Below the pieces are notes generated by a model. The model was not told the DNA's origin. It saw only the letters and a program-made list of their open reading frames with translations, and did no database searches. Shown here in pieces: positions 1-64,000 of a stretch of DNA of 64,000 nt; position 1 is the first letter of the stretch, and each line of letters opens with the position of its first letter. The stretch spans positions 1-64,000 of the forward strand of contig CALUUK010000008.1 in NCBI GenBank assembly GCA_944323955.1, read 5' to 3'. Position numbers and translations under genes: made by a program. Source of the stretch: Candidatus Gastranaerophilales bacterium (GTDB lineage Bacteria; Cyanobacteriota; Vampirovibrionia; Gastranaerophilales; Gastranaerophilaceae).

Positions 1-133
1 CCTAATAAAGTCCTGTTCTGACCTATTTAAAAATCAACGTCACTCCACTTCCGACCGCTATAATTTAGTATTGTTGGGCAAGTATGCTCAACCGACAGTT
101 GATAGTTGATATACAAATCGGACATTAAAATAC

Positions 134-193
134 AACGTGACTAAATGTCACGTTTTGAGAGAGGGGTGAACCCCGGATTTGAGAAGCAAATCC
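134..193. repeat. cluster of three perfect hairpins
   Basis: Three adjacent inverted repeats are visible: AACGTGAC/GTCACGTT (134-141 with 147-154), GGGG/CCCC around TGAA (163-174) and GGATTTG/CAAATCC (175-181 with 187-193). Just beyond, TTCCGAGAC (202-210) is the reverse complement of part of the tRNA-Phe T arm (248-256). No gene is visible in 1-210, so this could be a structured RNA, a dispersed intergenic repeat, or the end of a transcript entering from the left. The rest of 1-133 shows nothing I recognise. Confidence 0.5.
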
Positions 194-210
194 GCGTGAG
201 GTTCCGAGAC

Positions 211-235
211 ATAAAAAAACAGGCATTAAGCCTGT
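211..235 (-). terminator. Rho-independent terminator of tRNA-Phe
   Basis: ACAGGC/GCCTGT (219-224 with 230-235, loop ATTAA) is followed on the minus strand by a U run, seen as A's at 212-218 on the plus strand. It lies 3 bases beyond the tRNA 3' CCA. Confidence 0.8.
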
Positions 236-238
236 AAA

Positions 239-314
239 TGGTGCCACGTCTCGGAATCGAACCAAGGACACAGGGATTTTCAGTCCCTTGCTCTACCAAC
301 TGAGCTAACGTGGC
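239..314 (-). tRNA. tRNA-Phe (anticodon GAA), CCA encoded
   Basis: Read on the minus strand the 76 bases fold as a standard cloverleaf. The acceptor stem is GCCACGT/ACGTGGC, the anticodon loop CTGAAAA gives GAA, and the T arm contains GGTTCGATTCC. The terminal CCA is genomically encoded. A promoter sits just upstream and a terminator just downstream, so the gene looks monocistronic. Confidence 0.97.
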
Positions 315-330
315 TCAACCTTATGTAATA

Positions 331-358
331 ATAATATCAACTAAATACCAATAGTCAA
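331..358 (-). promoter_or_regulatory. promoter of tRNA-Phe
   Basis: On the minus strand TTGACT (plus 353-358) is followed after 16 bases by TATTAT (plus 331-336). The tRNA 5' end lies 17 bases further, suitable for a short 5' leader. Confidence 0.65.
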
Positions 359-365
359 TATTTTT

Positions 366-1493
366 TTATTTCAATTTGCAAACATACTCAGCATATGACA
401 TTACGGGAGAATCCGAGTTATTATCTTTTATGCGTTTTATAAGTCCTATTTTTGAGAGTTGGCATGACGTAACAAGTAACTTTCCCTCCGTTTCTTCATT
501 CGAAAGAAACAATGCATCCGACATTATTTTTGTCATATAAGGATGTTTCAGCATAAAGAAATTTTCCGCTAAAGAGCAAAACCCTTTTTTATTTATCGGT
601 ATCAAATTCAAAGGAAGGTAACAGTCATCATTTCTCAATAGAGGTTTAAAATACAAATTTTCTTTTATAATTTTGTTTTCGTAATCGCTTGGAAACTTGT
701 AATTATTTATTTTCAAAAAATTATCAATTGTTATAATTTTAGAAAAAATATCAGATTTTAAATCAAAAAAATCAGCCGCTCTTTTTAAAGTATCAAAACA
801 CGTATCACATGAACAGACAATGTAATCAACATCAACAGGAATCTTACTTATAAATTTACTTATTTGTTTTTTATATTTATCTAAATTTCCATCCGAAAGA
901 TAAGGATATCCGCAGCATAGGGAAATAATTTTTTCAACTGAATATCCTATGTCTTCAATGAGGTTTAAAGAAGCATTTTTATCACTCTCATTAATATATT
1001 TATTTATACATCCTTCAAAATAAACGATTTTTCCTTTTTTTGCTTTATTTGATACATTCTTGTTTCTGTATACTTTTTCCGAAAATAATGCATCAATATA
1101 TGTATTAATAAAAATTGACTTAAAAGGGAAAATTCTATATAAAAATTTGCAAATTCTTAAGAAATTCAATAATATTTTTAAAAGAAAAGAAAAATTAATA
1201 AAAGAGAATTTATAATTAAACCTGTTTTTTATCAGAGTGAAAGTTTTATAAGCATCAATATTACTGGGGCAAAAATTTTTGCAGGCATTACAGTTAAGAC
1301 AAACATCCAAATTTTTTATAAAGTCTCTGCCGGGTATTTCTGACTGATTAAAGAAACGATTTAATACAATATATCTGCCCCTTGAAAGAAACATCTCATT
1401 TTTTGAAGCAATATAAACGGGACAAACACTTTTGCATAGTCCGCATTTTGAACATTTATATATTTCTTCTTTTACATCATATTTCTTTTCCAT
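366..1493 (-). CDS. GlcF/LutA-like Fe-S oxidoreductase subunit
   Basis: A cytosolic or membrane-associated Fe-S protein of the glycolate oxidase subunit/heterodisulfide reductase type. From the chosen ATG, two ferredoxin-type clusters are seen (CSKCGLCKSVCP near residues 14-24 and CLNCNACKNFCP near 65-75). They are followed by the two cysteine-rich CCG domains, with GC in YFEGCINKY, CCGYPYLSDG, CSCDTC and TSCQ. Such subunits pass electrons from a flavoprotein dehydrogenase (glycolate, lactate or similar). No flavoprotein partner is adjacent, so the substrate is unknown. The frame opens at a TTG at 1511, but the ATG at 1493 has GGAAG 11 bases upstream and is preferred. It is divergent from lptC across a perfect palindrome. 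Confidence 0.8.
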   Translation of the reverse strand: MEKKYDVKEEIYKCSKCGLCKSVCPVYIASKNEMFLSRGRYIVLNRFFNQSEIPGRDFIKNLDVCLNCNACKNFCPSNIDAYKTFTLIKNRFNYKFSFINFSFLLKILLNFLRICKFLYRIFPFKSIFINTYIDALFSEKVYRNKNVSNKAKKGKIVYFEGCINKYINESDKNASLNLIEDIGYSVEKIISLCCGYPYLSDGNLDKYKKQISKFISKIPVDVDYIVCSCDTCFDTLKRAADFFDLKSDIFSKIITIDNFLKINNYKFPSDYENKIIKENLYFKPLLRNDDCYLPLNLIPINKKGFCSLAENFFMLKHPYMTKIMSDALFLSNEETEGKLLVTSCQLSKIGLIKRIKDNNSDSPVMSYAEYVCKLK

Positions 1494-1528
1494 AGAAATA
1501 TTATCTTCCAAACCTAAAGATATAACAA

Positions 1529-1564
1529 TTGCATTTTACTAATAATTATATGATAATTATTAGT
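1529..1564. promoter_or_regulatory. divergent promoter with 11-bp palindrome
   Basis: ACTAATAATTA (1538-1548) and its exact reverse complement (1554-1564) flank TATGA, ending one base before the lptC ATG at 1566. TTGCAT (1529-1534), a 17-base spacer and GATAAT (1552-1557) form a possible plus-strand promoter. Its start point would fall at or next to the lptC start codon. On the minus strand TATAAT (plus 1545-1550) can serve the Fe-S gene. The palindrome may be an operator or a chance AT-rich hairpin. Confidence 0.5.
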
Positions 1565-1565
1565 T

Positions 1566-2144
1566 ATGGCACTGGAAAAAATAATAAAAAGTAAAAGAAA
1601 TATTGCATATATAGTTTTGTTTTCCGCAATAATAATTGCCTGTCTTTGGGCATTTATCTCTGCGGGAGTGATTACAAAATCATTCAAAAACAAACTTATT
1701 GATCAAACCTACAAAAATAAAGAAGCAAACATAGAAAGTCTTCTTGTAACCGAAACAAAAAACGGGGAAAAATTGTGGGAACTGTATGCCGATAAAGGGA
1801 TGTACAGTGATTCAAATAACATCGTACTTTTAGAAGATATTGTCGGAAATTTCTACGACAATAAAGCCGTAAAAGCAAGTTTTAAAGCGGATAAAGGTAC
1901 ATATAACGCAACCAAAAAAGAAATCATATTATATGACAATGTAATACTGGTTTATACAGACGGTACAAATATCCGTGCAGAAAAAATCATTTATGCGGGG
2001 AAGGGAAAAGATGTTGTTGCACAAGGAAATATAAGAATTGAAAGACCTGATGAAGCAATTATAATGGGTACAAAAGCAATTCTGAAAGGTGATTTTTCCG
2101 ACTTTAATATTGAAGGAAGAACAGAATCACATTTTTATATGTAG
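1566..2144 (+). CDS. lptC: LPS export protein LptC
   Basis: 192 residues: a short basic N-terminus, one membrane segment (about residues 14-34), then a periplasmic beta-jellyroll domain of the LptC/OstA type rich in regularly spaced DxxxG turns (YADKGMY, ADKGTYNA, VAQGNIRI). LptC is the bitopic protein that receives lipopolysaccharide from the LptBFG extractor and passes it to LptA. It is followed after 12 bases by a second OstA-type gene with signal peptide, the expected lptC-lptA order. No Shine-Dalgarno is visible: an in-frame TAA lies four codons upstream and the 11-bp palindrome fills the leader space, so translation may be leaderless. Confidence 0.85.
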   Translation: MALEKIIKSKRNIAYIVLFSAIIIACLWAFISAGVITKSFKNKLIDQTYKNKEANIESLLVTETKNGEKLWELYADKGMYSDSNNIVLLEDIVGNFYDNKAVKASFKADKGTYNATKKEIILYDNVILVYTDGTNIRAEKIIYAGKGKDVVAQGNIRIERPDEAIIMGTKAILKGDFSDFNIEGRTESHFYM

Positions 2145-2156
2145 AAAAGGAACAAT

Positions 2157-3110
2157 ATGAAGAAGACAGCAAGTATATTAACAATAGCACTTTTAATCAT
2201 GTCCATTCAGGCATATGCCGGTTCTTTAACTGTAGAGTCAGATTCTCAGGAATTTAAAGATACAGAGCATAAAATTTATCTTGAAGGAAACGTAAAAGTT
2301 AAATCCGGAGATGTTAACATAATGAGTCCGCGTGCCATTGTTGACATAGACCCTAAAAACAATAAAGTTAACAACGTTGAATTTAAAGATAAAGCATACA
2401 CCTATCAAATGCAAGACGGAAAAATGCATGAAATAAAAGCGCAGATACTTAAAATGTCGCTTCTAAATAAAGTTTTTACTGCAGACGGCAACACAATTTC
2501 TTCCATAACAGAAAAAGGAAAGCCTGTAGTTATAGTAACTGCCGATAAACAGGAATATAACAAATATACAAATGTTATGAAAGCAACAGGCAATGTAAAT
2601 ATTGTTTATAAAGATGTTGAAACATTTTCACAACAGGCCATAGTTGACCTTACAAAAGAAAATGATGTTAAAAGAATTCAACTTTTGGGCAATGCACAAT
2701 TAAATCAATCAGGAAGTAAAATCAGTGCAAGAAAACTTGATTATGACAACATAAAACAAGAAGCTGTTGCAACAGGCAGTGTATTTACAGATATTACAAC
2801 AGAAGATAACAAAAACATAAAAGTTTGGTCAGATTATCAATCTTATAATAAAAAAGCAAACTATATTACGGCATCAGGCTCGACTACCATTAAATATGAA
2901 GACTATACTGCCAAAGGCCCGAAATTGAATGTCTACCCTGATAAAGTTACAAAAAAACTAAACGAAGCAGTATTTGTAGGCCGCTCGAAAATAGAAACAA
3001 AAGGAAGAAGCATTGAAGCGGACAGAATTGTTATAACAATGGATCCGAAAGATTTTAAGGCTGAAGGAAATGTCAAATCAATAATTCCTAATATAGGCGG
3101 AATGAATTAA
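2157..3110 (+). CDS. lptA: LptA-like periplasmic OstA-family protein
   Basis: 317 residues with a signal peptide (residues 1-21, ending AYA before GSL). Then come repeated OstA/LptA beta-jellyroll units (for example FKDTEHKIYLEGNVKV, KATGNVNIVYKDVE, VATGSVFTDI, FKAEGNVKS). It is expected to form the periplasmic bridge carrying lipopolysaccharide to the outer membrane. At 317 residues it is longer than E. coli LptA (about 185), probably because it holds two jellyroll modules in one chain. AAGGA lies 5 bases before the ATG. It is co-transcribed with lptC and ends at a strong bidirectional terminator. Confidence 0.83.
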   Translation: MKKTASILTIALLIMSIQAYAGSLTVESDSQEFKDTEHKIYLEGNVKVKSGDVNIMSPRAIVDIDPKNNKVNNVEFKDKAYTYQMQDGKMHEIKAQILKMSLLNKVFTADGNTISSITEKGKPVVIVTADKQEYNKYTNVMKATGNVNIVYKDVETFSQQAIVDLTKENDVKRIQLLGNAQLNQSGSKISARKLDYDNIKQEAVATGSVFTDITTEDNKNIKVWSDYQSYNKKANYITASGSTTIKYEDYTAKGPKLNVYPDKVTKKLNEAVFVGRSKIETKGRSIEADRIVITMDPKDFKAEGNVKSIIPNIGGMN

Positions 3111-3111
3111 T

Positions 3112-3140
3112 AAAAAGGAGGAGATTATCTCCTCCTTTTT
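3112..3140. terminator. bidirectional Rho-independent terminator
   Basis: A perfect 13-bp stem AAAAAGGAGGAGA/TCTCCTCCTTTTT with a TTA loop lies between the convergent lptA and transporter genes. T runs on both strands let it serve both. Confidence 0.9.
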
Positions 3141-3144
3141 TATA

Positions 3145-4470
3145 TTACATAAAATGCCTTAAATATATATATATGGAAGATAATGATAAAGAAATAAATA
3201 CAACAATAATACCGTATTTCATAAACTTAAGAAACTGTATCGGATGTCCGTGCTTTGCGGAATTTTCCGAAACAATAACATTCGCTGCCGCACCGATTAT
3301 AGTAAGGTTGCCTCCGAGACAGGCACCTAAAGATAAACTCCACCACATAGGAAGAACAAATTCCCTGCCCTGCTGAAGCTGTATTTCCTGAATCATCGGC
3401 GCCATAGTTGCAGTATAAGGTATATTATCAATAATACCCGATAATATACCGGATGCCCATAAAATAACAAAAGAAGCTACTTTTTGAGAACCCGCAGTAA
3501 CATTTAATAACCAGTCGGCCATCAATTTAATACCGCCTGCCGCTTCAAATGCACCGATTATAACAAATAAACCGATGAAAAAGAAAATTGTATTCCATTC
3601 AACTTCACGGAATGTTTCTTCGGGATTTTCAAATAGAAGTAAAACACTTGCCCCGATAAATGCAATTATACAGGTTGCAATATGAGTAATATCATGAGTT
3701 AAAAACCCTAAAATAACAAGTCCGAGAACTGTCATACTGCGCTTTAAGAGTTTATAATCGGTAATCGTTTTTGAATTATCAATTTGAGAAATACTTGCCA
3801 TTTTCTCTTCCGTTGTTTTCAGCTGTTTTTTGAAACATAAATACAAAAAAGCAATTACAACAACCATAATAACAAAACATATACCTGTAAGTTCAGAAAC
3901 AAAATCCATAAAGGAGAAGCCGGCCGCGCTGCCGATAATAATATTCGGAGGATCACCTATTAAAGTGGCAGTACCTCCGATATTAGAAGCAAACACTTCG
4001 GAAATAAGCAGCGGTACGGGATTTAAATCCAGCTGCTTTGCAACAACAAAAGTTATAGGCATAACTAATATAACAGTAGTTACGTTATCAAGAAAAGCGG
4101 ATAAAATTGCCGTAAAAAAAGACAATACTATAAGAACCATTAACGGTCTGCCTTTTGTCAATTTCAAAAGTTCAATGGCAATCCATTTAAAGACTCCGCT
4201 CCTTGTTGTTATATTAACTATAATCATCATAGATACAAGCAAAAAGATGACATTGAAATCTATAAAGTTAATAAAATAAAGCTCATTTAACCCGGATTCT
4301 GCAATTTTTTCCTGACTTACAAGTCCCGAAAAAATAACAACCGCAGCACCGACAAGGGCAATTGTTACCTTCGGTATTTTCTCAAGCGCAATTAGCACAT
4401 AAGCAAATATCAAGATTGCTGCAGATAGGATAATAGCATGGTTTTGAACCAAATCGTAAAATTTTTCCAT
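3145..4470 (-). CDS. NhaD/ArsB-type ion transporter
   Basis: 441 residues, polytopic inner-membrane protein of the ion transporter superfamily. The signature half-helix/loop motifs of NhaD and ArsB are present in both halves: SAFLDNVTTVILVMPIT in the first and SGIIDNIPYTATMAPMI in the second, plus GGTATLIGDPPNIIIGS and GGNLTIIGAAANVI. The two Asp-Asn pairs are typical of Na+/H+ antiporters of the NhaD group, but arsenite or organic anion export cannot be excluded from sequence alone. It stands alone, convergent with lptA. A purine-rich GAGAGAGATAG precedes the ATG. Confidence 0.75.
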   Translation of the reverse strand: MEKFYDLVQNHAIILSAAILIFAYVLIALEKIPKVTIALVGAAVVIFSGLVSQEKIAESGLNELYFINFIDFNVIFLLVSMMIIVNITTRSGVFKWIAIELLKLTKGRPLMVLIVLSFFTAILSAFLDNVTTVILVMPITFVVAKQLDLNPVPLLISEVFASNIGGTATLIGDPPNIIIGSAAGFSFMDFVSELTGICFVIMVVVIAFLYLCFKKQLKTTEEKMASISQIDNSKTITDYKLLKRSMTVLGLVILGFLTHDITHIATCIIAFIGASVLLLFENPEETFREVEWNTIFFFIGLFVIIGAFEAAGGIKLMADWLLNVTAGSQKVASFVILWASGILSGIIDNIPYTATMAPMIQEIQLQQGREFVLPMWWSLSLGACLGGNLTIIGAAANVIVSENSAKHGHPIQFLKFMKYGIIVVFISLSLSSIYIYLRHFM

Positions 4471-4540
4471 AATTTAATCTATCTCTCTCTAGTGTAGTAA
4501 TCATGACAATGATAACAAAAACATAATATCTTTTCGCGCA

Positions 4541-4572
4541 AAAAAAGAGGAAACTTTCGTTTCCTCTTTTTT
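4541..4572 (-). terminator. Rho-independent terminator
   Basis: AAAAAAGAGGAAAC/GTTTCCTCTTTTTT, a 14-bp perfect stem with TTTC loop, lies 17 bases beyond the stop of the minus-strand coiled-coil gene. The A run on the plus strand gives the U run of that transcript. Confidence 0.85.
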
Positions 4573-4588
4573 GATACCAAATCTATCC

Positions 4589-5047
4589 CTAGCCGACACC
4601 GTCGTATTTCGGATTTGCTCTTTCGATTGCGCTTGCTTCGAATTTTTCGATGTTTTCCAATTCTTTTTCTACTTTTGTTATTTGCGTTTCAAGTCTTTTC
4701 TTTTCCAATTCTATTGAATTTTCTTTTGCTGATAAATCATATATTTGTTCGTTTATTTCGTCCTCATAGCCTTGATATGTGTTTTTTACGGATTCAATTT
4801 CAGCATTTATTGCATCTCTATCTGTACCTTCGGGATCTTGCTCTGTCGAATTTTGGGAAAGTCTTTCATAAAGTCCTGACAACTCATCGGATTGTCCTTG
4901 ATGAATTGCTGACAATTGCTGCTGTAACTGAATTGTATCAGTTGCCAGTCTGTATTGTTTATCATCCATCTGCATTTCCATAAGTTGTAAGGTATTTAAC
5001 CTCGATGTTAAGACAACTTTTCTTTGAGCAAATACTGCGTAGCCCAT
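4589..5047 (-). CDS. small coiled-coil protein of unknown function
   Basis: 152 residues, no signal peptide or membrane segment. After a conserved-looking start (MGYAVFAQRKVVLTSRL) the chain is almost entirely helical and heptad-like. It is rich in Gln in residues 25-55 and in Glu/Lys in residues 95-145, with a short acidic linker (EQDPEGTDRD) in the middle. This suggests an antiparallel or oligomeric coiled coil. I do not recognise a function. AGGGG lies about 10 bases before the ATG (a second AGGAG abuts it). It is downstream of a radical SAM gene with a 129-base gap in which I see nothing, and ends at a strong terminator. Confidence 0.7.
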   Translation of the reverse strand: MGYAVFAQRKVVLTSRLNTLQLMEMQMDDKQYRLATDTIQLQQQLSAIHQGQSDELSGLYERLSQNSTEQDPEGTDRDAINAEIESVKNTYQGYEDEINEQIYDLSAKENSIELEKKRLETQITKVEKELENIEKFEASAIERANPKYDGVG

Positions 5048-5176
5048 TCTCCTGAATCCCCTAATTTTTTCCCCGTACCTTTATAAAAACTTTCTGTTTC
5101 AAATTCATGCCTTTTTGAAATAATTTTTGTAATATTTCTTAATAAAAAGGGGTAAAGTTCAATGTTTACGTGATTT

Positions 5177-6040
5177 TTAAAATTGGTTATTTTTAAAAGA
5201 AAACATATAATTATTATGAGCAATACATTGAGAACAAAAAGAAGTCTCAATATATCCTTTTTTGGAATAATCATTCATATCGCTGCCGCATTTACCTCTG
5301 TTATCCGTTGAAAGAAGCGGACACAGAAATACACCGTTTATTGTTAACGTTCTGCTGTTGGTACATTCGATATTTAATCTTTCAAAATCCGTATCGGGAG
5401 AAATTTCTCTGATTAAATTTTTATCGAGTAAAGGAACTATTTTAAAGTTAATATCAGATGTTTCAAAATCAAAAGAGGAGCACAGTTGTCTGAAATTTTC
5501 TTTTAATTCACTTTCATCCGTGTTGTTATGATTTACAATAGCCATAATCGGATTAAAATCATATTTTATCAAGCTCTGCATTGCATGCACGGCTTTTCTG
5601 AAAGATCCTCTTCCTCTAAGAGCATCATTTTCTTTTTCAATATAATGATCAATGCTGATCATAAATATTATTTCGTTGCCAAGATTATTTTCTTCTTCAA
5701 CTTTTCTTAAAAATCTTGCTTTTTTATCATTTATATTAAGTGCATTTGTATGAATAACAACAGAGGAATATTTAAGACACAATCTTAATATATGATTAAA
5801 GTCCGGATGAAGCATAGGTTCCGCACCGGTAAGATGAATATAATTCAGTTGTTCTTTATTTAACATAGACAAATTTTGCTTAATTTTTTCAATGGGAATA
5901 TAATCTTTAACTTTTTTGTCTTTAAAATCTATATAACAATATTTACAAGACAGATTACAATTTTGTGCTGTCATTTCTATGTATAATTCTTCTAATTTTG
6001 AAAGCCTTACACAAGGTGCCTTAAGAATAGTATTACTCAT
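5177..6040 (-). CDS. radical SAM protein with SPASM/twitch-like C-terminus
   Basis: 287 residues. The radical SAM cluster motif CNLSCKYC is near residues 33-40, followed by the glycine-rich HLTGAEPML (SAM-binding GGE equivalent, here GAE) and a partial TIM barrel. The C-terminal third has five more cysteines (ECTNSRT, FLCPLL, GKCGSD, CSQC), consistent with an auxiliary Fe-S cluster of the SPASM or twitch type. Such enzymes often modify peptides. The only small ORF next to it is the 55-residue divergent gene at 6203. GAGGAG lies 6 bases before the ATG. Substrate unknown. Confidence 0.85.
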   Translation of the reverse strand: MSNTILKAPCVRLSKLEELYIEMTAQNCNLSCKYCYIDFKDKKVKDYIPIEKIKQNLSMLNKEQLNYIHLTGAEPMLHPDFNHILRLCLKYSSVVIHTNALNINDKKARFLRKVEEENNLGNEIIFMISIDHYIEKENDALRGRGSFRKAVHAMQSLIKYDFNPIMAIVNHNNTDESELKENFRQLCSSFDFETSDINFKIVPLLDKNLIREISPDTDFERLNIECTNSRTLTINGVFLCPLLSTDNRGKCGSDMNDYSKKGYIETSFCSQCIAHNNYMFSFKNNQF

Positions 6041-6202
6041 TTTTTACTCCTCACAAATCTGAATATGAGTATTTTTAACACTTATGTTTTCTTTGTTGAA
6101 TTAGACACTTGTATAAAATATGAATAGCTAGAAATACTACGTATATATTAAATTTTTAAAGAAAACAAGAAAATTACCGAATAAGAAAAGTAAGGAGGAA
6201 AT

Positions 6203-6370
6203 ATGGCAAAAATAATAGAAAACAAAAGAGGAAGAAGACAAATAAGATTGAATACGGATGACATAATAAATATAGTAAGGGAATATCAGACAATTACTTT
6301 GGGAGCCTGCTGCTATGAACATATCCGCGAAAAATTAAATAATATTGATTTATATCTTCCCGAAGATTAA
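6203..6370 (+). CDS. 55-residue conserved-looking small protein
   Basis: A short ORF with a very strong ribosome site (AAGGAGGA, 6 bases before the ATG). The protein begins MAKIIENKRGRRQIRL and ends LYLPED, with a Cys-Cys pair in the middle (TLGACCYEH). The basic N-terminus followed by two predicted helices suggests a small nucleic-acid or protein-binding factor. Being divergent from a radical SAM gene also allows a peptide substrate. It accounts for most of the space between 6041 and 6444. No known domain recognised. Confidence 0.65.
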   Translation: MAKIIENKRGRRQIRLNTDDIINIVREYQTITLGACCYEHIREKLNNIDLYLPED

Positions 6371-6444
6371 ATCAATAAATATACCTATATAGATAATTTC
6401 GTTTATAATTGCATAGTGTAATGTTTTATCAAAAGGAGAAACAG

Positions 6445-6840
6445 ATGAAAAACATTATTACTATAATATTAATACTTATTGTACCTGCACTTATATATTC
6501 ATTAATAAAAAAAGATTCTCCGGATATAAACAGTGCAATAGCAAAAGATAACGGACTCCCGTCAATAATCACATTTTCTTCGACGATGTGTTTGGACTGC
6601 CAGAAAATGAAACCGCTCATACAAGAGGCAGAAAAAGAATACCAGGGTAAAATCAATTTTGTATACATTAATGCAACGGATAAAAAAACATCCGTAAAAT
6701 TAATGATAAAAAAATATTCCGTATTACTTGTACCGACAATGGTTCTTTTAAATAAAGACCAAAAAGAAATCAAAAAAATAGAAGGAGCAATATCAAAAGA
6801 AGAATTAACAAAAGAACTGGAAGGTCTTATAAATGGATAA
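6445..6840 (+). CDS. membrane-anchored thioredoxin-family protein
   Basis: 131 residues from the ATG at 6445, which has AAGGAG 8 bases upstream (the frame opens further up at 6409). An N-terminal membrane anchor or uncleaved signal (residues 2-18) is followed by a thioredoxin fold. Its redox motif is CLDC (in SSTMCLDCQKM), with the cis-proline in LLVPTMVLL. It probably faces the periplasm as a reductant fed by the next gene, CcdA, with which it overlaps by 8 bases. A TATAAT at 6404-6409 may be the -10 element. The pair suits reduction of periplasmic disulfides or of another envelope oxidoreductase. Confidence 0.85.
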   Translation: MKNIITIILILIVPALIYSLIKKDSPDINSAIAKDNGLPSIITFSSTMCLDCQKMKPLIQEAEKEYQGKINFVYINATDKKTSVKLMIKKYSVLLVPTMVLLNKDQKEIKKIEGAISKEELTKELEGLING

Positions 6841-7546
6841 TATACTGCAAAATTTTGCACAATATTCGGGGACAAATATTCTGTTTCAACCGTTGATGAT
6901 TATAGGCAGTTTTATTGCCGGTATTATTGCCTCACTATCACCTTGCAGTCTCGGAATATTACCTCTAATAATAGGATATGTAGGCGGATACTCGAAAGAA
7001 AAAAATAAAAAACTGTTAATCCAAATGATATCTTTTTCTTTAGGATTATCCTGCGTATTAAGTCTTATAGGAGTTATATGTGCATTAACAGGCAGGGCAT
7101 TTATATCCGTTGCTTCTCCGGTCGCAATTCTTATATTTGCATCAATAATACTAATATTGGGATTGAATCTTGTAGGAGCACTTGATTTGCATTTTCCCGC
7201 AATCATCAAAAAAATGCCGCAAAATACAGCGGGCGGAACATTTTTTCTGCCGTTTTTGGTCGGAGCAGTCTTTGCCCTTGCAGCAAGTCCGTGTTCATCA
7301 CCGCTGCTTGCGAGTATAATGGCGCTGGCTACGGTATCCAAAAGCATTTTATTTTCAATAGGACTCTTATTTGCTTTTGCACTGGGGCAATGCATAATAA
7401 TCATTCTAATAGCAATGTTTACATCAACATTAAAGCATTTTGGCACTTTTGCAAAATACTCTTCAATGTTGATGAAAGCAAGCGGAATTATCTTGATATT
7501 AGCAAGTATTTATATATACTACACTATATTTTCAGGGATAGTCTAA
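6833..7546 (+). CDS. ccdA: CcdA-type thiol-disulfide transmembrane protein
   Basis: 237 residues with about six membrane helices. The two conserved proline-cysteine motifs are present: ASLSPCSLGILPLI in helix 1 and ALAASPCSSPLLAS in helix 4. These cysteines pass electrons from cytosolic thioredoxin across the membrane. It overlaps the periplasmic thioredoxin gene by 8 bases, so the two form one electron relay. The 3' end overlaps the convergent neighbour by 4 bases. Confidence 0.88.
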   Translation: MDNILQNFAQYSGTNILFQPLMIIGSFIAGIIASLSPCSLGILPLIIGYVGGYSKEKNKKLLIQMISFSLGLSCVLSLIGVICALTGRAFISVASPVAILIFASIILILGLNLVGALDLHFPAIIKKMPQNTAGGTFFLPFLVGAVFALAASPCSSPLLASIMALATVSKSILFSIGLLFAFALGQCIIIILIAMFTSTLKHFGTFAKYSSMLMKASGIILILASIYIYYTIFSGIV

Positions 7547-7956
7547 ACATTTACGTATAAATTACGGGAAAGAAGTTCTTGTGTTTTGTTTTTTCCCATC
7601 AAGCGGAAATGGTTTTTGCCGAATTCATCTCTGGTTCTCACAGCAAATAATTTATCAGATATGAGTGAATGAACTTCAGTTTCTTTAATACCTTCTTTTA
7701 TAGTTGCACCTTTAAATTTTTCGGGAGAATTTTTGGCATTTATTTTAAACAAAGAAGACAAAATATCAGCCTGAGCCATATCAGCAGAAACAATATCGGT
7801 TCTGTTTTCCTTTATAACCGGAGAAGTAATATAATTGCGGCTGATTTGTCCGTTTTGATCCATTTTATGTATCGTACAAACATAATTAACGGGACGTCCC
7901 CGCCCTTTAACATTAACTCTTTCTTGAAACAAAAAACCGACTGCAGAAACTCTCAT
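7543..7956 (-). CDS. hypothetical protein
   Basis: 137 residues from the ATG at 7956, which has GAGGTG 7 bases upstream. The upstream ATG at 7971 would put that ribosome site inside the gene. It begins MRVSAVGFLFQERVNVKGRG, with a mixed alpha/beta composition, no cysteines and no membrane segment. I recognise no family. It stands alone between the convergent ccdA and alr. The 79 bases to alr hold nothing visible. Confidence 0.6.
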   Translation of the reverse strand: MRVSAVGFLFQERVNVKGRGRPVNYVCTIHKMDQNGQISRNYITSPVIKENRTDIVSADMAQADILSSLFKINAKNSPEKFKGATIKEGIKETEVHSLISDKLFAVRTRDEFGKNHFRLMGKNKTQELLSRNLYVNV

Positions 7957-8035
7957 AAAACAACACCTCATATAAACACAACCATATATATTTTAGCGCT
8001 TTTTTGAGCTTTTGTCCAGAGGGAAAAAGTAAATT

Positions 8036-9172
8036 TTATCTGGTGTATACCCTTGAAAGACGAGCTTTAAGACGGCATATTAATTCATAATTAATTGTAC
8101 CTAAAATCCCGGCCCATTCATTAACAGAAATGGTTTCTTTTCCGTCCGAACCTATTAATGTTATAATATCACCTTCTTTTACATTGACATTTGTAACATC
8201 AAACATCATTTGGTCCATTGTTATATTTCCGATTTGACGAACTTTTACCCCGTTCAAAATACCGTATATTTTTCCGGAAAGCCTTCTGTCTGCTCCATCT
8301 GCATAACCGATAGGTATAGTAGCTATCATAATATCATTATCCGCAATATATGTATGGGAATAACTTACTCCGGAACCCTTACGGGCTTTATGTATGTTAA
8401 TAATCCTGCCTTTTAAACTCATTGCGGGAATAAGCTGGGGGTAAGAATTACAAAAGGAAGGCAAATCGGGAAGAAGTCCATATAGTGCAATTCCGAGTCT
8501 TACCATATTATACCGTTCTTCTTTATATGAAGAAATTGTAGCTGCTGTATTAAAACAATGAAGAAGAAGTCCTTTTGTATCAACACGTGATAATATATCA
8601 TTCCATACATTAAGTTGTAATTCAGTTTTTTCTTTGTCTTCCGCACAGGCAAAATGGGTAAAAATACCCTGCAATTCAATAGCGGGACAATTCTGAACTT
8701 TTTTTATAAATTCTACTGCATCTTCAGGCTCAACACCGATTCTGTTCATTCCGGTATCAAGTTTAATATGTGCCCCGGTTTTTAATCCGGTTTTCTTAAA
8801 AGTCAATTTTGCCGCCTCAATATGATTATCCAGAAACACAGAAAGTGAAATATTATTTTGAGCGGCATAATCAAATGCCCAGACGGGAGCAGCGCCGAGA
8901 ACCAATATAGGACAAGAAAATTTATTTTCCCGAAGTTCCATTCCTTCATCAATTGAAGCAACTCCAAGATAATCCACGCCGGATGCTAAAAGCGTCGGAG
9001 TAATCATACTGCTTCCGTGTCCGTATGCATCAGCTTTTACCACGGCAAGAATTTTTGCATCTTTTTTCACAAGTGACTTTAAATTCAAAATATTCTTTTC
9101 TATTGCGTCAAGGTTGATTTCCACCCACGCATCTCTTTTGGTATTAATATTTGATAATCTCTGAAACTTCAT
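8036..9172 (-). CDS. alr: alanine racemase
   Basis: 378 residues, usual length. PLP-dependent conversion of L- to D-alanine for peptidoglycan, cytosolic. The PLP lysine lies in VVKADAYGHG (near residue 46). The second catalytic residue, Tyr, is in GVSYSHTYIADNDIMIATIPIGYADG. HFACAEDKE and the substrate-contacting GNITMDQMMFDV are also present. Monocistronic, with a promoter region shared with the divergent membrane protein at 9229. Confidence 0.95.
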   Translation of the reverse strand: MKFQRLSNINTKRDAWVEINLDAIEKNILNLKSLVKKDAKILAVVKADAYGHGSSMITPTLLASGVDYLGVASIDEGMELRENKFSCPILVLGAAPVWAFDYAAQNNISLSVFLDNHIEAAKLTFKKTGLKTGAHIKLDTGMNRIGVEPEDAVEFIKKVQNCPAIELQGIFTHFACAEDKEKTELQLNVWNDILSRVDTKGLLLHCFNTAATISSYKEERYNMVRLGIALYGLLPDLPSFCNSYPQLIPAMSLKGRIINIHKARKGSGVSYSHTYIADNDIMIATIPIGYADGADRRLSGKIYGILNGVKVRQIGNITMDQMMFDVTNVNVKEGDIITLIGSDGKETISVNEWAGILGTINYELICRLKARLSRVYTR

Positions 9173-9228
9173 ATTTACATTTTAGTTTAAAAATATAAAA
9201 CATGATACTATTATTTGCGGAGTAAAAG

Positions 9229-10953
9229 ATGAAAAAATATAATTTATTAGCATTTAATTTAAAAATTTATCAAATATTTATTATTCTGGCTGTCATAAAC
9301 TTCATACTGTGTTTTATTTATTTCGGAAAATTAGGAACCTTCTTTGTTGACATTTCAAGAGAAGTATATATTCCTATGGCTATGAATGACGGCGGAGTGT
9401 TATACAAAGACATCTTTAATGTCTACGCACCTTTGGGATATCAGATAAATGCTTTTATAACAAAAATTTTTTCAGACAATATTTCGGTTTTCTATGCATT
9501 GGGATATGTAAATTCAACATTTATTCTCTGGGGATTATATTTAATCGCAAGAATATTTTTTAAAGAAGACAAATATAATATTCCTTTTTATTATTGTATT
9601 TTGATACTATTTTGCGCAATTTATACAATTTCCATAACAAACTATATATTCCCGTATTCATATTCAATGGTATACGCTCTGAACAGCTTTATATGGTCTT
9701 TGGTATGTCTTTTATATTACAAAAATAAAGAAGATAAAAAGTTTTTATATTTTTCATTTCTGCTGTTTGGAGCATCTTTAAGTTTCAAATATGAATTTAT
9801 ATTATTTGCAGCCGTTCTGGGGTATTTCTTTTTTAAAGACACAACATTAAAAGAAAAAATAATACTAAGCATATGTTTTATTACTGTACCTTTATTATCA
9901 TATATAGGATTAACTGCAAAAGGGGTCACAATACAAGACATATCAGAAGCATTCAAATATATGGTTATGCTTTCAAAGAGTCAAAGCGCACATAATCTGT
10001 ATGCATTTCTGGGATTTATTCCGTCAGCCGGCAGTTTAAAATCAACCGTTATAAACGCATTGTCATTTTCTGTTGTTTGTATAGTATTAATACTACCGGT
10101 TTGGTTCATTCAAAAATTTAAAAACGTCTTTTGCAGAATTATCGCAATTGCAGCTGAAATTATCGTTCTTATAAATATTAAAGAACTGATGATTCAGAGT
10201 AATGCGGGATTTTTCAGCTGGATAGGGATTTTTACTTTAATTCTTTTTATCTTTTTTGTTATAAAACACGCAAAAAACTTTCAAAAAGATGACATTTTGT
10301 TTTTTATTTTAACCGCTTCAACACTTTTGATTTCATTTAAAAGCATTTTTAATATTGCATTAAATTCATACGGTTCTTATTATCTGCCCCTTCTTTTATT
10401 ATGTTTTTTGACATATATGACAAAATATACAAAAGCGGGAAAAAGCAGATTGTTGCTTGTTCTTATAATCTTTTTCGCATTTCTTTTCGGTGTTTCAAAT
10501 AATATTCGTTGTAAATTAACTCATAATATAGGAGTACCCTTTGATAAGGGTACAATATATTTAGAAGACTTCTCGGCAGAGGCAATATGGAAAACATATC
10601 AATACATAAAGAATGAAACAAATACTGATGAAACAATACTTGTTCTTCCTGAAGGTGCAATGTTAAACTATTTAACGAAAAGAAAATCAGATAATAAATA
10701 TTATTATTTATTACCGTCAAATGTAGAGATATTTACCGAAGAAAAAATAGTACAAGATTTGAAAAATAATCTGCCTGATTATATAATAATGACTCCAAGA
10801 TCATTTATTGATTATAAAGAAACATTTTTCTGCGAAAGTTTCGGAGTGCAAATATGTAAATTGATACCGGAATATTACAATCCCCCAATTATTCAGAAGG
10901 GTAATTTCGATTACGCAATTGCAATATATAAGAAAAGATATGATAAAATATAG
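9229..10953 (+). CDS. GT-C-type polytopic membrane glycosyltransferase-like protein
   Basis: 574 residues with about eleven hydrophobic helices and a soluble C-terminal domain (residues 430-574). The first large loop, after helix 1, carries FFVDISREVYIPMAMNDGGVLY. The acidic residue and charged pair are typical of the PMT/ArnT (GT39) and related GT-C families that use polyprenyl-phosphate sugars. The C-terminal soluble part (TDETILVLPEGAMLNYL, DYIIMTPRSFIDY) also resembles those families. It probably decorates an envelope glycan, but acceptor and sugar are unknown. It is followed closely (17 bases) by a zinc-ribbon gene. Confidence 0.65.
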   Translation: MKKYNLLAFNLKIYQIFIILAVINFILCFIYFGKLGTFFVDISREVYIPMAMNDGGVLYKDIFNVYAPLGYQINAFITKIFSDNISVFYALGYVNSTFILWGLYLIARIFFKEDKYNIPFYYCILILFCAIYTISITNYIFPYSYSMVYALNSFIWSLVCLLYYKNKEDKKFLYFSFLLFGASLSFKYEFILFAAVLGYFFFKDTTLKEKIILSICFITVPLLSYIGLTAKGVTIQDISEAFKYMVMLSKSQSAHNLYAFLGFIPSAGSLKSTVINALSFSVVCIVLILPVWFIQKFKNVFCRIIAIAAEIIVLINIKELMIQSNAGFFSWIGIFTLILFIFFVIKHAKNFQKDDILFFILTASTLLISFKSIFNIALNSYGSYYLPLLLLCFLTYMTKYTKAGKSRLLLVLIIFFAFLFGVSNNIRCKLTHNIGVPFDKGTIYLEDFSAEAIWKTYQYIKNETNTDETILVLPEGAMLNYLTKRKSDNKYYYLLPSNVEIFTEEKIVQDLKNNLPDYIIMTPRSFIDYKETFFCESFGVQICKLIPEYYNPPIIQKGNFDYAIAIYKKRYDKI

Positions 10954-10970
10954 AAAAGAAGGCATCAACT

Positions 10971-11291
10971 ATGGACAAAACCGAACAACTCAAAATAATA
11001 GAAGACATGCAAGCGGTAGTCGAGCAAATGAGACTTGATGACCTTGAAGAAGATCCGTCACTTGAAGATGAGATGTTTGAATGTTCATGCTGCGGAAAAA
11101 CAAAAAGCCTTGCAGGTTCAATTCAATACGGGAAATACAGATTATGTAACAGCTGTGTTCTTCTTGCAGAGACAGGGTTTGCAATCGGCAAATTTAAAAA
11201 TGCAGATGAACTTATAAAAGCAATGGAAGATACCAGACTTGAAGAAATGTGCGCATTTATAAAACAGGAAGAAACAAGAGAAACAAACTGA
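10971..11291 (+). CDS. small zinc-ribbon protein
   Basis: 106 residues. An acidic helical N-terminus is followed by a four-cysteine zinc site, CSCC (residues about 38-41) and CNSC (about 59-62), in FECSCCGKTKSLAGS...YRLCNSCVLLAE. A helical acidic tail ends the protein. The treble-clef-like spacing is similar to ClpX zinc-binding domains. Its stop overlaps the ATG of the metalloprotease gene (ATGA), implying translational coupling. Function not recognised. Confidence 0.7.
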   Translation: MDKTEQLKIIEDMQAVVEQMRLDDLEEDPSLEDEMFECSCCGKTKSLAGSIQYGKYRLCNSCVLLAETGFAIGKFKNADELIKAMEDTRLEEMCAFIKQEETRETN

Positions 11292-12070
11292 TGAACAGAT
11301 TAACATATCTTGATACCCACCTGAAAAAAGGAAAACTATTAAGATGGCCGTCGCAATGTTTCCCGCTGCCGGTATTTATAGCAAAATGCAGCTGGTATTC
11401 TATGTCGGAAAATGACAGATACTTTTATAAAGATATGGCAATAAGAGCACTCAGAGAATGGGAAAAAATCGGACAGGGAAAGTTTTCTTTTGTTCTTACC
11501 GATGTTCTTTGTGATTCGCAAATGAACATTGAATGGAGAAGAGTAGACAGAAAATCTCTCGGAAATTGTTCATTTAATTTTGACAACGAATCAAGATTAT
11601 ATTCTGCTGAAGTATCTATAGGTATATCAGACGGAATTATCCACAAGAAATACATGGATGAAAATGAAGTTTACCATACAATACTGCATGAAATAGGACA
11701 CGCGCTCGGACTCGGACATTCTCCCAATGAAGGTGATATTATGTATACACCTCATCAATACGGAATTATTAATCTGTCCGAACGTGATATAAACTCCGTA
11801 AGATGGCTTTATACTTTTCCTTACGGCACAACGCTCGAAAGTCTTAACAGGACATACTCACTAGAATGTACGAGTATAGATGATGTTATTATGAAAATAA
11901 CCCGCGGAGAAGCGGCATCAAATTTTGAAAAAACTCTCAGAAGCATAAACAAACCGTCAAGAAACTTAGAAGAAGAACAAAGAAAACTGGCAGAAATAAA
12001 AAAATTTCAAATGTCGCTGCAAAATATAAGGCTGCCGAAAGAAATCACAGATAAATTTAAAGAACGATAA
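11291..12070 (+). CDS. matrixin-like (M10) zinc metalloprotease
   Basis: 259 residues from the ATG that overlaps the previous stop. The zinc site HEIGHALGLGH begins at residue 133, with the Met-turn equivalent DIMYTPHQYG after it, as in matrixin and related M10 peptidases. Upstream, the domain shows the usual pattern of a helix (MAIRALREWEKIGQGKFSF) and strands. No signal peptide or propeptide with a cysteine switch is evident, so the protein may be cytosolic or exported by a leaderless route. A C-terminal helical extension of about 80 residues is unassigned. Translationally coupled to the zinc-ribbon gene. Confidence 0.82.
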   Translation: MNRLTYLDTHLKKGKLLRWPSQCFPLPVFIAKCSWYSMSENDRYFYKDMAIRALREWEKIGQGKFSFVLTDVLCDSQMNIEWRRVDRKSLGNCSFNFDNESRLYSAEVSIGISDGIIHKKYMDENEVYHTILHEIGHALGLGHSPNEGDIMYTPHQYGIINLSERDINSVRWLYTFPYGTTLESLNRTYSLECTSIDDVIMKITRGEAASNFEKTLRSINKPSRNLEEEQRKLAEIKKFQMSLQNIRLPKEITDKFKER

Positions 12071-12090
12071 TTTTGTGCAATAATATAAGA

Positions 12091-12418
12091 AAGAGCAGTC
12101 GAACAATCGCGTATGAATCATTCATATGAGGAAAGTCCGAACACCCGAGGGCATGGCGGCGGATAACGTCCGCCGGAGGCAACTCCAGGACAAGTGCCAC
12201 AGAAAAGTAAACAACCGTAAACGGTTCAGGTGCAACGGCAGTGTAAAAGACTACCGGCGATATTGAGAGATATCGGACAGGTAAACTCCGCCAGGGTGCA
12301 AGATTGAATAAAGGTTAAGGTGACCCGCCATCTTTGAAAAATCGCTGGAGATGTTTGGCAACAAACATTCGAGACAGATGATTGTTTAGAAACAGAATTC
12401 GGCTTATGAGCTGCTCTT
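12091..12418 (+). ncRNA. rnpB: RNase P RNA (type A)
   Basis: About 328 bases. The P1 helix is formed by AAGAGCAG and CTGCTCTT at the two ends. The universally conserved GAGGAAAGTCCGAAC is at about 12127-12141, and the 3' conserved ACAGAATTCGGCTTAT near 12392. The central GCAACGGCAGTG and AGGTAAACTCC segments are also recognisable. It is the catalytic RNA that matures tRNA 5' ends. It is slightly shorter than E. coli M1 RNA (377). A T run directly after P1 (12414 on) acts as terminator; TAATAT at 12081-12086 may be the -10. Confidence 0.95.
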
Positions 12419-12458
12419 TTTATTAATTTGTCCGAAAAAACAGAAGAACAACACCGGC

Positions 12459-13358
12459 TTAGTTAATAGTAATTCTGTTTGCAGACATATATGATTCAAG
12501 TTGTTCGTTCATTCTGACATTTTCCTGATAATCGGGATATTTTTTTGCAACAAAATCACAAATATCAACATCTTCATTTTCAAGCATTGAATGAATTTCA
12601 GCCTGTTTTGCACGGCTTGTTGTTAAATCATACATTCTTTCGGCATCCATTGTCGAATGAACTTTTAGATAATCAGATTCATAAATTTGTCTTGCAGAGG
12701 GCTTTTTCTCAAGAACCAAAAATGCAGATTCAAGAAGATATCGTTTTACGGCTTCTTCAAGTTCCTGTATAGCCTCATGGGCCTTTTCAACCAATGTTTT
12801 CTCACCCAAAATCACGCTGTCGTTTTTACCAACAGCTTCCATAATTTGATATTTTTTTTCAAGTAATTTTTTGTGCAATTCAAAGCCGACTTTTATCGTA
12901 TAAGATAATGACGGATTTAACGAGAAATAAGAAGGCAGACCGATAAAACGACTGAGAGTTGATTCTCCGTCAAGGATTAAAGGAACACATGGATATTCTT
13001 CATCATTCGGTTCAACGCTTATTTTATATTCTCTGAAAGGAGAAGCGGAAAAATTCTGCACAACCGGAGGTCTTTCTCTGTATTCAAGTTTGGGAAAACT
13101 TGCATATCCTCTTCTTATAAAGCAATCCTGATTAGGGTATTCCGATGCAATTTTATTTATAAGTAAAGCATCACGTTTAAAGAAAGTTGCAGGAATTGTC
13201 TTATTCGAAGCATCACCTAAATTAACGGTATCTTCAAGATAAACACCTTTAAAAGAAACTGTATTTTGCACAGGGTTATTATCGGAAACTTGATTTTTAC
13301 GGGAAACACTTTTATTTGAGAAAGAATTAATTGCATTTGAAATTGCATTAATTTTCAT
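12459..13358 (-). CDS. hypothetical protein with N-terminal SFKG motif
   Basis: 299 residues, predicted soluble. The first ~35 residues are a low-complexity Asn/Ser/Lys leader ending in NTVSFKG. They are followed by a mixed region and then a helical C-terminal half containing EKAHEAIQELEEAVKRYLLE. No cysteine cluster or membrane helix. The SFKG-type leader also occurs at 13513 and 62151 in this window and may be a lineage-specific export or sorting tag. AAGGAG lies 7 bases before the ATG. No family recognised. Confidence 0.65.
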   Translation of the reverse strand: MKINAISNAINSFSNKSVSRKNQVSDNNPVQNTVSFKGVYLEDTVNLGDASNKTIPATFFKRDALLINKIASEYPNQDCFIRRGYASFPKLEYRERPPVVQNFSASPFREYKISVEPNDEEYPCVPLILDGESTLSRFIGLPSYFSLNPSLSYTIKVGFELHKKLLEKKYQIMEAVGKNDSVILGEKTLVEKAHEAIQELEEAVKRYLLESAFLVLEKKPSARQIYESDYLKVHSTMDAERMYDLTTSRAKQAEIHSMLENEDVDICDFVAKKYPDYQENVRMNEQLESYMSANRITIN

Positions 13359-13512
13359 ACTTTACTCCTTTTATACTCTTTTCAAAAAAGAACATTTTAA
13401 AAATTGCCTATAAATTAAAGTATGTAAAAAAAAATTAACATTTATCTTTAATTTGTCAATTTTTTTATTGAGTATTTTTAAAATAGAAGCAAGTGTAACC
13501 ATAGCAGGTTGT

Positions 13513-14253
13513 ATGAAAATAAGTTCGTCTTTCTATAAACAGGACCGAAACATAAACAGTCCCTCTTTTCAGGGTGTACCGCCAAATCCGAAATTTATAC
13601 CCGAATTTATAGGCACCCTTGGCAAATATGCCGGAGAATACATTGATTCTCCGGAACAAAGGCTGTTTTTAGGCTTGGCTACAATTGCATTCAAACCGTT
13701 GATTGATTTAAAATATGCCGAGAAAGATAAAAAAGCTGATACCGCAATAAAATCAGCGGCAAAAGGCATTGCCGGGATGACAACGGGTATTGCTATAAGA
13801 AGCGGATTTATTAAGCTCACGGAAAAATATATAGGTTATGACTTTATAAAAGACAAAGCAATAAGAAAGAGCAATATGATTAACACATTGTTCTTACCTG
13901 ACATTGCAAAAGAAATGTGTAACGAAAGTATTGAAACCTTAAAACGCCAGACAAAGAAATACTGTAATACCCTCGGTTCAATACTTGCAATAATATTTAT
14001 GATCGTTTTTTCAAATTCAAAAATAGACGTACCGTTGACAAATGATTTGCATGACTTACTTGCAGGTGTAATAAAAGATAATAAATCATGGCCGAAATCC
14101 ATTTATGACACAATAAAAGCAAGGGGCGGCAAAATTGTCGGCTGGTTCAAAAAGAAAAAAGACGCAATTGTAAATATAAAAAACAAAGTAACAGATATTG
14201 CCGCCGTTATAAAAACTCCGGATGACAAACAAAAAAAGAACGGAGTTGAATAA
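13513..14253 (+). CDS. membrane-associated protein with SFQG leader
   Basis: 246 residues from the ATG at 13513. A TTG at 13453 opens the frame earlier but would add a hydrophobic stretch unrelated to the motif. The protein begins MKISSSFYKQDRNINSPSFQG, the same leader type as its divergent neighbour. Hydrophobic helices are at about 95-110 (IAGMTTGIAIRSGFI) and 152-166 (LGSILAIIFMIVFS). The C-terminus is very Lys-rich (WFKKKKDAIVNIKNK). The stop overlaps the next ATG by one base (TAATG), so the two are translated together. Unknown function. Confidence 0.6.
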   Translation: MKISSSFYKQDRNINSPSFQGVPPNPKFIPEFIGTLGKYAGEYIDSPEQRLFLGLATIAFKPLIDLKYAEKDKKADTAIKSAAKGIAGMTTGIAIRSGFIKLTEKYIGYDFIKDKAIRKSNMINTLFLPDIAKEMCNESIETLKRQTKKYCNTLGSILAIIFMIVFSNSKIDVPLTNDLHDLLAGVIKDNKSWPKSIYDTIKARGGKIVGWFKKKKDAIVNIKNKVTDIAAVIKTPDDKQKKNGVE

Positions 14254-15281
14254 TGCCGGCTTGGAAAGAACAAATACAAAACAAAATATTATATCCTATA
14301 AGACACAATATCAAAAAAGTCTTTGGTAAAGCTGCAATTTCAGAAGCGTGTAAACATGTTGCAGCTTTCATATATGAAAAAAGTGCGGATACTGCGTTTA
14401 TTTTGCTTGCCCTCAATGCTATTTCAACAATTTCGAGCCACCTTGCCCAAATTGGCGGATTAAAGAAAAATAAAAGAGAAAACAGTGATTACCTTATAAC
14501 TCAGGAATGGCAGGAATTAGGTCTTGATATTATTTTTACGATTATACCGCCTTTTATACTAAAGAATTTTTTATCAAAAAAACTTGATTCGGGTGAATGG
14601 ACAACGCGCTCGGCAAGGGATAAACTGTTAAACATAATAGCCCCCACTGTCGGAGCTTCTCCCGATAATTTATACGGAACAGACCATATTGTTTCAGCAA
14701 AAGAAACTTTCGGCGGACTTCTTGCCAAAATTCTTAATAAAGTAAAAAAAATTGAAAATCTTCCCCAGCCTATAAAAAAAATGATAAAAACGCTGGAAAA
14801 AAACCGATACATAACAATGCCGGACCCTAACAAAAAAATAGTACTGGCAAAAATGGAAAAAGTTACGGCAGATTTTGATTCCATAAGAAATAACATATTT
14901 AAAGGCTTCCATAACGGAAGCGCTTTTGATGAAATATGCGGACAAAACAGCGGTATTGTTATTATGGCATCAATTGCATACACGGTAATTGCAAGCGCTA
15001 TTATAACACCTATAATAAAAAATAAACTTTCAAATATCAGATACAAGAAAAAACTCGAAAAGCAACAAATGCAAGAGTCCAAAAAATCAATGAAATTTGA
15101 TATGTCCCTTAACAGAAATGACAACAATGTTTTCGAAATATTTTCAAATGTAGATAATACAATAAGTATACGACCAAAAGATAGTTTACCGCCGGTAAAA
15201 AAAGAAATTAAAAGAAATGCATTTGACAGTTTTAATACATTTTCCAAACTCACTTCTCAATCTTCAAGTTTGAGAATATAA
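14253..15281 (+). CDS. hypothetical multi-helix membrane protein
   Basis: 342 residues with three clear hydrophobic segments, near 47-65 (TAFILLALNAISTISSHL), 90-108 (LGLDIIFTIIPPFILKNFL) and 233-256 (GIVIMASIAYTVIASAIITPI). Between them lies a basic helical region. The C-terminal ~85 residues are charged, low complexity and probably disordered. Translationally coupled to the SFQG protein. The architecture recalls the larger protein at 62151, suggesting a lineage-specific membrane family. No known domain. Confidence 0.6.
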   Translation: MPAWKEQIQNKILYPIRHNIKKVFGKAAISEACKHVAAFIYEKSADTAFILLALNAISTISSHLAQIGGLKKNKRENSDYLITQEWQELGLDIIFTIIPPFILKNFLSKKLDSGEWTTRSARDKLLNIIAPTVGASPDNLYGTDHIVSAKETFGGLLAKILNKVKKIENLPQPIKKMIKTLEKNRYITMPDPNKKIVLAKMEKVTADFDSIRNNIFKGFHNGSAFDEICGQNSGIVIMASIAYTVIASAIITPIIKNKLSNIRYKKKLEKQQMQESKKSMKFDMSLNRNDNNVFEIFSNVDNTISIRPKDSLPPVKKEIKRNAFDSFNTFSKLTSQSSSLRI

Positions 15282-15317
15282 TATTTTTCGGGTATTCTAA
15301 ATATATAATAAATATTC

Positions 15318-15391
15318 GCGTCCGTAGCTTAACAGGATAGAGCAAAGATCTCCGAAGTCTTTAGATGTGGGTTCAACTCCCATCGGGCGCA
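15318..15391 (+). tRNA. tRNA-Arg (anticodon CCG), CCA not encoded
   Basis: A 74-base cloverleaf with acceptor stem GCGTCCG/CGGGCGC (one G-T pair), anticodon loop CTCCGAA giving CCG, and T arm GGGTTCAACTCCC. Unlike the tRNA-Phe in this window, it has no genomic CCA, so a CCA-adding enzyme must complete it. TATAAT at 15304-15309 fits a -10 element 9 bases upstream of the 5' end. Confidence 0.95.
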
Positions 15392-15457
15392 ATTTAATAG
15401 TAGATTTTATCTCAAATTTATAATATAATTCTCTTAAAAGTTTTTAGAAGGTGAAAA

Positions 15458-15805
15458 ATGGCAAAAGAATTAGATACAGTTCCAATAGAGGTTATTATCT
15501 TAACCGCTGACCATGAAATAAAAGGTACCGTGCATGTTTCGAAATATACAAAAACAAACCGCGAATTAACGGACCTTTTAAATGATAAAGAAAAAAGATT
15601 TCTTGCCGTTACCAATGCCGAAATAATGCTAAGAAACTCTTCTCAGCCGGTAAAAAGATATAATTTTCTGGAAATACATATTGACTGTATTTTAATGGTT
15701 CATCCTTCAAGCCAGGTAGTTTTCAGAGAATCAGGTAAAGCCCAGGAAGACATTGCACGTTTCCGCGAGCTCAGAAATAAACTAAATCAAACAAAACCAT
15801 TCTGA
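15458..15805 (+). CDS. small conserved-looking protein, possibly Sm-like fold
   Basis: 115 residues, predicted mostly beta in the first 85. EVIILTADHEIKGTVHVSK, RFLAVTNAEIMLRN and NFLEIHIDCILMVHPS alternate strands, reminiscent of small barrel proteins such as DUF6812, but I am not certain of the family. A helical tail follows. GAAGGTG precedes the ATG, and TATAAT occurs at 15419-15424 and again at 15424-15429. It is separated by a single base from the GT9 gene, so they share an operon. Confidence 0.65.
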   Translation: MAKELDTVPIEVIILTADHEIKGTVHVSKYTKTNRELTDLLNDKEKRFLAVTNAEIMLRNSSQPVKRYNFLEIHIDCILMVHPSSQVVFRESGKAQEDIARFRELRNKLNQTKPF

Positions 15806-15806
15806 T

Positions 15807-16799
15807 ATGAAATCATATAAAAATATATTGGTTATTAATTTTGGCGGGATAGGCGATGAAATTCTTTTTCTGCCGGTACTTAAAGCAACAAGAGACACAT
15901 ATGCCGAAAGTAAAATTACGCTTTGCCTTGAAGGAAGAAGCGGTGCGTTTTTAAAACTCACAAACATTCCGGATAAACATTTTTTTGCTGATATAAAAAC
16001 AAAAAATAAATATATAGAAATGCTCAAACTATATTTTAAAGCACTGACTGGGCGTTATGACCTTGTAGTCTCATCAGGTGCAAGTCCTTTAATTTCGGTA
16101 ATGTTATTTTTTACGGGAATAAAAACAAGAGTCGGCTTTGCTTCATCGGCAATTGCTAAAAAACTTTTAACGCACCCTGTTGAATTAAACAAAAATCAAT
16201 ATGCGGCAAAAATGTATTTTGACCTTGTAAAACCGCTTACGGATGCAGATTTTGAACTTCCGAAAATAGAAATACAGGAAAAGACAGAAAAGATTAAGGA
16301 TTCTGTTCTTATTCATCCCGGCGTCAGCAAAATAAGTATTTCAAAGAATATAATTAAAATCTTTGAAGCCGATGTATGGGCAAAATTAATAAAAAAACTT
16401 TTGGAAAAAGGTAAAAGAGTATATTTAGCAGGCGGGCCTGACGATAGTGAATGCATAGAAAGAATAAGAGAATGTTTAAAAGGCGAAGACCTTACAAACT
16501 TTACGGATATGTACGGCAAGACAAAAAATATATATGATTTAGCCCTTCTGATAAAAAAATCAGAAGTCCTTATATGTTCCGATTCGGCACCAATGCACAT
16601 AGGAGTCGCAACAAATACAAAAACTATAGCAATTTTCGGACCTACGGATGAAAAGAAATTACTGCCTTTGTCTGATAAGTTCATTGCAGTAAAGAATAAT
16701 GCCGATTGCAGACCATGTTTGTGGGATAAAAGACAAACAACCTGCAAAGAATTAAAATGTCTTGATATATCTGCCGACGAAATTATTAAATATATTTAG
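15807..16799 (+). CDS. glycosyltransferase family 9 (heptosyltransferase-like)
   Basis: 330 residues. GT9 enzymes add heptose or related sugars to the lipopolysaccharide core on the inner face of the inner membrane. The N-terminal Rossmann domain starts NILVINFGGIGDEILFLPVL, with the Asp of GGIGDEI in the catalytic position. The C-terminal nucleotide-sugar domain contains SVLIHPGVS, VYLAGGPDDSECI, and CSDSAPMHIGVATNTKTIAIFGPTDE, the diagnostic GT9 motif. A C-terminal Cys-rich segment (CRPCLWDK...TCKELKCL) is common in the family. Together with lptC and lptA it indicates an LPS-bearing outer membrane. Confidence 0.88.
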   Translation: MKSYKNILVINFGGIGDEILFLPVLKATRDTYAESKITLCLEGRSGAFLKLTNIPDKHFFADIKTKNKYIEMLKLYFKALTGRYDLVVSSGASPLISVMLFFTGIKTRVGFASSAIAKKLLTHPVELNKNQYAAKMYFDLVKPLTDADFELPKIEIQEKTEKIKDSVLIHPGVSKISISKNIIKIFEADVWAKLIKKLLEKGKRVYLAGGPDDSECIERIRECLKGEDLTNFTDMYGKTKNIYDLALLIKKSEVLICSDSAPMHIGVATNTKTIAIFGPTDEKKLLPLSDKFIAVKNNADCRPCLWDKRQTTCKELKCLDISADEIIKYI

Positions 16800-16826
16800 A
16801 TATCTTCTATTAAATTTTTTTTAGAT

Positions 16827-16832
16827 TATAAT
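16827..16832 (+). promoter_or_regulatory. -10 element of leuS
   Basis: TATAAT 31 bases before the leuS start codon in a 64-base gap. I see no T-box or other long leader. Confidence 0.5.
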
Positions 16833-16863
16833 TTGTATATAAGATAATAGCGGGAGTACGATT

Positions 16864-19350
16864 GTGATTAAAGACAAATATTATCCTCAGGAAATTGAAA
16901 AAAAATGGCAGAAACACTGGGATGAAACAAAATTAAACAAGGTATACAACGATAAAGAAAAAGAAAAATATTACATTCTTTCGATGCTCCCGTATCCGTC
17001 AGGTAAACTGCACATGGGACATGTCAGAAACTATACAATATCTGACGTAATTGCACGTTATAAAAGAATGAACGGATACAATGTTCTTCATCCGATGGGA
17101 TGGGACAGCTTCGGGCTTCCCGCTGAAAATGCGGCAATACAACACGGTGCAAATCCTAAAAAATGGACTCTTGATAATATTGCATATATGAAACAGCAGT
17201 TAAAATCATTGGGATTAATGATTGATTGGGACAGAGAAGTAACAACATGCCTGCCCGAATACTATAAATGGACTCAGTACTTCTTCATCCAAATGATGAA
17301 AAAAGGGTTGGCATATAAAAAAGAAGCCGCCGTTAACTGGTGTAATAACTGTGCAACTGTACTTGCGAATGAGCAGGTTATTGACGGCAAATGCTGGAGA
17401 TGTGACGGAGAAGTAGAAAAGAAGTATCTTTCACAATGGTTTTTAAAGATTACCGATTATGCGCAGGAACTTCTGGATGATATTGAAAAATTAAAAGGCT
17501 GGCCTGACAGTGTTAAAACAATGCAAAAGAATTGGATTGACCGTTCCACGGGAGCCATTTTAAGATTTAAAGTAAAAGAAATAGAAGGACTTGAAGTTCC
17601 CGTTTATACAACAAGACCTGATACCGCATACGGCATAACATATCTTGTTGTAGCACCGGAATATAAAGACATTGAAAAATTAACAACACCTGAAAATAAA
17701 GCAGCGGTTGAAGCATACAGACAAAATGCAAGAAGAATGTCTGAAATAGAAAGACTTTCAACAGAAAGAATAAAAACAGGAGTTCCTTTAGGCACTCACT
17801 TAATAAACCCTTTAAACGGTGAAGAATTCCCGATTTGGACGGCAGACTATGCACTTGCGGAATACGGAACAGGTGCGGTTATGGCAGTTCCCGCTCATGA
17901 CGAAAGAGATTTTGATTTTGCAAAAAAATATAATTTACCGATAAAAATTGTTATTCAAAATCCCGATAATCCGATTGACGAATTAAAAGAAGCATATACC
18001 GAAAAAGGCGTGCTTGTAAATTCAGGTGATTGCAACGGAATTGATAATGAAAAAGCAAAACAAATTATTATAGAAAAAGCAGAAAAAGGCGGATTTGGAG
18101 AAGCAAAAGTACAATTCAGACTCCGTGACTGGCTGATTTCAAGACAAAGATACTGGGGAACGCCTATACCTGTTGTATACTGCCCGAAATGCGGCACGGT
18201 ACCGGTTAAAGAAGAAGATTTACCCGTATTATTACCTGAAGATGTTGATTTCAGCGTAAAAGGAATGTCGCCTGTTGCAACATCGGAAACCTTTAAGCAC
18301 ACTACATGCCCGGTTTGCGGCGGACCTGCCGAGCGTGAAACCGATACAATGGATACTTTTATGTGCTCTAACTGGTATTTTTACCGTTATACGGATGCAA
18401 GAAATCAAAATGCTCCGTTTGATAAAGATATTCTTCATTACTGGGCTCCGATTGACCAGTATGTCGGCGGTATTGAACATGCTATATTGCACTTATTGTA
18501 TTCGAGATTTTTCACAAAAGCATTGAGAGATTTAGGCATTATAAATATTGATGAACCTTTTAAAAACCTTTTGACTCAAGGTATGGTTTTAAAAGACGGT
18601 TCTAAAATGTCCAAATCAAAAGGTAATACGGTTGACCCCGATGAAATATATGCAAATTACGGAGCAGACACTGCAAGATTGTTCATTTTATCAGATTCAC
18701 CTCCAAACAGAGATTTTGACTGGACAGATGCAGGCGTTGAAGGCTGCTATAAATTCTTAAACAGATTATGGAGAATTTACTCCGAATATCAGGATATAAT
18801 CACTCTGGATTATAAATTACCTGATATTTCAAGTCTTTCAAAACAAAACAACGACCTTGTAAGACAGGTTCATATGATGATTAAGAAAGTATCTCAGGAT
18901 ATAGCAAATGAATTCCAGTTTAATACCGTTATATCTAAATACAGAGAATTTACCAATGTTATTTACGATTATCTGAATAATAAAAAAGAATTTTCTGAAG
19001 AAGATAAACAGGTATACAGCTATGCCGTCATTACTTTTATAAAATTATTTGCGCCCGTTCTTCCTCATATGTCGGAAGAATTATATGAAGGTCTTGGCGG
19101 AAAAGATTCCGTGCACAAACTTGAATGGCCAAAATATGATGAAGCTCTTGCTAAAACAAGTACAATCACTTTAGTTGTTCAAATCAACGGCAAAGTTAAA
19201 GACAAAATAGAAGTTGATGCTGAATTATCAAAAGAGAATTTAGAGAAAACTGCTTTAGCCAGTGAAAAAATAAAAGAATTAACAACAGGGAAACAAGTAG
19301 TAAAAGTAATTACGGTTCCCGGAAAACTTGTTAATATTGTTGTAAAATAA
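16864..19350 (+). CDS. leuS: leucyl-tRNA synthetase
   Basis: 828 residues, full length for the bacterial class Ia enzyme. The HIGH-type motif is HMGHVRN (near residue 50), and KMSKSKGN lies near 582 with its downstream VDPDEIYANYGADTARLF. The editing domain contains TTRPDTAYGITYLVVAPEY and DYALAEYGTGAVMAVPAHDERD. Two zinc-type CxxC pairs are seen (WCNNC...CWRC and CPKC...CPVC). The GTG start is supported by GGGAG 7 bases upstream. Single-gene transcription unit. Confidence 0.97.
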   Translation: MIKDKYYPQEIEKKWQKHWDETKLNKVYNDKEKEKYYILSMLPYPSGKLHMGHVRNYTISDVIARYKRMNGYNVLHPMGWDSFGLPAENAAIQHGANPKKWTLDNIAYMKQQLKSLGLMIDWDREVTTCLPEYYKWTQYFFIQMMKKGLAYKKEAAVNWCNNCATVLANEQVIDGKCWRCDGEVEKKYLSQWFLKITDYAQELLDDIEKLKGWPDSVKTMQKNWIDRSTGAILRFKVKEIEGLEVPVYTTRPDTAYGITYLVVAPEYKDIEKLTTPENKAAVEAYRQNARRMSEIERLSTERIKTGVPLGTHLINPLNGEEFPIWTADYALAEYGTGAVMAVPAHDERDFDFAKKYNLPIKIVIQNPDNPIDELKEAYTEKGVLVNSGDCNGIDNEKAKQIIIEKAEKGGFGEAKVQFRLRDWLISRQRYWGTPIPVVYCPKCGTVPVKEEDLPVLLPEDVDFSVKGMSPVATSETFKHTTCPVCGGPAERETDTMDTFMCSNWYFYRYTDARNQNAPFDKDILHYWAPIDQYVGGIEHAILHLLYSRFFTKALRDLGIINIDEPFKNLLTQGMVLKDGSKMSKSKGNTVDPDEIYANYGADTARLFILSDSPPNRDFDWTDAGVEGCYKFLNRLWRIYSEYQDIITLDYKLPDISSLSKQNNDLVRQVHMMIKKVSQDIANEFQFNTVISKYREFTNVIYDYLNNKKEFSEEDKQVYSYAVITFIKLFAPVLPHMSEELYEGLGGKDSVHKLEWPKYDEALAKTSTITLVVQINGKVKDKIEVDAELSKENLEKTALASEKIKELTTGKQVVKVITVPGKLVNIVVK

Positions 19351-19360
19351 CAAAAAACCG

Positions 19361-20707
19361 TTAAAGTTCAAAAGAGTTCTCAAAACTTTTATTGATATTA
19401 TAATAATCCGTAAAAGTTTTTGGGAACTCTTTTATGTTGTATTTATCAGGTTTTTCAGTCCATGGAGAAGCAGGAACAACCGTCATCTCATAACAATATG
19501 CATCAAAAACACATGAATAATGAGATTTTAAATATTCGGCATATTCTTTAGATTTTTCATTCACGCTTTTTTCTATACCCGGAATTTCAGAAAAATATAT
19601 TTCTGATTTTAGTCCAAGACTGTTCATATATGTTAAAATTTCTTCCAACTGTTTGTTAGTATAGAAAAAAGATTTATATTTTCTTCTTATTTCCTCATTA
19701 TAGCAAACGGGACTTATAAATAATGTTGATGCAGAAGAAGCCGCAGCATTATATGCATCAAGAAAATCCTTATCGGGAAGTCCGTCTATATTATACAAAA
19801 TATTGAGCTTTTCTTTAAATTCAGAAGCTATTTTATTAAACAAATCAATTAAAAAGCTCCTGTCATTAGGATTAGGGTCAAAGCTAAATCTGAAAAATTC
19901 AATGTTATATTCATTTTTCATCATCTTAATTTCGGATATAACACTATCAGGCGACCTGTAAGAGATAAAATTTCTGCCCGAAACCTTTTTCTCCGCGAGA
20001 AATCCGCCGCCGCACCAGACACAATTACCGAGACATCCGCGTCCTAAACATATACCTTGCCCCGAAGAAGGGCTTGTGAGCTGATTTTCTTCGGAATAAT
20101 CCAATATAAAAGGAATTTTTGAATACTCTTCATAATGGAGCATATATTCGGGATTAAAGAAACTGAATGTATCCAAATCTAAAGATGAAGCAATAAAAAG
20201 TTTATCGTTTAAAACAATTTGCCCGTTTTTTCGCCAATATAAATTTTCAACCCCGTTAAGCGTTTGCCTGTTTTCCAGTGCCTGTGCAAGACTCACAATC
20301 GGAATTTCTCCTTCTCCTTTTATAACAGCATCGATAAAACAGAATTTTTCTAATATTTCTTTTGCAAAAAATGAAGCGGTATATCCGCCAAGAACAATAA
20401 ATACATCCGGACATTCATTTTTAATTACTCTTGCCGTTTCAATAACATCATAACAAGGAAAGTTCCACTGCAAGGATAAAGCCAAAAGTTTTATATTATT
20501 TTTTTCTATATAAGAACTTAATTTAAAATTTTTATTCAGATATTTTTCCACTCCGAGATGTAAAATCTTTGCATCAAAATCATTCTTAGCAAGTTCTCCC
20601 GCCAGAGAAAACAAACCCATTGCAATATAATTAATATCAGAAGTTATTTTGCCGTTTTGATTATTAAGTCTTGGAGTATGAACGAGTAAACATTTTAAAT
20701 TTTTCAT
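19361..20707 (-). CDS. cobalamin-binding-type radical SAM protein
   Basis: 448 residues from the ATG at 20707 (the frame opens at 20761 inside btuF). The N-terminal 150 residues form a B12-binding Rossmann-like domain (CLLVHTPRL, AMGLFSLAGELAKNDFDAKILHL, DVFIVLGGYTASF, DAVIKGEGEIPIVSLAQAL). The radical SAM cluster CLGNCVWC follows inside GICLGRGCLGNCVWCGGG, then a TIM-barrel half (FFRFSFDPNPND). Members often methylate unreactive carbons or remodel lipids and peptides. It closes a corrinoid-uptake operon, 19 bases after btuF, consistent with its own cofactor need. Substrate unknown. Confidence 0.85.
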   Translation of the reverse strand: MKNLKCLLVHTPRLNNQNGKITSDINYIAMGLFSLAGELAKNDFDAKILHLGVEKYLNKNFKLSSYIEKNNIKLLALSLQWNFPCYDVIETARVIKNECPDVFIVLGGYTASFFAKEILEKFCFIDAVIKGEGEIPIVSLAQALENRQTLNGVENLYWRKNGQIVLNDKLFIASSLDLDTFSFFNPEYMLHYEEYSKIPFILDYSEENQLTSPSSGQGICLGRGCLGNCVWCGGGFLAEKKVSGRNFISYRSPDSVISEIKMMKNEYNIEFFRFSFDPNPNDRSFLIDLFNKIASEFKEKLNILYNIDGLPDKDFLDAYNAAASSASTLFISPVCYNEEIRRKYKSFFYTNKQLEEILTYMNSLGLKSEIYFSEIPGIEKSVNEKSKEYAEYLKSHYSCVFDAYCYEMTVVPASPWTEKPDKYNIKEFPKTFTDYYNINKSFENSFEL

Positions 20708-20726
20708 ATTATTAATCCGTTTATTT

Positions 20727-21518
20727 TTATTTATTACCAAGCTGTGCAAAAAATTCCACACTTTTATGAACTCTTACTGAAGGCCTGTTTATTATATCAG
20801 CCTGCTCTTTTGTCATTTTTACAATTTTGGTATCCGGGAATATTTTTTTTATATACAAATCATCGCTGCAATTACAATCAACAAGAACAATATCAGGCTT
20901 TTGATTTATAACGTATTCAAGGGAAATAACAGGATAAAAAGTATCTAAATTACCTGTTACCGAATGATTACCCGATGCTTCAATAACACTTGTAATAAAA
21001 CTTTTTCCGCCTATAGTTCTAAAAGGCTGCACGGATATAACATAAAGAATTTTTTTATCGGGATTTTTGTTGGATTTCTTTGCCAGAGTGATTTTCTCTT
21101 TTAAGTTTGATACAAGTTTTTGAGCATTTTCTTTTTTTTGGGTTAAAGCTCCAAGTAACAAAATATTATCGTATATGGAATTTACATCTGAAAATTTCAA
21201 GCATACAGGTTTTATTCCGAATCTTTTATATTTATTAATAATAAATTCCGACGTATCCAATGCTAAGAAATATTCGGGTTTTATTTTCAAGAGCAAGGTT
21301 TCATTTATAAAAAAGACATCGCCTATTACGGGTTTTTTCTTTGCTTCTTGAGGAAAATCGCATGTGGATGAAACAGCCTTTAACATATCCTGTGCATCAA
21401 TAGCATACATAATTTCTGTTATCGCAGGAATTAAACTGGCAAAAGAGGGTTCTTTTGCCGATACGGAAGAACAAAAAAATAAAGAAAAAATAAGGATATT
21501 AATCAATATTTTGAACAT
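20727..21518 (-). CDS. btuF: BtuF-like periplasmic corrinoid-binding protein
   Basis: 263 residues from the ATG at 21518, supported by GGGA 9 bases upstream. The alternative ATG at 21533 overlaps its own ribosome site. Signal peptide residues 1-16 end SVSA before KEP. The mature protein matches the helical-backbone metal/cobalamin-binding family: SLIPAITEIMYAIDAQDMLKAVS followed by CDFPQEAKKKPVIGD, the diagnostic BtuF N-lobe. The SVIEASGNHSV and KPDIVLVDC elements lie further on. It delivers the ligand to BtuCD. It overlaps btuD by 20 bases. Confidence 0.85.
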   Translation of the reverse strand: MFKILINILIFSLFFCSSVSAKEPSFASLIPAITEIMYAIDAQDMLKAVSSTCDFPQEAKKKPVIGDVFFINETLLLKIKPEYFLALDTSEFIINKYKRFGIKPVCLKFSDVNSIYDNILLLGALTQKKENAQKLVSNLKEKITLAKKSNKNPDKKILYVISVQPFRTIGGKSFITSVIEASGNHSVTGNLDTFYPVISLEYVINQKPDIVLVDCNCSDDLYIKKIFPDTKIVKMTKEQADIINRPSVRVHKSVEFFAQLGNK

Positions 21519-22218
21519 AAATATTATTCCCATCCTCTAAAATCTTGAAATCAATATCAAAAATCCGCTTTAAATTTTCTCTGCTGAAAAATTCTTTAAC
21601 CCCGCATTGTACAATTTTTTTATCTTTTGTAATACCAATAAACATATCACCATATTTTAAAGCCAGATTTAAATCATGCATTATAATTACACTTGTAATA
21701 TTTTGAGAAGTAAGAGATTTCAGCATTTTTAATATTTTAATATGATTAATTAAATCCATATTGGAAGAAGGTTCATCCAGTAAAAACAAATCAGCACCCG
21801 ATAAAAGCCCGAGAGCTATATTTAATTTTTGAATTTCACCGCCCGAAAGATTTTCTATATTTATATTTTTCTTATCCGAAAGTCCGATTTTTTCAAGTAC
21901 GTCAATAATTTTTTGTTTTTCTTCTTTTGATAGAAACCACTTCCAATTATTTTTGAAAAACACGGAAGAAAGATAATCAAAACTCGTTATACCTTTAGGA
22001 TAATAAGGATTTTGCGGGAGATAGAATACTTTCTTGAATGTATTTTTTGTGTGTATTTCTGTTTTTATATTTCCTGTAATTATTTTTATGAGAGTAGATT
22101 TTCCCGCCCCGTTCAGTCCGAGAATAACGGAAAGTTTATTATCATGCACCTCAATGCAAGTGTCTTGAAATATAATTTTTTCATTAAAAGAAAAATTAAG
22201 ATTATCAATCCTGATTAT
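21499..22218 (-). CDS. btuD: ABC transporter ATPase BtuD, probable AUA start
   Basis: About 239 residues if read from the ATA at 22218. Walker A is GLNGAGKST, the Q-loop FYLPQNPYYP, signature LSGGEIQKLNIALGL, Walker B DLFLLDEPSS and the H-loop IIMHDLNLA. The first conventional start is a GTG at 22149, only ten residues before Walker A. That would delete the first strand and the A-loop aromatic. The upstream frame reads IRIDNLNFSFNEKIIFQDTC, a normal ABC N-terminus, and GGGAGGG lies 8 bases before the ATA. It energises import by BtuC and overlaps the btuC stop by 14 bases. Confidence 0.85.
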   Translation of the reverse strand: MIRIDNLNFSFNEKIIFQDTCIEVHDNKLSVILGLNGAGKSTLIKIITGNIKTEIHTKNTFKKVFYLPQNPYYPKGITSFDYLSSVFFKNNWKWFLSKEEKQKIIDVLEKIGLSDKKNINIENLSGGEIQKLNIALGLLSGADLFLLDEPSSNMDLINHIKILKMLKSLTSQNITSVIIMHDLNLALKYGDMFIGITKDKKIVQCGVKEFFSRENLKRIFDIDFKILEDGNNIYVQNID

Positions 22219-23146
22219 TTAAAATCCCTCCCTTCTTTAAAAGGAAATAAACAAAAAACGGTACACCGACTATTGCAACAACAACTCCAAGCGGAACTTC
22301 AAGCGGATATATTATGTTCGCCGCAAGAAAATTTGAAAATAATAAAAGAGTTGAACCCGTAAGAATATTTGCAAAAAACAAAACTCTGGAGTCATTACCC
22401 AAAAGCAATTTAGTTAACAACGGGCAAATAATTCCCGCAAAACCTAAAATTCCTGCGCAATAAACACTTATAGATGTTAAAAATGCAGCAAGAATAATGA
22501 ATACAATATTATATAAGTTAACTTTGGTACCGGAATTAAAAATAAGCCTGTTATCAAGTCTCATTGCATTTAATTTCGGAACAAATAATCCACACAGAAT
22601 AATTGCCGATATAAACAATGACACCAAAACCTTACTTGAAACATCCGCACTCGAAAATCCTCCTGTTAAAATAAGAGTCATAGCGTATGATTTTAAAGGA
22701 TTTAACAAAATAAGAAAAGATATTAAAGCACCCGTAAAAAGGTTTACGGATAATCCTATCAAAATAAGTTTAGTTATGGAAAATTTTGAAAATCCGCTCA
22801 GAATAATAACAAGAGCTGCAGCAAATAAAGCACCGAAAAAACCGAATAAAGAATAATTAACACTGTTAAAAAACAAAAGAGAAATCACAATTCCAAAGCC
22901 GGCACCCGAGGATAACCCCGTTAAATAAGGGTCTGCAAGCGGATTTTTTGATATAGTTTGAAGAAACATTCCAGCCAGAGAAAGACAAGAACCCGATATT
23001 ATTGCCTTTATCACGGCAGGAACTCTGATATATGATAAAATAATTTCACCATTTGACAAATCAAGACGGTAAAAAAGGCACAGAAACAAACTAAGGATAA
23101 ATCCCGTTATAAGAGTTGTGAATACTATGCCTTTTTTATATGCCAT
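22205..23146 (-). CDS. btuC: BtuC-type FecCD permease
   Basis: 313 residues with about nine to ten hydrophobic helices, typical of the BtuC/FecCD family. Recognised motifs are YIRVPAVIKAIISGSCLSLAGMFLQTISKNPLADPYLTGLSSGAGFG and, near the end, GFAGIICPLLTKLL and EVPLGVVVAIVGVPFFVYFLLKK. It forms the membrane channel for cobalamin or iron chelates. Neighbouring BtuF-like and receptor genes favour corrinoid. Four bases separate it from the receptor gene, and btuD begins inside its last codons. Confidence 0.9.
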   Translation of the reverse strand: MAYKKGIVFTTLITGFILSLFLCLFYRLDLSNGEIILSYIRVPAVIKAIISGSCLSLAGMFLQTISKNPLADPYLTGLSSGAGFGIVISLLFFNSVNYSLFGFFGALFAAALVIILSGFSKFSITKLILIGLSVNLFTGALISFLILLNPLKSYAMTLILTGGFSSADVSSKVLVSLFISAIILCGLFVPKLNAMRLDNRLIFNSGTKVNLYNIVFIILAAFLTSISVYCAGILGFAGIICPLLTKLLLGNDSRVLFFANILTGSTLLLFSNFLAANIIYPLEVPLGVVVAIVGVPFFVYFLLKKGGILNNQD

Positions 23147-23150
23147 AACT

Positions 23151-25283
23151 TTACAAATTTTCCGTTTGCTGCAGAGCTTTCATCCTTTTTTCTTCTTTTA
23201 ATTTTGCTCTTACAAGTTTTTGTTCGTCAAGTTTTTGTTGTTTTTCAGTATCATATTCTACAAATATACCAAACCTTGAATGTATTCTTGGACTGTAATA
23301 AAAAACATTACCCTGTCTGTATACACAATTGTCCTGGTCAAAAAGATTTAATATATCAGCTCTTAAATATACATGCACTCCTTTTACCGAAAACAATCTT
23401 ATTTTAGTACCTATTTTAGCATCAAGAACACCTTTTACCCTGTTATTCGGATCTAAACCTCCCGAAGCTCTTCTTGATGAAGTTGCAGTCAAACCCGCAT
23501 ATAAATCCCATCTTTCTTCAAACGGAGTATAATAAATCATTGCACTGTAGGTATTATTAGGCGCCTGAGGTAAATCCAAACCGGTAGATTTATCTTCGGT
23601 ATCAGTATATGTGTAGTTTAACACAAATTTTATGATTTCGTTGGGTGCAAAAGTAAATTTACCTTCATATCCGTATATTTGTGCTCTGTCAACATTTTGA
23701 TATTGATAATTCCATGTTCCGGGTACCTGCGCATTCACAATATAATCTTTGTAGTCACTGTTAAAATATCCGAAATCAAACTTAACTTTTCCGTCAAAGA
23801 AACTCTGTTCAATACCCGCATCCCAACCGGTAAGAGTTTCCGCATCAAGTCCGGGATTAGGAATATATCCCCAGGAAGGAATATTAACAAATCTTTGATA
23901 CAAAGAAGGATTATTAACGCTTTGTCCCCATGAACCGCGGAATTTTGTTTTTGCACCCGCTATTTTAAATGTAGGAAGAACAAGTGCAACAGAGCCGTTT
24001 GGAGTTACATAGTCCCCATATGTATTATTATGAATATATCTCACACCGCCCCTTATAAAAAGTTTATCTTTAATATTAATTGAATCATTAATATAAACAT
24101 CATTTTGAAGCGTTGAATCTTTTATATCATATGAATTATAGCCCCATCCCGTATCACCTTGTGACAAGAAATGAGCGGATTCTCTTTCTAAATTATAACC
24201 AACAGACAATTTATTCCAATCGGCAAGATTAAAATTATGCTGGGTCATAAAATTCATTCTGTTGCCTCTGTATTTTGCCCAATCCCAAGCGGTCGGATCT
24301 ATATTATCAGGGACCATATCATAGTTATAATTGTTGTTTTGATATATACCAAATCTTAAACTATAATCATAGTAATCATTTACGGTATGTTTAAATGATA
24401 TATTTTCCATTATATCAAGATTTCTGACATAGTTATTAGGATCATTATATACGGGAATACCGCGCCAGGAATCACCATAGCCATATCCCAAGCCTTTTTT
24501 TGCATTTGAAAATCTGAAAATATTTCTTAATTCAGCTTTACCTTCAAGCATTTTATAGCCCATATTTGAAACGAAATGAAAATTTCGATATCCGTCATTA
24601 TAAAGCCTGCCCAAATCTGAAGTTCTCATCCCGCCGGAGGTCTTATAATAAGTCGTTGATAAATAATAGTCTAAATTTTTATATTCACCCATAACGGCGG
24701 CACGTTGTTTAAAAGTACCAAACTGCCCCATATCAGAACCCAGCTCAAACTTAAACGGACCCCGTCCTCGTCTTGTTTGCATATTTATAGCACCGCCGAG
24801 CGCATTTGTTCCGAGTATATTTCCCTGCGCACCTTTAATGACCTCAATCGTTTCCAAATCATCTGTATTTATAAACTGTGTTTCGGCAGTATATCCGATG
24901 CCCGTTGTTCTATCCGCCCTTAATCCGTCAATAGTCATACGGACTCTGTCCGTTCCTCTGATACGAACATTGGTTATGTTACCTTCTGAACCGTTATTTG
25001 TATTAACAACAACACCCGTTGCCTGCCTTAGAATATCCGATAATGCCGGATTATTTTGTCTTTGTATGTCTTCACGGGTAAATTTATCAATACTGATACT
25101 GCTGTTTTCCAAAGAATCAATGTAATTATCCAGAGTATTAACCTGATTCTTTTTGGCTTCTCCAAAAACAGTATAATTCTCTTGTTCCTGTTTTGAATAA
25201 TCCTCATCAATTTCTTCCACGGCAAATGCACTATTAACTGCAAAAAGCAGCATACATACCGTTAACAATTTTCTCTTTTTCAT
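23151..25283 (-). CDS. TonB-dependent outer-membrane receptor, BtuB-like
   Basis: 710 residues. Signal peptide residues 1-21 (ending SAFA), then a possible TonB-box segment (ENYTVFGEA). The plug domain is at about 45-170 (VNTLDNYIDSLENSSISIDKF, ALSDILRQATGVVV, VRIRGTDRVRMTIDGLR, IEVIKGAQGNILGTNALGGAINM). A barrel of alternating aromatic strands follows. The last strand ends RFGIFVEY, but 27 charged residues follow it, whereas most such receptors end at the aromatic residue. It is first in a unit with btuC, btuD, btuF and a radical SAM gene. No tonB-exbB-exbD genes are in the window. Iron-chelate uptake is the alternative. Confidence 0.85.
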   Translation of the reverse strand: MKKRKLLTVCMLLFAVNSAFAVEEIDEDYSKQEQENYTVFGEAKKNQVNTLDNYIDSLENSSISIDKFTREDIQRQNNPALSDILRQATGVVVNTNNGSEGNITNVRIRGTDRVRMTIDGLRADRTTGIGYTAETQFINTDDLETIEVIKGAQGNILGTNALGGAINMQTRRGRGPFKFELGSDMGQFGTFKQRAAVMGEYKNLDYYLSTTYYKTSGGMRTSDLGRLYNDGYRNFHFVSNMGYKMLEGKAELRNIFRFSNAKKGLGYGYGDSWRGIPVYNDPNNYVRNLDIMENISFKHTVNDYYDYSLRFGIYQNNNYNYDMVPDNIDPTAWDWAKYRGNRMNFMTQHNFNLADWNKLSVGYNLERESAHFLSQGDTGWGYNSYDIKDSTLQNDVYINDSINIKDKLFIRGGVRYIHNNTYGDYVTPNGSVALVLPTFKIAGAKTKFRGSWGQSVNNPSLYQRFVNIPSWGYIPNPGLDAETLTGWDAGIEQSFFDGKVKFDFGYFNSDYKDYIVNAQVPGTWNYQYQNVDRAQIYGYEGKFTFAPNEIIKFVLNYTYTDTEDKSTGLDLPQAPNNTYSAMIYYTPFEERWDLYAGLTATSSRRASGGLDPNNRVKGVLDAKIGTKIRLFSVKGVHVYLRADILNLFDQDNCVYRQGNVFYYSPRIHSRFGIFVEYDTEKQQKLDEQKLVRAKLKEEKRMKALQQTENL

Positions 25284-25428
25284 AACTTCACCCTTCCCTA
25301 GGTATCACATACCAAAAAAGCATTCCGGCTAAACGGCTGTGGATCAGCAGGATATCAACTATAATTTTAATCCTTTTCCTTTATTGGTAATTTTAAGATA
25401 ACATATAATAATTTTTATGCAATATACA
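25284..25428 (-). promoter_or_regulatory. leader of the receptor operon, no riboswitch match
   Basis: The 145-base gap contains a short hairpin GGTATGTGATACC, followed by AGGGAAGGGTG as ribosome site 7 bases before the ATG, and an AT-rich upstream part. I looked for the cobalamin riboswitch core (GCCACTG box and GGGAA linked elements) and could not find it. A region with CCACAGCC and GCCGGAATGC is GC-richer than its surroundings and could be a structured element of another kind. Confidence 0.35.
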
Positions 25429-25770
25429 CTATAAATTTTTACGCTGCTTTATTTCTGCAATTTTTGCTCTGATATCATCGGCAGCCTTTAACTCTATTCT
25501 TCTGACCTCATTTAGTTTTTCCTGAGTTATTTCAACTGCAAAATCATTATTTATATTAGTCCCGATCATTTCGTCTTTAACTTTTTGAACATCTTGTTCA
25601 CACTTGGTCAAAACAGATAAAACTTCATTTATTTCATCTTCCGAAAACCCTATGCTTTGCAAACTCTGAGCCATATTTTTCTTTATTTTTGAACGCTCTT
25701 CATTAATTTCTTCAGTTTTATTATCAGGTAAAATACCGAGTTTTTTACCTATTTTTTTTATAATACCCAT
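25429..25770 (-). CDS. small helical protein of unknown function
   Basis: 113 residues from the ATG at 25770, with AAGGAG 8 bases upstream. The upstream start at 25803 lies in the preceding gene. It begins MGIIKKIGKKLGILPDNK, then long amphipathic helices rich in Glu/Lys (SFSEDEINEVLSVL type, EKLNEVRRIELKAADDIRAKI). The amphipathic basic N-terminus may bind membranes. Its ATG overlaps the stop of the radical SAM gene (TAATG), so the two are translationally coupled. Confidence 0.6.
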   Translation of the reverse strand: MGIIKKIGKKLGILPDNKTEEINEERSKIKKNMAQSLQSIGFSEDEINEVLSVLTKCEQDVQKVKDEMIGTNINNDFAVEITQEKLNEVRRIELKAADDIRAKIAEIKQRKNL

Positions 25771-27605
25771 TATAAAGACTCCTTCTCGGAAATTATAGCA
25801 CAATTTTTAACCCACTCACTTCCGTATTTTGCAATATACAGAAATAACCATTCTCTATAGCGAAGATACATCCAAAGAGGATTATTGTATGCTTTGGAAC
25901 ACTCTTTTAAACAGTGTTCCAAAACTTCTTTCATTTCACTGCTGTTCATACCTATGGAATCAAATTTTATATTCGGAGAAAATTCATCTTCTGCGGGATA
26001 AATTTTTGTAATACCGTACTTTTCAGGCTCTTTTGAAAGTTTTGCATGCCTGCCCATAGTAAATACGCTTCTGCCGTATGAATGTATAATATCATTATTT
26101 TCAGTAAGCATTTTAATCGTCTTCAATGCATCTTCTTTTGTTTCTGTCGGGAATCCAAAAAATATAAATGCAAAATTCCAAATACCCGAATCTTTTGAAT
26201 TTTTTAATATTTCAAATCTTTTATTTAAATCTATACCTTTATTTATAAGTTTTAAAACATCGTCAGAACCGGATTCCAATCCCCATAATATCATTTGAAG
26301 CCCGTTTTTATGTGCATTAAAGAGTATTTCTTTTGAAAAATCAGTTTCCAATCTGGCATCAATAAAGAAATTAACCTTTAAATTGTTTTCTTCTAATTTT
26401 AAAGACAGTTCTTTTAAATATGAAGGAGAAACAGATTCATCAATAAACTCAAAGTTAGTGATATTATACTTATCTTTAAATTCTTTAAATTCAGATATAA
26501 CTTTATCAGTTTTTTTCACATTAAAATTCTGACCGAAATCCTGATCGCAGAAACTGCATTTACCCCAATAACATCCTCTTGAAGATTGATAAGGAACAAC
26601 AACTTTAGGCGCATAATATTTAGAAAAGTCATAATCGGATAAGTCCATATTCGCCATATCATCAAGTTTTACAGGCTTCATTTTCTCATTTTGATAAACA
26701 CATCCATTATCAAAATATAAAAGGTTTGGCACGCTTTGTATAGGAATTATTCCGTTAACATATTTTGCAACCTCCACAATCGGACCTTCACCTTCTTCAA
26801 CAGAAACGGAATCTGCAAACAAGCGGAAAAACTCTTTATGTTTTTTTAGTTCATCTGCTATTCTGCCAAAAAAGTTTCCGCCGATATTAATATGCGCATT
26901 TGTTCTTTTTTTCAACATATAAGTTAAAGTTAACCCCGGAACAATCTGGCTTGAAGAATTGAGCGATATTGCAATAAAATCAGCTTGTTTCTCTATAATT
27001 TCATAAATGTGTCGCTCATAAAATTCATTAAATATATTTGAAGTACTATCTTCAACAAAATATTTTATATTATTATAATTAAACTTAAAAAACGGATTGG
27101 AAATACCTTCAAACTCTATTTTAGTCGGAGAATAGGGAAGAGAAACAATCTCTAATGCCCTATCTATCAAATTTATCGATTCAATAAGGTTTGACGGGAT
27201 GTAAAAGTCATCGTTTTTTATGGATTTTTTAGCATTCTCAATAAGCAAAGGAACAGCCGCCAAAGATTGCTCGTTTGCTTGCAGAAATTTTTTAATTTTA
27301 TTATATCTGAATAAAAATATCTGTTCTTCAAATGTGTAGTCGCTTGCTTTTTTATCTACAGAAAAAACGCTAAGCAGATTTTTTTGCATTAATTCAAGCT
27401 CGCGCTTAGCCTTAGTTATAGACTTTTGCAAATTATCAAATGTCAAAATTTCATTAAAAAATTCAATGTTTAAATCTAAAGCCTGTGCATTAAACCCGTT
27501 AGATTTCAGCTGACCGACCAACTGAGGAAGCGCAAAATGAGGACTTATAGGCGTCCACTGAGGCGGAAAAATCAGAAGCATTTTTTTGTCTTTGATATCT
27601 GGCAT
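25770..27605 (-). CDS. cobalamin-binding-type radical SAM protein, CX4CX2C
   Basis: 611 residues. An N-terminal B12-binding-like domain (MLLIFPPQWTPISPHFALPQLVGQLKSNGF) has a long helical insertion (about residues 55-165). It is followed by the second half of the Rossmann-like fold and the radical SAM core. The cluster motif is CYWGKCSFC, that is four rather than three residues between the first two cysteines. Further core elements are FEFIDESVSP, LWGLESGSDDVLKLINKG and FIFFGFPTETKEDA. The C-terminal region (about 500-611) is helical. The family acts on lipids, bacteriochlorophyll-like rings or peptides. The product is unknown. It lies upstream of a corrinoid-uptake operon on the same strand. 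Confidence 0.82.
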   Translation of the reverse strand: MPDIKDKKMLLIFPPQWTPISPHFALPQLVGQLKSNGFNAQALDLNIEFFNEILTFDNLQKSITKAKRELELMQKNLLSVFSVDKKASDYTFEEQIFLFRYNKIKKFLQANEQSLAAVPLLIENAKKSIKNDDFYIPSNLIESINLIDRALEIVSLPYSPTKIEFEGISNPFFKFNYNNIKYFVEDSTSNIFNEFYERHIYEIIEKQADFIAISLNSSSQIVPGLTLTYMLKKRTNAHINIGGNFFGRIADELKKHKEFFRLFADSVSVEEGEGPIVEVAKYVNGIIPIQSVPNLLYFDNGCVYQNEKMKPVKLDDMANMDLSDYDFSKYYAPKVVVPYQSSRGCYWGKCSFCDQDFGQNFNVKKTDKVISEFKEFKDKYNITNFEFIDESVSPSYLKELSLKLEENNLKVNFFIDARLETDFSKEILFNAHKNGLQMILWGLESGSDDVLKLINKGIDLNKRFEILKNSKDSGIWNFAFIFFGFPTETKEDALKTIKMLTENNDIIHSYGRSVFTMGRHAKLSKEPEKYGITKIYPAEDEFSPNIKFDSIGMNSSEMKEVLEHCLKECSKAYNNPLWMYLRYREWLFLYIAKYGSEWVKNCAIISEKESL

Positions 27606-27761
27606 TTACATAATATCTCATATTTACAAGTATTTGACAACCATTTTTAATATTCAACATATTAAGAAATGTATACTTTATTAAAAAATATAGCATTTTT
27701 ATATACAAAAAAAAACTTTATTTATACAAGCGGGGAATTTTTATTTATTAGGAGAGAAAAA

Positions 27762-28562
27762 ATGACAGTCAACGCAGCAGGACAAATAACATATAATGAA
27801 TTTGTACAGGAATTACAGCAAAACGGATATAGAACAACAAGTTTAGGTGCAAATGAAACAAATTTTGAACAATACGGAAATGCACTTTCAGGGAATTTAA
27901 AAAAGCAATTAATGGATAGTTTTGACTGTGAACAGGACTATCAGCTTCAATCACAAATTGCAAGTTTATATAACAGCAATAAAAGTGTAATTAACAGCGG
28001 AGACTTTATTAACTCATTAAAAAATATGGGATTAAATGTAAATGTTTCATATCAGGAAACAAGCTACATTTCAGATTACAAAGCAGGAAATACATCAGGA
28101 GCAGCAGGTAACGGTGCTATAGCAATTTACACAATTGCAGACAGCAAAGGCGGCGAAATAAAAATCGCAGATGCAAACGGTAACGGCGCTCTTGAAGTAG
28201 AAGAAATTTTTATGAATCAGATTTTAGGTGATATTACGCACGAAATCACAAGCGCACCCGCTGCAAATAATGCACAAGCTTCAAATTCTGCTTCAAATGC
28301 TGTTTCAAACAGTGTTTCCGAAACAGAATACACAAATAATATGGAAAGCGAAAAAGAAGAAGAAATAAAAAATCAGGTCAGTCAGGATAAATTTAATAAA
28401 GAAGTTGAAAAAAATCTAAAGGCAGGCGCTTCTATCTTCACAGCTACAACAATTGCAGAACTCGACTTAGATGTTTCAGATATGACATATACAGGAACAT
28501 ATTTGGAAGAAATTGAAGAACAGAAGAAAAAAGAAGAAGAAAAACAACAAAAAGCAGCTTAA
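27762..28562 (+). CDS. EF-hand-containing protein
   Basis: 266 residues from the ATG at 27762 (AGGAGAG 7 bases upstream; earlier in-frame starts lack a ribosome site). It carries one textbook EF-hand loop, DANGNGALEVEE, with Asp, Asn, Asn, Glu and Glu at positions 1, 3, 5, 9 and 12, so calcium binding is likely. Before it is a Ser/Gly-rich segment and after it an Ala/Ser/Asn-rich linker. The C-terminus is a Glu/Lys-rich helix. No signal peptide. The short gene that follows 17 bases later is probably co-transcribed. No family recognised beyond the EF-hand. Confidence 0.65.
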   Translation: MTVNAAGQITYNEFVQELQQNGYRTTSLGANETNFEQYGNALSGNLKKQLMDSFDCEQDYQLQSQIASLYNSNKSVINSGDFINSLKNMGLNVNVSYQETSYISDYKAGNTSGAAGNGAIAIYTIADSKGGEIKIADANGNGALEVEEIFMNQILGDITHEITSAPAANNAQASNSASNAVSNSVSETEYTNNMESEKEEEIKNQVSQDKFNKEVEKNLKAGASIFTATTIAELDLDVSDMTYTGTYLEEIEEQKKKEEEKQQKAA

Positions 28563-28579
28563 TTAAAAAAGAGGACCAT

Positions 28580-28732
28580 ATGAACAACAATTTAACAAAT
28601 GATAAAATCACAATCAAAATAGGCATTTCAGGAAACGGAATATCCGGTAACGGATTATCAGGTAACGAATACAGTGACTTCAATTTTATCGAAAATGAAA
28701 TAGACAGTATACTGGAAGATATCAAATCATAA
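28580..28732 (+). CDS. 50-residue peptide with SGN repeats
   Basis: A short ORF with GAGGA 4 bases before the ATG. It contains three tandem pentapeptides, ISGNG, ISGNG and LSGNE, in residues about 16-30, between an Asn-rich start and an acidic helical end (IENEIDSILEDIKS). It is followed at once by a strong terminator, so it is the last gene of the EF-hand unit. The repeats resemble short beta-solenoid or Gly-rich precursor sequences. The function is unknown. Confidence 0.55.
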   Translation: MNNNLTNDKITIKIGISGNGISGNGLSGNEYSDFNFIENEIDSILEDIKS

Positions 28733-28733
28733 C

Positions 28734-28762
28734 AAAAAGACCGCCATATTAGCGGTCTTTTT
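28734..28762. terminator. bidirectional Rho-independent terminator
   Basis: AAAAAGACCGC/GCGGTCTTTTT, an 11-bp perfect stem with a CATATTA loop, lies between the 50-residue peptide gene and the convergent holin-like gene. Confidence 0.9.
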
Positions 28763-28764
28763 AT

Positions 28765-29115
28765 TTATTTAATTTTGTCCTTTTGTCCGAGGTTACTTAT
28801 CATAGGAGCAAATATTGCCAATAATAATGAGCCTAAAAGTGCACTCCAAAAGCCTTCTATTTCAATTCCGGGAGCAATCTTTCCCGCAAGAAGAAATAAA
28901 AGAGCATTAACAACAAGGCTGAATAAACCGAGTGTTAAAAAATTTACAGGCATGGAAATAAAATCAACCAGAGGTCTTATAAATGTATTGATTAAAGCAA
29001 TGACAACAACCACAATCAGTGCGGATACAAAGTTTGATACTGTTATTCCGGGTATTAACCATGCAATAAACATAATCAAAAGGGCAGATAACACCCACCT
29101 TATAATAACATTCAT
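28765..29115 (-). CDS. phage-holin-family (superfamily IV) small membrane protein
   Basis: 116 residues with four hydrophobic helices. The conserved VVVVIALINTFIRPLVDFISMPVNFLTLGLFSLVVNALLFLLAG pattern marks the widespread Phage_holin_4_2 family. Despite the name, these are chromosomal proteins in many bacteria, and no other phage gene is near. Function unproven. It stands alone between two terminator or intergenic regions. Confidence 0.85.
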   Translation of the reverse strand: MNVIIRWVLSALLIMFIAWLIPGITVSNFVSALIVVVVIALINTFIRPLVDFISMPVNFLTLGLFSLVVNALLFLLAGKIAPGIEIEGFWSALLGSLLLAIFAPMISNLGQKDKIK

Positions 29116-29188
29116 AATATTTCCTTTCTTTTATTTTTATTATGAATTAAATGGATGCAAAAATAATATGCCCTTGAGTCTATCACCA

Positions 29189-30166
29189 TTAGCGTGATTT
29201 TAATATATCGGAAACAATAACGCCTCTGTCTATGAGTTCAACATTCAATCCATACTCTTTTATTTTATCAAAGGTAAATTGAACAATTTCAAACAAACTA
29301 TCGGGCAAATGTTCTGAGTTCTTGTTATACCACATCATTTCAATATCAAAAGCAAGATATTTGACGCCTGCTGAAATCGATTTTTCAATCCAAGCATTAA
29401 TTTCTTCTTTTGTATCGTTTACCTCCGGAATCAAAATAAACTTTGTTTTCACACAATCATTAACAGGCTGTACACGGGCATATTTTTCAATATTTTCCCA
29501 AACCTTATCATAGAAATCAAACCGTTTAACTTTAATAAACATATCCTTCGTTCCTGAATCAACAGAAACAACGATATTTACCTTTCCCTCTTTTATTCCT
29601 TTTTCAACAACATCACTGTATTTTGTAGCATTGGTTAATACACGTATACTCGAAAGCCCATTATCAAGAAACAATTTAATTAAATCATCAAATTCCGGAG
29701 CCATGCAAGGCTCGCCCCCCGCAATTGTAATATGCCCTCCTTTTCTTAAATATCCCCCGGCAGCTAAATCTTTCACGGCCGGATACACATTATACTGTGT
29801 TTGATGAGGTTTATCTTCGTCGTTAAGCCAGCAATATATACAGTGTTCATTACAAACCGTCCAATTATTAAAATTGATATAAGAAATATAATCGTCATTA
29901 TCCCATTCTTTTTCTTCCAGATAAATACAATTCCTGCACTCGGGTATTATATTCCCTTTGCGCATCTGTTTTCTGTATTCCCGTTTAATTTTAAAGAATT
30001 CTCTCCAGTTTGGAATTTCTCCTGAATAATTTTCTATAAGTTTTTTATATCCTTTATCCGTAGGCGGTATCCTGCAGCAAAAATTTATACTGTCAGTAAA
30101 AAAATCTATACCATGCTCTATTAAATTACAACTTAAATATTTCTTTTTTTTACCGAAAAAAAACAT
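29189..30166 (-). CDS. radical SAM protein with N-terminal cysteine module
   Basis: 325 residues. The radical SAM motif CNEHCIYC lies at about residues 105-112, unusually late. The first 100 residues contain extra cysteines (SCNLIEH, NFCCRI, CRNC) and a NYSGEIPNWREFF segment. HITIAGGEPCMAPEF is the SAM-binding GGE. It is clearly paralogous to the protein at 45662, which has the same N-terminal layout. The N-terminal cysteines may ligate an auxiliary cluster that in SPASM enzymes would be C-terminal. Its ATG overlaps the recJ stop (TAATG). Substrate unknown. Confidence 0.85.
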   Translation of the reverse strand: MFFFGKKKKYLSCNLIEHGIDFFTDSINFCCRIPPTDKGYKKLIENYSGEIPNWREFFKIKREYRKQMRKGNIIPECRNCIYLEEKEWDNDDYISYINFNNWTVCNEHCIYCWLNDEDKPHQTQYNVYPAVKDLAAGGYLRKGGHITIAGGEPCMAPEFDDLIKLFLDNGLSSIRVLTNATKYSDVVEKGIKEGKVNIVVSVDSGTKDMFIKVKRFDFYDKVWENIEKYARVQPVNDCVKTKFILIPEVNDTKEEINAWIEKSISAGVKYLAFDIEMMWYNKNSEHLPDSLFEIVQFTFDKIKEYGLNVELIDRGVIVSDILKSR

Positions 30167-32565
30167 TATATCTCCCTCAATAAAAACTCTTTTATTTCAT
30201 CAACCGTTGAATTTAAATAAAATCCCTTAAACTCGTTAATTTCACGGATCTGATCTTCTATTATTGAATATGAGGAACTTTGCATTATTTTTGAATACTC
30301 AATAGGATGTAATGACTTTATTTTATAACTGTTTTCAGAGGTTTGAACAAATTGTGTCATTCCGGCTTCTTCAAACATGGATAAAAGGTTTGCAATAGTT
30401 TCAATATCTATACATAATGCTTTTGCTAACTTTTCGGTTTCGATGTTACCGTTAAGGTTATTCAGCGAATATTTCAACATTCCGGAAAGCGTCGATATTA
30501 AAGTTTTCAGAGAAATCTCCGCAGAAAAAAAATTCATAAGATGAATTATCTTTGCACCTGTTTTTTTGATTATATTAACAAAATCCGTTTTATTAACAGG
30601 CGGCTCAAAAAACATTAACTGCTCAATTCCAAATGGAATATCAGAACATGAAAAACATATTTTCAATGCTGTTTCATTTTGCTCCAGCTGTTTTATAAGT
30701 TTTGTGTTATATGCATAAATACCCGTTCTTTTTCGACTTGAAGCAACGAAATCCAATACCTGCGGCAGAATATTAAATTTATTTCTATGATCGAGTATTT
30801 TAATTTGTATACCATCATCTCTTAATAATTCCGAATGTATATCTGAAACCACATACTGAATTTTTTTGTTTCCGTTAAATTCATTTAATTGCGGATAAAA
30901 TAAAATATCGAATTCACTGTTTTGAGGCAGATTAAAGTCGGGAGTATTCCATTTTATACATTCAACATTAACCCCGTTTTTCTCCGCGGATATTTTAAGA
31001 TGATTATTTTGCTGCCCCATTAATTTATAATCTTTTAAAGAAAGATGTTCAGCTATAAATAAGGGGGCTTCATTTCCCGAGCCAAAAGGCTGCAATCGGG
31101 CAATATTCTCTATTGTTTTCTCGCTTATTTCTTCGGGCTCGACAATCATATCAGCATATAAATTAATATTTGAAAAATCAATTTCTTCCGTCACTTCATC
31201 TATTGTCTTAACCAATAAAGATTTGAACACGGCAAATTTAATTTTATTTTCATCAAAAGAAAATCCTGCAGCCATCTTGTGTCCGCCAAACCCCGCAAAT
31301 AAGTCTTTATGATGGGAAAGAACATCAAATATATTTATCTGCGGAATACTTCGGCAAGAACAGCGTATAATATTATCATTTATTGAATCTTTAGTCATTA
31401 AAAAAACGGGTTTATTATAAGTTTCCGCTAATTTAGAGGCAACTATACCGATTATTCCGACATGCCAATTGTCATTTAAAAGTATAATACTTTTTTCATT
31501 AGACGATTTATCCTCTTCATACATTTCTTTTGCCTGTTTAAAGGTTTCATCACATAATTGCTGTCTTAAAGAATTTAAATCATTTAAATTTTTAACTCCC
31601 GTTTCAATTTCACACTCATCCTGAGAAATTAAAACATTCAAAGCAGTATGAGGTGCATCAAGTCTGCCGGCTGCATTTATTCTGGGAACAATACCGAAAG
31701 CTACAGTCTCCGACGTTAAATTAACTTTATCCGTATATCCTGCAGACTCAATTAACTTTTGAACACCATTATGCCTGCCGTTTTTGATAAGTTCAAGACC
31801 CATTGCAACAAGACTTCTGTTCTCACCGATAAGTTCAACAACATCACCTACCGTACCAATGGCAGCAAGAGGAAGAATTTCATGCACAAAACTTTCCAAA
31901 TTATACATTTCAAGCAATTTACAGCATAACTTAAATGCCACACCGACTCCTGCCAAATAACTCAAACTTTGGAGTTCTTCCACTGTCAAATCGGAGATCA
32001 AAGAATTCCGAGCTTTGGGATTAAGTATTGCATAAGCCTCGGGTAAAACTTCCGGCGCTTCATGGTGATCCGTAATTATAACATCAGATTTAAATCCGTT
32101 TGCAAATTTTACCTCCTGCAAATTTGAAATACCGCAGTCTACGGTTATAATAAGTTTTGATTTTCTTTTTGCAATGATATTAACAAGAGCTTTAGTATTA
32201 AGACCGTGGCTTTCGATTGCTCTGTCCGGAAGATAATAATCGACTTTTGCACCTATTTTTAGCAGAGTTAAATATAAAATCGCGGTTGAAGTAATTCCGT
32301 CAGCATCAAAATCACCGTATACAGTAATGTTTTCCTGCAAGTCTACGGCACTCTTTATTCTCTCTGCCGCCTTTTCCATATCCGTAAAAACATCGGGAGA
32401 AACCAATTTTACTTTTAACGGATTTAAAAAAGCCTGAGCTTTTTCTTTTGTATCTATACCGCGGTTTTTCAATAAAACAGCAAGTATCCTGTCAGAAGAA
32501 CAAAAATCAATAAAATCTTTGTCAGGTTCTGAATTTTTAGCAAGCCATGTTCTTTTAACACGCAT
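30166..32565 (-). CDS. recJ: single-stranded-DNA exonuclease RecJ
   Basis: 799 residues, the long RecJ type found outside gamma-proteobacteria. DHH phosphoesterase motifs are VYGDFDADGITST, ITVDCGIS, ITDHHEAPEVLPEA and the DHHA1 motif FAGFGGHKMAAGFSF. The OB-fold domain follows (about 450-570), and an additional ~220-residue C-terminal region contains a winged-helix-like end. It degrades single-stranded DNA 5' to 3' in recombination and mismatch repair. Two bases separate it from the upstream duplicated-repeat protein, and a radical SAM gene overlaps its end. Confidence 0.93.
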   Translation of the reverse strand: MRVKRTWLAKNSEPDKDFIDFCSSDRILAVLLKNRGIDTKEKAQAFLNPLKVKLVSPDVFTDMEKAAERIKSAVDLQENITVYGDFDADGITSTAILYLTLLKIGAKVDYYLPDRAIESHGLNTKALVNIIAKRKSKLIITVDCGISNLQEVKFANGFKSDVIITDHHEAPEVLPEAYAILNPKARNSLISDLTVEELQSLSYLAGVGVAFKLCCKLLEMYNLESFVHEILPLAAIGTVGDVVELIGENRSLVAMGLELIKNGRHNGVQKLIESAGYTDKVNLTSETVAFGIVPRINAAGRLDAPHTALNVLISQDECEIETGVKNLNDLNSLRQQLCDETFKQAKEMYEEDKSSNEKSIILLNDNWHVGIIGIVASKLAETYNKPVFLMTKDSINDNIIRCSCRSIPQINIFDVLSHHKDLFAGFGGHKMAAGFSFDENKIKFAVFKSLLVKTIDEVTEEIDFSNINLYADMIVEPEEISEKTIENIARLQPFGSGNEAPLFIAEHLSLKDYKLMGQQNNHLKISAEKNGVNVECIKWNTPDFNLPQNSEFDILFYPQLNEFNGNKKIQYVVSDIHSELLRDDGIQIKILDHRNKFNILPQVLDFVASSRKRTGIYAYNTKLIKQLEQNETALKICFSCSDIPFGIEQLMFFEPPVNKTDFVNIIKKTGAKIIHLMNFFSAEISLKTLISTLSGMLKYSLNNLNGNIETEKLAKALCIDIETIANLLSMFEEAGMTQFVQTSENSYKIKSLHPIEYSKIMQSSSYSIIEDQIREINEFKGFYLNSTVDEIKEFLLREI

Positions 32566-32567
32566 AA

Positions 32568-32984
32568 TTATTCATTTTCATCATCTGAGAGTTCTTGTTG
32601 TTCAAGTTCTTCTTTAAGAGCCTGAACATCTTTGTCCTCTTTTATTTTGTCTATAACAATTTTTGCCATTTCTTTAGCGAGAATTTTTTGCATTTCGGGA
32701 GGCGAACTCTGAAGCATATTAATTGCGGTGCGGACGGTTCTGTCTATATCATACCATCTTGAATTGGCTCTTTCGTCCATTCCTTCTTCAACCGCTTCAA
32801 TTATCTCGTTAACATCAGTATATTCACTGAATGCAATATTATGCTCAACAATAATTTTAATAAGGTTAAGTGCAACCTTTATTTGTGTTTCGTCATCGGA
32901 TGCTTCGAGCGTTTTCATGGAACGCGATAAGATAGGATCCTTATCATACCATCTTCTGTGGTGGTTGCTGTATTCTTCTTTCAT
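32568..32984 (-). CDS. protein with internal RWYDxD duplication
   Basis: 138 residues from the ATG at 32984 (GAGAGG 5 bases upstream). A GTG at 33002 opens the frame. Two copies of a ~60-residue unit are visible: RRWYDKDPILSRSMKTLE with helix QIKVALNLIKIIVEH, and SRWYDIDRTVRTAINMLQ with helix MQKILAKEMAKIVIDK. Each starts with RWYD. The C-terminus is acidic (ELEQQELSDDENE). It sits between fixX and recJ on the same strand. No function recognised. Confidence 0.7.
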   Translation of the reverse strand: MKEEYSNHHRRWYDKDPILSRSMKTLEASDDETQIKVALNLIKIIVEHNIAFSEYTDVNEIIEAVEEGMDERANSRWYDIDRTVRTAINMLQSSPPEMQKILAKEMAKIVIDKIKEDKDVQALKEELEQQELSDDENE

Positions 32985-33002
32985 ATAAACCTCTCTTTTC
33001 AC

Positions 33003-33290
33003 CTAGCCGTTCTTAAATTTTACACCAAACCCCGAATTGGGATATCTCCAAAATATATTCTTTTTATCGCAGGCTATTTTGCAAGCACCGCATTCCAGAC
33101 AATTTTCATATCTGATAGTTAAAGTACATTTCTGTTCATTCCATTCATATACATTCGCCGGACAAATAAATGTGCAGCATTTGTCTGTACAGCGCATACA
33201 AACATCATTATCAACAGATAAATGACTTTCGCTGTCTTTATTATATTTTAAAGTTGCTAATTTTTCATTAATATTCATTTTTTGAAACAT
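33003..33290 (-). CDS. fixX: FixX-like ferredoxin
   Basis: 95 residues (83-91 if a later start is used; ATGs at 33290 and 33278). It carries two cysteine groups, CMRCTDKCCTFICPANVYEW and CLECGACKIACDKKNIFWRYP. This matches the FixX family, ferredoxin-like partners of FixC. The gene overlaps the end of fixC by 16 bases. It passes electrons between FixC flavin and quinone or ferredoxin. The other Fix/Etf subunits (FixA, FixB) are not in the window. Confidence 0.88.
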   Translation of the reverse strand: MFQKMNINEKLATLKYNKDSESHLSVDNDVCMRCTDKCCTFICPANVYEWNEQKCTLTIRYENCLECGACKIACDKKNIFWRYPNSGFGVKFKNG

Positions 33291-34558
33291 TTCTCCATTG
33301 CCAGAATTGCAAGAGGTACGGAAGGAAGCATACCTTTTTTTATGACAGTTGATAAAAACTTTCTGTATTTTGCTCTTTTTGGTATATAGTCGGCACTTGA
33401 CATAATGTCAAAAAACTGACAGGCAAGTTCGGGATACAAAGATGTAAGCGTAGATATATTTTTTCTTATTACATCAATTGTATTTTTATGCGTTCTTAAA
33501 TCTTTTATAACAATACTGTTTTCAAGTTTTTTATAATACTCAGAAAGAACCGAAGCGGAACAATCCTGTCTGTTAAGAGCATCAATTGCCGTCTCGGCAG
33601 CAAGTTTTCCGCTGAGCATTGCAAGATTTGTTCCTTCAAAGTGAATATTATTAACAAGCATTGCAGCATCGCCAACAACCATAACCCTATTGTCATAAAC
33701 CTTGGGGATACAATTGTACCCGCCTTCGGGAATCAAATGTGAAGAATATTCAATTACTTTACCGCCTTTTATATATGATGAAATTGTCGGATGTGATTTT
33801 AATTCATCCATTATTTCATAAGGTTTTAAATGATGCTTTTTTAATTCATCAATACCTATTGAAAAACCAAGAGACACCGTATTTTTATTTGTATACATAA
33901 ATCCTAATGCCATCTTGTTTTTTAACGGTCCGCCAAGAATTTTACAGGCACATCCTGTTTCTTCATCCAAATTAAATCTGTCTTCAATTTTTTCTTTGGG
34001 AAGCTCAATTGTTTCTTTTACGCTTACCGAAACGTCTTTATCTTTTATATCATTTCTTAACCCTAATTGTTTTGCAAAAATAGAATTAATACCATCTGCA
34101 ATAATAACTATTTCACAATATATTTTTTCAAATTCTGTTTCAATTCCGAGTATTTTACCGTTTTCGACAATAATTTGCTTAACCAGCGTTTTTGGAGCAT
34201 AATAAGCACCTGCATCTACTGCCTGACAAACAGCCCACCTGTCCCATTTCGCACGGTTAACCGTAAATGCTTTATGTTCACGAAGTTTGTATTTATATGA
34301 AAATTGAGACGAATCTTCGTCCGTCAACATAAATATTTTCTGTTCGGTAATTGATCTTTCCACAGGAGCGGAATTCCAAAATTCGGGGAATATATCAGCT
34401 GTTTGCACGGCATATATCGTTCCGCCGAAAACATTTTTATCACCGGCACCGTCTCCTCTTTCGACAAGCAATACTTTTTTTCCTGCTCTTGCAAGAGTTA
34501 TTGCCGCACTTACACCCGAAGGTCCCGCACCTATAACTGCTACTTCAAATTTATCCAT
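33275..34558 (-). CDS. fixC: FixC-like electron-transfer flavoprotein dehydrogenase
   Basis: 427 residues. FAD-binding GAGPSGVSAAITLARAGKKVLLVERGD at the N-terminus, VVGDAAMLVNNIHFEGTNLAMLSGKLAAETA near residue 290, and a C-terminal helical domain. This is the ETF:quinone oxidoreductase/FixC family. With FixA/B it can bifurcate electrons from NADH to ferredoxin and quinone. In this anaerobe the acceptor is uncertain. It is first in the operon fixC-fixX-duplicated-repeat-recJ-radical SAM. The divergent amidase is 86 bases away. Confidence 0.9.
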   Translation of the reverse strand: MDKFEVAVIGAGPSGVSAAITLARAGKKVLLVERGDGAGDKNVFGGTIYAVQTADIFPEFWNSAPVERSITEQKIFMLTDEDSSQFSYKYKLREHKAFTVNRAKWDRWAVCQAVDAGAYYAPKTLVKQIIVENGKILGIETEFEKIYCEIVIIADGINSIFAKQLGLRNDIKDKDVSVSVKETIELPKEKIEDRFNLDEETGCACKILGGPLKNKMALGFMYTNKNTVSLGFSIGIDELKKHHLKPYEIMDELKSHPTISSYIKGGKVIEYSSHLIPEGGYNCIPKVYDNRVMVVGDAAMLVNNIHFEGTNLAMLSGKLAAETAIDALNRQDCSASVLSEYYKKLENSIVIKDLRTHKNTIDVIRKNISTLTSLYPELACQFFDIMSSADYIPKRAKYRKFLSTVIKKGMLPSVPLAILAMEKCFKK

Positions 34559-34644
34559 AATACTAATATTATAACGATTTTTTACACTATGTACATATTG
34601 TAAAATAAATTGCTTATTTAGAAAATATACAATAAACTAAAACT

Positions 34645-36039
34645 ATGATACGTATTTTATTTTTGATAATTTTATGTCTTTTCTTAAATTCGGGTATTTC
34701 TCAAGCCCTTGATGTAGTGCACCCGGGTGGAGTTGACTCAATAATCAATGCAAATTCAACTTTTTTTGCAGGAAATGTTAACCCGAAAGCAACTTTAAAA
34801 ATAAATAATGAAGGTGTGAAAATATGGGACGACGGGATTTTTGTTCATATTGTACCCCTGTTTTACGGAACAAATACGATAACCCTTGAAGAAACACTAA
34901 ACGGAAAAACACAAAAAAGTATCTACACTATAAAAAGAAATAAACCTTCTGCAGGAAAAGTAATTAACATTCCTTACGAACCAAAAGAAAAAGATATCTT
35001 CCTCTATACAAAAACAATAAATAACAGCTCAACAGTTAGGGAGAAACCGTCAGGCTCGTCAAAAAGAGTTATTGATCTTCCCAAAGGCGTTGTTTTATAT
35101 CTTGCAGGGAAGAAGGGGGATTATTATAAAATCGAAGCACATGCCGACAGTGAATTTTGGATACATAAATCAAATATAGAACCGCCTGTAAAAGTAACAA
35201 AAAAATTTATTGCAAAAATATCAAAGCCCGAACACTACTCAGATAAATATTACAACTATACAAAGATGGCGATAACATATCCGGTGCTATATACAATGAC
35301 CCAGCACGGGAAAAAACTCAAACTTACGCTATATAATACTTCTGATTCGAACAAAAAAGAAAAGCTACACGAAAATGTCGAATTTACGTTTGAAGATGAA
35401 AATCAGGTTTTAGGCTATGACGTCTTATATGAAGAAGACAAATTAATTCTCAGACGGGCCCGGGTTGCCGACAAAATTAATCCCTATACTCCGTTATACG
35501 GTGTTAGAATATTTATAGATGCAGGTCACGGAGGTAATGAAAAAGGAGCTGTAGGACCTACTAGGGTATACGAAAAAGATATAAATCTTGCAATTGCAAA
35601 AAAGCTCGTAAAACTGCTTAAAGAAGAAGGAGCAATTGTATCATATTCAAGACTTGATGATAAACAGGTAAAACTGTATGACAGAGTAAATATGGCAAAA
35701 GAAAATAATGCATTTATTTCATTAAGCCTGCATGCAAATTCTCTGCCGCACGGAAGAAATCCTTACATCACGCACGGAGTTGAAACTCACTATTACAATG
35801 ATAATGCAAAAGTTTTAGCATTCATAATACAAAAAAATCTGTCAGAAGATACAGGGCTCAAAAACAACGGATTACGGAAATCAAGTTTTGCGCTGAACCG
35901 TTCAACAAATCCGATTTCTGTTTTGATAGAAACAGCTTATATGATAAATCCTGATGAATATAAAAAACTCAGAAATGAAAAATTTCAGGAAGAAATAGCC
36001 CAATCCGTTAAAAAAAGTTTAGGACAATTTATGATATTA

Positions 36040-36051
<12 letters not shown>
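34645..36051 (+). CDS. N-acetylmuramoyl-L-alanine amidase (Amidase_3)
   Basis: 468 residues. Signal peptide residues 1-22 (ending SQALD). An N-terminal AMIN-like beta domain is followed by a bacterial SH3-type segment (STVREKPSGSSKRVIDLPKGV). The C-terminal Amidase_3 zinc domain shows FIDAGHGGNEKGA, EKDINLAIAKKLVKLL, SLHANSLP and VLIETAYMINPDE, the four catalytic or zinc motifs. It is exported to the periplasm and cleaves peptidoglycan stem peptides, mainly for cell separation. Confidence 0.92.
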
Positions 36052-37479
<1,428 letters not shown>

Positions 37480-37491
37480 ATTAAAACCAAT

Positions 37492-37526
37492 AAAAAAAGA
37501 GATGCTTAAAAAGCATCTCTTTTTTT
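37492..37526. terminator. bidirectional Rho-independent terminator
   Basis: AAAAAAAGAGATGCTT/AAGCATCTCTTTTTTT, a 16-bp perfect stem with AAA loop, serves gdhA (+) and the DUF1292 gene (-), whose stop codon it overlaps. Confidence 0.92.
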
Positions 37527-37788
37527 ATTCTTCGGTTTCATCTTCAATTTCTTCTATGTAAGCCGCAACTTTTTCAAATTCTTCATCGTCATCAATTGTT
37601 TCAAACAAATATTCTTCACCGTCTTGCTTTAATCTCATAATAAGAAGTTCACTTTCTTCGTCTTCACCGTCCTCGGGAAGTAAAATCGCATAATCAACAT
37701 CATCAACCGTTACAATATCCAATACATCAAAACAGACCTTATTTCCGTTTTCATCAACGGTTTCAATTTTTTCATTTTTGTTTGTCAT
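37525..37788 (-). CDS. DUF1292-family protein
   Basis: 87 very acidic residues. FDVLDIVTVDDVDYAILLPEDGEDEESELLIMRL is the hallmark of the DUF1292 (YrzB) family. It follows ruvX after 6 bases, as in many Firmicutes where the two are neighbours. Function unknown. Confidence 0.85.
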   Translation of the reverse strand: MTNKNEKIETVDENGNKVCFDVLDIVTVDDVDYAILLPEDGEDEESELLIMRLKQDGEEYLFETIDDDEEFEKVAAYIEEIEDETEE

Positions 37789-37794
37789 AATAAC

Positions 37795-38202
37795 TCACTT
37801 TCTATCCAAATATTGTTGTAATATTATACACGCACTTTTGAGATCAACAAGCTGCTTATCTCTGGTATACTTTCTTCCGGTTTGGGAAAGAATAAATTCC
37901 GCCTGACGGCTTGTAAGCCTTTCATCTTCAAATATAATATCATAGTCGGGTTTAAAATTTTCTGTAAATTTGATACAATCTTCAGCCTGTTCTCCGATTG
38001 TATTATTCATGTGTTTGGGAAGTCCGGCAACAATTAATTTAACACCGTTTTTCTCGCAAATGCTCTTAATTTTTTGTATGGCAATATTTTCAGGCTCTCT
38101 CATAATCGTTTCGACAGGCTGCGCAATTATTCCCAAAGCATCACTCATTGCAATTCCTATTCTCTTTTTACCTATATCAAGACCTAAAATTCTAACCATC
38201 AA
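37795..38202 (-). CDS. ruvX: RuvX/YqgF nuclease-like protein
   Basis: 135 residues. RNase H-like fold: ILGLDIGKKRIGIAMSDALG at the start, IVAGLPKHMNN, and ERLTSRQAEFIL, then VDLKSACIILQQYLD with the final acidic residue. Involved in pre-16S rRNA end processing and possibly Holliday junction resolution. It overlaps the upstream 546-residue gene by 11 bases. Confidence 0.92.
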   Translation of the reverse strand: MMVRILGLDIGKKRIGIAMSDALGIIAQPVETIMREPENIAIQKIKSICEKNGVKLIVAGLPKHMNNTIGEQAEDCIKFTENFKPDYDIIFEDERLTSRQAEFILSQTGRKYTRDKQLVDLKSACIILQQYLDRK

Positions 38203-39832
38203 TCCAATTTATACTTAATAAATTAAGTATACTTTCTATCTTTTTAACATCAATTTTCTCTTTTTCAATTTTTTTCTTCTTAAATATATTTGTTGTATAT
38301 GCCATTTCTTTTGCAGCTTCTCTTACCGAGAAAAAATAGTTAAAAATGCTTCTTTGCATAAGAACCATTTTAAATATGTGCATACCGTCTTCAGATTTTA
38401 GCATCGAATAAAACGCATCCGCATCCTCCTTTTTGTCATTTAAACAAAGTAAATAAACACACTGCAATATTCTCTGTTTCCAAAACTCCAGCGTTTTTTC
38501 GTCAAAAACATTTTGTTCGCGCTCTAAAATTAAATTATTAATATAAGAAATTTCCAAATCATTTGCATTATTTATCTCATCCAAAATATTTCCCAGAGCC
38601 GCATTTTCACCGGGTTTTAAATACCATCTGAATGAATATTCTTTTGTTAAAAGCATAAGCAAATCATTCTTTTTAATATTAATTAAATCCGCTGATTTTT
38701 CTACCTCTTTTTCCACTCCTGACGGCAGAGGAGCTATATCTTTCAGAAGTGCATCCCAGCATACAAATTCATACGGAAAAGTATTTTTGTTTTTTATTGT
38801 AAGATTATATGCTTCATTAAGTCTTGTTCTTATGTACGCGGGAGTTATTTTATACTGCCCTTCGGAGTTATAGAATTTATCAACGATTTTAGAAAGTTCT
38901 TGCTTTGAAATGTTATAGAATCCAAAACAATCCTCAACCCCGTATATATCGTTAACCACGACAGCAATAAGCATAAATTTTTTATTTTCAACGTTTTCTC
39001 TTGATATTATAAATGCCTGATTTCCGCTGCCGTCAGGCATCGTCGTATAACAGCAGGAAAGAGAAAATGATTTTACAATATCCGCAAAATACTCTTTAGC
39101 CTTTTGCTCCGTTGCACCTGAAAGTTTAAGTTTTTTTAATCCGACTCTGCAGGTATTTATAAGTTCTTCGTTAGAAGAAGTTTCAATGATATACTTGAAA
39201 GGCTCAATAGCAAGTGAAGATTTTGCCTCTATTAATATTTCCGATGCTTTTAATTTAAAATCATCATCAAAATCCGAATATAAAATAGGATATACAATAT
39301 TGGCAAGTGAATCACCATGGTAGTCCAACTGCAATGATTGAAGCAGAAGATTCCTGTCATTTTTATTAACCGCCGAGACAAAATCAAGAAAATCAAGCAT
39401 TGCTTCGGGATTAAAAACGGCTTTTTCAAGAAGTTTTTTCGTATCAGAGTCAATAACATCCGAGGGATTTTCAAAATATTCAGGGACAGAATCATAGTCA
39501 AATTCACATTCAGTTATTCTTAACAACTGAACAAGTTTATATTTTGCCTCATCTGAATAATTTGAAGATTTTAAAAGTTCAAAAACACTATTTTGAATAT
39601 AATCAACATCAACAAGTTCTTTCAACAGGCAACCTGCAAAAACGAACTCTCTTTCATTCATTTTAATATATTCTTTTAAAAATACATCAAAAACACAATG
39701 CCTGTCCTCAATGTCTTCAAGTTCGGAATAAAGTTTTTTTAACAAATCTTCATTATATTCCCAGACAGTTTTAATACGGGAAACAACGGAAAGGACTCTT
39801 GCTCTTATTTGGAGTTTTGAAAGTTCCGCCAT
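38192..39832 (-). CDS. large hypothetical helical protein
   Basis: 546 residues, predicted largely helical with HEAT-like periodicity in the first 250 residues (for example EAKYKLVQLLRITE, DDFKLKASEILIEAK, SNEELINTCRVGLKKL). The rest is a mixed domain (NKKFMLIAVVVNDIYGVEDCFGFYNIS), with a Lys/Glu-rich end. No motif points to an activity. It is preceded by the ClpX-type zinc protein (TAATG overlap) and followed by ruvX, so it may act in RNA or protein quality control, but this is only a context guess. Confidence 0.65.
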   Translation of the reverse strand: MAELSKLQIRARVLSVVSRIKTVWEYNEDLLKKLYSELEDIEDRHCVFDVFLKEYIKMNEREFVFAGCLLKELVDVDYIQNSVFELLKSSNYSDEAKYKLVQLLRITECEFDYDSVPEYFENPSDVIDSDTKKLLEKAVFNPEAMLDFLDFVSAVNKNDRNLLLQSLQLDYHGDSLANIVYPILYSDFDDDFKLKASEILIEAKSSLAIEPFKYIIETSSNEELINTCRVGLKKLKLSGATEQKAKEYFADIVKSFSLSCCYTTMPDGSGNQAFIISRENVENKKFMLIAVVVNDIYGVEDCFGFYNISKQELSKIVDKFYNSEGQYKITPAYIRTRLNEAYNLTIKNKNTFPYEFVCWDALLKDIAPLPSGVEKEVEKSADLINIKKNDLLMLLTKEYSFRWYLKPGENAALGNILDEINNANDLEISYINNLILEREQNVFDEKTLEFWKQRILQCVYLLCLNDKKEDADAFYSMLKSEDGMHIFKMVLMQRSIFNYFFSVREAAKEMAYTTNIFKKKKIEKEKIDVKKIESILNLLSINWIDG

Positions 39833-40107
39833 TATTTTATTTTGCTCCAGAATATATCCAGAATTTTCTGCGCTTCACTTGAAGGAAGTTTGTCTTCTAA
39901 AATAAGGTATTGCACCGCAATCATTGTACACTCCGAGCAAATGTTAACCCCGGGACCTTGCACCATTTTAACAACCTGTGTATTTGGTCTTCCGCAGAAG
40001 CTGCAATATACGGGTTCTTTCCCTTGTATTTTTTCTTCTTTTTGTTGTTCTTTAGGTTTTTGTCTTGCACTTTTAAGTGAAACAATTTTTTCTGAATCTG
40101 ACATCAT
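39832..40107 (-). CDS. stand-alone ClpX-type zinc-binding domain protein
   Basis: 91 residues. A disordered basic N-terminus (SLKSARQKPKEQQKEEKIQGKE) is followed by CSFCGR (about 35-40) and CSEC (about 57-60) in the pattern of the N-terminal zinc-binding domain of ClpX. It then has a helix (IAVQYLILEDKLPSSEAQKILDIFW). No AAA+ domain follows, so it may be a dimerising adaptor or competitor. Translationally coupled to the next gene. Confidence 0.75.
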   Translation of the reverse strand: MMSDSEKIVSLKSARQKPKEQQKEEKIQGKEPVYCSFCGRPNTQVVKMVQGPGVNICSECTMIAVQYLILEDKLPSSEAQKILDIFWSKIK

Positions 40108-40210
40108 TAATCTCTTTTACATTATATACTCCAAATATTGTATACTATTTTAAAAATATTGCAAAATATTCAATTTGAATGTATATTGTAAAGTCATACG
40201 GGGGAGGATT

Positions 40211-40789
40211 ATGAAAAAAACTCTTTTATTATTTACACTTTTATTGGTATCAGTAATAACAACCGCTTGTATTAATAAATTTGCAGTTGAAGAATTGAAT
40301 AACAAAGCGGTAAAATATATGGATAACGGAGACAGTGAAACAGCTGTTTGCAGATTAAAATCAAGTCTTGATTTAGACGAAGAATTCTATCAAACACACT
40401 ATAATCTGGCACTTGCATATAATGCACTCGGCAATTTTGAAGGTGCTGCAGAAGAAGCGGCTCGCGTACTTGAGTTGGAACCTGATTTTCATGATGCCGT
40501 GTATGTATTAGCACTTGCAAAAAGTGAACTGGCTATGCAAATATTAGACAAAGAGCAGGACGAAGAGGGCAAAACAGCAGAATTAACAATTGATGAAATG
40601 TCTGAATTTAACAATAAAGCAGGTGAAGCCGTTGAGTTATACAATAAGTATCTTGTTAAAAAAGTCAATGCGGAAGATGCAGAACAGGTAAATGCAAAAA
40701 TCGAAGAACTAAACAGCTATATAAAAGAATTTTCTTATAAATTGGAATCCGCTCAAGGTGCAAGTAAAGAAGAAGCTGCGGAAGAATAA
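40211..40789 (+). CDS. TPR lipoprotein
   Basis: 192 residues from the ATG at 40211 (GGGGGAGG 5 bases upstream). Lipoprotein signal with the lipobox ITTAC at about residues 17-21. The mature part has two to three TPR units (LNNKAVKYMDNGDSETAVCRL, YNLALAYNALGNFEGAAEEAARVLELEPDF, AVYVLALAKSELAMQIL) and an acidic helical tail. Likely a scaffold in the envelope. Six bases upstream of lgt, the enzyme that lipidates such proteins. Confidence 0.85.
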   Translation: MKKTLLLFTLLLVSVITTACINKFAVEELNNKAVKYMDNGDSETAVCRLKSSLDLDEEFYQTHYNLALAYNALGNFEGAAEEAARVLELEPDFHDAVYVLALAKSELAMQILDKEQDEEGKTAELTIDEMSEFNNKAGEAVELYNKYLVKKVNAEDAEQVNAKIEELNSYIKEFSYKLESAQGASKEEAAEE

Positions 40790-40794
40790 CATAA

Positions 40795-41583
40795 ATGTTC
40801 ACTTCTCCGGGCAGTATAGCATTTCGTTTTTTATCATTTGATATATACTGGTACGGTATTATAATTGCTTTTGCTATGTTTGTTAGTCTTATTGTAATTC
40901 TTACAATAAGAAAAAAGTATTATAGCGATATTCCGGAGGATAATATTTTTGATATATCCTTGCTTCTTATTATTTCTGGAATAATATGCGCAAGAATATA
41001 TTATGTCATATTAGACTGGCAGTATTTTTCATCTCATCCTTCATTAATTCCGTGCATATGGAATGGCGGAATTTCAATCCACGGCGCAATAATAGGCGGA
41101 ATTATAGTATCATATTTATATATAAAAAAGAAAAAAGTGAACTTTTTAAAATACGCCGATTTATTTTCATTCGGAATAGTTACAGGACAAATAATAGGAA
41201 GATGGGGGAATTTTTTTAATTCGGAAGCATACGGTCTGCCTTGTGACTTACCGTGGAAACTTTATATACCTTACGAATTCAGACCCGCATTTTATAAAGG
41301 ATATCAATATTTTCATCCTGCATTTTTATATGAATCACTGGCAAATACACTTTTGCTTGGAATAATGCTTTATATACTGATAAAAAAACCCAACAGAAAA
41401 ACAGGAACAATTTTCTTTTTATATATAATTTTATACGGAATAATAAGGAATTTAATTGAAAATATAAGAATTGACAGCGTGCTGAATCTTTTAAACGGCG
41501 TACATTTTGCGAACATAGCATCATTGGTGTTTATAATATTCGGTTTTGCGGGCTTATATTACATACATTCAAAAAAAGCATAA
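40795..41583 (+). CDS. lgt: prolipoprotein diacylglyceryl transferase
   Basis: 262 residues, seven hydrophobic helices. Catalytic motifs: WNGGISIHGAIIGGIIVSY (the active-site His region) and GRWGNFFNSEAYG, followed by HPAFLYESLANTLL and the C-terminal RNLIENIRID. It transfers diacylglycerol to the lipobox Cys in the inner membrane. Coupled to the TPR lipoprotein and followed after 20 bases by an MCE protein. Confidence 0.95.
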   Translation: MFTSPGSIAFRFLSFDIYWYGIIIAFAMFVSLIVILTIRKKYYSDIPEDNIFDISLLLIISGIICARIYYVILDWQYFSSHPSLIPCIWNGGISIHGAIIGGIIVSYLYIKKKKVNFLKYADLFSFGIVTGQIIGRWGNFFNSEAYGLPCDLPWKLYIPYEFRPAFYKGYQYFHPAFLYESLANTLLLGIMLYILIKKPNRKTGTIFFLYIILYGIIRNLIENIRIDSVLNLLNGVHFANIASLVFIIFGFAGLYYIHSKKA

Positions 41584-41603
41584 TTTGTTCTATAATCAAA
41601 TAT

Positions 41604-42257
41604 ATGAAGAAAAAATATATCATAATAACAGAACTTATTATATGGCTGCTTATTTTATCAGGCGGATTTTATTTCTTTTTGTACAAAACAACATTAAAAG
41701 ATAATACAAATAACAGTTATTATCTGTTTTTTGATGATGCGGGCGGACTGGTAAAAGGTTCACCTGTCAGACTCATGGGAATGAATATAGGATATGTACG
41801 CGATGTAAAAATCTTTGAAAATAAGGTTTTTGTATCATTTCTTGTAACAAAAGAAAATGTAAAAGTTCCGAACAGAGCAACCGCTACAATTGAGTTTTAC
41901 GGACTCGGAGGATCAACCTCTCTGGAATTGTCTCAAAAAACATCCGCCGATGAAGAAAATGAAGACACCATTATTCCTTCAGATACATACAGAATACAAG
42001 ACTATTGGAGCGGAGCAACATTAAGTGCAAATGTAATGATAGATATTTACGGCTCAATAGGAAGAACAATACATTCAACAAATATACTGAATCATAAAGA
42101 TTGGATAAAACAAAGCGCAGTTATAAAAGACTTTGCAACACTAACAAATCAAATAAATGAAGAAGAATCGGTTATTATACATAAAATGTCCGAACTTACA
42201 AAAGAATATTCGAAAAAGAAAGAAAAAGATAAATTGATTGAGGACAATGATGAATAA
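41604..42257 (+). CDS. MCE-domain (MlaD-like) protein
   Basis: 217 residues. One N-terminal membrane anchor (7-28) followed by a single MCE domain (GLVKGSPVRLMGMNIGYVRDVKIF, PNRATATIEFYGLGGSTSLELS), the lipid-binding module of Mla-type systems, on the periplasmic face. No MlaE/F genes are nearby, so the ABC partner must be elsewhere. The stop overlaps the upp start region by 8 bases. Confidence 0.85.
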   Translation: MKKKYIIITELIIWLLILSGGFYFFLYKTTLKDNTNNSYYLFFDDAGGLVKGSPVRLMGMNIGYVRDVKIFENKVFVSFLVTKENVKVPNRATATIEFYGLGGSTSLELSQKTSADEENEDTIIPSDTYRIQDYWSGATLSANVMIDIYGSIGRTIHSTNILNHKDWIKQSAVIKDFATLTNQINEEESVIIHKMSELTKEYSKKKEKDKLIEDNDE

Positions 42258-42912
42258 ATTTAAAAATGTATATGTAGTAAATCATCCTTTATGCTGTCAT
42301 AATCTCAGCATAATAAGAAATAAAGAAACGAATGCGGAAGTGTTCAGAAATGCAATAAGAAGAATTACTTATTTACTTTTTTATAAAGCAACCGAAGATT
42401 TGGAATTGGAAACGGTAAATATTGATACACCGCTTGAAAAATGCGAAGTAAAAATGTTAAGAAGCGGAAAAGAAATAATAATAGCACCGATTTTAAGAGC
42501 CGGTTTAATATTCTCTGATGTGGCAAATGAAATTATGCCCTTTGCGACAGTAAGACATATCGGGATGTACAGAGATGAAGATACACTCACTCCCGTATGG
42601 TATTACAATAAAATTCCAATAGAATTTGAAAATCCTGAAGATAAAATAATACTTATTCTTGATCCCATGCTTGCGACAGGGAACTCTGCAGTTGATGCAA
42701 TTAAACTTTTCACGGCAAAAAACGTGCCGCAAAATAATATAAGATTTGTGAGCCTGATAAGCGCACCCGAAGGGCTCGAAAAAGTTACAAATAACTTTGG
42801 TGAAGTGAAAATAATCACCGCAAGTATAGACAATTGCCTTAATGAACACGGCTACATCCGTCCGGGATTGGGCGATGCAGGCGACAGAATATTTAACACG
42901 GTAGAAAATTAA
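42250..42912 (+). CDS. upp: uracil phosphoribosyltransferase
   Basis: 220 residues from the ATG at 42250 (GAGG 6 bases upstream; another ATG at 42247). PRPP loop ILDPMLATGNSAVDAI, uracil-site YIRPGLGDAGDRIF, and the RAGLIFSDVANEIMPFATVRHIGMYRDE core. Salvage of uracil to UMP, cytosolic. The stop overlaps the pgeF ATG by one base. Confidence 0.95.
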   Translation: MNKFKNVYVVNHPLCCHNLSIIRNKETNAEVFRNAIRRITYLLFYKATEDLELETVNIDTPLEKCEVKMLRSGKEIIIAPILRAGLIFSDVANEIMPFATVRHIGMYRDEDTLTPVWYYNKIPIEFENPEDKIILILDPMLATGNSAVDAIKLFTAKNVPQNNIRFVSLISAPEGLEKVTNNFGEVKIITASIDNCLNEHGYIRPGLGDAGDRIFNTVEN

Positions 42913-43652
42913 TGTTTTATTTTGATAATTTTAACGGTAAAAAAATATTAAAATCAAGTCTGCTTCAAGACTATGATTGTTTTTTTACAACACGTGATTT
43001 TCCTTTAACCGCAGGAGCACTTGAAAATATTGAACCCGAATGCAGTATAAACAGGTTATCACTGAAAAAACAATTGGGAGTACAAAATATAACAACAGCA
43101 AAACAGGTTCACGGATGTAATATTGAAATAATCAATAAAAATACATATTTTTATGATAATACGGACGCATTAATTTCAAATATTCCTTCTTCTTTAATGC
43201 TTTTAAACTATGCGGATTGCGTACCGATTATTCTATACAGTAAAAAAGATAATACGGGAGGTATAATACATGCCGGCTGGAGAGGATGTGCCGCGGAAAT
43301 TACCGCCAAAACCGCAGACAGAATGATAAAAGAACTTAACATACACCCTGAAAATATAACGGCACTAATAGGTCCTTCCATCGGTAAATGCTGTTTTGAA
43401 ACCGATGAAGATGTATTTTTAAAACTTATAAAAGATAAATCAAATACGGAATTATATACAAAAAAAGGCAACAAATTCTTTATTGATTTAAAAATGATTA
43501 ATAAATATCAGCTTCTTGAAAAAGATATACACAATATTGATATATCCGACTATTGCACATGCTGTATGTCTGATATATTTTTTTCATATAGAAAAGAAAA
43601 AGGAATAACGGCAAGGCACAGTGCCATTGTTAAAATAAAAGGGGATAAATAA
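42912..43652 (+). CDS. pgeF: PgeF/YfiH laccase-domain protein
   Basis: 246 residues. Signature His and Cys residues of the family are seen: KQVHGCNI, LNYADCVPIILY, GGIIHAGWRGCAAEI, and CCMSDIFFSYRKEKGITARHSAIV. The family includes purine nucleoside phosphorylases and the peptidoglycan editing factor PgeF. Either is possible here. It overlaps the SEC-C gene by one base. Confidence 0.92.
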   Translation: MFYFDNFNGKKILKSSLLQDYDCFFTTRDFPLTAGALENIEPECSINRLSLKKQLGVQNITTAKQVHGCNIEIINKNTYFYDNTDALISNIPSSLMLLNYADCVPIILYSKKDNTGGIIHAGWRGCAAEITAKTADRMIKELNIHPENITALIGPSIGKCCFETDEDVFLKLIKDKSNTELYTKKGNKFFIDLKMINKYQLLEKDIHNIDISDYCTCCMSDIFFSYRKEKGITARHSAIVKIKGDK

Positions 43653-44959
43653 TGTCGGTAATAGAAAAATTATCTGTAATTTCAGACACAATAACAAAAG
43701 TAATGAACTTTGTTCTGACAAGTGATATTATAAAACCTGATTTTGATGAATATATTGCGGCATTATCCGCAAAAAATGCTGATACAAGCAGAATTCAAGC
43801 CCTTTTAATCCCTTATATCGCCGAAAGAAGACTTACAAAAGACAGAAAAACCGTAATAGAACTTTTTCTTGATAACACAAAAAACATCACAGATATCGAA
43901 AAAGAAATACTTGAAGGCTTAAGCAAATCTTTTTCAAGCGTTTTTGAAATAAGAAGAGTACTAAGCAGCGGTTTTGAATTATACGGACTTGTAGATGAAA
44001 TGCTGTATAAAGTCCTTTCTCTTGTAAAAATGAACAATTATAGAGGAATAACCCCGGGACAATATGCCGTTTGCAGAATTTTTCCGTTCAAAAATGAATA
44101 TTATCTGCTTGAAATATCAAATGTAATTTCAAGTTTAAACAGAGAAGAAGTTTTCAAATATGCAATTGCAAAAATAATAGAAAAACCTGAAGATGCATAT
44201 GAAAATAACCCTAAAAAACTAAAACAGATTGAAGACCTTGTTATGGATTTCGGCAAAAAATTTATCGAATGTTTTGATTCAAATGAAATTATTACAACAA
44301 ATCAATATGCAGATAACATTATTAATTTATTCAATGCATATTGCGATGAAGGAACATTACCAAATAAAGAAGATATAGAAGCGAATATAAAACAAATTGA
44401 AAATAACAGATATTTTACCGTATCCGATTTTAAAAATTCATATTCTAATTTTATGGAAAAATCGCTTGAGGGATTTGCTTCTCACTCTTCAACATATGAT
44501 ATCGGTATAATATATGATAAGAATCTGGGACTTTTTGTTCTTCCGTTTTACCAGACATTTTGTAAAATTTTTGAAGTTGAAGACTATAAGAGTGTTCAGG
44601 GATATAAAGACTGCATAAAAAACTTCCTTGAAAATGATAAGGTACCCGCAGATATAATAAAAAATATTGCGGGGAAATACCCTAATTTTATGGAAAGAGT
44701 AAATGAAATTCTTGAAACACAATATAATCTTGATTCTTTATTAGACTATTATAAAGCTGACTCCGTTCAAAAAAAGATTTTTTCATCCGCAAGCGTACTA
44801 TATGCATCAAAAGTATTTGAGCAAATCATGACCCAAGTAAGTACAAAAGAGGAAAATAAACCAAAAGAAGGAATTGATTACTCAAATGTCGGCAGAAACG
44901 ATAAATGCCCATGCGGAAGCGGTAAAAAATTCAAAAACTGCTGTATGAACAATATCTAA
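43652..44959 (+). CDS. SEC-C zinc-motif protein
   Basis: 435 residues. A long helical body of unknown fold ends in a SEC-C zinc motif, RNDKCPCGSGKKFKNCC (about 415-431), the small zinc-binding tail also seen at the end of SecA. It commonly mediates SecB or ribosome binding. The last four bases overlap the convergent nth gene. No enzymatic motif seen. Confidence 0.75.
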   Translation: MSVIEKLSVISDTITKVMNFVLTSDIIKPDFDEYIAALSAKNADTSRIQALLIPYIAERRLTKDRKTVIELFLDNTKNITDIEKEILEGLSKSFSSVFEIRRVLSSGFELYGLVDEMLYKVLSLVKMNNYRGITPGQYAVCRIFPFKNEYYLLEISNVISSLNREEVFKYAIAKIIEKPEDAYENNPKKLKQIEDLVMDFGKKFIECFDSNEIITTNQYADNIINLFNAYCDEGTLPNKEDIEANIKQIENNRYFTVSDFKNSYSNFMEKSLEGFASHSSTYDIGIIYDKNLGLFVLPFYQTFCKIFEVEDYKSVQGYKDCIKNFLENDKVPADIIKNIAGKYPNFMERVNEILETQYNLDSLLDYYKADSVQKKIFSSASVLYASKVFEQIMTQVSTKEENKPKEGIDYSNVGRNDKCPCGSGKKFKNCCMNNI

Positions 44960-45600
44960 TCATTCTTTTTATTGTATGTTTTGCAATATTTTGTTAAACT
45001 GCATTTTTCGCATACGGGTTTTGTAGGTTTGCAAACATTCTGCCCCAGCGTTACAAAAAGAGTATTTATTTCAGACCAGTACTTTTTCGCAAGTTTTGAT
45101 TTTAATGCAAATTCGGTTTCCTCGGGTTCTTTTGTATCAACAAGCCCGAGTCTGTTTGAAATTCTGTGAACATGTACATCAACACATATGCTCGGTAAAT
45201 CATAACCCTTGGATTGAACAAGGTTTGCGGTTTTTCTGCCTACACCTTTAAATTTAATCAACTCATCAATTTCTTTAGGGACAATACTATTATGATTATG
45301 ATAAAGCTCGTATGCAATATCAAGAATCTGCTTAGCTTTATTTTTATAAAAGCCCACGGGATATATTGCTTTTTCCATATCCCCAAGGCTCACATTCAGG
45401 AAATCTCCCGGTGTTCTGCCCAGTTTAAGCATTCTCATTGTTGCCGGATATGTAGTTCTGTCATTCGTTCTTAAAGATAAAATGCACGCAATTAAAACAA
45501 TAAAAGGATCATGGATATCTTCCATAAATCTCACAAACTCTGTTTGAGGAAGATTCATACGCTTGATTTCGTTAATAATTTTTTCAAAATTCTTTATCAT
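44956..45600 (-). CDS. nth: endonuclease III
   Basis: 214 residues. DNA glycosylase/AP lyase for oxidised pyrimidines. Helix-hairpin-helix with catalytic Lys in KFKGVGRKTANLV, catalytic Asp in VDVHVHRISNRLGL, and the C-terminal [4Fe-4S] pattern CX6CX2CX5C (CKPTKPVCEKCSLTKYC). Monocistronic. Confidence 0.95.
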   Translation of the reverse strand: MIKNFEKIINEIKRMNLPQTEFVRFMEDIHDPFIVLIACILSLRTNDRTTYPATMRMLKLGRTPGDFLNVSLGDMEKAIYPVGFYKNKAKQILDIAYELYHNHNSIVPKEIDELIKFKGVGRKTANLVQSKGYDLPSICVDVHVHRISNRLGLVDTKEPEETEFALKSKLAKKYWSEINTLFVTLGQNVCKPTKPVCEKCSLTKYCKTYNKKND

Positions 45601-45661
45601 ATATTCATACTAACAGAAAAGAAAATTTAGTAGTAAAATAGAAAAAAGGAATTTTTATACA

Positions 45662-46750
45662 ATGCCAAAATACAGAAGCTGTCACAGCATCGAAGGTGAG
45701 TTATTTTTTAACCACCTTAACAAAATAGGATACTGTTCAATGCTGACACCTCAAGGAGGTCAGCCCGTATTATATGAGAATTATACGGGTGAATTAATAG
45801 ATTGGGAAGAATTTTTTAGAAGAAGAGACAAAGATATTGATTTAATGAAAAACGGCTCTGAACCCGAATCTTGCAGAGATTGTCTCTGGATAAGAGAAAA
45901 TGATTGGGATGAAAGGAAAAAAGAATTTAAATATATTTTGCTCAACATCTGGGTAAAATGCAATTTAAAGTGTATTTATTGTTCAAACCATAAAGATACG
46001 TATGTATCAGAAAATACAAAACCTTATAATATAGTCCCCGTATTAAAAGATATGATAGAAAAAGGCTATATAACACAAAATACAAAAATAGATATAGCCG
46101 GCGGAGAATCGACATTAGATTGTAATTTTCATGAACTTATAAATCTGTTAATTCAAAACGGAATAAAAAACATCAATCTTAATACAAATGCCACAAACTA
46201 TATTGAAGAGGTTAAAAACGGAATAGAAAAAGGATTTATATCAATAATTACTTCCGTTGATGCGGGAAGTTCAAGATATTTTAAATATATAAAAAAAGCT
46301 GATTTATATTCAGTGGTATGGAAGAATTTACAAAAATATGCACAGGCAAAGAAAATTGAAAATTCAAACTCGGTAAAAGCAAAATATATCATTATTCCTG
46401 ACGTAAATGATAATAAAGCACAAATACGAAAATTTATATTAAAAGCAAAAAAATCCGGCGTTCAAGGAGTAATATGCAGCACAGACTTACATTGGATTTT
46501 GCATAATCCCGATGATAAAAAAACAATGCTAAAAACAATTAATCTCACAAAATATTTTATAAATATTTGTTCTCTAATCGGCATAGATTGGCAGATTTGG
46601 GCACACATTGAAGACCTTATAAAAAGATATAATTTAATTGAACCTGAAAACAAAATTGATATTGATTTTATCTATAAAAAGCAGCCGAATGAAAATAAGA
46701 AGAATAGTTTGCTGAAAATATTATTATATATTCAAAATAAATTAATATAA
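45662..46750 (+). CDS. radical SAM protein with N-terminal cysteine module (paralogue)
   Basis: 362 residues. Same layout as 29189: N-terminal cysteines (SCHSIEG, YCSM, SCRDC), an ENYTGELIDWEEFF segment, then the radical SAM motif CNLKCIYC (about 102-109), DIAGGESTLDC and FISIITSVDAGSS. The NYxGExxxWxEFF segment and the C-R-x-C pair are shared with the paralogue. A C-terminal basic tail of about 60 residues is unique. AAAAGGA about 11 bases before the ATG. Confidence 0.85.
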   Translation: MPKYRSCHSIEGELFFNHLNKIGYCSMLTPQGGQPVLYENYTGELIDWEEFFRRRDKDIDLMKNGSEPESCRDCLWIRENDWDERKKEFKYILLNIWVKCNLKCIYCSNHKDTYVSENTKPYNIVPVLKDMIEKGYITQNTKIDIAGGESTLDCNFHELINLLIQNGIKNINLNTNATNYIEEVKNGIEKGFISIITSVDAGSSRYFKYIKKADLYSVVWKNLQKYAQAKKIENSNSVKAKYIIIPDVNDNKAQIRKFILKAKKSGVQGVICSTDLHWILHNPDDKKTMLKTINLTKYFINICSLIGIDWQIWAHIEDLIKRYNLIEPENKIDIDFIYKKQPNENKKNSLLKILLYIQNKLI

Positions 46751-46775
46751 TCTTGATATCAATTTATGCAATTTT

Positions 46776-46784
46776 TGATATAAT
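46776..46784 (+). promoter_or_regulatory. extended -10 of the aminotransferase gene
   Basis: TG-A-TATAAT, 39 bases before the ATG at 46824. TTGATA (46753-46758) is a possible -35 but the spacer (20 bases) is long. Confidence 0.45.
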
Positions 46785-46823
46785 GAAATCTGTAGATAAC
46801 TAAGAATAAGATTGGAAAATCAA

Positions 46824-48005
46824 ATGTTTGAAAAATTCTGTTCGGAAAGAATAAAAAAAACCCCCTCTTCTTTTATAAGAGAAATTTTAAAAGTCACTCA
46901 AAATCATGATATTATCTCATTCGCCGGCGGACTTCCCAATCCTATATCATTTCCGCAGGAAGAATTAAAAGTTTCAATGAACAGAATTGCAGATACGTTC
47001 GGAGCAAAAATTTATCAATATTCAACAACCGAAGGGCTGGAGAGCTTAAGACAGTTTATCGCAGACAGATACAAAAAAAATCATAATATGGATATTTCCA
47101 TAGATAATATAATTATTACGACAGGCTCACAGCAGGCACTTGATTTAATAGGAAAAGTTTTTGTAAATGAAGGGGATAAAGTTATGGTTGAAAACCCTTC
47201 TTATCTCGGACTATTACAAGCCTTTTGCGTATACGGAGCGGATTTTGTCCAAACAAAACTTGACGATGACGGTTTAAACATTGAAGAATTGAAAAAAACA
47301 TTAAAAGAACATAAGCCAAAAGTCGCTTATTTGATACCTAATTTTCAAAATCCAACCGGGCTTACTTATACAAAAGAAAACAGAGCAAAAGTTTTTGAAT
47401 GTATTAAAGATGAAGATATGATTTTAATTCAGGACGACCCGTATGGAGAATTAAAATTTGAAGACGATGAAAAACTTCCCTACATAGGGGTAAATCAAAG
47501 TAAAAAAAACATATATCTGGGTTCATTTTCAAAAATTGTAACTCCCGGTATGCGATTAGGTTATGTTATTGCCGACAAAGAAGTAATAAGACTGCTTGAA
47601 ACAGCAAAACAAGCAGCGGATTTGCACTCTAATATATTCGGGCAATATCTGATTGCCGACTATTTATTAAATAATGATTTGGATGCACACATCGAAAAGA
47701 TAAAAAAATTATATAAAGAACAAGCAGCAGCAATGGTAAGTGCGATGAAAGAATTTTTCCCTCCCGAAGTTAAATTCACACAGCCAAAAGGAGGAATGTT
47801 CACCTGGGTGACACTTCGTGAAGGAATGGATGTAATAAAACTTTTTGATAAAGCCATTGAAAAGAAAGTTGCATTTGTTCCCGGCCACCCGTTCTACGTC
47901 AATCCAAAGAATGTAAATACATTAAGATTAAATTATACAAATGCGGATTCCGAAACAATAAAAGAAGGTATAAAAAGACTTTCGGAAGCAATAAAGGAAA
48001 TATAG
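46824..48005 (+). CDS. PLP-dependent aminotransferase, aminoadipate/aromatic type
   Basis: 393 residues from the ATG at 46824 (GGAAA upstream; TTG at 46812 opens the frame). Fold type I, PLP Lys in YLGSFSKIVTPGMRLGY. Other motifs: FAGGLPNP, IITTGSQQALDLI, YLIPNFQNPTG, IQDDPYGEL. The pattern matches the LysN/2-aminoadipate and MocR-domain-like aminotransferases, which transfer amino groups between amino acids and 2-oxoglutarate. The exact substrate cannot be told. It ends at a terminator. Confidence 0.88.
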   Translation: MFEKFCSERIKKTPSSFIREILKVTQNHDIISFAGGLPNPISFPQEELKVSMNRIADTFGAKIYQYSTTEGLESLRQFIADRYKKNHNMDISIDNIIITTGSQQALDLIGKVFVNEGDKVMVENPSYLGLLQAFCVYGADFVQTKLDDDGLNIEELKKTLKEHKPKVAYLIPNFQNPTGLTYTKENRAKVFECIKDEDMILIQDDPYGELKFEDDEKLPYIGVNQSKKNIYLGSFSKIVTPGMRLGYVIADKEVIRLLETAKQAADLHSNIFGQYLIADYLLNNDLDAHIEKIKKLYKEQAAAMVSAMKEFFPPEVKFTQPKGGMFTWVTLREGMDVIKLFDKAIEKKVAFVPGHPFYVNPKNVNTLRLNYTNADSETIKEGIKRLSEAIKEI

Positions 48006-48008
48006 ATA

Positions 48009-48040
48009 AAAAGACCGCATTACATATAATGCGGTCTTTT
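48009..48040. terminator. bidirectional Rho-independent terminator
   Basis: AAAAGACCGCATTA/TAATGCGGTCTTTT, a 14-bp perfect stem with CATA loop, lies between the aminotransferase and the convergent small membrane protein. Confidence 0.9.
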
Positions 48041-48064
48041 CTTATAATTTAATTAATTGTTTAA

Positions 48065-48415
48065 TCAGTCATTAGATTTTGCAGAGCCCGTAATTTTCGA
48101 AAGCAGTGAAACGGCTGCGGCTCCGGTTGCTGCTACAGCTCCGAATACGGCAGCTTTTGAAATTTTGCCGGCATTTTTTAACAGAAAATTCTGTATTTTA
48201 TGCATTGAAGCCCAATCCTTTGATGCTTTATCTTCAACCTTTTTGAAAATTTTCGATGCTTTCTCTCCCGTAAAAGTATCACGAATTTTTTCATTTGCTG
48301 CAAAAAGTCTGTCTATTATATAATTTTCCTTGTTTGTTTGAGGAATGGTTTTAATTTTATTTTCAAGATTGTATGCAGCTTCCTGAAATGATGCTTTAAT
48401 ATAAGGTACTTTCAT
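48065..48415 (-). CDS. small hypothetical protein with C-terminal membrane helix
   Basis: 116 residues. A basic, helical N-terminal part precedes a hydrophobic Ala-rich segment (AAVFGAVAATGAAAVSLL) near residues 88-106, suggesting tail anchoring. AAGGGAG precedes the ATG. No family recognised. The 150-base gap to korA contains an AT-rich hairpin (48453-48470) followed by a T run. Confidence 0.6.
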   Translation of the reverse strand: MKVPYIKASFQEAAYNLENKIKTIPQTNKENYIIDRLFAANEKIRDTFTGEKASKIFKKVEDKASKDWASMHKIQNFLLKNAGKISKAAVFGAVAATGAAAVSLLSKITGSAKSND

Positions 48416-48452
48416 AATAAACTCCCTTTAAATACTAACTCTCGGATGGTAT

Positions 48453-48475
48453 AAAGTATATTAATACTTTTTTTT
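48453..48475 (+). other. AT-rich hairpin with T run
   Basis: AAAGTAT/ATACTTT (48453-48459 with 48464-48470, ATTA loop) is followed by a T run on the plus strand. No plus-strand gene ends here, so it could be a leader hairpin of korA or a chance AT-rich inverted repeat. Confidence 0.35.
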
Positions 48476-48565
48476 GTTATTGTGAAGGGCTTTATTTACA
48501 AAAATTAATATTACTATCATTATGTAAATTAGTTATAAAATTGAAAATAGAAGGAAATAATTCAC

Positions 48566-50356
48566 ATGAAAGATTTAATAATAAAAATATCAGGAACATC
48601 AGGACAAGGTATTATCAGTGCAGGAGATATATTATCATACGCAACTGCGCGCAAAGGATATTATGTTACGACATACAGAGCTTTTCCCTCTGAAATCAGA
48701 GGAGACGGCAAGTGTTATTACATATTAAGAATAAGCGAAGAAAAAACTTTGACGGCAACGGGGCAGACAGATATACAAATCTGTCTTGACGAAGATACAA
48801 TATATGAAATGCAAGATAAAATAAAACCTAACGGTGTATTGATTTATGACAAAGATAAAGCTGGGGAATTAAAAGAAGTAAAAAAAGATATTATAACTTA
48901 CGGACTTCCCTTAACAACAATTGCAAAAGAAATACAAGACGAGCGTTCACGAAATATGGCGGCACTTGGCATCGTTGTAGGGCTGCTTAAAAACCTTCAT
49001 CTAGAAGAACAAATTTTAAAAGATATAGAACTAAGATATAAAAATAAGCCTCAAGTTGTTATAGATTCAAACAAAAAGGCTTTAAAAGCCGGATATGATT
49101 ATGCGGTAAATAAATTAACACGTAAAGACAATTTTGAAAAAGCGGAAATAAAATCCACGGGAGCAAAATTAATTATGTCCGGTAATGAAGCAATAGGACT
49201 TGCCGCTCTTGTTTCAGGATGCAGATTTTTCTCGGGATACCCTATAACACCTGCGACAGAAATTATGGAATGGCTTGCAAAAGAACTTCCTAAATTCGGC
49301 GGGAAAATGGTTCAATGCGAAGATGAAATTGCCGCGATTAATTACGCCCTCGGCGCCTCATATGCAGGTGTCAAATCAATGACGGCAACATCCGGTCCCG
49401 GATTTTCACTAATGCAGGAAACAATAGGACTTGCATCAATGGCAGAATTGCCTGTAGTTGTTGTTGATGTTCAACGCTGCGGCCCAAGTACGGGTGTTCC
49501 GACAAAAACAGAGCAAAGCGACTTGTTTGCCGCAATGTACGGCACTCATGGCGACTGCCCGAAAATAGTTCTGGCACCTATGAATGTTGCGGATTGTTTT
49601 TATCAAACCGTAAATGCATTTAATTTTGCGGAACAATATCAGGTTCCCGTTATTGTTTTATCGGATGCCTCTCTCGGTCCGAGAAGAGAATGTGTTGACC
49701 TTATAGACACAAATAATTTGAAAATTCTAAACAGACAAAAGCCCGATTTAAAAGAAGGCGATGACTATAAAAGATATGAAGATACAAAAACGGGAATTTC
49801 CCCTATATCATGCCCGGGAGATTTATACGGAGAACACGTAGTAACAGGACTTGAACACACACAGGCAAACGCTCCGACACCTGCAAATGACATACACAGA
49901 CAAATGACCGAGAAAAGATTCAGAAAACTTGAAACTGCCGCAGGTCAATTTTCAAAAGCAAAAACCTACGGAAGTGAAAATGCATCAATCGGTATCATCA
50001 GCTGGGGTTCAACATCCGGTGCTGTATTTGAAGCCATTGATAAAGCAAAAGAAAAAGGTATAGATGTTCAGGCATTATATCCCAGAACTTTGTATCCGCT
50101 TCCGACTGACTGGATAAAAAGTTTTGTGAAGGGAAAAGAGGTTGTAATCGTTATAGAAGCTAATTATAATGCACAATTTAAATCTACCATTGTTGAAAGA
50201 TGCACACATATAAACAGGGGAGCAGAGGTTCTGGAGTTTTTAAAATATGACGGAACGCCTTTTACTCCGGACGAAATTTTAGAAGAAATAGAAAAAGTTG
50301 CATCCGTTCAAACCGCAAAAAATGATTTACAAACTAACAAACATACACATTTCTAA
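48566..50356 (+). CDS. korA: 2-oxoacid:ferredoxin oxidoreductase, gamma-alpha fusion
   Basis: 596 residues. N-terminal gamma domain (about 1-185, KISGTSGQGIISAGDILSYATARKG) is fused to the alpha subunit (GNEAIGLAALVSGCRFFSGYPITPATEIMEWLAKELP, QCEDEIAAINYALGASYAGVKSMTATSGPGFSLM). It oxidises 2-oxoglutarate or a related 2-oxoacid to the acyl-CoA, reducing ferredoxin. The beta subunit follows after 10 bases. The fusion order is common in this family. Confidence 0.93.
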   Translation: MKDLIIKISGTSGQGIISAGDILSYATARKGYYVTTYRAFPSEIRGDGKCYYILRISEEKTLTATGQTDIQICLDEDTIYEMQDKIKPNGVLIYDKDKAGELKEVKKDIITYGLPLTTIAKEIQDERSRNMAALGIVVGLLKNLHLEEQILKDIELRYKNKPQVVIDSNKKALKAGYDYAVNKLTRKDNFEKAEIKSTGAKLIMSGNEAIGLAALVSGCRFFSGYPITPATEIMEWLAKELPKFGGKMVQCEDEIAAINYALGASYAGVKSMTATSGPGFSLMQETIGLASMAELPVVVVDVQRCGPSTGVPTKTEQSDLFAAMYGTHGDCPKIVLAPMNVADCFYQTVNAFNFAEQYQVPVIVLSDASLGPRRECVDLIDTNNLKILNRQKPDLKEGDDYKRYEDTKTGISPISCPGDLYGEHVVTGLEHTQANAPTPANDIHRQMTEKRFRKLETAAGQFSKAKTYGSENASIGIISWGSTSGAVFEAIDKAKEKGIDVQALYPRTLYPLPTDWIKSFVKGKEVVIVIEANYNAQFKSTIVERCTHINRGAEVLEFLKYDGTPFTPDEILEEIEKVASVQTAKNDLQTNKHTHF

Positions 50357-50366
50357 AAGGTGAATT

Positions 50367-51221
50367 ATGAAAAAAATGGAAATATCTGATTACAAAGGGA
50401 AAGTAAAACCGTCATGGTGTCCGGGATGCGGAAATCACGGGGTTTTAGCGGCATTAAAAAAGGCTATGGCAAATCTTGAATATCAAACCCATAATACAAC
50501 AATTGTATCAGGGATAGGTTGTTCAAGCAGATTTCCTTTCTTTATGTCAACATATGGTTTTCACTCCATACACGGAAGAGCACTTCCCGTCGCAATAGGA
50601 TTAAAAGAAGCAAATCCCGAAATAAATGTTATTGCGGTAGGCGGCGACGGAGACGGATTAAGTATTGGCGGCAACCACTTTATACATGCCGCAAGAAAAA
50701 ATCCGAACATAACATATATAATGATGGACAATGAAATATATGCATTGACAAAAGGGCAATGTTCACCGACATCAAGAATAGGTACAACAACAAAATGTAA
50801 TCCGTATGCATGGACTGCAGACAGAATAAATCCGGTTTTAATGGCTCTTTCCTTCAACGCTTCATATGTTGCAAGAGGTTATGCGGGTGATATAAAACAG
50901 CTAGAAGAGCTCATACAAGGAGGGCTTGAACATCACGGGTTCGCCTTTATCCATATTATTTCACCTTGTGTCCAATACAATAAAGTATCTTCTTTTGAAA
51001 AAATGAAAGAAATAATAAAACCATTACCTGAAAATCATAATATTGAAGACAGAGTAAACGCAATGGCGTACGCCTTTGCCCCCAACGGGCCTTATACGGG
51101 ACTGTTCTATAAAGTTCAAAGACCCACATATGAAGAAAGATATGCAGATATTATTTCAAAAGCAAAACATCTGTCAGGTGAAAACTATTCGATAGAAGAT
51201 GTAATGAAACAATTTAAGTAG
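50367..51221 (+). CDS. korB: 2-oxoacid:ferredoxin oxidoreductase, beta subunit
   Basis: 284 residues. Thiamine pyrophosphate-binding GDGDGLSIGGNHFIHAARKN and the Cys residues of CPGCGNHG, GIGCSSRF and ISPCVQYN that hold a [4Fe-4S] cluster. Partner of the preceding subunit. It supplies reduced ferredoxin, which HydABC downstream in the window can use. Confidence 0.95.
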   Translation: MKKMEISDYKGKVKPSWCPGCGNHGVLAALKKAMANLEYQTHNTTIVSGIGCSSRFPFFMSTYGFHSIHGRALPVAIGLKEANPEINVIAVGGDGDGLSIGGNHFIHAARKNPNITYIMMDNEIYALTKGQCSPTSRIGTTTKCNPYAWTADRINPVLMALSFNASYVARGYAGDIKQLEELIQGGLEHHGFAFIHIISPCVQYNKVSSFEKMKEIIKPLPENHNIEDRVNAMAYAFAPNGPYTGLFYKVQRPTYEERYADIISKAKHLSGENYSIEDVMKQFK

Positions 51222-51230
51222 GAAAAAAAT

Positions 51231-52424
51231 ATGAATAAAGGAAAAAGAATACCAATAATATTATTATCCCTGCTGGGATTGGCTCTTTCAATAGAGTTAT
51301 GTATTGTTTATTACAATGCAAACTTTTTAATTGATGCACAGCCCAGTATATGTGCTATTAATGAAGCAATGGACTGTGACGGAGTTGCAAAAACGGTTTA
51401 CTCTCAATTTTTGGGAATTCCGCTGTCTTTATGGGGAGTTTGCTTATACTTATTTCTTTTATTCATGACATTAGTTGACAAGATAAAGAAAATTAAATTC
51501 TTATCTTTTCTAAATGTTTTTAAAAATCCTCAGGCATACATCTTTTGTGTCGCATTATTATCTTTTATTATTTCAATGTGGCTTGGATTTATATCGGTAA
51601 AAAAAATAAATTCAATATGTATATTCTGTTTTATGACATATATAATTGATTTAATAATCGCGCTCATTGCAAAAGATTGGGAACAAAATCTTGTATACGA
51701 AATAAAAACAAGTATAAATGATTTTATTGAAGCAATAAAAGTAAAACGATATGCCCTTTGGTTCTTTTTGCTTGTTGCGCTCGGCTTTTCAATTGTATCA
51801 TACACTTATGTTTCAAACATATTAACGCCGCAAGTGGCAAAAAGGAATGAGATGATGTTGTTTATGAATGAATATAAAGACATCACTGACGGAAAAACGA
51901 TGGGAAATCCTAATGCTGATATCGTTGTTCAGGAATTCATAGACTTTAACTGCGGAGGTTGTTTTCTGGCAAACTTATATTTGCACAGAATTATAAATGA
52001 ATTTGAAAATGTAAAAGTTGAACAATATCTTCTGCCGCTTGAAAAATCCTGCAATCACAACATGCAGCATGAAGGATATAAAAACTCTTGCATAAAAGCT
52101 AAATATGCCCTTGCAGCCGCAAAACAAAATAAATACTGGCAGATGTCAGATATTATTTTCGGAGAAAACCCCGAAGATGAAAAAGAACTCATTGAAAAAG
52201 CAAGATTTCTTGATTTGGATATAAAAAAATTAAAAGAAGATGCGCATAGTGATGAAGTAAAACAAGAAATAACAGATTCTATAAAGTTTGCCGATTCAAG
52301 AAACATAAACGGAACACCGACAATTTTCATAGGAGTAAGAAGGATACTGGGAGTTAATTCATATCCTGAATTCAAACAGATAATCATAGAACAGGGCGGA
52401 AAAGAAAAAATACAAGATGAATAA
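51231..52424 (+). CDS. VKOR-DsbA fusion protein
   Basis: 397 residues. N-terminal VKOR domain with four to five helices and two cysteine pairs: CAINEAMDCDGV in the loop and the active CIFC (SICIFCFMTYI). The C-terminal thioredoxin-fold domain carries CGGC (FNCGGCFLAN) and cis-Pro in GTPTIFIG. This forms disulfides in envelope proteins using quinone as the electron sink, replacing DsbB/DsbA. The 3' end overlaps queH by 8 bases. Confidence 0.9.
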   Translation: MNKGKRIPIILLSLLGLALSIELCIVYYNANFLIDAQPSICAINEAMDCDGVAKTVYSQFLGIPLSLWGVCLYLFLLFMTLVDKIKKIKFLSFLNVFKNPQAYIFCVALLSFIISMWLGFISVKKINSICIFCFMTYIIDLIIALIAKDWEQNLVYEIKTSINDFIEAIKVKRYALWFFLLVALGFSIVSYTYVSNILTPQVAKRNEMMLFMNEYKDITDGKTMGNPNADIVVQEFIDFNCGGCFLANLYLHRIINEFENVKVEQYLLPLEKSCNHNMQHEGYKNSCIKAKYALAAAKQNKYWQMSDIIFGENPEDEKELIEKARFLDLDIKKLKEDAHSDEVKQEITDSIKFADSRNINGTPTIFIGVRRILGVNSYPEFKQIIIEQGGKEKIQDE

Positions 52425-52953
52425 AGTTCTTTTACATGCCTGCTGTGCAACATGCAGCGGATATCCGATTGAAAAACTCAGAGAAACGGGGTATGAGCCT
52501 GTATTATATTTTTTCAATCCCAATATTTTTCCGCCGGAAGAATTTGATAAAAGATTAAATGAATTAGTAAGATATGCAAAAAAGAAAGAAGTCGAATTAA
52601 TAGTAGAAAAACAAGATTCACAAGACTGGTATAATTGTATAGCAGGGCTTGAAAATGAACCTGAAAGAGGCAAACGCTGTTCAAGGTGTTTTGAATACAG
52701 ACTATTATTTACCGCATTAAAAGCATTTAAACTTGAAATCAATTATTTTACTACAACTCTTACAGTAAGTCCGCATAAACAGTCAAAGGTCATATTTGAA
52801 ATTGCAAAAGAACTTGCAGCTAAATACGAACTTACATTTTTAGATATTGATTTTAAAAAAGAAGACGGTTTTTTAAAAACAATGAAAATTGCGAAAGAAG
52901 AAAATTTTTATCGCCAGAGTTACTGCGGATGTGAGTTCAGTATGTTTAATTAA
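52417..52953 (+). CDS. queH: epoxyqueuosine reductase QueH
   Basis: 178 residues. Conserved cysteines of the QueH family: HACCATCSGYP at the N-terminus, CSRC near residue 90 and SYCGCEF near the C-terminus. It performs the last step of queuosine synthesis in tRNA, an oxygen-sensitive alternative to QueG. Coupled to the VKOR-DsbA gene. The 73 bases to the next gene hold nothing clear. Confidence 0.93.
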   Translation: MNKVLLHACCATCSGYPIEKLRETGYEPVLYFFNPNIFPPEEFDKRLNELVRYAKKKEVELIVEKQDSQDWYNCIAGLENEPERGKRCSRCFEYRLLFTALKAFKLEINYFTTTLTVSPHKQSKVIFEIAKELAAKYELTFLDIDFKKEDGFLKTMKIAKEENFYRQSYCGCEFSMFN

Positions 52954-53026
52954 AAAACCGCTTTTTGCTTTTGTTTTTATAGAGGACTATGAAATATTGA
53001 AAATACAGCAAAAAGTCTGTTATAAA

Positions 53027-53284
53027 TTATAATTCAATAAGTTTTTCTTTTTCCAATCTGGAAAGATGCTTTATTCTGTATTCTTCTTTTTGAGCAGCCT
53101 GTTTAGAATCAAATTCTTGCGTATATACGAGCTTTAAAGGTTTATTTGCCCTTGTAAATTTCGCCCCTTTACCGGAACAATGCAAACTGTAACGTCTTTC
53201 AATATCATCCGTATATCCGCAATACAATTTATTTGTTACGGTTAAAATCATATATACATAATATTTTTTAGAAAGTTCGGGCAT
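53027..53284 (-). CDS. GIY-YIG nuclease-domain protein
   Basis: 85 residues, the single-domain UPF0213 type: YYVYMILTVTNKLYCGYTDDIERRYSLHCSGKGAKFTRANKPLKLVY. The YVYMI and YCGYT elements with Arg and the C-terminal Glu-containing helix (KEEYRIKHLSRLEKEKL) are in place. Function in DNA or RNA repair is unproven. It overlaps the end of the dus gene by 17 bases. Confidence 0.88.
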   Translation of the reverse strand: MPELSKKYYVYMILTVTNKLYCGYTDDIERRYSLHCSGKGAKFTRANKPLKLVYTQEFDSKQAAQKEEYRIKHLSRLEKEKLIEL

Positions 53285-54260
53285 TTTGTAAAATCTCTTT
53301 TAAAATTGAAATTATTTTTTCATAATTCAATTCCGTCACAAGTTTATGACGGTATTCGGCACCGCCTCTGATATTTTTAATATAAGCAGGATAAAATTTA
53401 CGAAAAAATTTAATTCCATGTTCTTCTCCTCTGAATGCAATTTGAAGGTCCAGATGTTTCTTAAGCATGGAAACTTTTTCTTCCAAACAAGGTTCAGGTA
53501 AAAGTATTCCTTCATTTAAATATTTTTCCGTTCTGTAGATTAAAGATAAATCTCCCATAGCGGCACGCCCGATTGCAACACCATCGGCCTTTGAAATTTC
53601 AAGACATTTTTTTGCAGTTTCGGGACTTATAACATCACCGTTAGCGAAATAAGGAATATCAATTTCTCCTTTCAATTTTGAAAGTTCAGCCCAATCCGCA
53701 GTACCGGAATACATTTGCGCCCGTGTTCTGGCATGCACTGTAATAGCATCGGCACCGGCTTTTTGCATCAATTGTGCAAATTCAATGAAATTTTTAGAAT
53801 CCTGGCTCCAACCCAAACGAAATTTACACGTAACAGGAATATTTACGGCTTCTTTAACTGCAGTAACTATATCATAAGCAAGATTGGAATTTTTCATTAA
53901 GGCACAACCGTCATTGCCTTTTACGATTTTATTTATCGGACATCCCATATTTATATCAATAATATTTGCTTTAGTCTCAAGTATTCGGGCTGATTTTGCC
54001 ATTAAATCAGGCTTGTGGCCTTCTATTTGAAACGCAACGGGAGACTGAAAATCATCACTATATGTAATCATAGTATCATTTTTCTGCATCAGTGCTTCGG
54101 AACTTATCATTTCGGTAGTCAAAAGACAGTCACAAGAATAGTCTCTGATTAATTTTCTAAGAACAAAATCCGTAATACCGGCTAAAGGTGCCAGAGAAAC
54201 CTTGCTTTTTATTTCGACATCACCGATTTTTAAGGTTTGAAGACTATCTTTTATCTGCAT
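53268..54260 (-). CDS. dus: tRNA-dihydrouridine synthase (DusB-type)
   Basis: 330 residues. FMN-binding TIM barrel. Motifs are SLAPLAGITDFVLRKL, catalytic Cys in IDINMGCPINKIVKGNDGCALM, TVHARTRAQMYSGTADW, and YFANGDVISPETAKKCL. Reduces uridines in tRNA D loops. The last base overlaps the TPR gene's stop. Confidence 0.92.
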   Translation of the reverse strand: MQIKDSLQTLKIGDVEIKSKVSLAPLAGITDFVLRKLIRDYSCDCLLTTEMISSEALMQKNDTMITYSDDFQSPVAFQIEGHKPDLMAKSARILETKANIIDINMGCPINKIVKGNDGCALMKNSNLAYDIVTAVKEAVNIPVTCKFRLGWSQDSKNFIEFAQLMQKAGADAITVHARTRAQMYSGTADWAELSKLKGEIDIPYFANGDVISPETAKKCLEISKADGVAIGRAAMGDLSLIYRTEKYLNEGILLPEPCLEEKVSMLKKHLDLQIAFRGEEHGIKFFRKFYPAYIKNIRGGAEYRHKLVTELNYEKIISILKEILQNARTF

Positions 54261-56386
54261 TATTTAATCTCATTAATTCTTGCCTGTGCATATTGTCTAT
54301 ATTCATTATCTTCACTGCTTAAGTCAACATATTTAATATAATTTTCTTTTGCAGCTTTATAATTACCCAATGCATCATAATCAACCGCCATTGAGTAATA
54401 TGCAATTTCCATATCAGGAGCGTACTTAAGCGTGGATTTATAATCCTGAATTGCTTTTTGATAATTATTCAAAGCATCATAAGAAAGAGCTCTGTAATAA
54501 TACCCCGTAGAATTTTTAGGATCGGAAGCAATTAACTTATCAAGAGCCTGAATTGCATCGGAATACTGCTTTGCATTGTATAAATCAACTGCATTTTGCA
54601 TAAGTGTTTGAGAAGTTTTTGTATTTAAATATTGACGGAGTTCTTTTGCCTGTTTGTTTTCGGGGTTAATACCCAAAGCCGCGTCTATATATATTTTTGC
54701 ACTTACATCATCACCGTCATTTACATATAAAGAAGCAATGTAAACAGGAATTTCTTCATTTTCAGGTGCCAATTCCATTGCTTTTTTATAATAATTTATA
54801 GCTTCTTTGCTGTTTGACAGAGCCTGATAAGAAGCGGCAATACCGATTAAAGAATCTGCGGTTGCAGGTTCAATAAGTTTATATGCTTCAATTGCTTTTT
54901 GATAATTACCGCTTTGATATGCATTTGTTGCAGCCATATATTTATTTGCCGAATACTCCTGAGAAACAACTTTATATTGTTCAAGCACCTGTTTATTGTC
55001 AGGAGCGATTGTTTTGGCTTTTTTTATTACATCATAAGCATCTTTATAATTTTTTTTCTGCCTGTAAGCCTGAGACAAATTAACATAAGCGTCAATTTTT
55101 TTATTATCAAGTTTTATAGTTTCAAGATAAAAATTAATTGCATCGTCAATTTTATTTGCTTTATGCAGCTCATAAGCAAATTCATAATAAGACGCCGCAT
55201 CCATAGGACTGTTTTGAACGTTTTTGTACAAGAAATCCAAAACATCTTCCGTTGACATTTCTGTTTTAAGAAGCTCATAAAGCTGAGCTTTTATTTGTGC
55301 ATTTTTAGGCTCAACATTTAATGCGGTTTTATACGCATTTATGGCATCTTCATTTTTTTTCAAGGCTTTTAAACACTCTGCTTTATAAACAAGAACTTTT
55401 ACATTATAAGGCTGCATAGACAAAATACCGTTATAAATATTTATTGCCTGTTCATACTTTTTTTGTTCCTGATAAAGTGTACCTATATTAATCTTGGTAT
55501 TAATATTTGAGGGATTAAGAGCTTCCGCTTTTTGATATTCGCTAAGTGCTTCGTTATATCTTAACTGTTTTTGAAAAACAACGCCCAAATTTGCATGAGC
55601 TTCGGCATCTTTTGGAAATTCATCAACTTTTTTCTGCCAGATTCTCTCTAAAGAACTCAGAATTTCGGCACTTTCCGATGAACTAGCAAGTGCAGTATCG
55701 TATTCCTTTAGAGAAGAATTATAATCGCCCGCCTGTTCATAGGCTCTTGCAAGTTTTAAATGAATATCACTGTTATCGGGAGCTTTTAAAGCAGCATTTT
55801 TATAATATTCAATTGCTTTATCATTTTTATTAAAAATCTTATAAATATCCCCCAGAGCTATATTAGCTTCTTCCGCATATTTGGAATCAGAAGCAATTTG
55901 CAAATAATCAAAAGCAGCAGCGGCAAATTCACCATTTACTCTTGAATTTTTAGCCCACGAAAATCTGTCGTCGGGAGTGATTGAGCTTTTTATTGAAGAT
56001 TCCAGCAATTTCAAATTGTTTTCTATTGCCGCAAGGTTTTGCGGAGAAATTGTATTTGAAGAACCCGCAGAAAAATATTTAACAAAAAACAGTGAAGATT
56101 TTATATCAGATATCGCTTTTTTTGTATCCTTGAGGGTATTGTTATAATATTGAGCACGCATATTATAAGCATTCATAACACCGATTAAAGCAGCTCCGTC
56201 CGCGGAATTGGTTCTCAATGCTTTTTTGAACTCATTAATCGCACTGGAATATTGAGATGACTGCAGATACTGATTACCTTTAAGATAATTAGGATTTTCG
56301 CGATAATTATCATCATACACGGTTTGCGAATAAGCAAAAGATGTAACCGAAAATAAAACAGCTAATAAAAAAGATATTTTTTTCAT
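54260..56386 (-). CDS. secreted TPR-repeat protein
   Basis: 708 residues. Signal peptide residues 1-21 (FAYSQ). The mature part is about 15-16 tandem TPR units (for example AIEYYKNAALKAPDNSDIHLKLARAYEQAGDYNSSLKEY, YNEALSEYQKAEALNPSNINTKINIGTLYQEQKKYEQAI, AINYYKKAMELAPENEEIPVYIASLY). Expected to be a periplasmic or outer-membrane scaffold. The 171 bases up to hydC carry a promoter for that operon. Confidence 0.9.
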   Translation of the reverse strand: MKKISFLLAVLFSVTSFAYSQTVYDDNYRENPNYLKGNQYLQSSQYSSAINEFKKALRTNSADGAALIGVMNAYNMRAQYYNNTLKDTKKAISDIKSSLFFVKYFSAGSSNTISPQNLAAIENNLKLLESSIKSSITPDDRFSWAKNSRVNGEFAAAAFDYLQIASDSKYAEEANIALGDIYKIFNKNDKAIEYYKNAALKAPDNSDIHLKLARAYEQAGDYNSSLKEYDTALASSSESAEILSSLERIWQKKVDEFPKDAEAHANLGVVFQKQLRYNEALSEYQKAEALNPSNINTKINIGTLYQEQKKYEQAINIYNGILSMQPYNVKVLVYKAECLKALKKNEDAINAYKTALNVEPKNAQIKAQLYELLKTEMSTEDVLDFLYKNVQNSPMDAASYYEFAYELHKANKIDDAINFYLETIKLDNKKIDAYVNLSQAYRQKKNYKDAYDVIKKAKTIAPDNKQVLEQYKVVSQEYSANKYMAATNAYQSGNYQKAIEAYKLIEPATADSLIGIAASYQALSNSKEAINYYKKAMELAPENEEIPVYIASLYVNDGDDVSAKIYIDAALGINPENKQAKELRQYLNTKTSQTLMQNAVDLYNAKQYSDAIQALDKLIASDPKNSTGYYYRALSYDALNNYQKAIQDYKSTLKYAPDMEIAYYSMAVDYDALGNYKAAKENYIKYVDLSSEDNEYRQYAQARINEIK

Positions 56387-56510
56387 AATACACTCCGTTG
56401 TAACAAATATATTTTATATCAACAATAAGAATCTGCATATAGTAAACGGAGCGAATTTAAACTGAATAAATAAAAAGATAAAAAGAGATACTGCGGCAAA
56501 GTATTTCCAT

Positions 56511-56518
56511 GATATAAT
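56511..56518 (+). promoter_or_regulatory. extended -10 of the hydCBA operon
   Basis: TATAAT at 56513-56518 preceded by TGA, 40 bases before the hydC ATG. No convincing -35 at 17 bases, as is usual with extended -10 promoters. Confidence 0.5.
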
Positions 56519-56557
56519 TTGTACTGTGGATATTTAATAGTTTAACAGGAGTGATAT

Positions 56558-57049
56558 ATGAGCGTGGAGTGTAAAGGAATAAACACAAAACAGCTTGATG
56601 AAATTATTCAAAGCCATGGCGGAGAAAAGTCTCATTTAATAGCTATGCTGCAAAAAGTCCAGGAATATTACAAATATTTACCTGAAGAAGCAATGATATA
56701 CATAGGTTCGCATGTAGAAGGATTGTCACCCGCAACGGTTTTTGGGGTGGCAACTTTTTATGCACAATTTTCGCTTGAACCGAAAGGCAGATATGAAATA
56801 AAGGTATGTGACGGAACAGCCTGCCACGTAAGAGGTTCAATGCCCGTACTTGAAGCGGTAAAGAAAAAAATAAACCTAACGGACGGTAAAATGACAACCG
56901 AAAACGGGATGTTTTCTCTTGAAACGGTAAGCTGCCTGGGCGCCTGCAGTTTGGCACCGGCAATTGTTATTAATGAAAAAATATACCCGAAAATGACTCC
57001 GGATGCGGTAACGGTTATTATAGACACATTAATGAAAGAGAATAATTAA
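56558..57049 (+). CDS. hydC: HydC, NuoE-like subunit of bifurcating hydrogenase
   Basis: 163 residues. Thioredoxin-like [2Fe-2S] subunit: CDGTACHVRGS and CLGACSLAP hold the cluster (CX4C ... CX3C). N-terminal helical bundle (IQSHGGEKSHLIAMLQKVQEYYKYLPEEAM). It links NADH oxidation to HydB/HydA. One base separates it from hydB. Confidence 0.93.
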   Translation: MSVECKGINTKQLDEIIQSHGGEKSHLIAMLQKVQEYYKYLPEEAMIYIGSHVEGLSPATVFGVATFYAQFSLEPKGRYEIKVCDGTACHVRGSMPVLEAVKKKINLTDGKMTTENGMFSLETVSCLGACSLAPAIVINEKIYPKMTPDAVTVIIDTLMKENN

Positions 57050-57050
57050 T

Positions 57051-58904
57051 ATGGTAAATTTAACTATTGATATAAAAAAAGAGCAGGAAAAAGCTCGTGA
57101 AATAATAAAAGCACAGGGAAGAAGAATTCTTGTTTGCGCAAGTACCGGTTGTTTGGCTAACGGAGCACTTGATTTAATTCAAAGATTCAAAGATTTAGGC
57201 GCTGATGCTGATATACTTACAAAAGAAGATAAAATGAGCGTTATTCCAACCGGATGTATAGGGTTTTGTGAACAAGGCTGTTTAGTTGTTATTCCTGACA
57301 GGAAACTTACATATGTACACGTAAAAAAAGAAGATGTCGATGAAATATACGAATCACTCAAAAACAATACAGTTGTTGAACGTTTATTATATGTTGATCC
57401 TGCATTAAATAAAAAAATTGTAAACAATGAAGAAATGAACTTTTATGCAAAACAAACAAGAACAGCAATGAAAAACTGCGGTTTAATAAACCCTGAAAGT
57501 CTTGATGAAGCAATAGCAGCAGGAGCATACAGCGCACTTGCAAAAGTTCTTGAAATAAATGACCCCGAATATGTAATAAAAGAAATTGAAGACTCCGGAC
57601 TCAGAGGAAGAGGCGGCGGCGGATTTGCTACGGGAAGAAAATGGAGAAGCGTACACCGAAACAGAGGCGGAAAATCATATGTTATATGTAACGGTGATGA
57701 AGGTGATCCGGGTGCATTCATGGACAGAAGCGTTATGGAAGACGATCCCAATAAACTTCTTGAAGGGATGGCTATTGCTGCATTTGCTGTAGGTGCAGAC
57801 GAAGGTTATATATACGTTCGCGCCGAATATCCGCTTGCTATTAAACGATTAAAAATGGCTATTCAAGCTGCAGAAGCAAGAAACCTGCTCGGTAAAAATA
57901 TAATGGGAAGTGATTTCAGTTTCGAAATACATATAAAAGAAGGAGCCGGTGCATTTGTATGCGGGGAATCTTCAGCCCTTATTGCTTCAATTGAAGGCGA
58001 AAGAGGAATGCCGCGTCCAAAAAATATACACATGGCAGAAAAAGGATTATTCAAACGTCCGACATTGCTAAACAATGTTGAAACATTTGCGAATGTACCG
58101 TTAATAATATTAAACGGGTCAAAATGGTTTGCATCAATGGGAACGGAAGGTTCAAAAGGAACAAAAACCTTTGCACTTACAGGCGAAGTTAATAATACCG
58201 GACTGGTTGAAGTACCGATGGATACAACCCTGCGTCAAATTATTTTTGACATCGGAGGAGGAATAAGAGGCGGCAAGAAATTTAAAGCCGTACAGCTCGG
58301 CGGGCCTTCCGGCGGATGTTTAACGGAAGAACATCTTGATATGCCGATGGATTATGACCAATTAACAAAAGCAGGTGCAATGGTCGGTTCGGGCGGTCTT
58401 GTTGTAATGAACGAAGATACCTGCATTGTTGAAGTTGCAAGATTCTTTATGAACTTTACACAGCACGAAAGCTGCGGAAAATGTACTCCTTGCCGTGAAG
58501 GAACAAAGCAGATGCTTGCAATTCTTGAAAGAATTGTTAAGGGTCAGGGAAAGATGGAAGATCTGGATATGCTGGAGGAACTCGGGACAGTTATAAAGCA
58601 AGGTTCACTATGCGGTCTTGGAAAATCCGCGCCTAATCCTGTTTTATCAACACTTAAATATTTCAGAGATGAATATATTGCTCACATAAAAGACAAAAAA
58701 TGCCCTGCAGGAGTATGTAAAGCAATGAAACATTTTGAAATACGTGAAGACTTATGCAAGGGTTGTACAAAATGCGCCAGAAATTGCCCTGTTAACGCTA
58801 TTTCCGGCAGTTTAAAAGAACCTCATAAAATAGACCAGTCAAAATGTATAAAATGCGGAGCCTGCATTGACAATTGTCCGTTTAAGGCAATCATTACAAA
58901 ATAG
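57051..58904 (+). CDS. hydB: HydB, NuoF-like flavin subunit
   Basis: 617 residues. N-terminal thioredoxin-like [2Fe-2S] domain (CASTGCLANGALD, PTGCIGFCEQGC). FMN/NADH domain follows with GLRGRGGGGFATGRKW, CNGDEGDPGAFMDRSVMEDDP and GAGAFVCGESSALIASIEG. The [4Fe-4S] site is ESCGKCTPCREG, and two ferredoxin clusters end the protein (CKGCTKCARNCP, CIKCGACIDNCP). It carries the bifurcating FMN. Typical length for HydB. Confidence 0.95.
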   Translation: MVNLTIDIKKEQEKAREIIKAQGRRILVCASTGCLANGALDLIQRFKDLGADADILTKEDKMSVIPTGCIGFCEQGCLVVIPDRKLTYVHVKKEDVDEIYESLKNNTVVERLLYVDPALNKKIVNNEEMNFYAKQTRTAMKNCGLINPESLDEAIAAGAYSALAKVLEINDPEYVIKEIEDSGLRGRGGGGFATGRKWRSVHRNRGGKSYVICNGDEGDPGAFMDRSVMEDDPNKLLEGMAIAAFAVGADEGYIYVRAEYPLAIKRLKMAIQAAEARNLLGKNIMGSDFSFEIHIKEGAGAFVCGESSALIASIEGERGMPRPKNIHMAEKGLFKRPTLLNNVETFANVPLIILNGSKWFASMGTEGSKGTKTFALTGEVNNTGLVEVPMDTTLRQIIFDIGGGIRGGKKFKAVQLGGPSGGCLTEEHLDMPMDYDQLTKAGAMVGSGGLVVMNEDTCIVEVARFFMNFTQHESCGKCTPCREGTKQMLAILERIVKGQGKMEDLDMLEELGTVIKQGSLCGLGKSAPNPVLSTLKYFRDEYIAHIKDKKCPAGVCKAMKHFEIREDLCKGCTKCARNCPVNAISGSLKEPHKIDQSKCIKCGACIDNCPFKAIITK

Positions 58905-58925
58905 TTAATCAAAGGATTTAATAAA

Positions 58926-60680
58926 ATGAGCGATAAGAAAACTTTATTTATAAATAATACGGAAGTGGAATTCACAAATGAAGCTACCGTTCTTGAAGTT
59001 ATAAGAAAAAACGGCTTTGATGTTCCGACATTCTGTCACAGACCGGATTTAACACAATTTGGAGCTTGCAGAATGTGCATAATTGAACAAGACGGAAAAT
59101 GGATACAGGCATCTTGTACAATGCCGCCGAAAGAAGGTATCAGAATTCAAACAAACTCAGAAAAAGTAAGAAAAATAAGAAAAACAATTCTTGAACTTCT
59201 TCTGGCAAATCATAAAAGAGAATGTTTAACCTGTGATAAATCAGGCAACTGCGAGCTTCAAAAATATGCAGCAGAATACGGAATTGAAGATATAAGATTT
59301 CCGAAACTTGAAGAAAAGGATTATTTACCGATTGACAATTACAATCCGTCAATTGTCCGCGATCCTTCAAAATGTATTCTTTGCGGTGCCTGTGTGAGAG
59401 CTTGCAGCGAGTTTCAAGGCCACGGTGTTTTAGGTTTTGTAAACAGAGGGTCAAATACCATAGTCGGACCTATGAACGGAAGATATTTAAGCCAGGTGGA
59501 CTGTGTTTTTTGCGGACAATGCCAGGCTGTTTGCCCGACAGGAGCTTTATCAATAAAATCTGATATAGAAAGAGCGTGGGAAGCAATAAACAACAAAGAA
59601 AAAAAAGTTGTGGTTCAAATTGCACCGGCAGTCAGAACCGCATTGGGCGAAGAATTTAATCTTGAATACGGTCAAAATACAATAGGAAAAATCTATGCCG
59701 CACTCAGAAGAATTGGTGTCGATTTAGTATTTGATACAAACTTCTCTGCGGATTTAACAATTATGGAAGAAGCCAACGAGTTTGTCGAAAGGTTATCAAA
59801 AGGAGGCACACTGCCTTTATTCACTTCTTGCTGTCCTGCGTGGGTAAGATATATGGAAACTCAGCACCCTGATATGCTTAATCATTTATCAAGCTGCAAA
59901 TCGCCTCAAGGAATGTTCTCCGCAACAGTAAAAGAATTCCTCCCCAAATATTATGAAGGCTATACGAAAGAAAATATCATCGTAATCTCAATAATGCCCT
60001 GCACGGCAAAAAAATACGAAAGCATAAGAGAACAATTAATAGGACAAACTGATATCGTTATTACAACACAAGAGTTTGCAAAAATGCTCAAAAGTGCAGG
60101 TATTAACTTTAATAAGCTAAAAGAAGAAAAAGCAGACTCTCCGTTCGGACAATATTCCGGTGCGGGCACAATATTCGGAGCATCCGGAGGAGTTGCCGAA
60201 GCAGCCGTCAGAACGGCATATTATATGGCAACAGGAGAAGAACTCTCAAATATTGATATGACAGAAATAAGAGGAGTTGATGCAAACTCAAGAACAAAAG
60301 ATGCAATAGTTGATATAAAAGGCAAAAAAATAAAAATCAGAGTAGTTTCAACATTAAAAGAAGCGGAAAAATCCATAAAAGAAATCAAAAACGGAACAGC
60401 TGATTTTCATATGCTTGAGGTAATGGCATGTCCCGGCGGATGCGTAAACGGCGGAGGACAGCCGACAAGTTGTCTGGATGCAGAAATAAAAGAAAAAAGA
60501 GCAAAATGCTTGTATACCGAAGACAAAAATCTTGAGTGCAGAAAATCACATCAAAATCCGGATATAAAGAAACTGTATGCGGAGTGTCTCGGAGGCAAAC
60601 CCGGCAGCAGTGAAGCTCATCGTCTTCTTCATACAACATATACAAATAAATTTACCGGTTCATATAAAGACATTAAATAA
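58926..60680 (+). CDS. hydA: FeFe hydrogenase HydA of trimeric bifurcating type
   Basis: 584 residues. N-terminal [2Fe-2S] (CHRPDLTQFGACRMC), His-Cys [4Fe-4S] (HKRECLTCDKSGNCELQ), two ferredoxin clusters (CILCGACVRACSEFQG, CVFCGQCQAVCPTGAL), then the H-cluster domain with L1 TSCCPAWVRYME, L2 MPCTAKKYE and L3 EVMACPGGCVNGGGQP, all complete. It lacks the extra C-terminal [2Fe-2S] domain of the Thermotoga HydA. It oxidises or makes H2 coupled to NADH and ferredoxin. The maturases HydE, HydF and HydG are not in the window. Confidence 0.96.
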   Translation: MSDKKTLFINNTEVEFTNEATVLEVIRKNGFDVPTFCHRPDLTQFGACRMCIIEQDGKWIQASCTMPPKEGIRIQTNSEKVRKIRKTILELLLANHKRECLTCDKSGNCELQKYAAEYGIEDIRFPKLEEKDYLPIDNYNPSIVRDPSKCILCGACVRACSEFQGHGVLGFVNRGSNTIVGPMNGRYLSQVDCVFCGQCQAVCPTGALSIKSDIERAWEAINNKEKKVVVQIAPAVRTALGEEFNLEYGQNTIGKIYAALRRIGVDLVFDTNFSADLTIMEEANEFVERLSKGGTLPLFTSCCPAWVRYMETQHPDMLNHLSSCKSPQGMFSATVKEFLPKYYEGYTKENIIVISIMPCTAKKYESIREQLIGQTDIVITTQEFAKMLKSAGINFNKLKEEKADSPFGQYSGAGTIFGASGGVAEAAVRTAYYMATGEELSNIDMTEIRGVDANSRTKDAIVDIKGKKIKIRVVSTLKEAEKSIKEIKNGTADFHMLEVMACPGGCVNGGGQPTSCLDAEIKEKRAKCLYTEDKNLECRKSHQNPDIKKLYAECLGGKPGSSEAHRLLHTTYTNKFTGSYKDIK

Positions 60681-60696
60681 TTAACGGAGAATAAAA

Positions 60697-61941
60697 ATGA
60701 AAAATTTTAAGAGAATTTTAGCGGTTATCATTGTTATATTCTGTCTTGGATTGATAATTGAAGCAGGCTCTTATTTATGGCAGTCAAAAAGACTTGTTGA
60801 TCAAGGATATCGATTTGCAAATAATGCAAAAAAACCTCCTTATCCCACAACAATGATTTCCTTTTCGGAAAATTATTTTAAACACCTTGACAAAGAACGA
60901 ATTGTGCAAAATATCACGGGAGAAAATCATAAATCTCCTTCAATATTACTATTCGGAGATGTTTATGCAAACAGTTATGATAACAGTGATAATACATTTG
61001 CCCATCAACTTTCAAAAGCGGCAAAACGTCCCGTTATAAACTTAGGAGAATCAGGATGGGGCATTTCTCAAATGTACTTCTTGCTTCAAAACGAGAAAGA
61101 CCTTGAAAAATTTAACCCTGAAACAATAATATTTTTCTATCATAATGATATGAAAAACAGATTAACTTCATTCTCATTCTACCCGCATCATTCATATTTA
61201 AATTTAAAATACAAACTTAAAAACGGTAAATTAACTGAAGATAAACCTGTTTCCATACCTGTTTACAGGTCTTATGCCGTTAGAAATATAGAAAGATTTT
61301 TAGGCTGGAGAAAAGCTGCCTCCAAAAATGCAAAAATACAACAAAAGAACTTTGATCTTATACAAACAATTTTTGAAGAATCAAAAAAACTCGCGCAGGA
61401 AAAATACCCGAATCTTAAAAAATTCATAATTTTAAGACTACCTGCCGACTGGGAAACACTGGAAAAATTAGAACAGTATAAGACTAATAATAAAATTGCC
61501 GAAATTGAATATAATATGTGGCAAAAGCTGAAAAAGGAAGGCTTTATCGTTATTGATATTACGGAATTAACCGATATAAATATAAACAAACAGGAAAACC
61601 ACAGTAAAGACAGCAGTTTAAAACCCGCAGTAACAGAAACATTCATGCCTGCATTTATAAAAGAAACTGAGCTTATAATCAATCAACCCGCAAAAAAGAA
61701 AAAAACTGCAGTAATAAAGAAAAAATCATCCGTAATAAAGAAAAAACCGGCCGTTTATAAAAATAAAGAAATAGAACAAAAATCAGGGCAGATAATAAAA
61801 AAAGAAACATTAGAAGAAGAGCAAAACATAAAAAGCTGCGATAATAATACGGATAAAACGGTACAAGAAAAAAAAGAAGGCAAATTTAAGCGTTTTATTT
61901 CAAAATTTAAACGTAACAAAGACGGGAATGTTGACAAATAA
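60697..61941 (+). CDS. SGNH-fold-like membrane-anchored protein, Ser lost
   Basis: 414 residues. One N-terminal membrane helix (7-26), then a domain that follows SGNH hydrolases: ILLFGDVYANSYDNSDNTF in place of GDSxxxG, VINLGESGWGISQMYFLL, and IIFFYHNDM where the Asn/Asp block lies. The catalytic Ser of the first block is Val here, so hydrolase activity is doubtful. The C-terminal ~90 residues are a Lys-rich, low-complexity tail with KKK repeats (KKKTAVIKKKSSVIKKKPAV). Probably co-transcribed with the hyd genes but functionally unrelated. Confidence 0.6.
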   Translation: MKNFKRILAVIIVIFCLGLIIEAGSYLWQSKRLVDQGYRFANNAKKPPYPTTMISFSENYFKHLDKERIVQNITGENHKSPSILLFGDVYANSYDNSDNTFAHQLSKAAKRPVINLGESGWGISQMYFLLQNEKDLEKFNPETIIFFYHNDMKNRLTSFSFYPHHSYLNLKYKLKNGKLTEDKPVSIPVYRSYAVRNIERFLGWRKAASKNAKIQQKNFDLIQTIFEESKKLAQEKYPNLKKFIILRLPADWETLEKLEQYKTNNKIAEIEYNMWQKLKKEGFIVIDITELTDININKQENHSKDSSLKPAVTETFMPAFIKETELIINQPAKKKKTAVIKKKSSVIKKKPAVYKNKEIEQKSGQIIKKETLEEEQNIKSCDNNTDKTVQEKKEGKFKRFISKFKRNKDGNVDK

Positions 61942-61959
61942 TTTTGTCAGCGTTAATCT
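61931..61959 (+). promoter_or_regulatory. promoter with overlapping inverted repeat
   Basis: TTGACA (61931-61936), a 17-base spacer and TAATCT (61954-61959). A TGACAAA/TTTGTCA inverted repeat (61932-61938 and 61943-61949) lies over the -35, possibly an operator. The promoter begins inside the preceding gene's end and would start transcription shortly before the Met-rich mini-ORF. Confidence 0.55.
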
Positions 61960-61980
61960 AAAAAAGAAAAGAGAAAGTTA

Positions 61981-62067
61981 ATGTTTACAAACGTACAAAT
62001 GATGATGAATATGATGATGTGCATGCAAGACTTTAAGTCAGGCAGTCATTATTTGTTGCGAATGTGA
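61981..62067 (+). CDS. 28-residue Met-rich mini-ORF, putative leader peptide
   Basis: ATG to TGA encodes MFTNVQMMMNMMMCMQDF and ten more residues; nine of 28 are Met, with seven Met in residues 7-15. GAGAAAG 5 bases before the ATG is a modest ribosome site. The ORF is followed by two mutually exclusive hairpins and a T run. Its Met codons lie just upstream of the first hairpin arm, the layout of an attenuation leader peptide. Alternatively it is a small Met-rich protein in its own right, or chance. Not a known family. Confidence 0.5.
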   Translation: MFTNVQMMMNMMMCMQDFKSGSHYLLRM

Positions 62068-62116
62068 GACCTCGCTAAAAATAATTTAAAAGCTGCCTGA
62101 ATTGGGCGGCTTTTTT
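62038..62116 (+). terminator. terminator with competing antiterminator (possible attenuator)
   Basis: Terminator: AAAAGCTGCC (62088-62097) with GGCGGCTTTT (62105-62114), one G-T pair, then TT. Competing hairpin: TCAGGCAG (62038-62045) pairs perfectly with CTGCCTGA (62093-62100), which overlaps the terminator's left arm, so both cannot form. The left arm of the competing hairpin is inside the Met-rich ORF. Confidence 0.6.
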
Positions 62117-62150
62117 AATGCATAGTTTAAAATTTTTAATGAGGTATAAA

Positions 62151-63506
62151 ATGATAACACTTAACGAAGCACGAATAAACACAAATAAAAATAACAAAAA
62201 TATTTCATTTAAAAGCGGCACATTAACCGGTGCGGCAAAAATTGCAGATGTATTTATTAAATCTCAGGAAAATTTATCATCAACAAGATTTATACAAGAC
62301 ACGGTAACAAATTGGGCGCCTAAAGCAATATTTTCGAGAAGTAAAGCAGATTTTGCGGAAATGAGCTTTCTTGAGTTTTTAGAATCGGGTATTTTTTATT
62401 TTGCATCTCCTCTGCTGGGAGAAAAATTATTCCGAAATCATATCTTCAAACATTTTTCGCCAAAAAATATTAAAGACAAAATAAATGAACAAATTCCGAA
62501 AACAATCGAAGAAATAACCAAAAATACGGCAATTACGGATGAAGTAAAAAAACGTGCAATATCAACAAAAGCCGGAATTATTCTTGCTTGTGCAGCAATA
62601 CCGGTTGCAGAATATACTCTGAGTTTTGCAAAAAATCTTTTTACATTAAAAACCTTTAAAAAAAGCAACTTCAACAATATTGCAAACCTTGATAAAGGCG
62701 GAAAAGAAAAAGAAGATAAAACACAACAGGAGAAAGTAGAAAAAAATTCAAAAAGGCAACTAAAAAAGGCAGCTGTAATTTCGCTGGCAGGTGTAGCGGC
62801 GGGAACAGCACTTGCGCTGACGGGACATAAAACGGAAGCTCTTCAGAAAGTATCAAAAGCAATAATAAATCCGGGCCGCGCAGCAGCAAAAGGACTGAAC
62901 AAACTCGGCATAAAAAATCAAAAAATCACAAATACGCTTTCAAAGTTTTCTCTTGATTTTGCAAACGATAACGGTAAACTTGCACTTGGCAAAGGACAAC
63001 TTGCACTGACAGCAATACTTGGATTATTCGGATATTCAAAAGCGGCAGAAGACAGAGGCAGACTGGATGTGGCAGAAGTCTGGACCAGAGTTCCTCTCGT
63101 TGTTTTCTATACAATTTTCGGAAGTGAGCTTTTTGAGAAAGGATTTACAAAAATATTGGAGAAAAAGAATAAATTTCCCGAGCTCGTTAAAAAGAATGCC
63201 GAAGGCAGGTTAATAACACCAACAAGAGCGCAGCTTCCCGAAATTGCGGAAAAACTGGCAAAACTAAATAAAACCGAACCCGCTAAAGAATTATCTAAAT
63301 TAACAAAACAAAAAGCCTTTATACAAGGTGTACCGTATGCTTTCAGCCTTTTATTTATGGGCATCAGCTTATCTGCGATAACAAGACTCTGGACGCAATA
63401 CAGATATAATCATCAGCAAAAGGAAAATCTCAAAGCGGTTCTAAATACGCAATATGCATTCAAACAATCGGAAACGCCCGATATATTCAAGAAATTTGAG
63501 AATTAA
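62151..63506 (+). CDS. large membrane protein with SFKS leader, unknown
   Basis: 451 residues from the ATG at 62151 (GAGGT 7 bases upstream). The leader MITLNEARINTNKNNKNISFKS is of the SF(K/Q)(G/S) type. Hydrophobic segments near 145-165 (AGIILACAAIPVAEYTL), 205-222 (AAVISLAGVAAGTALAL), 285-300 (LALTAILGLFGYS), 322-337 and 405-425 suggest several membrane helices with basic loops. No known domain. It resembles in general layout the pair at 13513-15281. Preceded by the putative attenuator, and convergent with rph (4-base overlap). Confidence 0.65.
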   Translation: MITLNEARINTNKNNKNISFKSGTLTGAAKIADVFIKSQENLSSTRFIQDTVTNWAPKAIFSRSKADFAEMSFLEFLESGIFYFASPLLGEKLFRNHIFKHFSPKNIKDKINEQIPKTIEEITKNTAITDEVKKRAISTKAGIILACAAIPVAEYTLSFAKNLFTLKTFKKSNFNNIANLDKGGKEKEDKTQQEKVEKNSKRQLKKAAVISLAGVAAGTALALTGHKTEALQKVSKAIINPGRAAAKGLNKLGIKNQKITNTLSKFSLDFANDNGKLALGKGQLALTAILGLFGYSKAAEDRGRLDVAEVWTRVPLVVFYTIFGSELFEKGFTKILEKKNKFPELVKKNAEGRLITPTRAQLPEIAEKLAKLNKTEPAKELSKLTKQKAFIQGVPYAFSLLFMGISLSAITRLWTQYRYNHQQKENLKAVLNTQYAFKQSETPDIFKKFEN

Positions 63507-64000
63507 TATAAAGAAATAATCTTTTGAATAGCCGTATTTGCCGTATCATAGATTTCGTCAAGTTGAGATTTTGTAAAAGGTGCACCTTCGGCAGTTGTTT
63601 GAAACTCAATTATCTTTGATGATTTTGTCATAACAATATTACTGTCCACCTGAGCATGTGAATCTTCGCTATAATCCAAATCGAGTTTTACTTCACCGTC
63701 TATTAATCCGACAGAAACAGCGGCAATGGGTTCAATTATAGGATTTTCTGCAAGCAAACCTTGTTCTGAAAGTTTTTTAAACGCAATATCCATTGCAATA
63801 AAACCGCCGCATATGGAAGCACATCTTGTTCCTCCGTCTGCCTGAATAACATCCGCATCCACCGTTACAGTTCTGTCCCCGAGTTTTGTTAAATCAACAC
63901 AAGAACGTAAACTTCTTCCTATAAGTCTTTGTATTTCCTGAGTCCTGCCGGAAATCTTCGAACGTTCTCTCTGGCATCTCGTATGTGTTGCGGATGGAAG
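63503..64000 (-). CDS. rph: ribonuclease PH, 5' part beyond the window
   Basis: 166 codons visible; the frame stays open to the last base of the window, so the N-terminus lies outside. Motifs of the phosphorolytic RNase PH core: ATHTRCQRERSKISGRTQEIQRLIGRSLRS (tRNA/phosphate-binding Arg-rich region), DADVIQADGGTRCASICGG, and IAAVSVGLIDGEVKLDLDYSEDSHAQVDSNIVMT. Trims tRNA 3' ends. Confidence 0.95.
   Translation of the reverse strand, partial: LPSATHTRCQRERSKISGRTQEIQRLIGRSLRSCVDLTKLGDRTVTVDADVIQADGGTRCASICGGFIAMDIAFKKLSEQGLLAENPIIEPIAAVSVGLIDGEVKLDLDYSEDSHAQVDSNIVMTKSSKIIEFQTTAEGAPFTKSQLDEIYDTANTAIQKIISLY

Follow-up and report, generated by a model that had tools for sequence, protein, structure and literature searches.

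A 42-member radical SAM family with an N-terminal four-cysteine module in the genome of a Candidatus Gastranaerophilales gut bacterium

Radical SAM enzymes catalyse unusual reactions at C-H bonds, and among SPASM/twitch enzymes in general fully ligated auxiliary clusters point to a redox role. The NCBIfam model N_Twi_rSAM (NF033640) places about 100 profile positions ahead of the core. Our literature search found no paper on an N-terminal SPASM or twitch domain, nor on the radical SAM expansion described below. The window analysed, a stretch of 64,000 nucleotides of contig CALUUK010000008.1 from a Candidatus Gastranaerophilales bacterium, carries two members of one radical SAM family, with the following features; gene calls here and throughout come from open reading frames and inspection by eye, unless a Pfam or NCBIfam match is cited.

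29189..30166, minus strand: radical SAM protein, first member and founder of the finding, 325 aa (open reading frame, Pfam, alignment, AlphaFold2 model)
29897..30142, minus strand: N-terminal four-Cys module of the first member, residues 9-90 (C13, C30, C77, C80)
29231..29884, minus strand: radical SAM core of the first member, residues 95-312 (C105, C109, C112; PF04055 at 3.3e-14)
45662..46750, plus strand: radical SAM protein of 362 aa, second member, flanked by nth and an aminotransferase gene
45668..45913, plus strand: N-terminal four-Cys module of the second member (C7, C25, C71, C74; from the alignment)
30166..32565, minus strand: recJ, upstream neighbour of the first member (27 of 30 ortholog loci)
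28765..29115, minus strand: small, YvlD-like (by eye) membrane protein, commonly found downstream of the first member (in 26 of 30 ortholog loci)

A sequence-only reading of the window had proposed that its two proteins share N-terminal cysteines, a CRxC motif and only then a CX3CX2C motif near residue 105, and this was confirmed by pairwise alignment, in which the two are homologues, 281 aa aligning at 36% identity (E 3e-59). They exceed the cut-off of Pfam Radical_SAM, and both run from C-x16/17-C through NYSGEIPNWREFF and NYTGELIDWEEFF, respectively, and then CRNC and CRDC, to CX3CX2C at residues 105-112 in the first member and 100-107 in the second. The NYxGExxxWxEFF segment is only partially conserved across the family. 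A D5_N match of a window protein (E 4e-4) was treated as chance, given that it lies below the gathering score and recurs in only 2 of 41 members. The first member's gene is directly downstream of recJ, whose end falls at or near the radical SAM start in most of the ortholog loci; a functional link is not implied by this conserved adjacency. No reciprocal best ortholog of the second member was found in the four genomes compared.

The extent of the family is not visible from one window. Using the first protein as query against the whole genome, 42 members were retrieved with strong scores (E below 1e-20), besides a single weak, partial match, so that the proposal of a family present twice holds within the window and gives way to 42 members genome-wide. 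Together they sum to 44 kb, which is 2.2% of the 1.96 Mb genome, where radical SAM matches number 85, roughly half of them from this family; the median identity between paralogues is 31%. PF04055 was matched by 41 of 41 members and, with the CX3CX2C motif and the fold, places the window proteins and their paralogues in the radical SAM superfamily.

Alignment of 41 members revealed 11 invariant columns (C13, C30, C77, C80, C105, C109, Y111, C112, G151, K214 and N250), seven of which are cysteines although mean column identity is 28%, which argues that the conservation of the cysteines is not due to chance. The spacing C-x(16-22)-C-x(37-49)-C-x2-C, followed after 23-35 residues by CX3CX2C, is kept in all 41 aligned members; C13, C30, C77 and C80 are also invariant in a 33-row alignment, and the 42nd member, which has a C-terminal MATE transporter fusion, has the same cysteines. 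AlphaFold2 modelling of the first member with 33 sequences gave a pLDDT of 90.2 and a pTM of 0.87, with an N-terminal part predicted as strand, short helix, hairpin, strand and long helix, followed by the CxxC. The nearest solved folds are all radical SAM enzymes (SuiB, PFL-activating enzyme, SkfB, BlsE, Mmp10, NifB and DesII), and the core aligned with SuiB at a VIA-align Z of 16.6. Modelled alone, the N-terminal 95 residues reached a pLDDT of 75 and retrieved no match in the PDB with a Z of 2 or more, which is no proof of a new fold. With fair confidence, the seven invariant cysteines would fit a SAM cluster together with a single auxiliary [4Fe-4S] cluster at the N-terminus, and the putative cluster-binding part likely precedes the barrel. 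An auxiliary cluster with four protein ligands would favour a redox role over direct substrate binding.

This layout had been described at the outset as an inverted domain order. A conserved cysteine module does precede the core, but the order is already known and the module is not assignable to SPASM or twitch. Precedents for an N-terminal auxiliary module are N_Twi_rSAM and four other radical SAM proteins of the same genome, in which Pfam SPASM lies at residues 4-73, ahead of the core. PF13186 was matched by 0 of 41 family members at E 0.1, whereas four neighbouring SPASM proteins match it at 7e-12 to 1e-14. That the members are divergent N_Twi_rSAM proteins with an N-terminal twitch domain, and otherwise ordinary, is possible but doubtful: the layout is the same, N_Twi-like proteins are frequent neighbours of members and there is a weak profile match with the core at profile position 100-106, but the two window proteins score 39.2 and 44.2 bits against a cut-off of 170, with the best stretch confined to the core. 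No place in the genome scores above that cut-off; in the N_Twi_rSAM matches that it does contain, N-termini align to profile positions 2-66 and cores to 108-310. By hhalign, the family's N-terminal profile gave a probability of only 1.1% against nine N_Twi-like proteins from the window's genome and related genomes, and of 98.4% (E 6e-15) against homologues from sister genera. An identity as viperin or MoaA was rejected, with NCBIfam scores far below the cut-offs (43.5 bits versus 180 and 53.8 versus 284, respectively). The family's N-terminus carries a four-Cys module that current domain libraries fail to recognise, and the family is therefore likely annotated merely as a generic radical SAM protein.

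Searching contigs with a profile built from the ortholog alignment placed orthologues of the first protein, at 65-77% identity, on 30 contigs, nearly all of which are titled Candidatus Gastranaerophilales and one of which, from Candidatus Avigastranaerophilus faecigallinarum, shares its match coordinates with genome G011 of the window's genus. Besides the window's own genome, 34 genomes of the same genus were compared, 31 of them with 5 to at least 38 family matches and three with none; at E 1e-15, no family match was present in 23 genomes that belong to other families within the order or class. Across a sample of the class, searched at E 1e-30, high copy numbers occurred in just two additional genera of Gastranaerophilaceae (18 and 10 in the genomes examined), and the remaining genera had either no homologue or one or two that were longer and more distantly related. 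The expansion is thus confined, among the draft assemblies compared, to the window's genus and two close genera of Gastranaerophilaceae.

Reciprocal best matches of the 42 members numbered 29 in genome G235, 14 in G025 and 15 in G355, the last from another genus. A quick tree search on 118 members from a few sampled genomes, rooted on the sister homologues, gave 17 duplication nodes spanning the window's genus and that of G355, and only two recent pairs within the window's genome; the copies are ancient, older than the genus. The first window protein had dN/dS values of 0.07-0.2 against 20 orthologues, with a median of 0.145 over 148 pairs with dS below 1.5, and is under purifying selection. 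From the duplication nodes before the genus split, the reciprocal matches and the low dN/dS, it follows that the members are kept, diverged enzymes. A recent burst or decaying repeats were ruled out by the age of the members and the dN/dS of the window copy. The family gave no phage match, viral contigs encoded no relative of it, and a plasmid origin was rejected, the sole plasmid match being a MoaA at 26%. The N-terminal module shows no detectable homology to known cluster domains, as represented by SPASM, N_Twi-like proteins and PDB folds. It is rather unlikely, on our estimate, that the family carries a new N-terminal Fe-S module and that its radiation produced some 40 enzymes in one small genome, each conserved in its own right and acting on a substrate of its own; if that were true, the organism would possess an extensive surface or signalling-molecule chemistry peculiar to itself.

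Most members in the window's genome are singletons or small groups among housekeeping genes. The copies had been read as dispersed with different neighbours, which stands for the two in the window and fails for others, as tandem groups of 3 to 5 also occur. Among 136 neighbours, the type that recurs most often is a further radical SAM gene, with 8 instances, of which four are SPASM-positive. On contig C9 (43441-52592; L029 7442-16593), nine radical SAM genes are consecutive, six of the family and three with an N-terminal Pfam SPASM. Separately, seven radical SAM matches stand in a row at 353791-363872 of contig C1 (partly in L035), adjoining the member at C1:364522, and those read are of the B12 type. 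A shared neighbour is kept in 23 of 29 orthologous pairs between genomes G000 and G235 and in 3 of 15 between G000 and G355; the radical SAM gene stays while its neighbours change between genera, and no partner therefore names the substrate. If each member modified a single target in trans, be it a specific protein, a tRNA or an rRNA, this would account for scattered single genes that have no partner, and the dispersal among housekeeping genes, the retention of the genes as neighbours change and the deep divergence of the paralogues are consistent with such a role. We nevertheless consider it improbable: several genomes of the genus, G032 and G008 among them, have no family members at all, so that no core RNA or protein function depends on the family.

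Similar weight is given to a role as peptide (RiPP) maturases with precursors encoded nearby or in trans, which seems unlikely. The peptide maturases SuiB and SkfB are among the best fold matches, in two genomes the window member and the gene of a GNG-repeat peptide are convergent neighbours, and in genome G009 another member sits two genes from such a peptide. However, members often overlap their neighbours or lie under 20 bp from them, and the check for small peptide genes common to the contexts yielded, in the 800-bp flanks and among the matches listed, only recurring small ORFs that are antisense shadows of other members. The window's genome also has just one copy of the GNG peptide gene for its 42 enzymes, and the occurrence of the peptide follows a B12-binding radical SAM gene (4 of 7 loci), not the N-terminal-Cys family.

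The GNG peptide itself, at window positions 28580-28732 (plus strand), is a 50-aa peptide with SGNGI/SGNGL repeats. It adjoins a gene for a B12-binding radical SAM protein (25770-27605, minus strand; TIGR03975-like at 122 bits, below the cut-off), and 27669-28562 (plus strand) is grouped with the two. The peptide is conserved, in the same block, in L069. Related small ORFs with 2-7 GNG pentapeptide repeats occur in other genomes of the genus, and the GNG DNA pattern was found in 11 of 41 genomes, some instances perhaps by chance; none of the peptides has a credible Pfam or NCBIfam match. The TIGR03975-like gene is beside the peptide in 4 of the 7 loci examined, and in L141 4435-7462 (genome G009) a single strand holds, one after another, a B12-radical SAM gene, a GNG peptide, a gene of 371 aa and an N-terminal-Cys family member. 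Peptide and B12-radical SAM gene look like a candidate new RiPP-type cassette, separate from the 42-member family.

The nearest homologues in sister genera lie in a different context: Glycos_transf_2 was found in 18 of 123 neighbouring proteins, together with NDP-sugar dehydratases and epimerases and polysaccharide pyruvyl transferases. Two of these homologues carry an N-terminal glycosyltransferase 2 region (Pfam-confirmed in L089, by sequence resemblance in the other), and others a C-terminal hexapeptide transferase; most of the expanded copies have neither such fusions nor a place in polysaccharide loci. The fusions, and the member-MATE fusion of the window's genome, are as follows.

L081 8568-10466, L083 8402-10264, L089 7265-9382 and L099 6595-8676: sister-genus radical SAM fusions with hexapeptide transferase or glycosyltransferase 2
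L023 9540-11819 (C4:87539-89818): member-MATE fusion

A 766-aa frame of the ortholog in G235 suggests that the MATE fusion is conserved, and several genomes, from two genera, have a MATE transporter either next to or joined to a member. In G235, a GDP-mannose 4,6-dehydratase gene is flanked by members, with DegT aminotransferase and GT2-like genes near; members adjoin GT2-like, GalE-like and MATE genes in G355, and a MATE gene and a DegT-like aminotransferase gene in G025 (in the last two genomes, genes without a Pfam citation were read by eye). Neighbourhoods in the window's genome itself give no support to a glycan-type substrate: only one of its 20 GT2 genes adjoins a member, glycosyltransferase 2 is absent from the 25 commonest families among 136 neighbours and, with neighbours not enriched, a glycan-locus explanation was rejected for this genome. 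A membrane-anchored SGNH/AlgX-like family has 6 copies in the genome (among them window 60697-61941, plus strand, L027 10611-11609 and L031 9373-10269), some of which, there and in related genomes, are near family members; as partners they were rejected, two of 6 within three genes of a member being too few. Proteins with N-terminal FxG motifs, picked by eye, were likewise dismissed as targets, as they also occur in sister genomes without the expansion.

Taking these data together, we tentatively favour, at close to an even call, a lineage-specific radical SAM family with an auxiliary N-terminal cluster and paralogue-specific, glycan-type substrates. The core cluster would cleave SAM to a 5'-deoxyadenosyl radical; the N-terminal cysteines, judging only from their conservation, would ligate one fully protein-ligated auxiliary [4Fe-4S] cluster, which may pass electrons to or from the substrate radical, as auxiliary clusters do in SPASM/twitch enzymes. 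Each paralogue may serve its own substrate and might work with enzymes encoded elsewhere. The substrates could, most likely, be sugars or glycan-linked cell-surface building blocks, a guess prompted by the context of the sister homologues and of a minority of the expanded copies, and the reactions might be, for example, dehydrogenation, epimerisation or deoxygenation.

A copy number this high is unusual for a 2 Mb genome, while the domain order has precedents. The presence of 42 old, diverged copies of one uncharacterised subfamily in a gut bacterium with a genome of this size implies many undiscovered reactions or substrates, and the copies amount to a ready-made set of natural variants in which the determinants of substrate choice can be sought.

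Compared with known systems, the family resembles N_Twi_rSAM in its Cys-bearing segment of about 100 residues before the core and in protein size, and genes of that type adjoin its members; it differs in scoring far below the cut-off, in an N-terminus that is not alignable and in having no conserved FGNI or EIWNG segment. With SPASM/twitch enzymes (PF13186; SuiB, SkfB, anSME and MoaA) it shares the radical SAM barrel, a likely auxiliary cluster and a place among the best PDB folds, but the well-studied enzymes have their auxiliary module after the core, whereas the family's N-terminal module has no PF13186 match. BlsE, a cytosylglucuronate decarboxylase, and DesII are radical SAM enzymes acting on sugar nucleotides and are among the closest folds, although identity is about 12-20% and no N-terminal four-Cys module of the family's kind is established in them. 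The sister-genus homologues of Gastranaerophilaceae (L081-L100) are homologous in both N-terminal module and core, but are longer, number one or two copies per genome and in many cases lie in polysaccharide loci or are fused to a glycosyltransferase or hexapeptide transferase.
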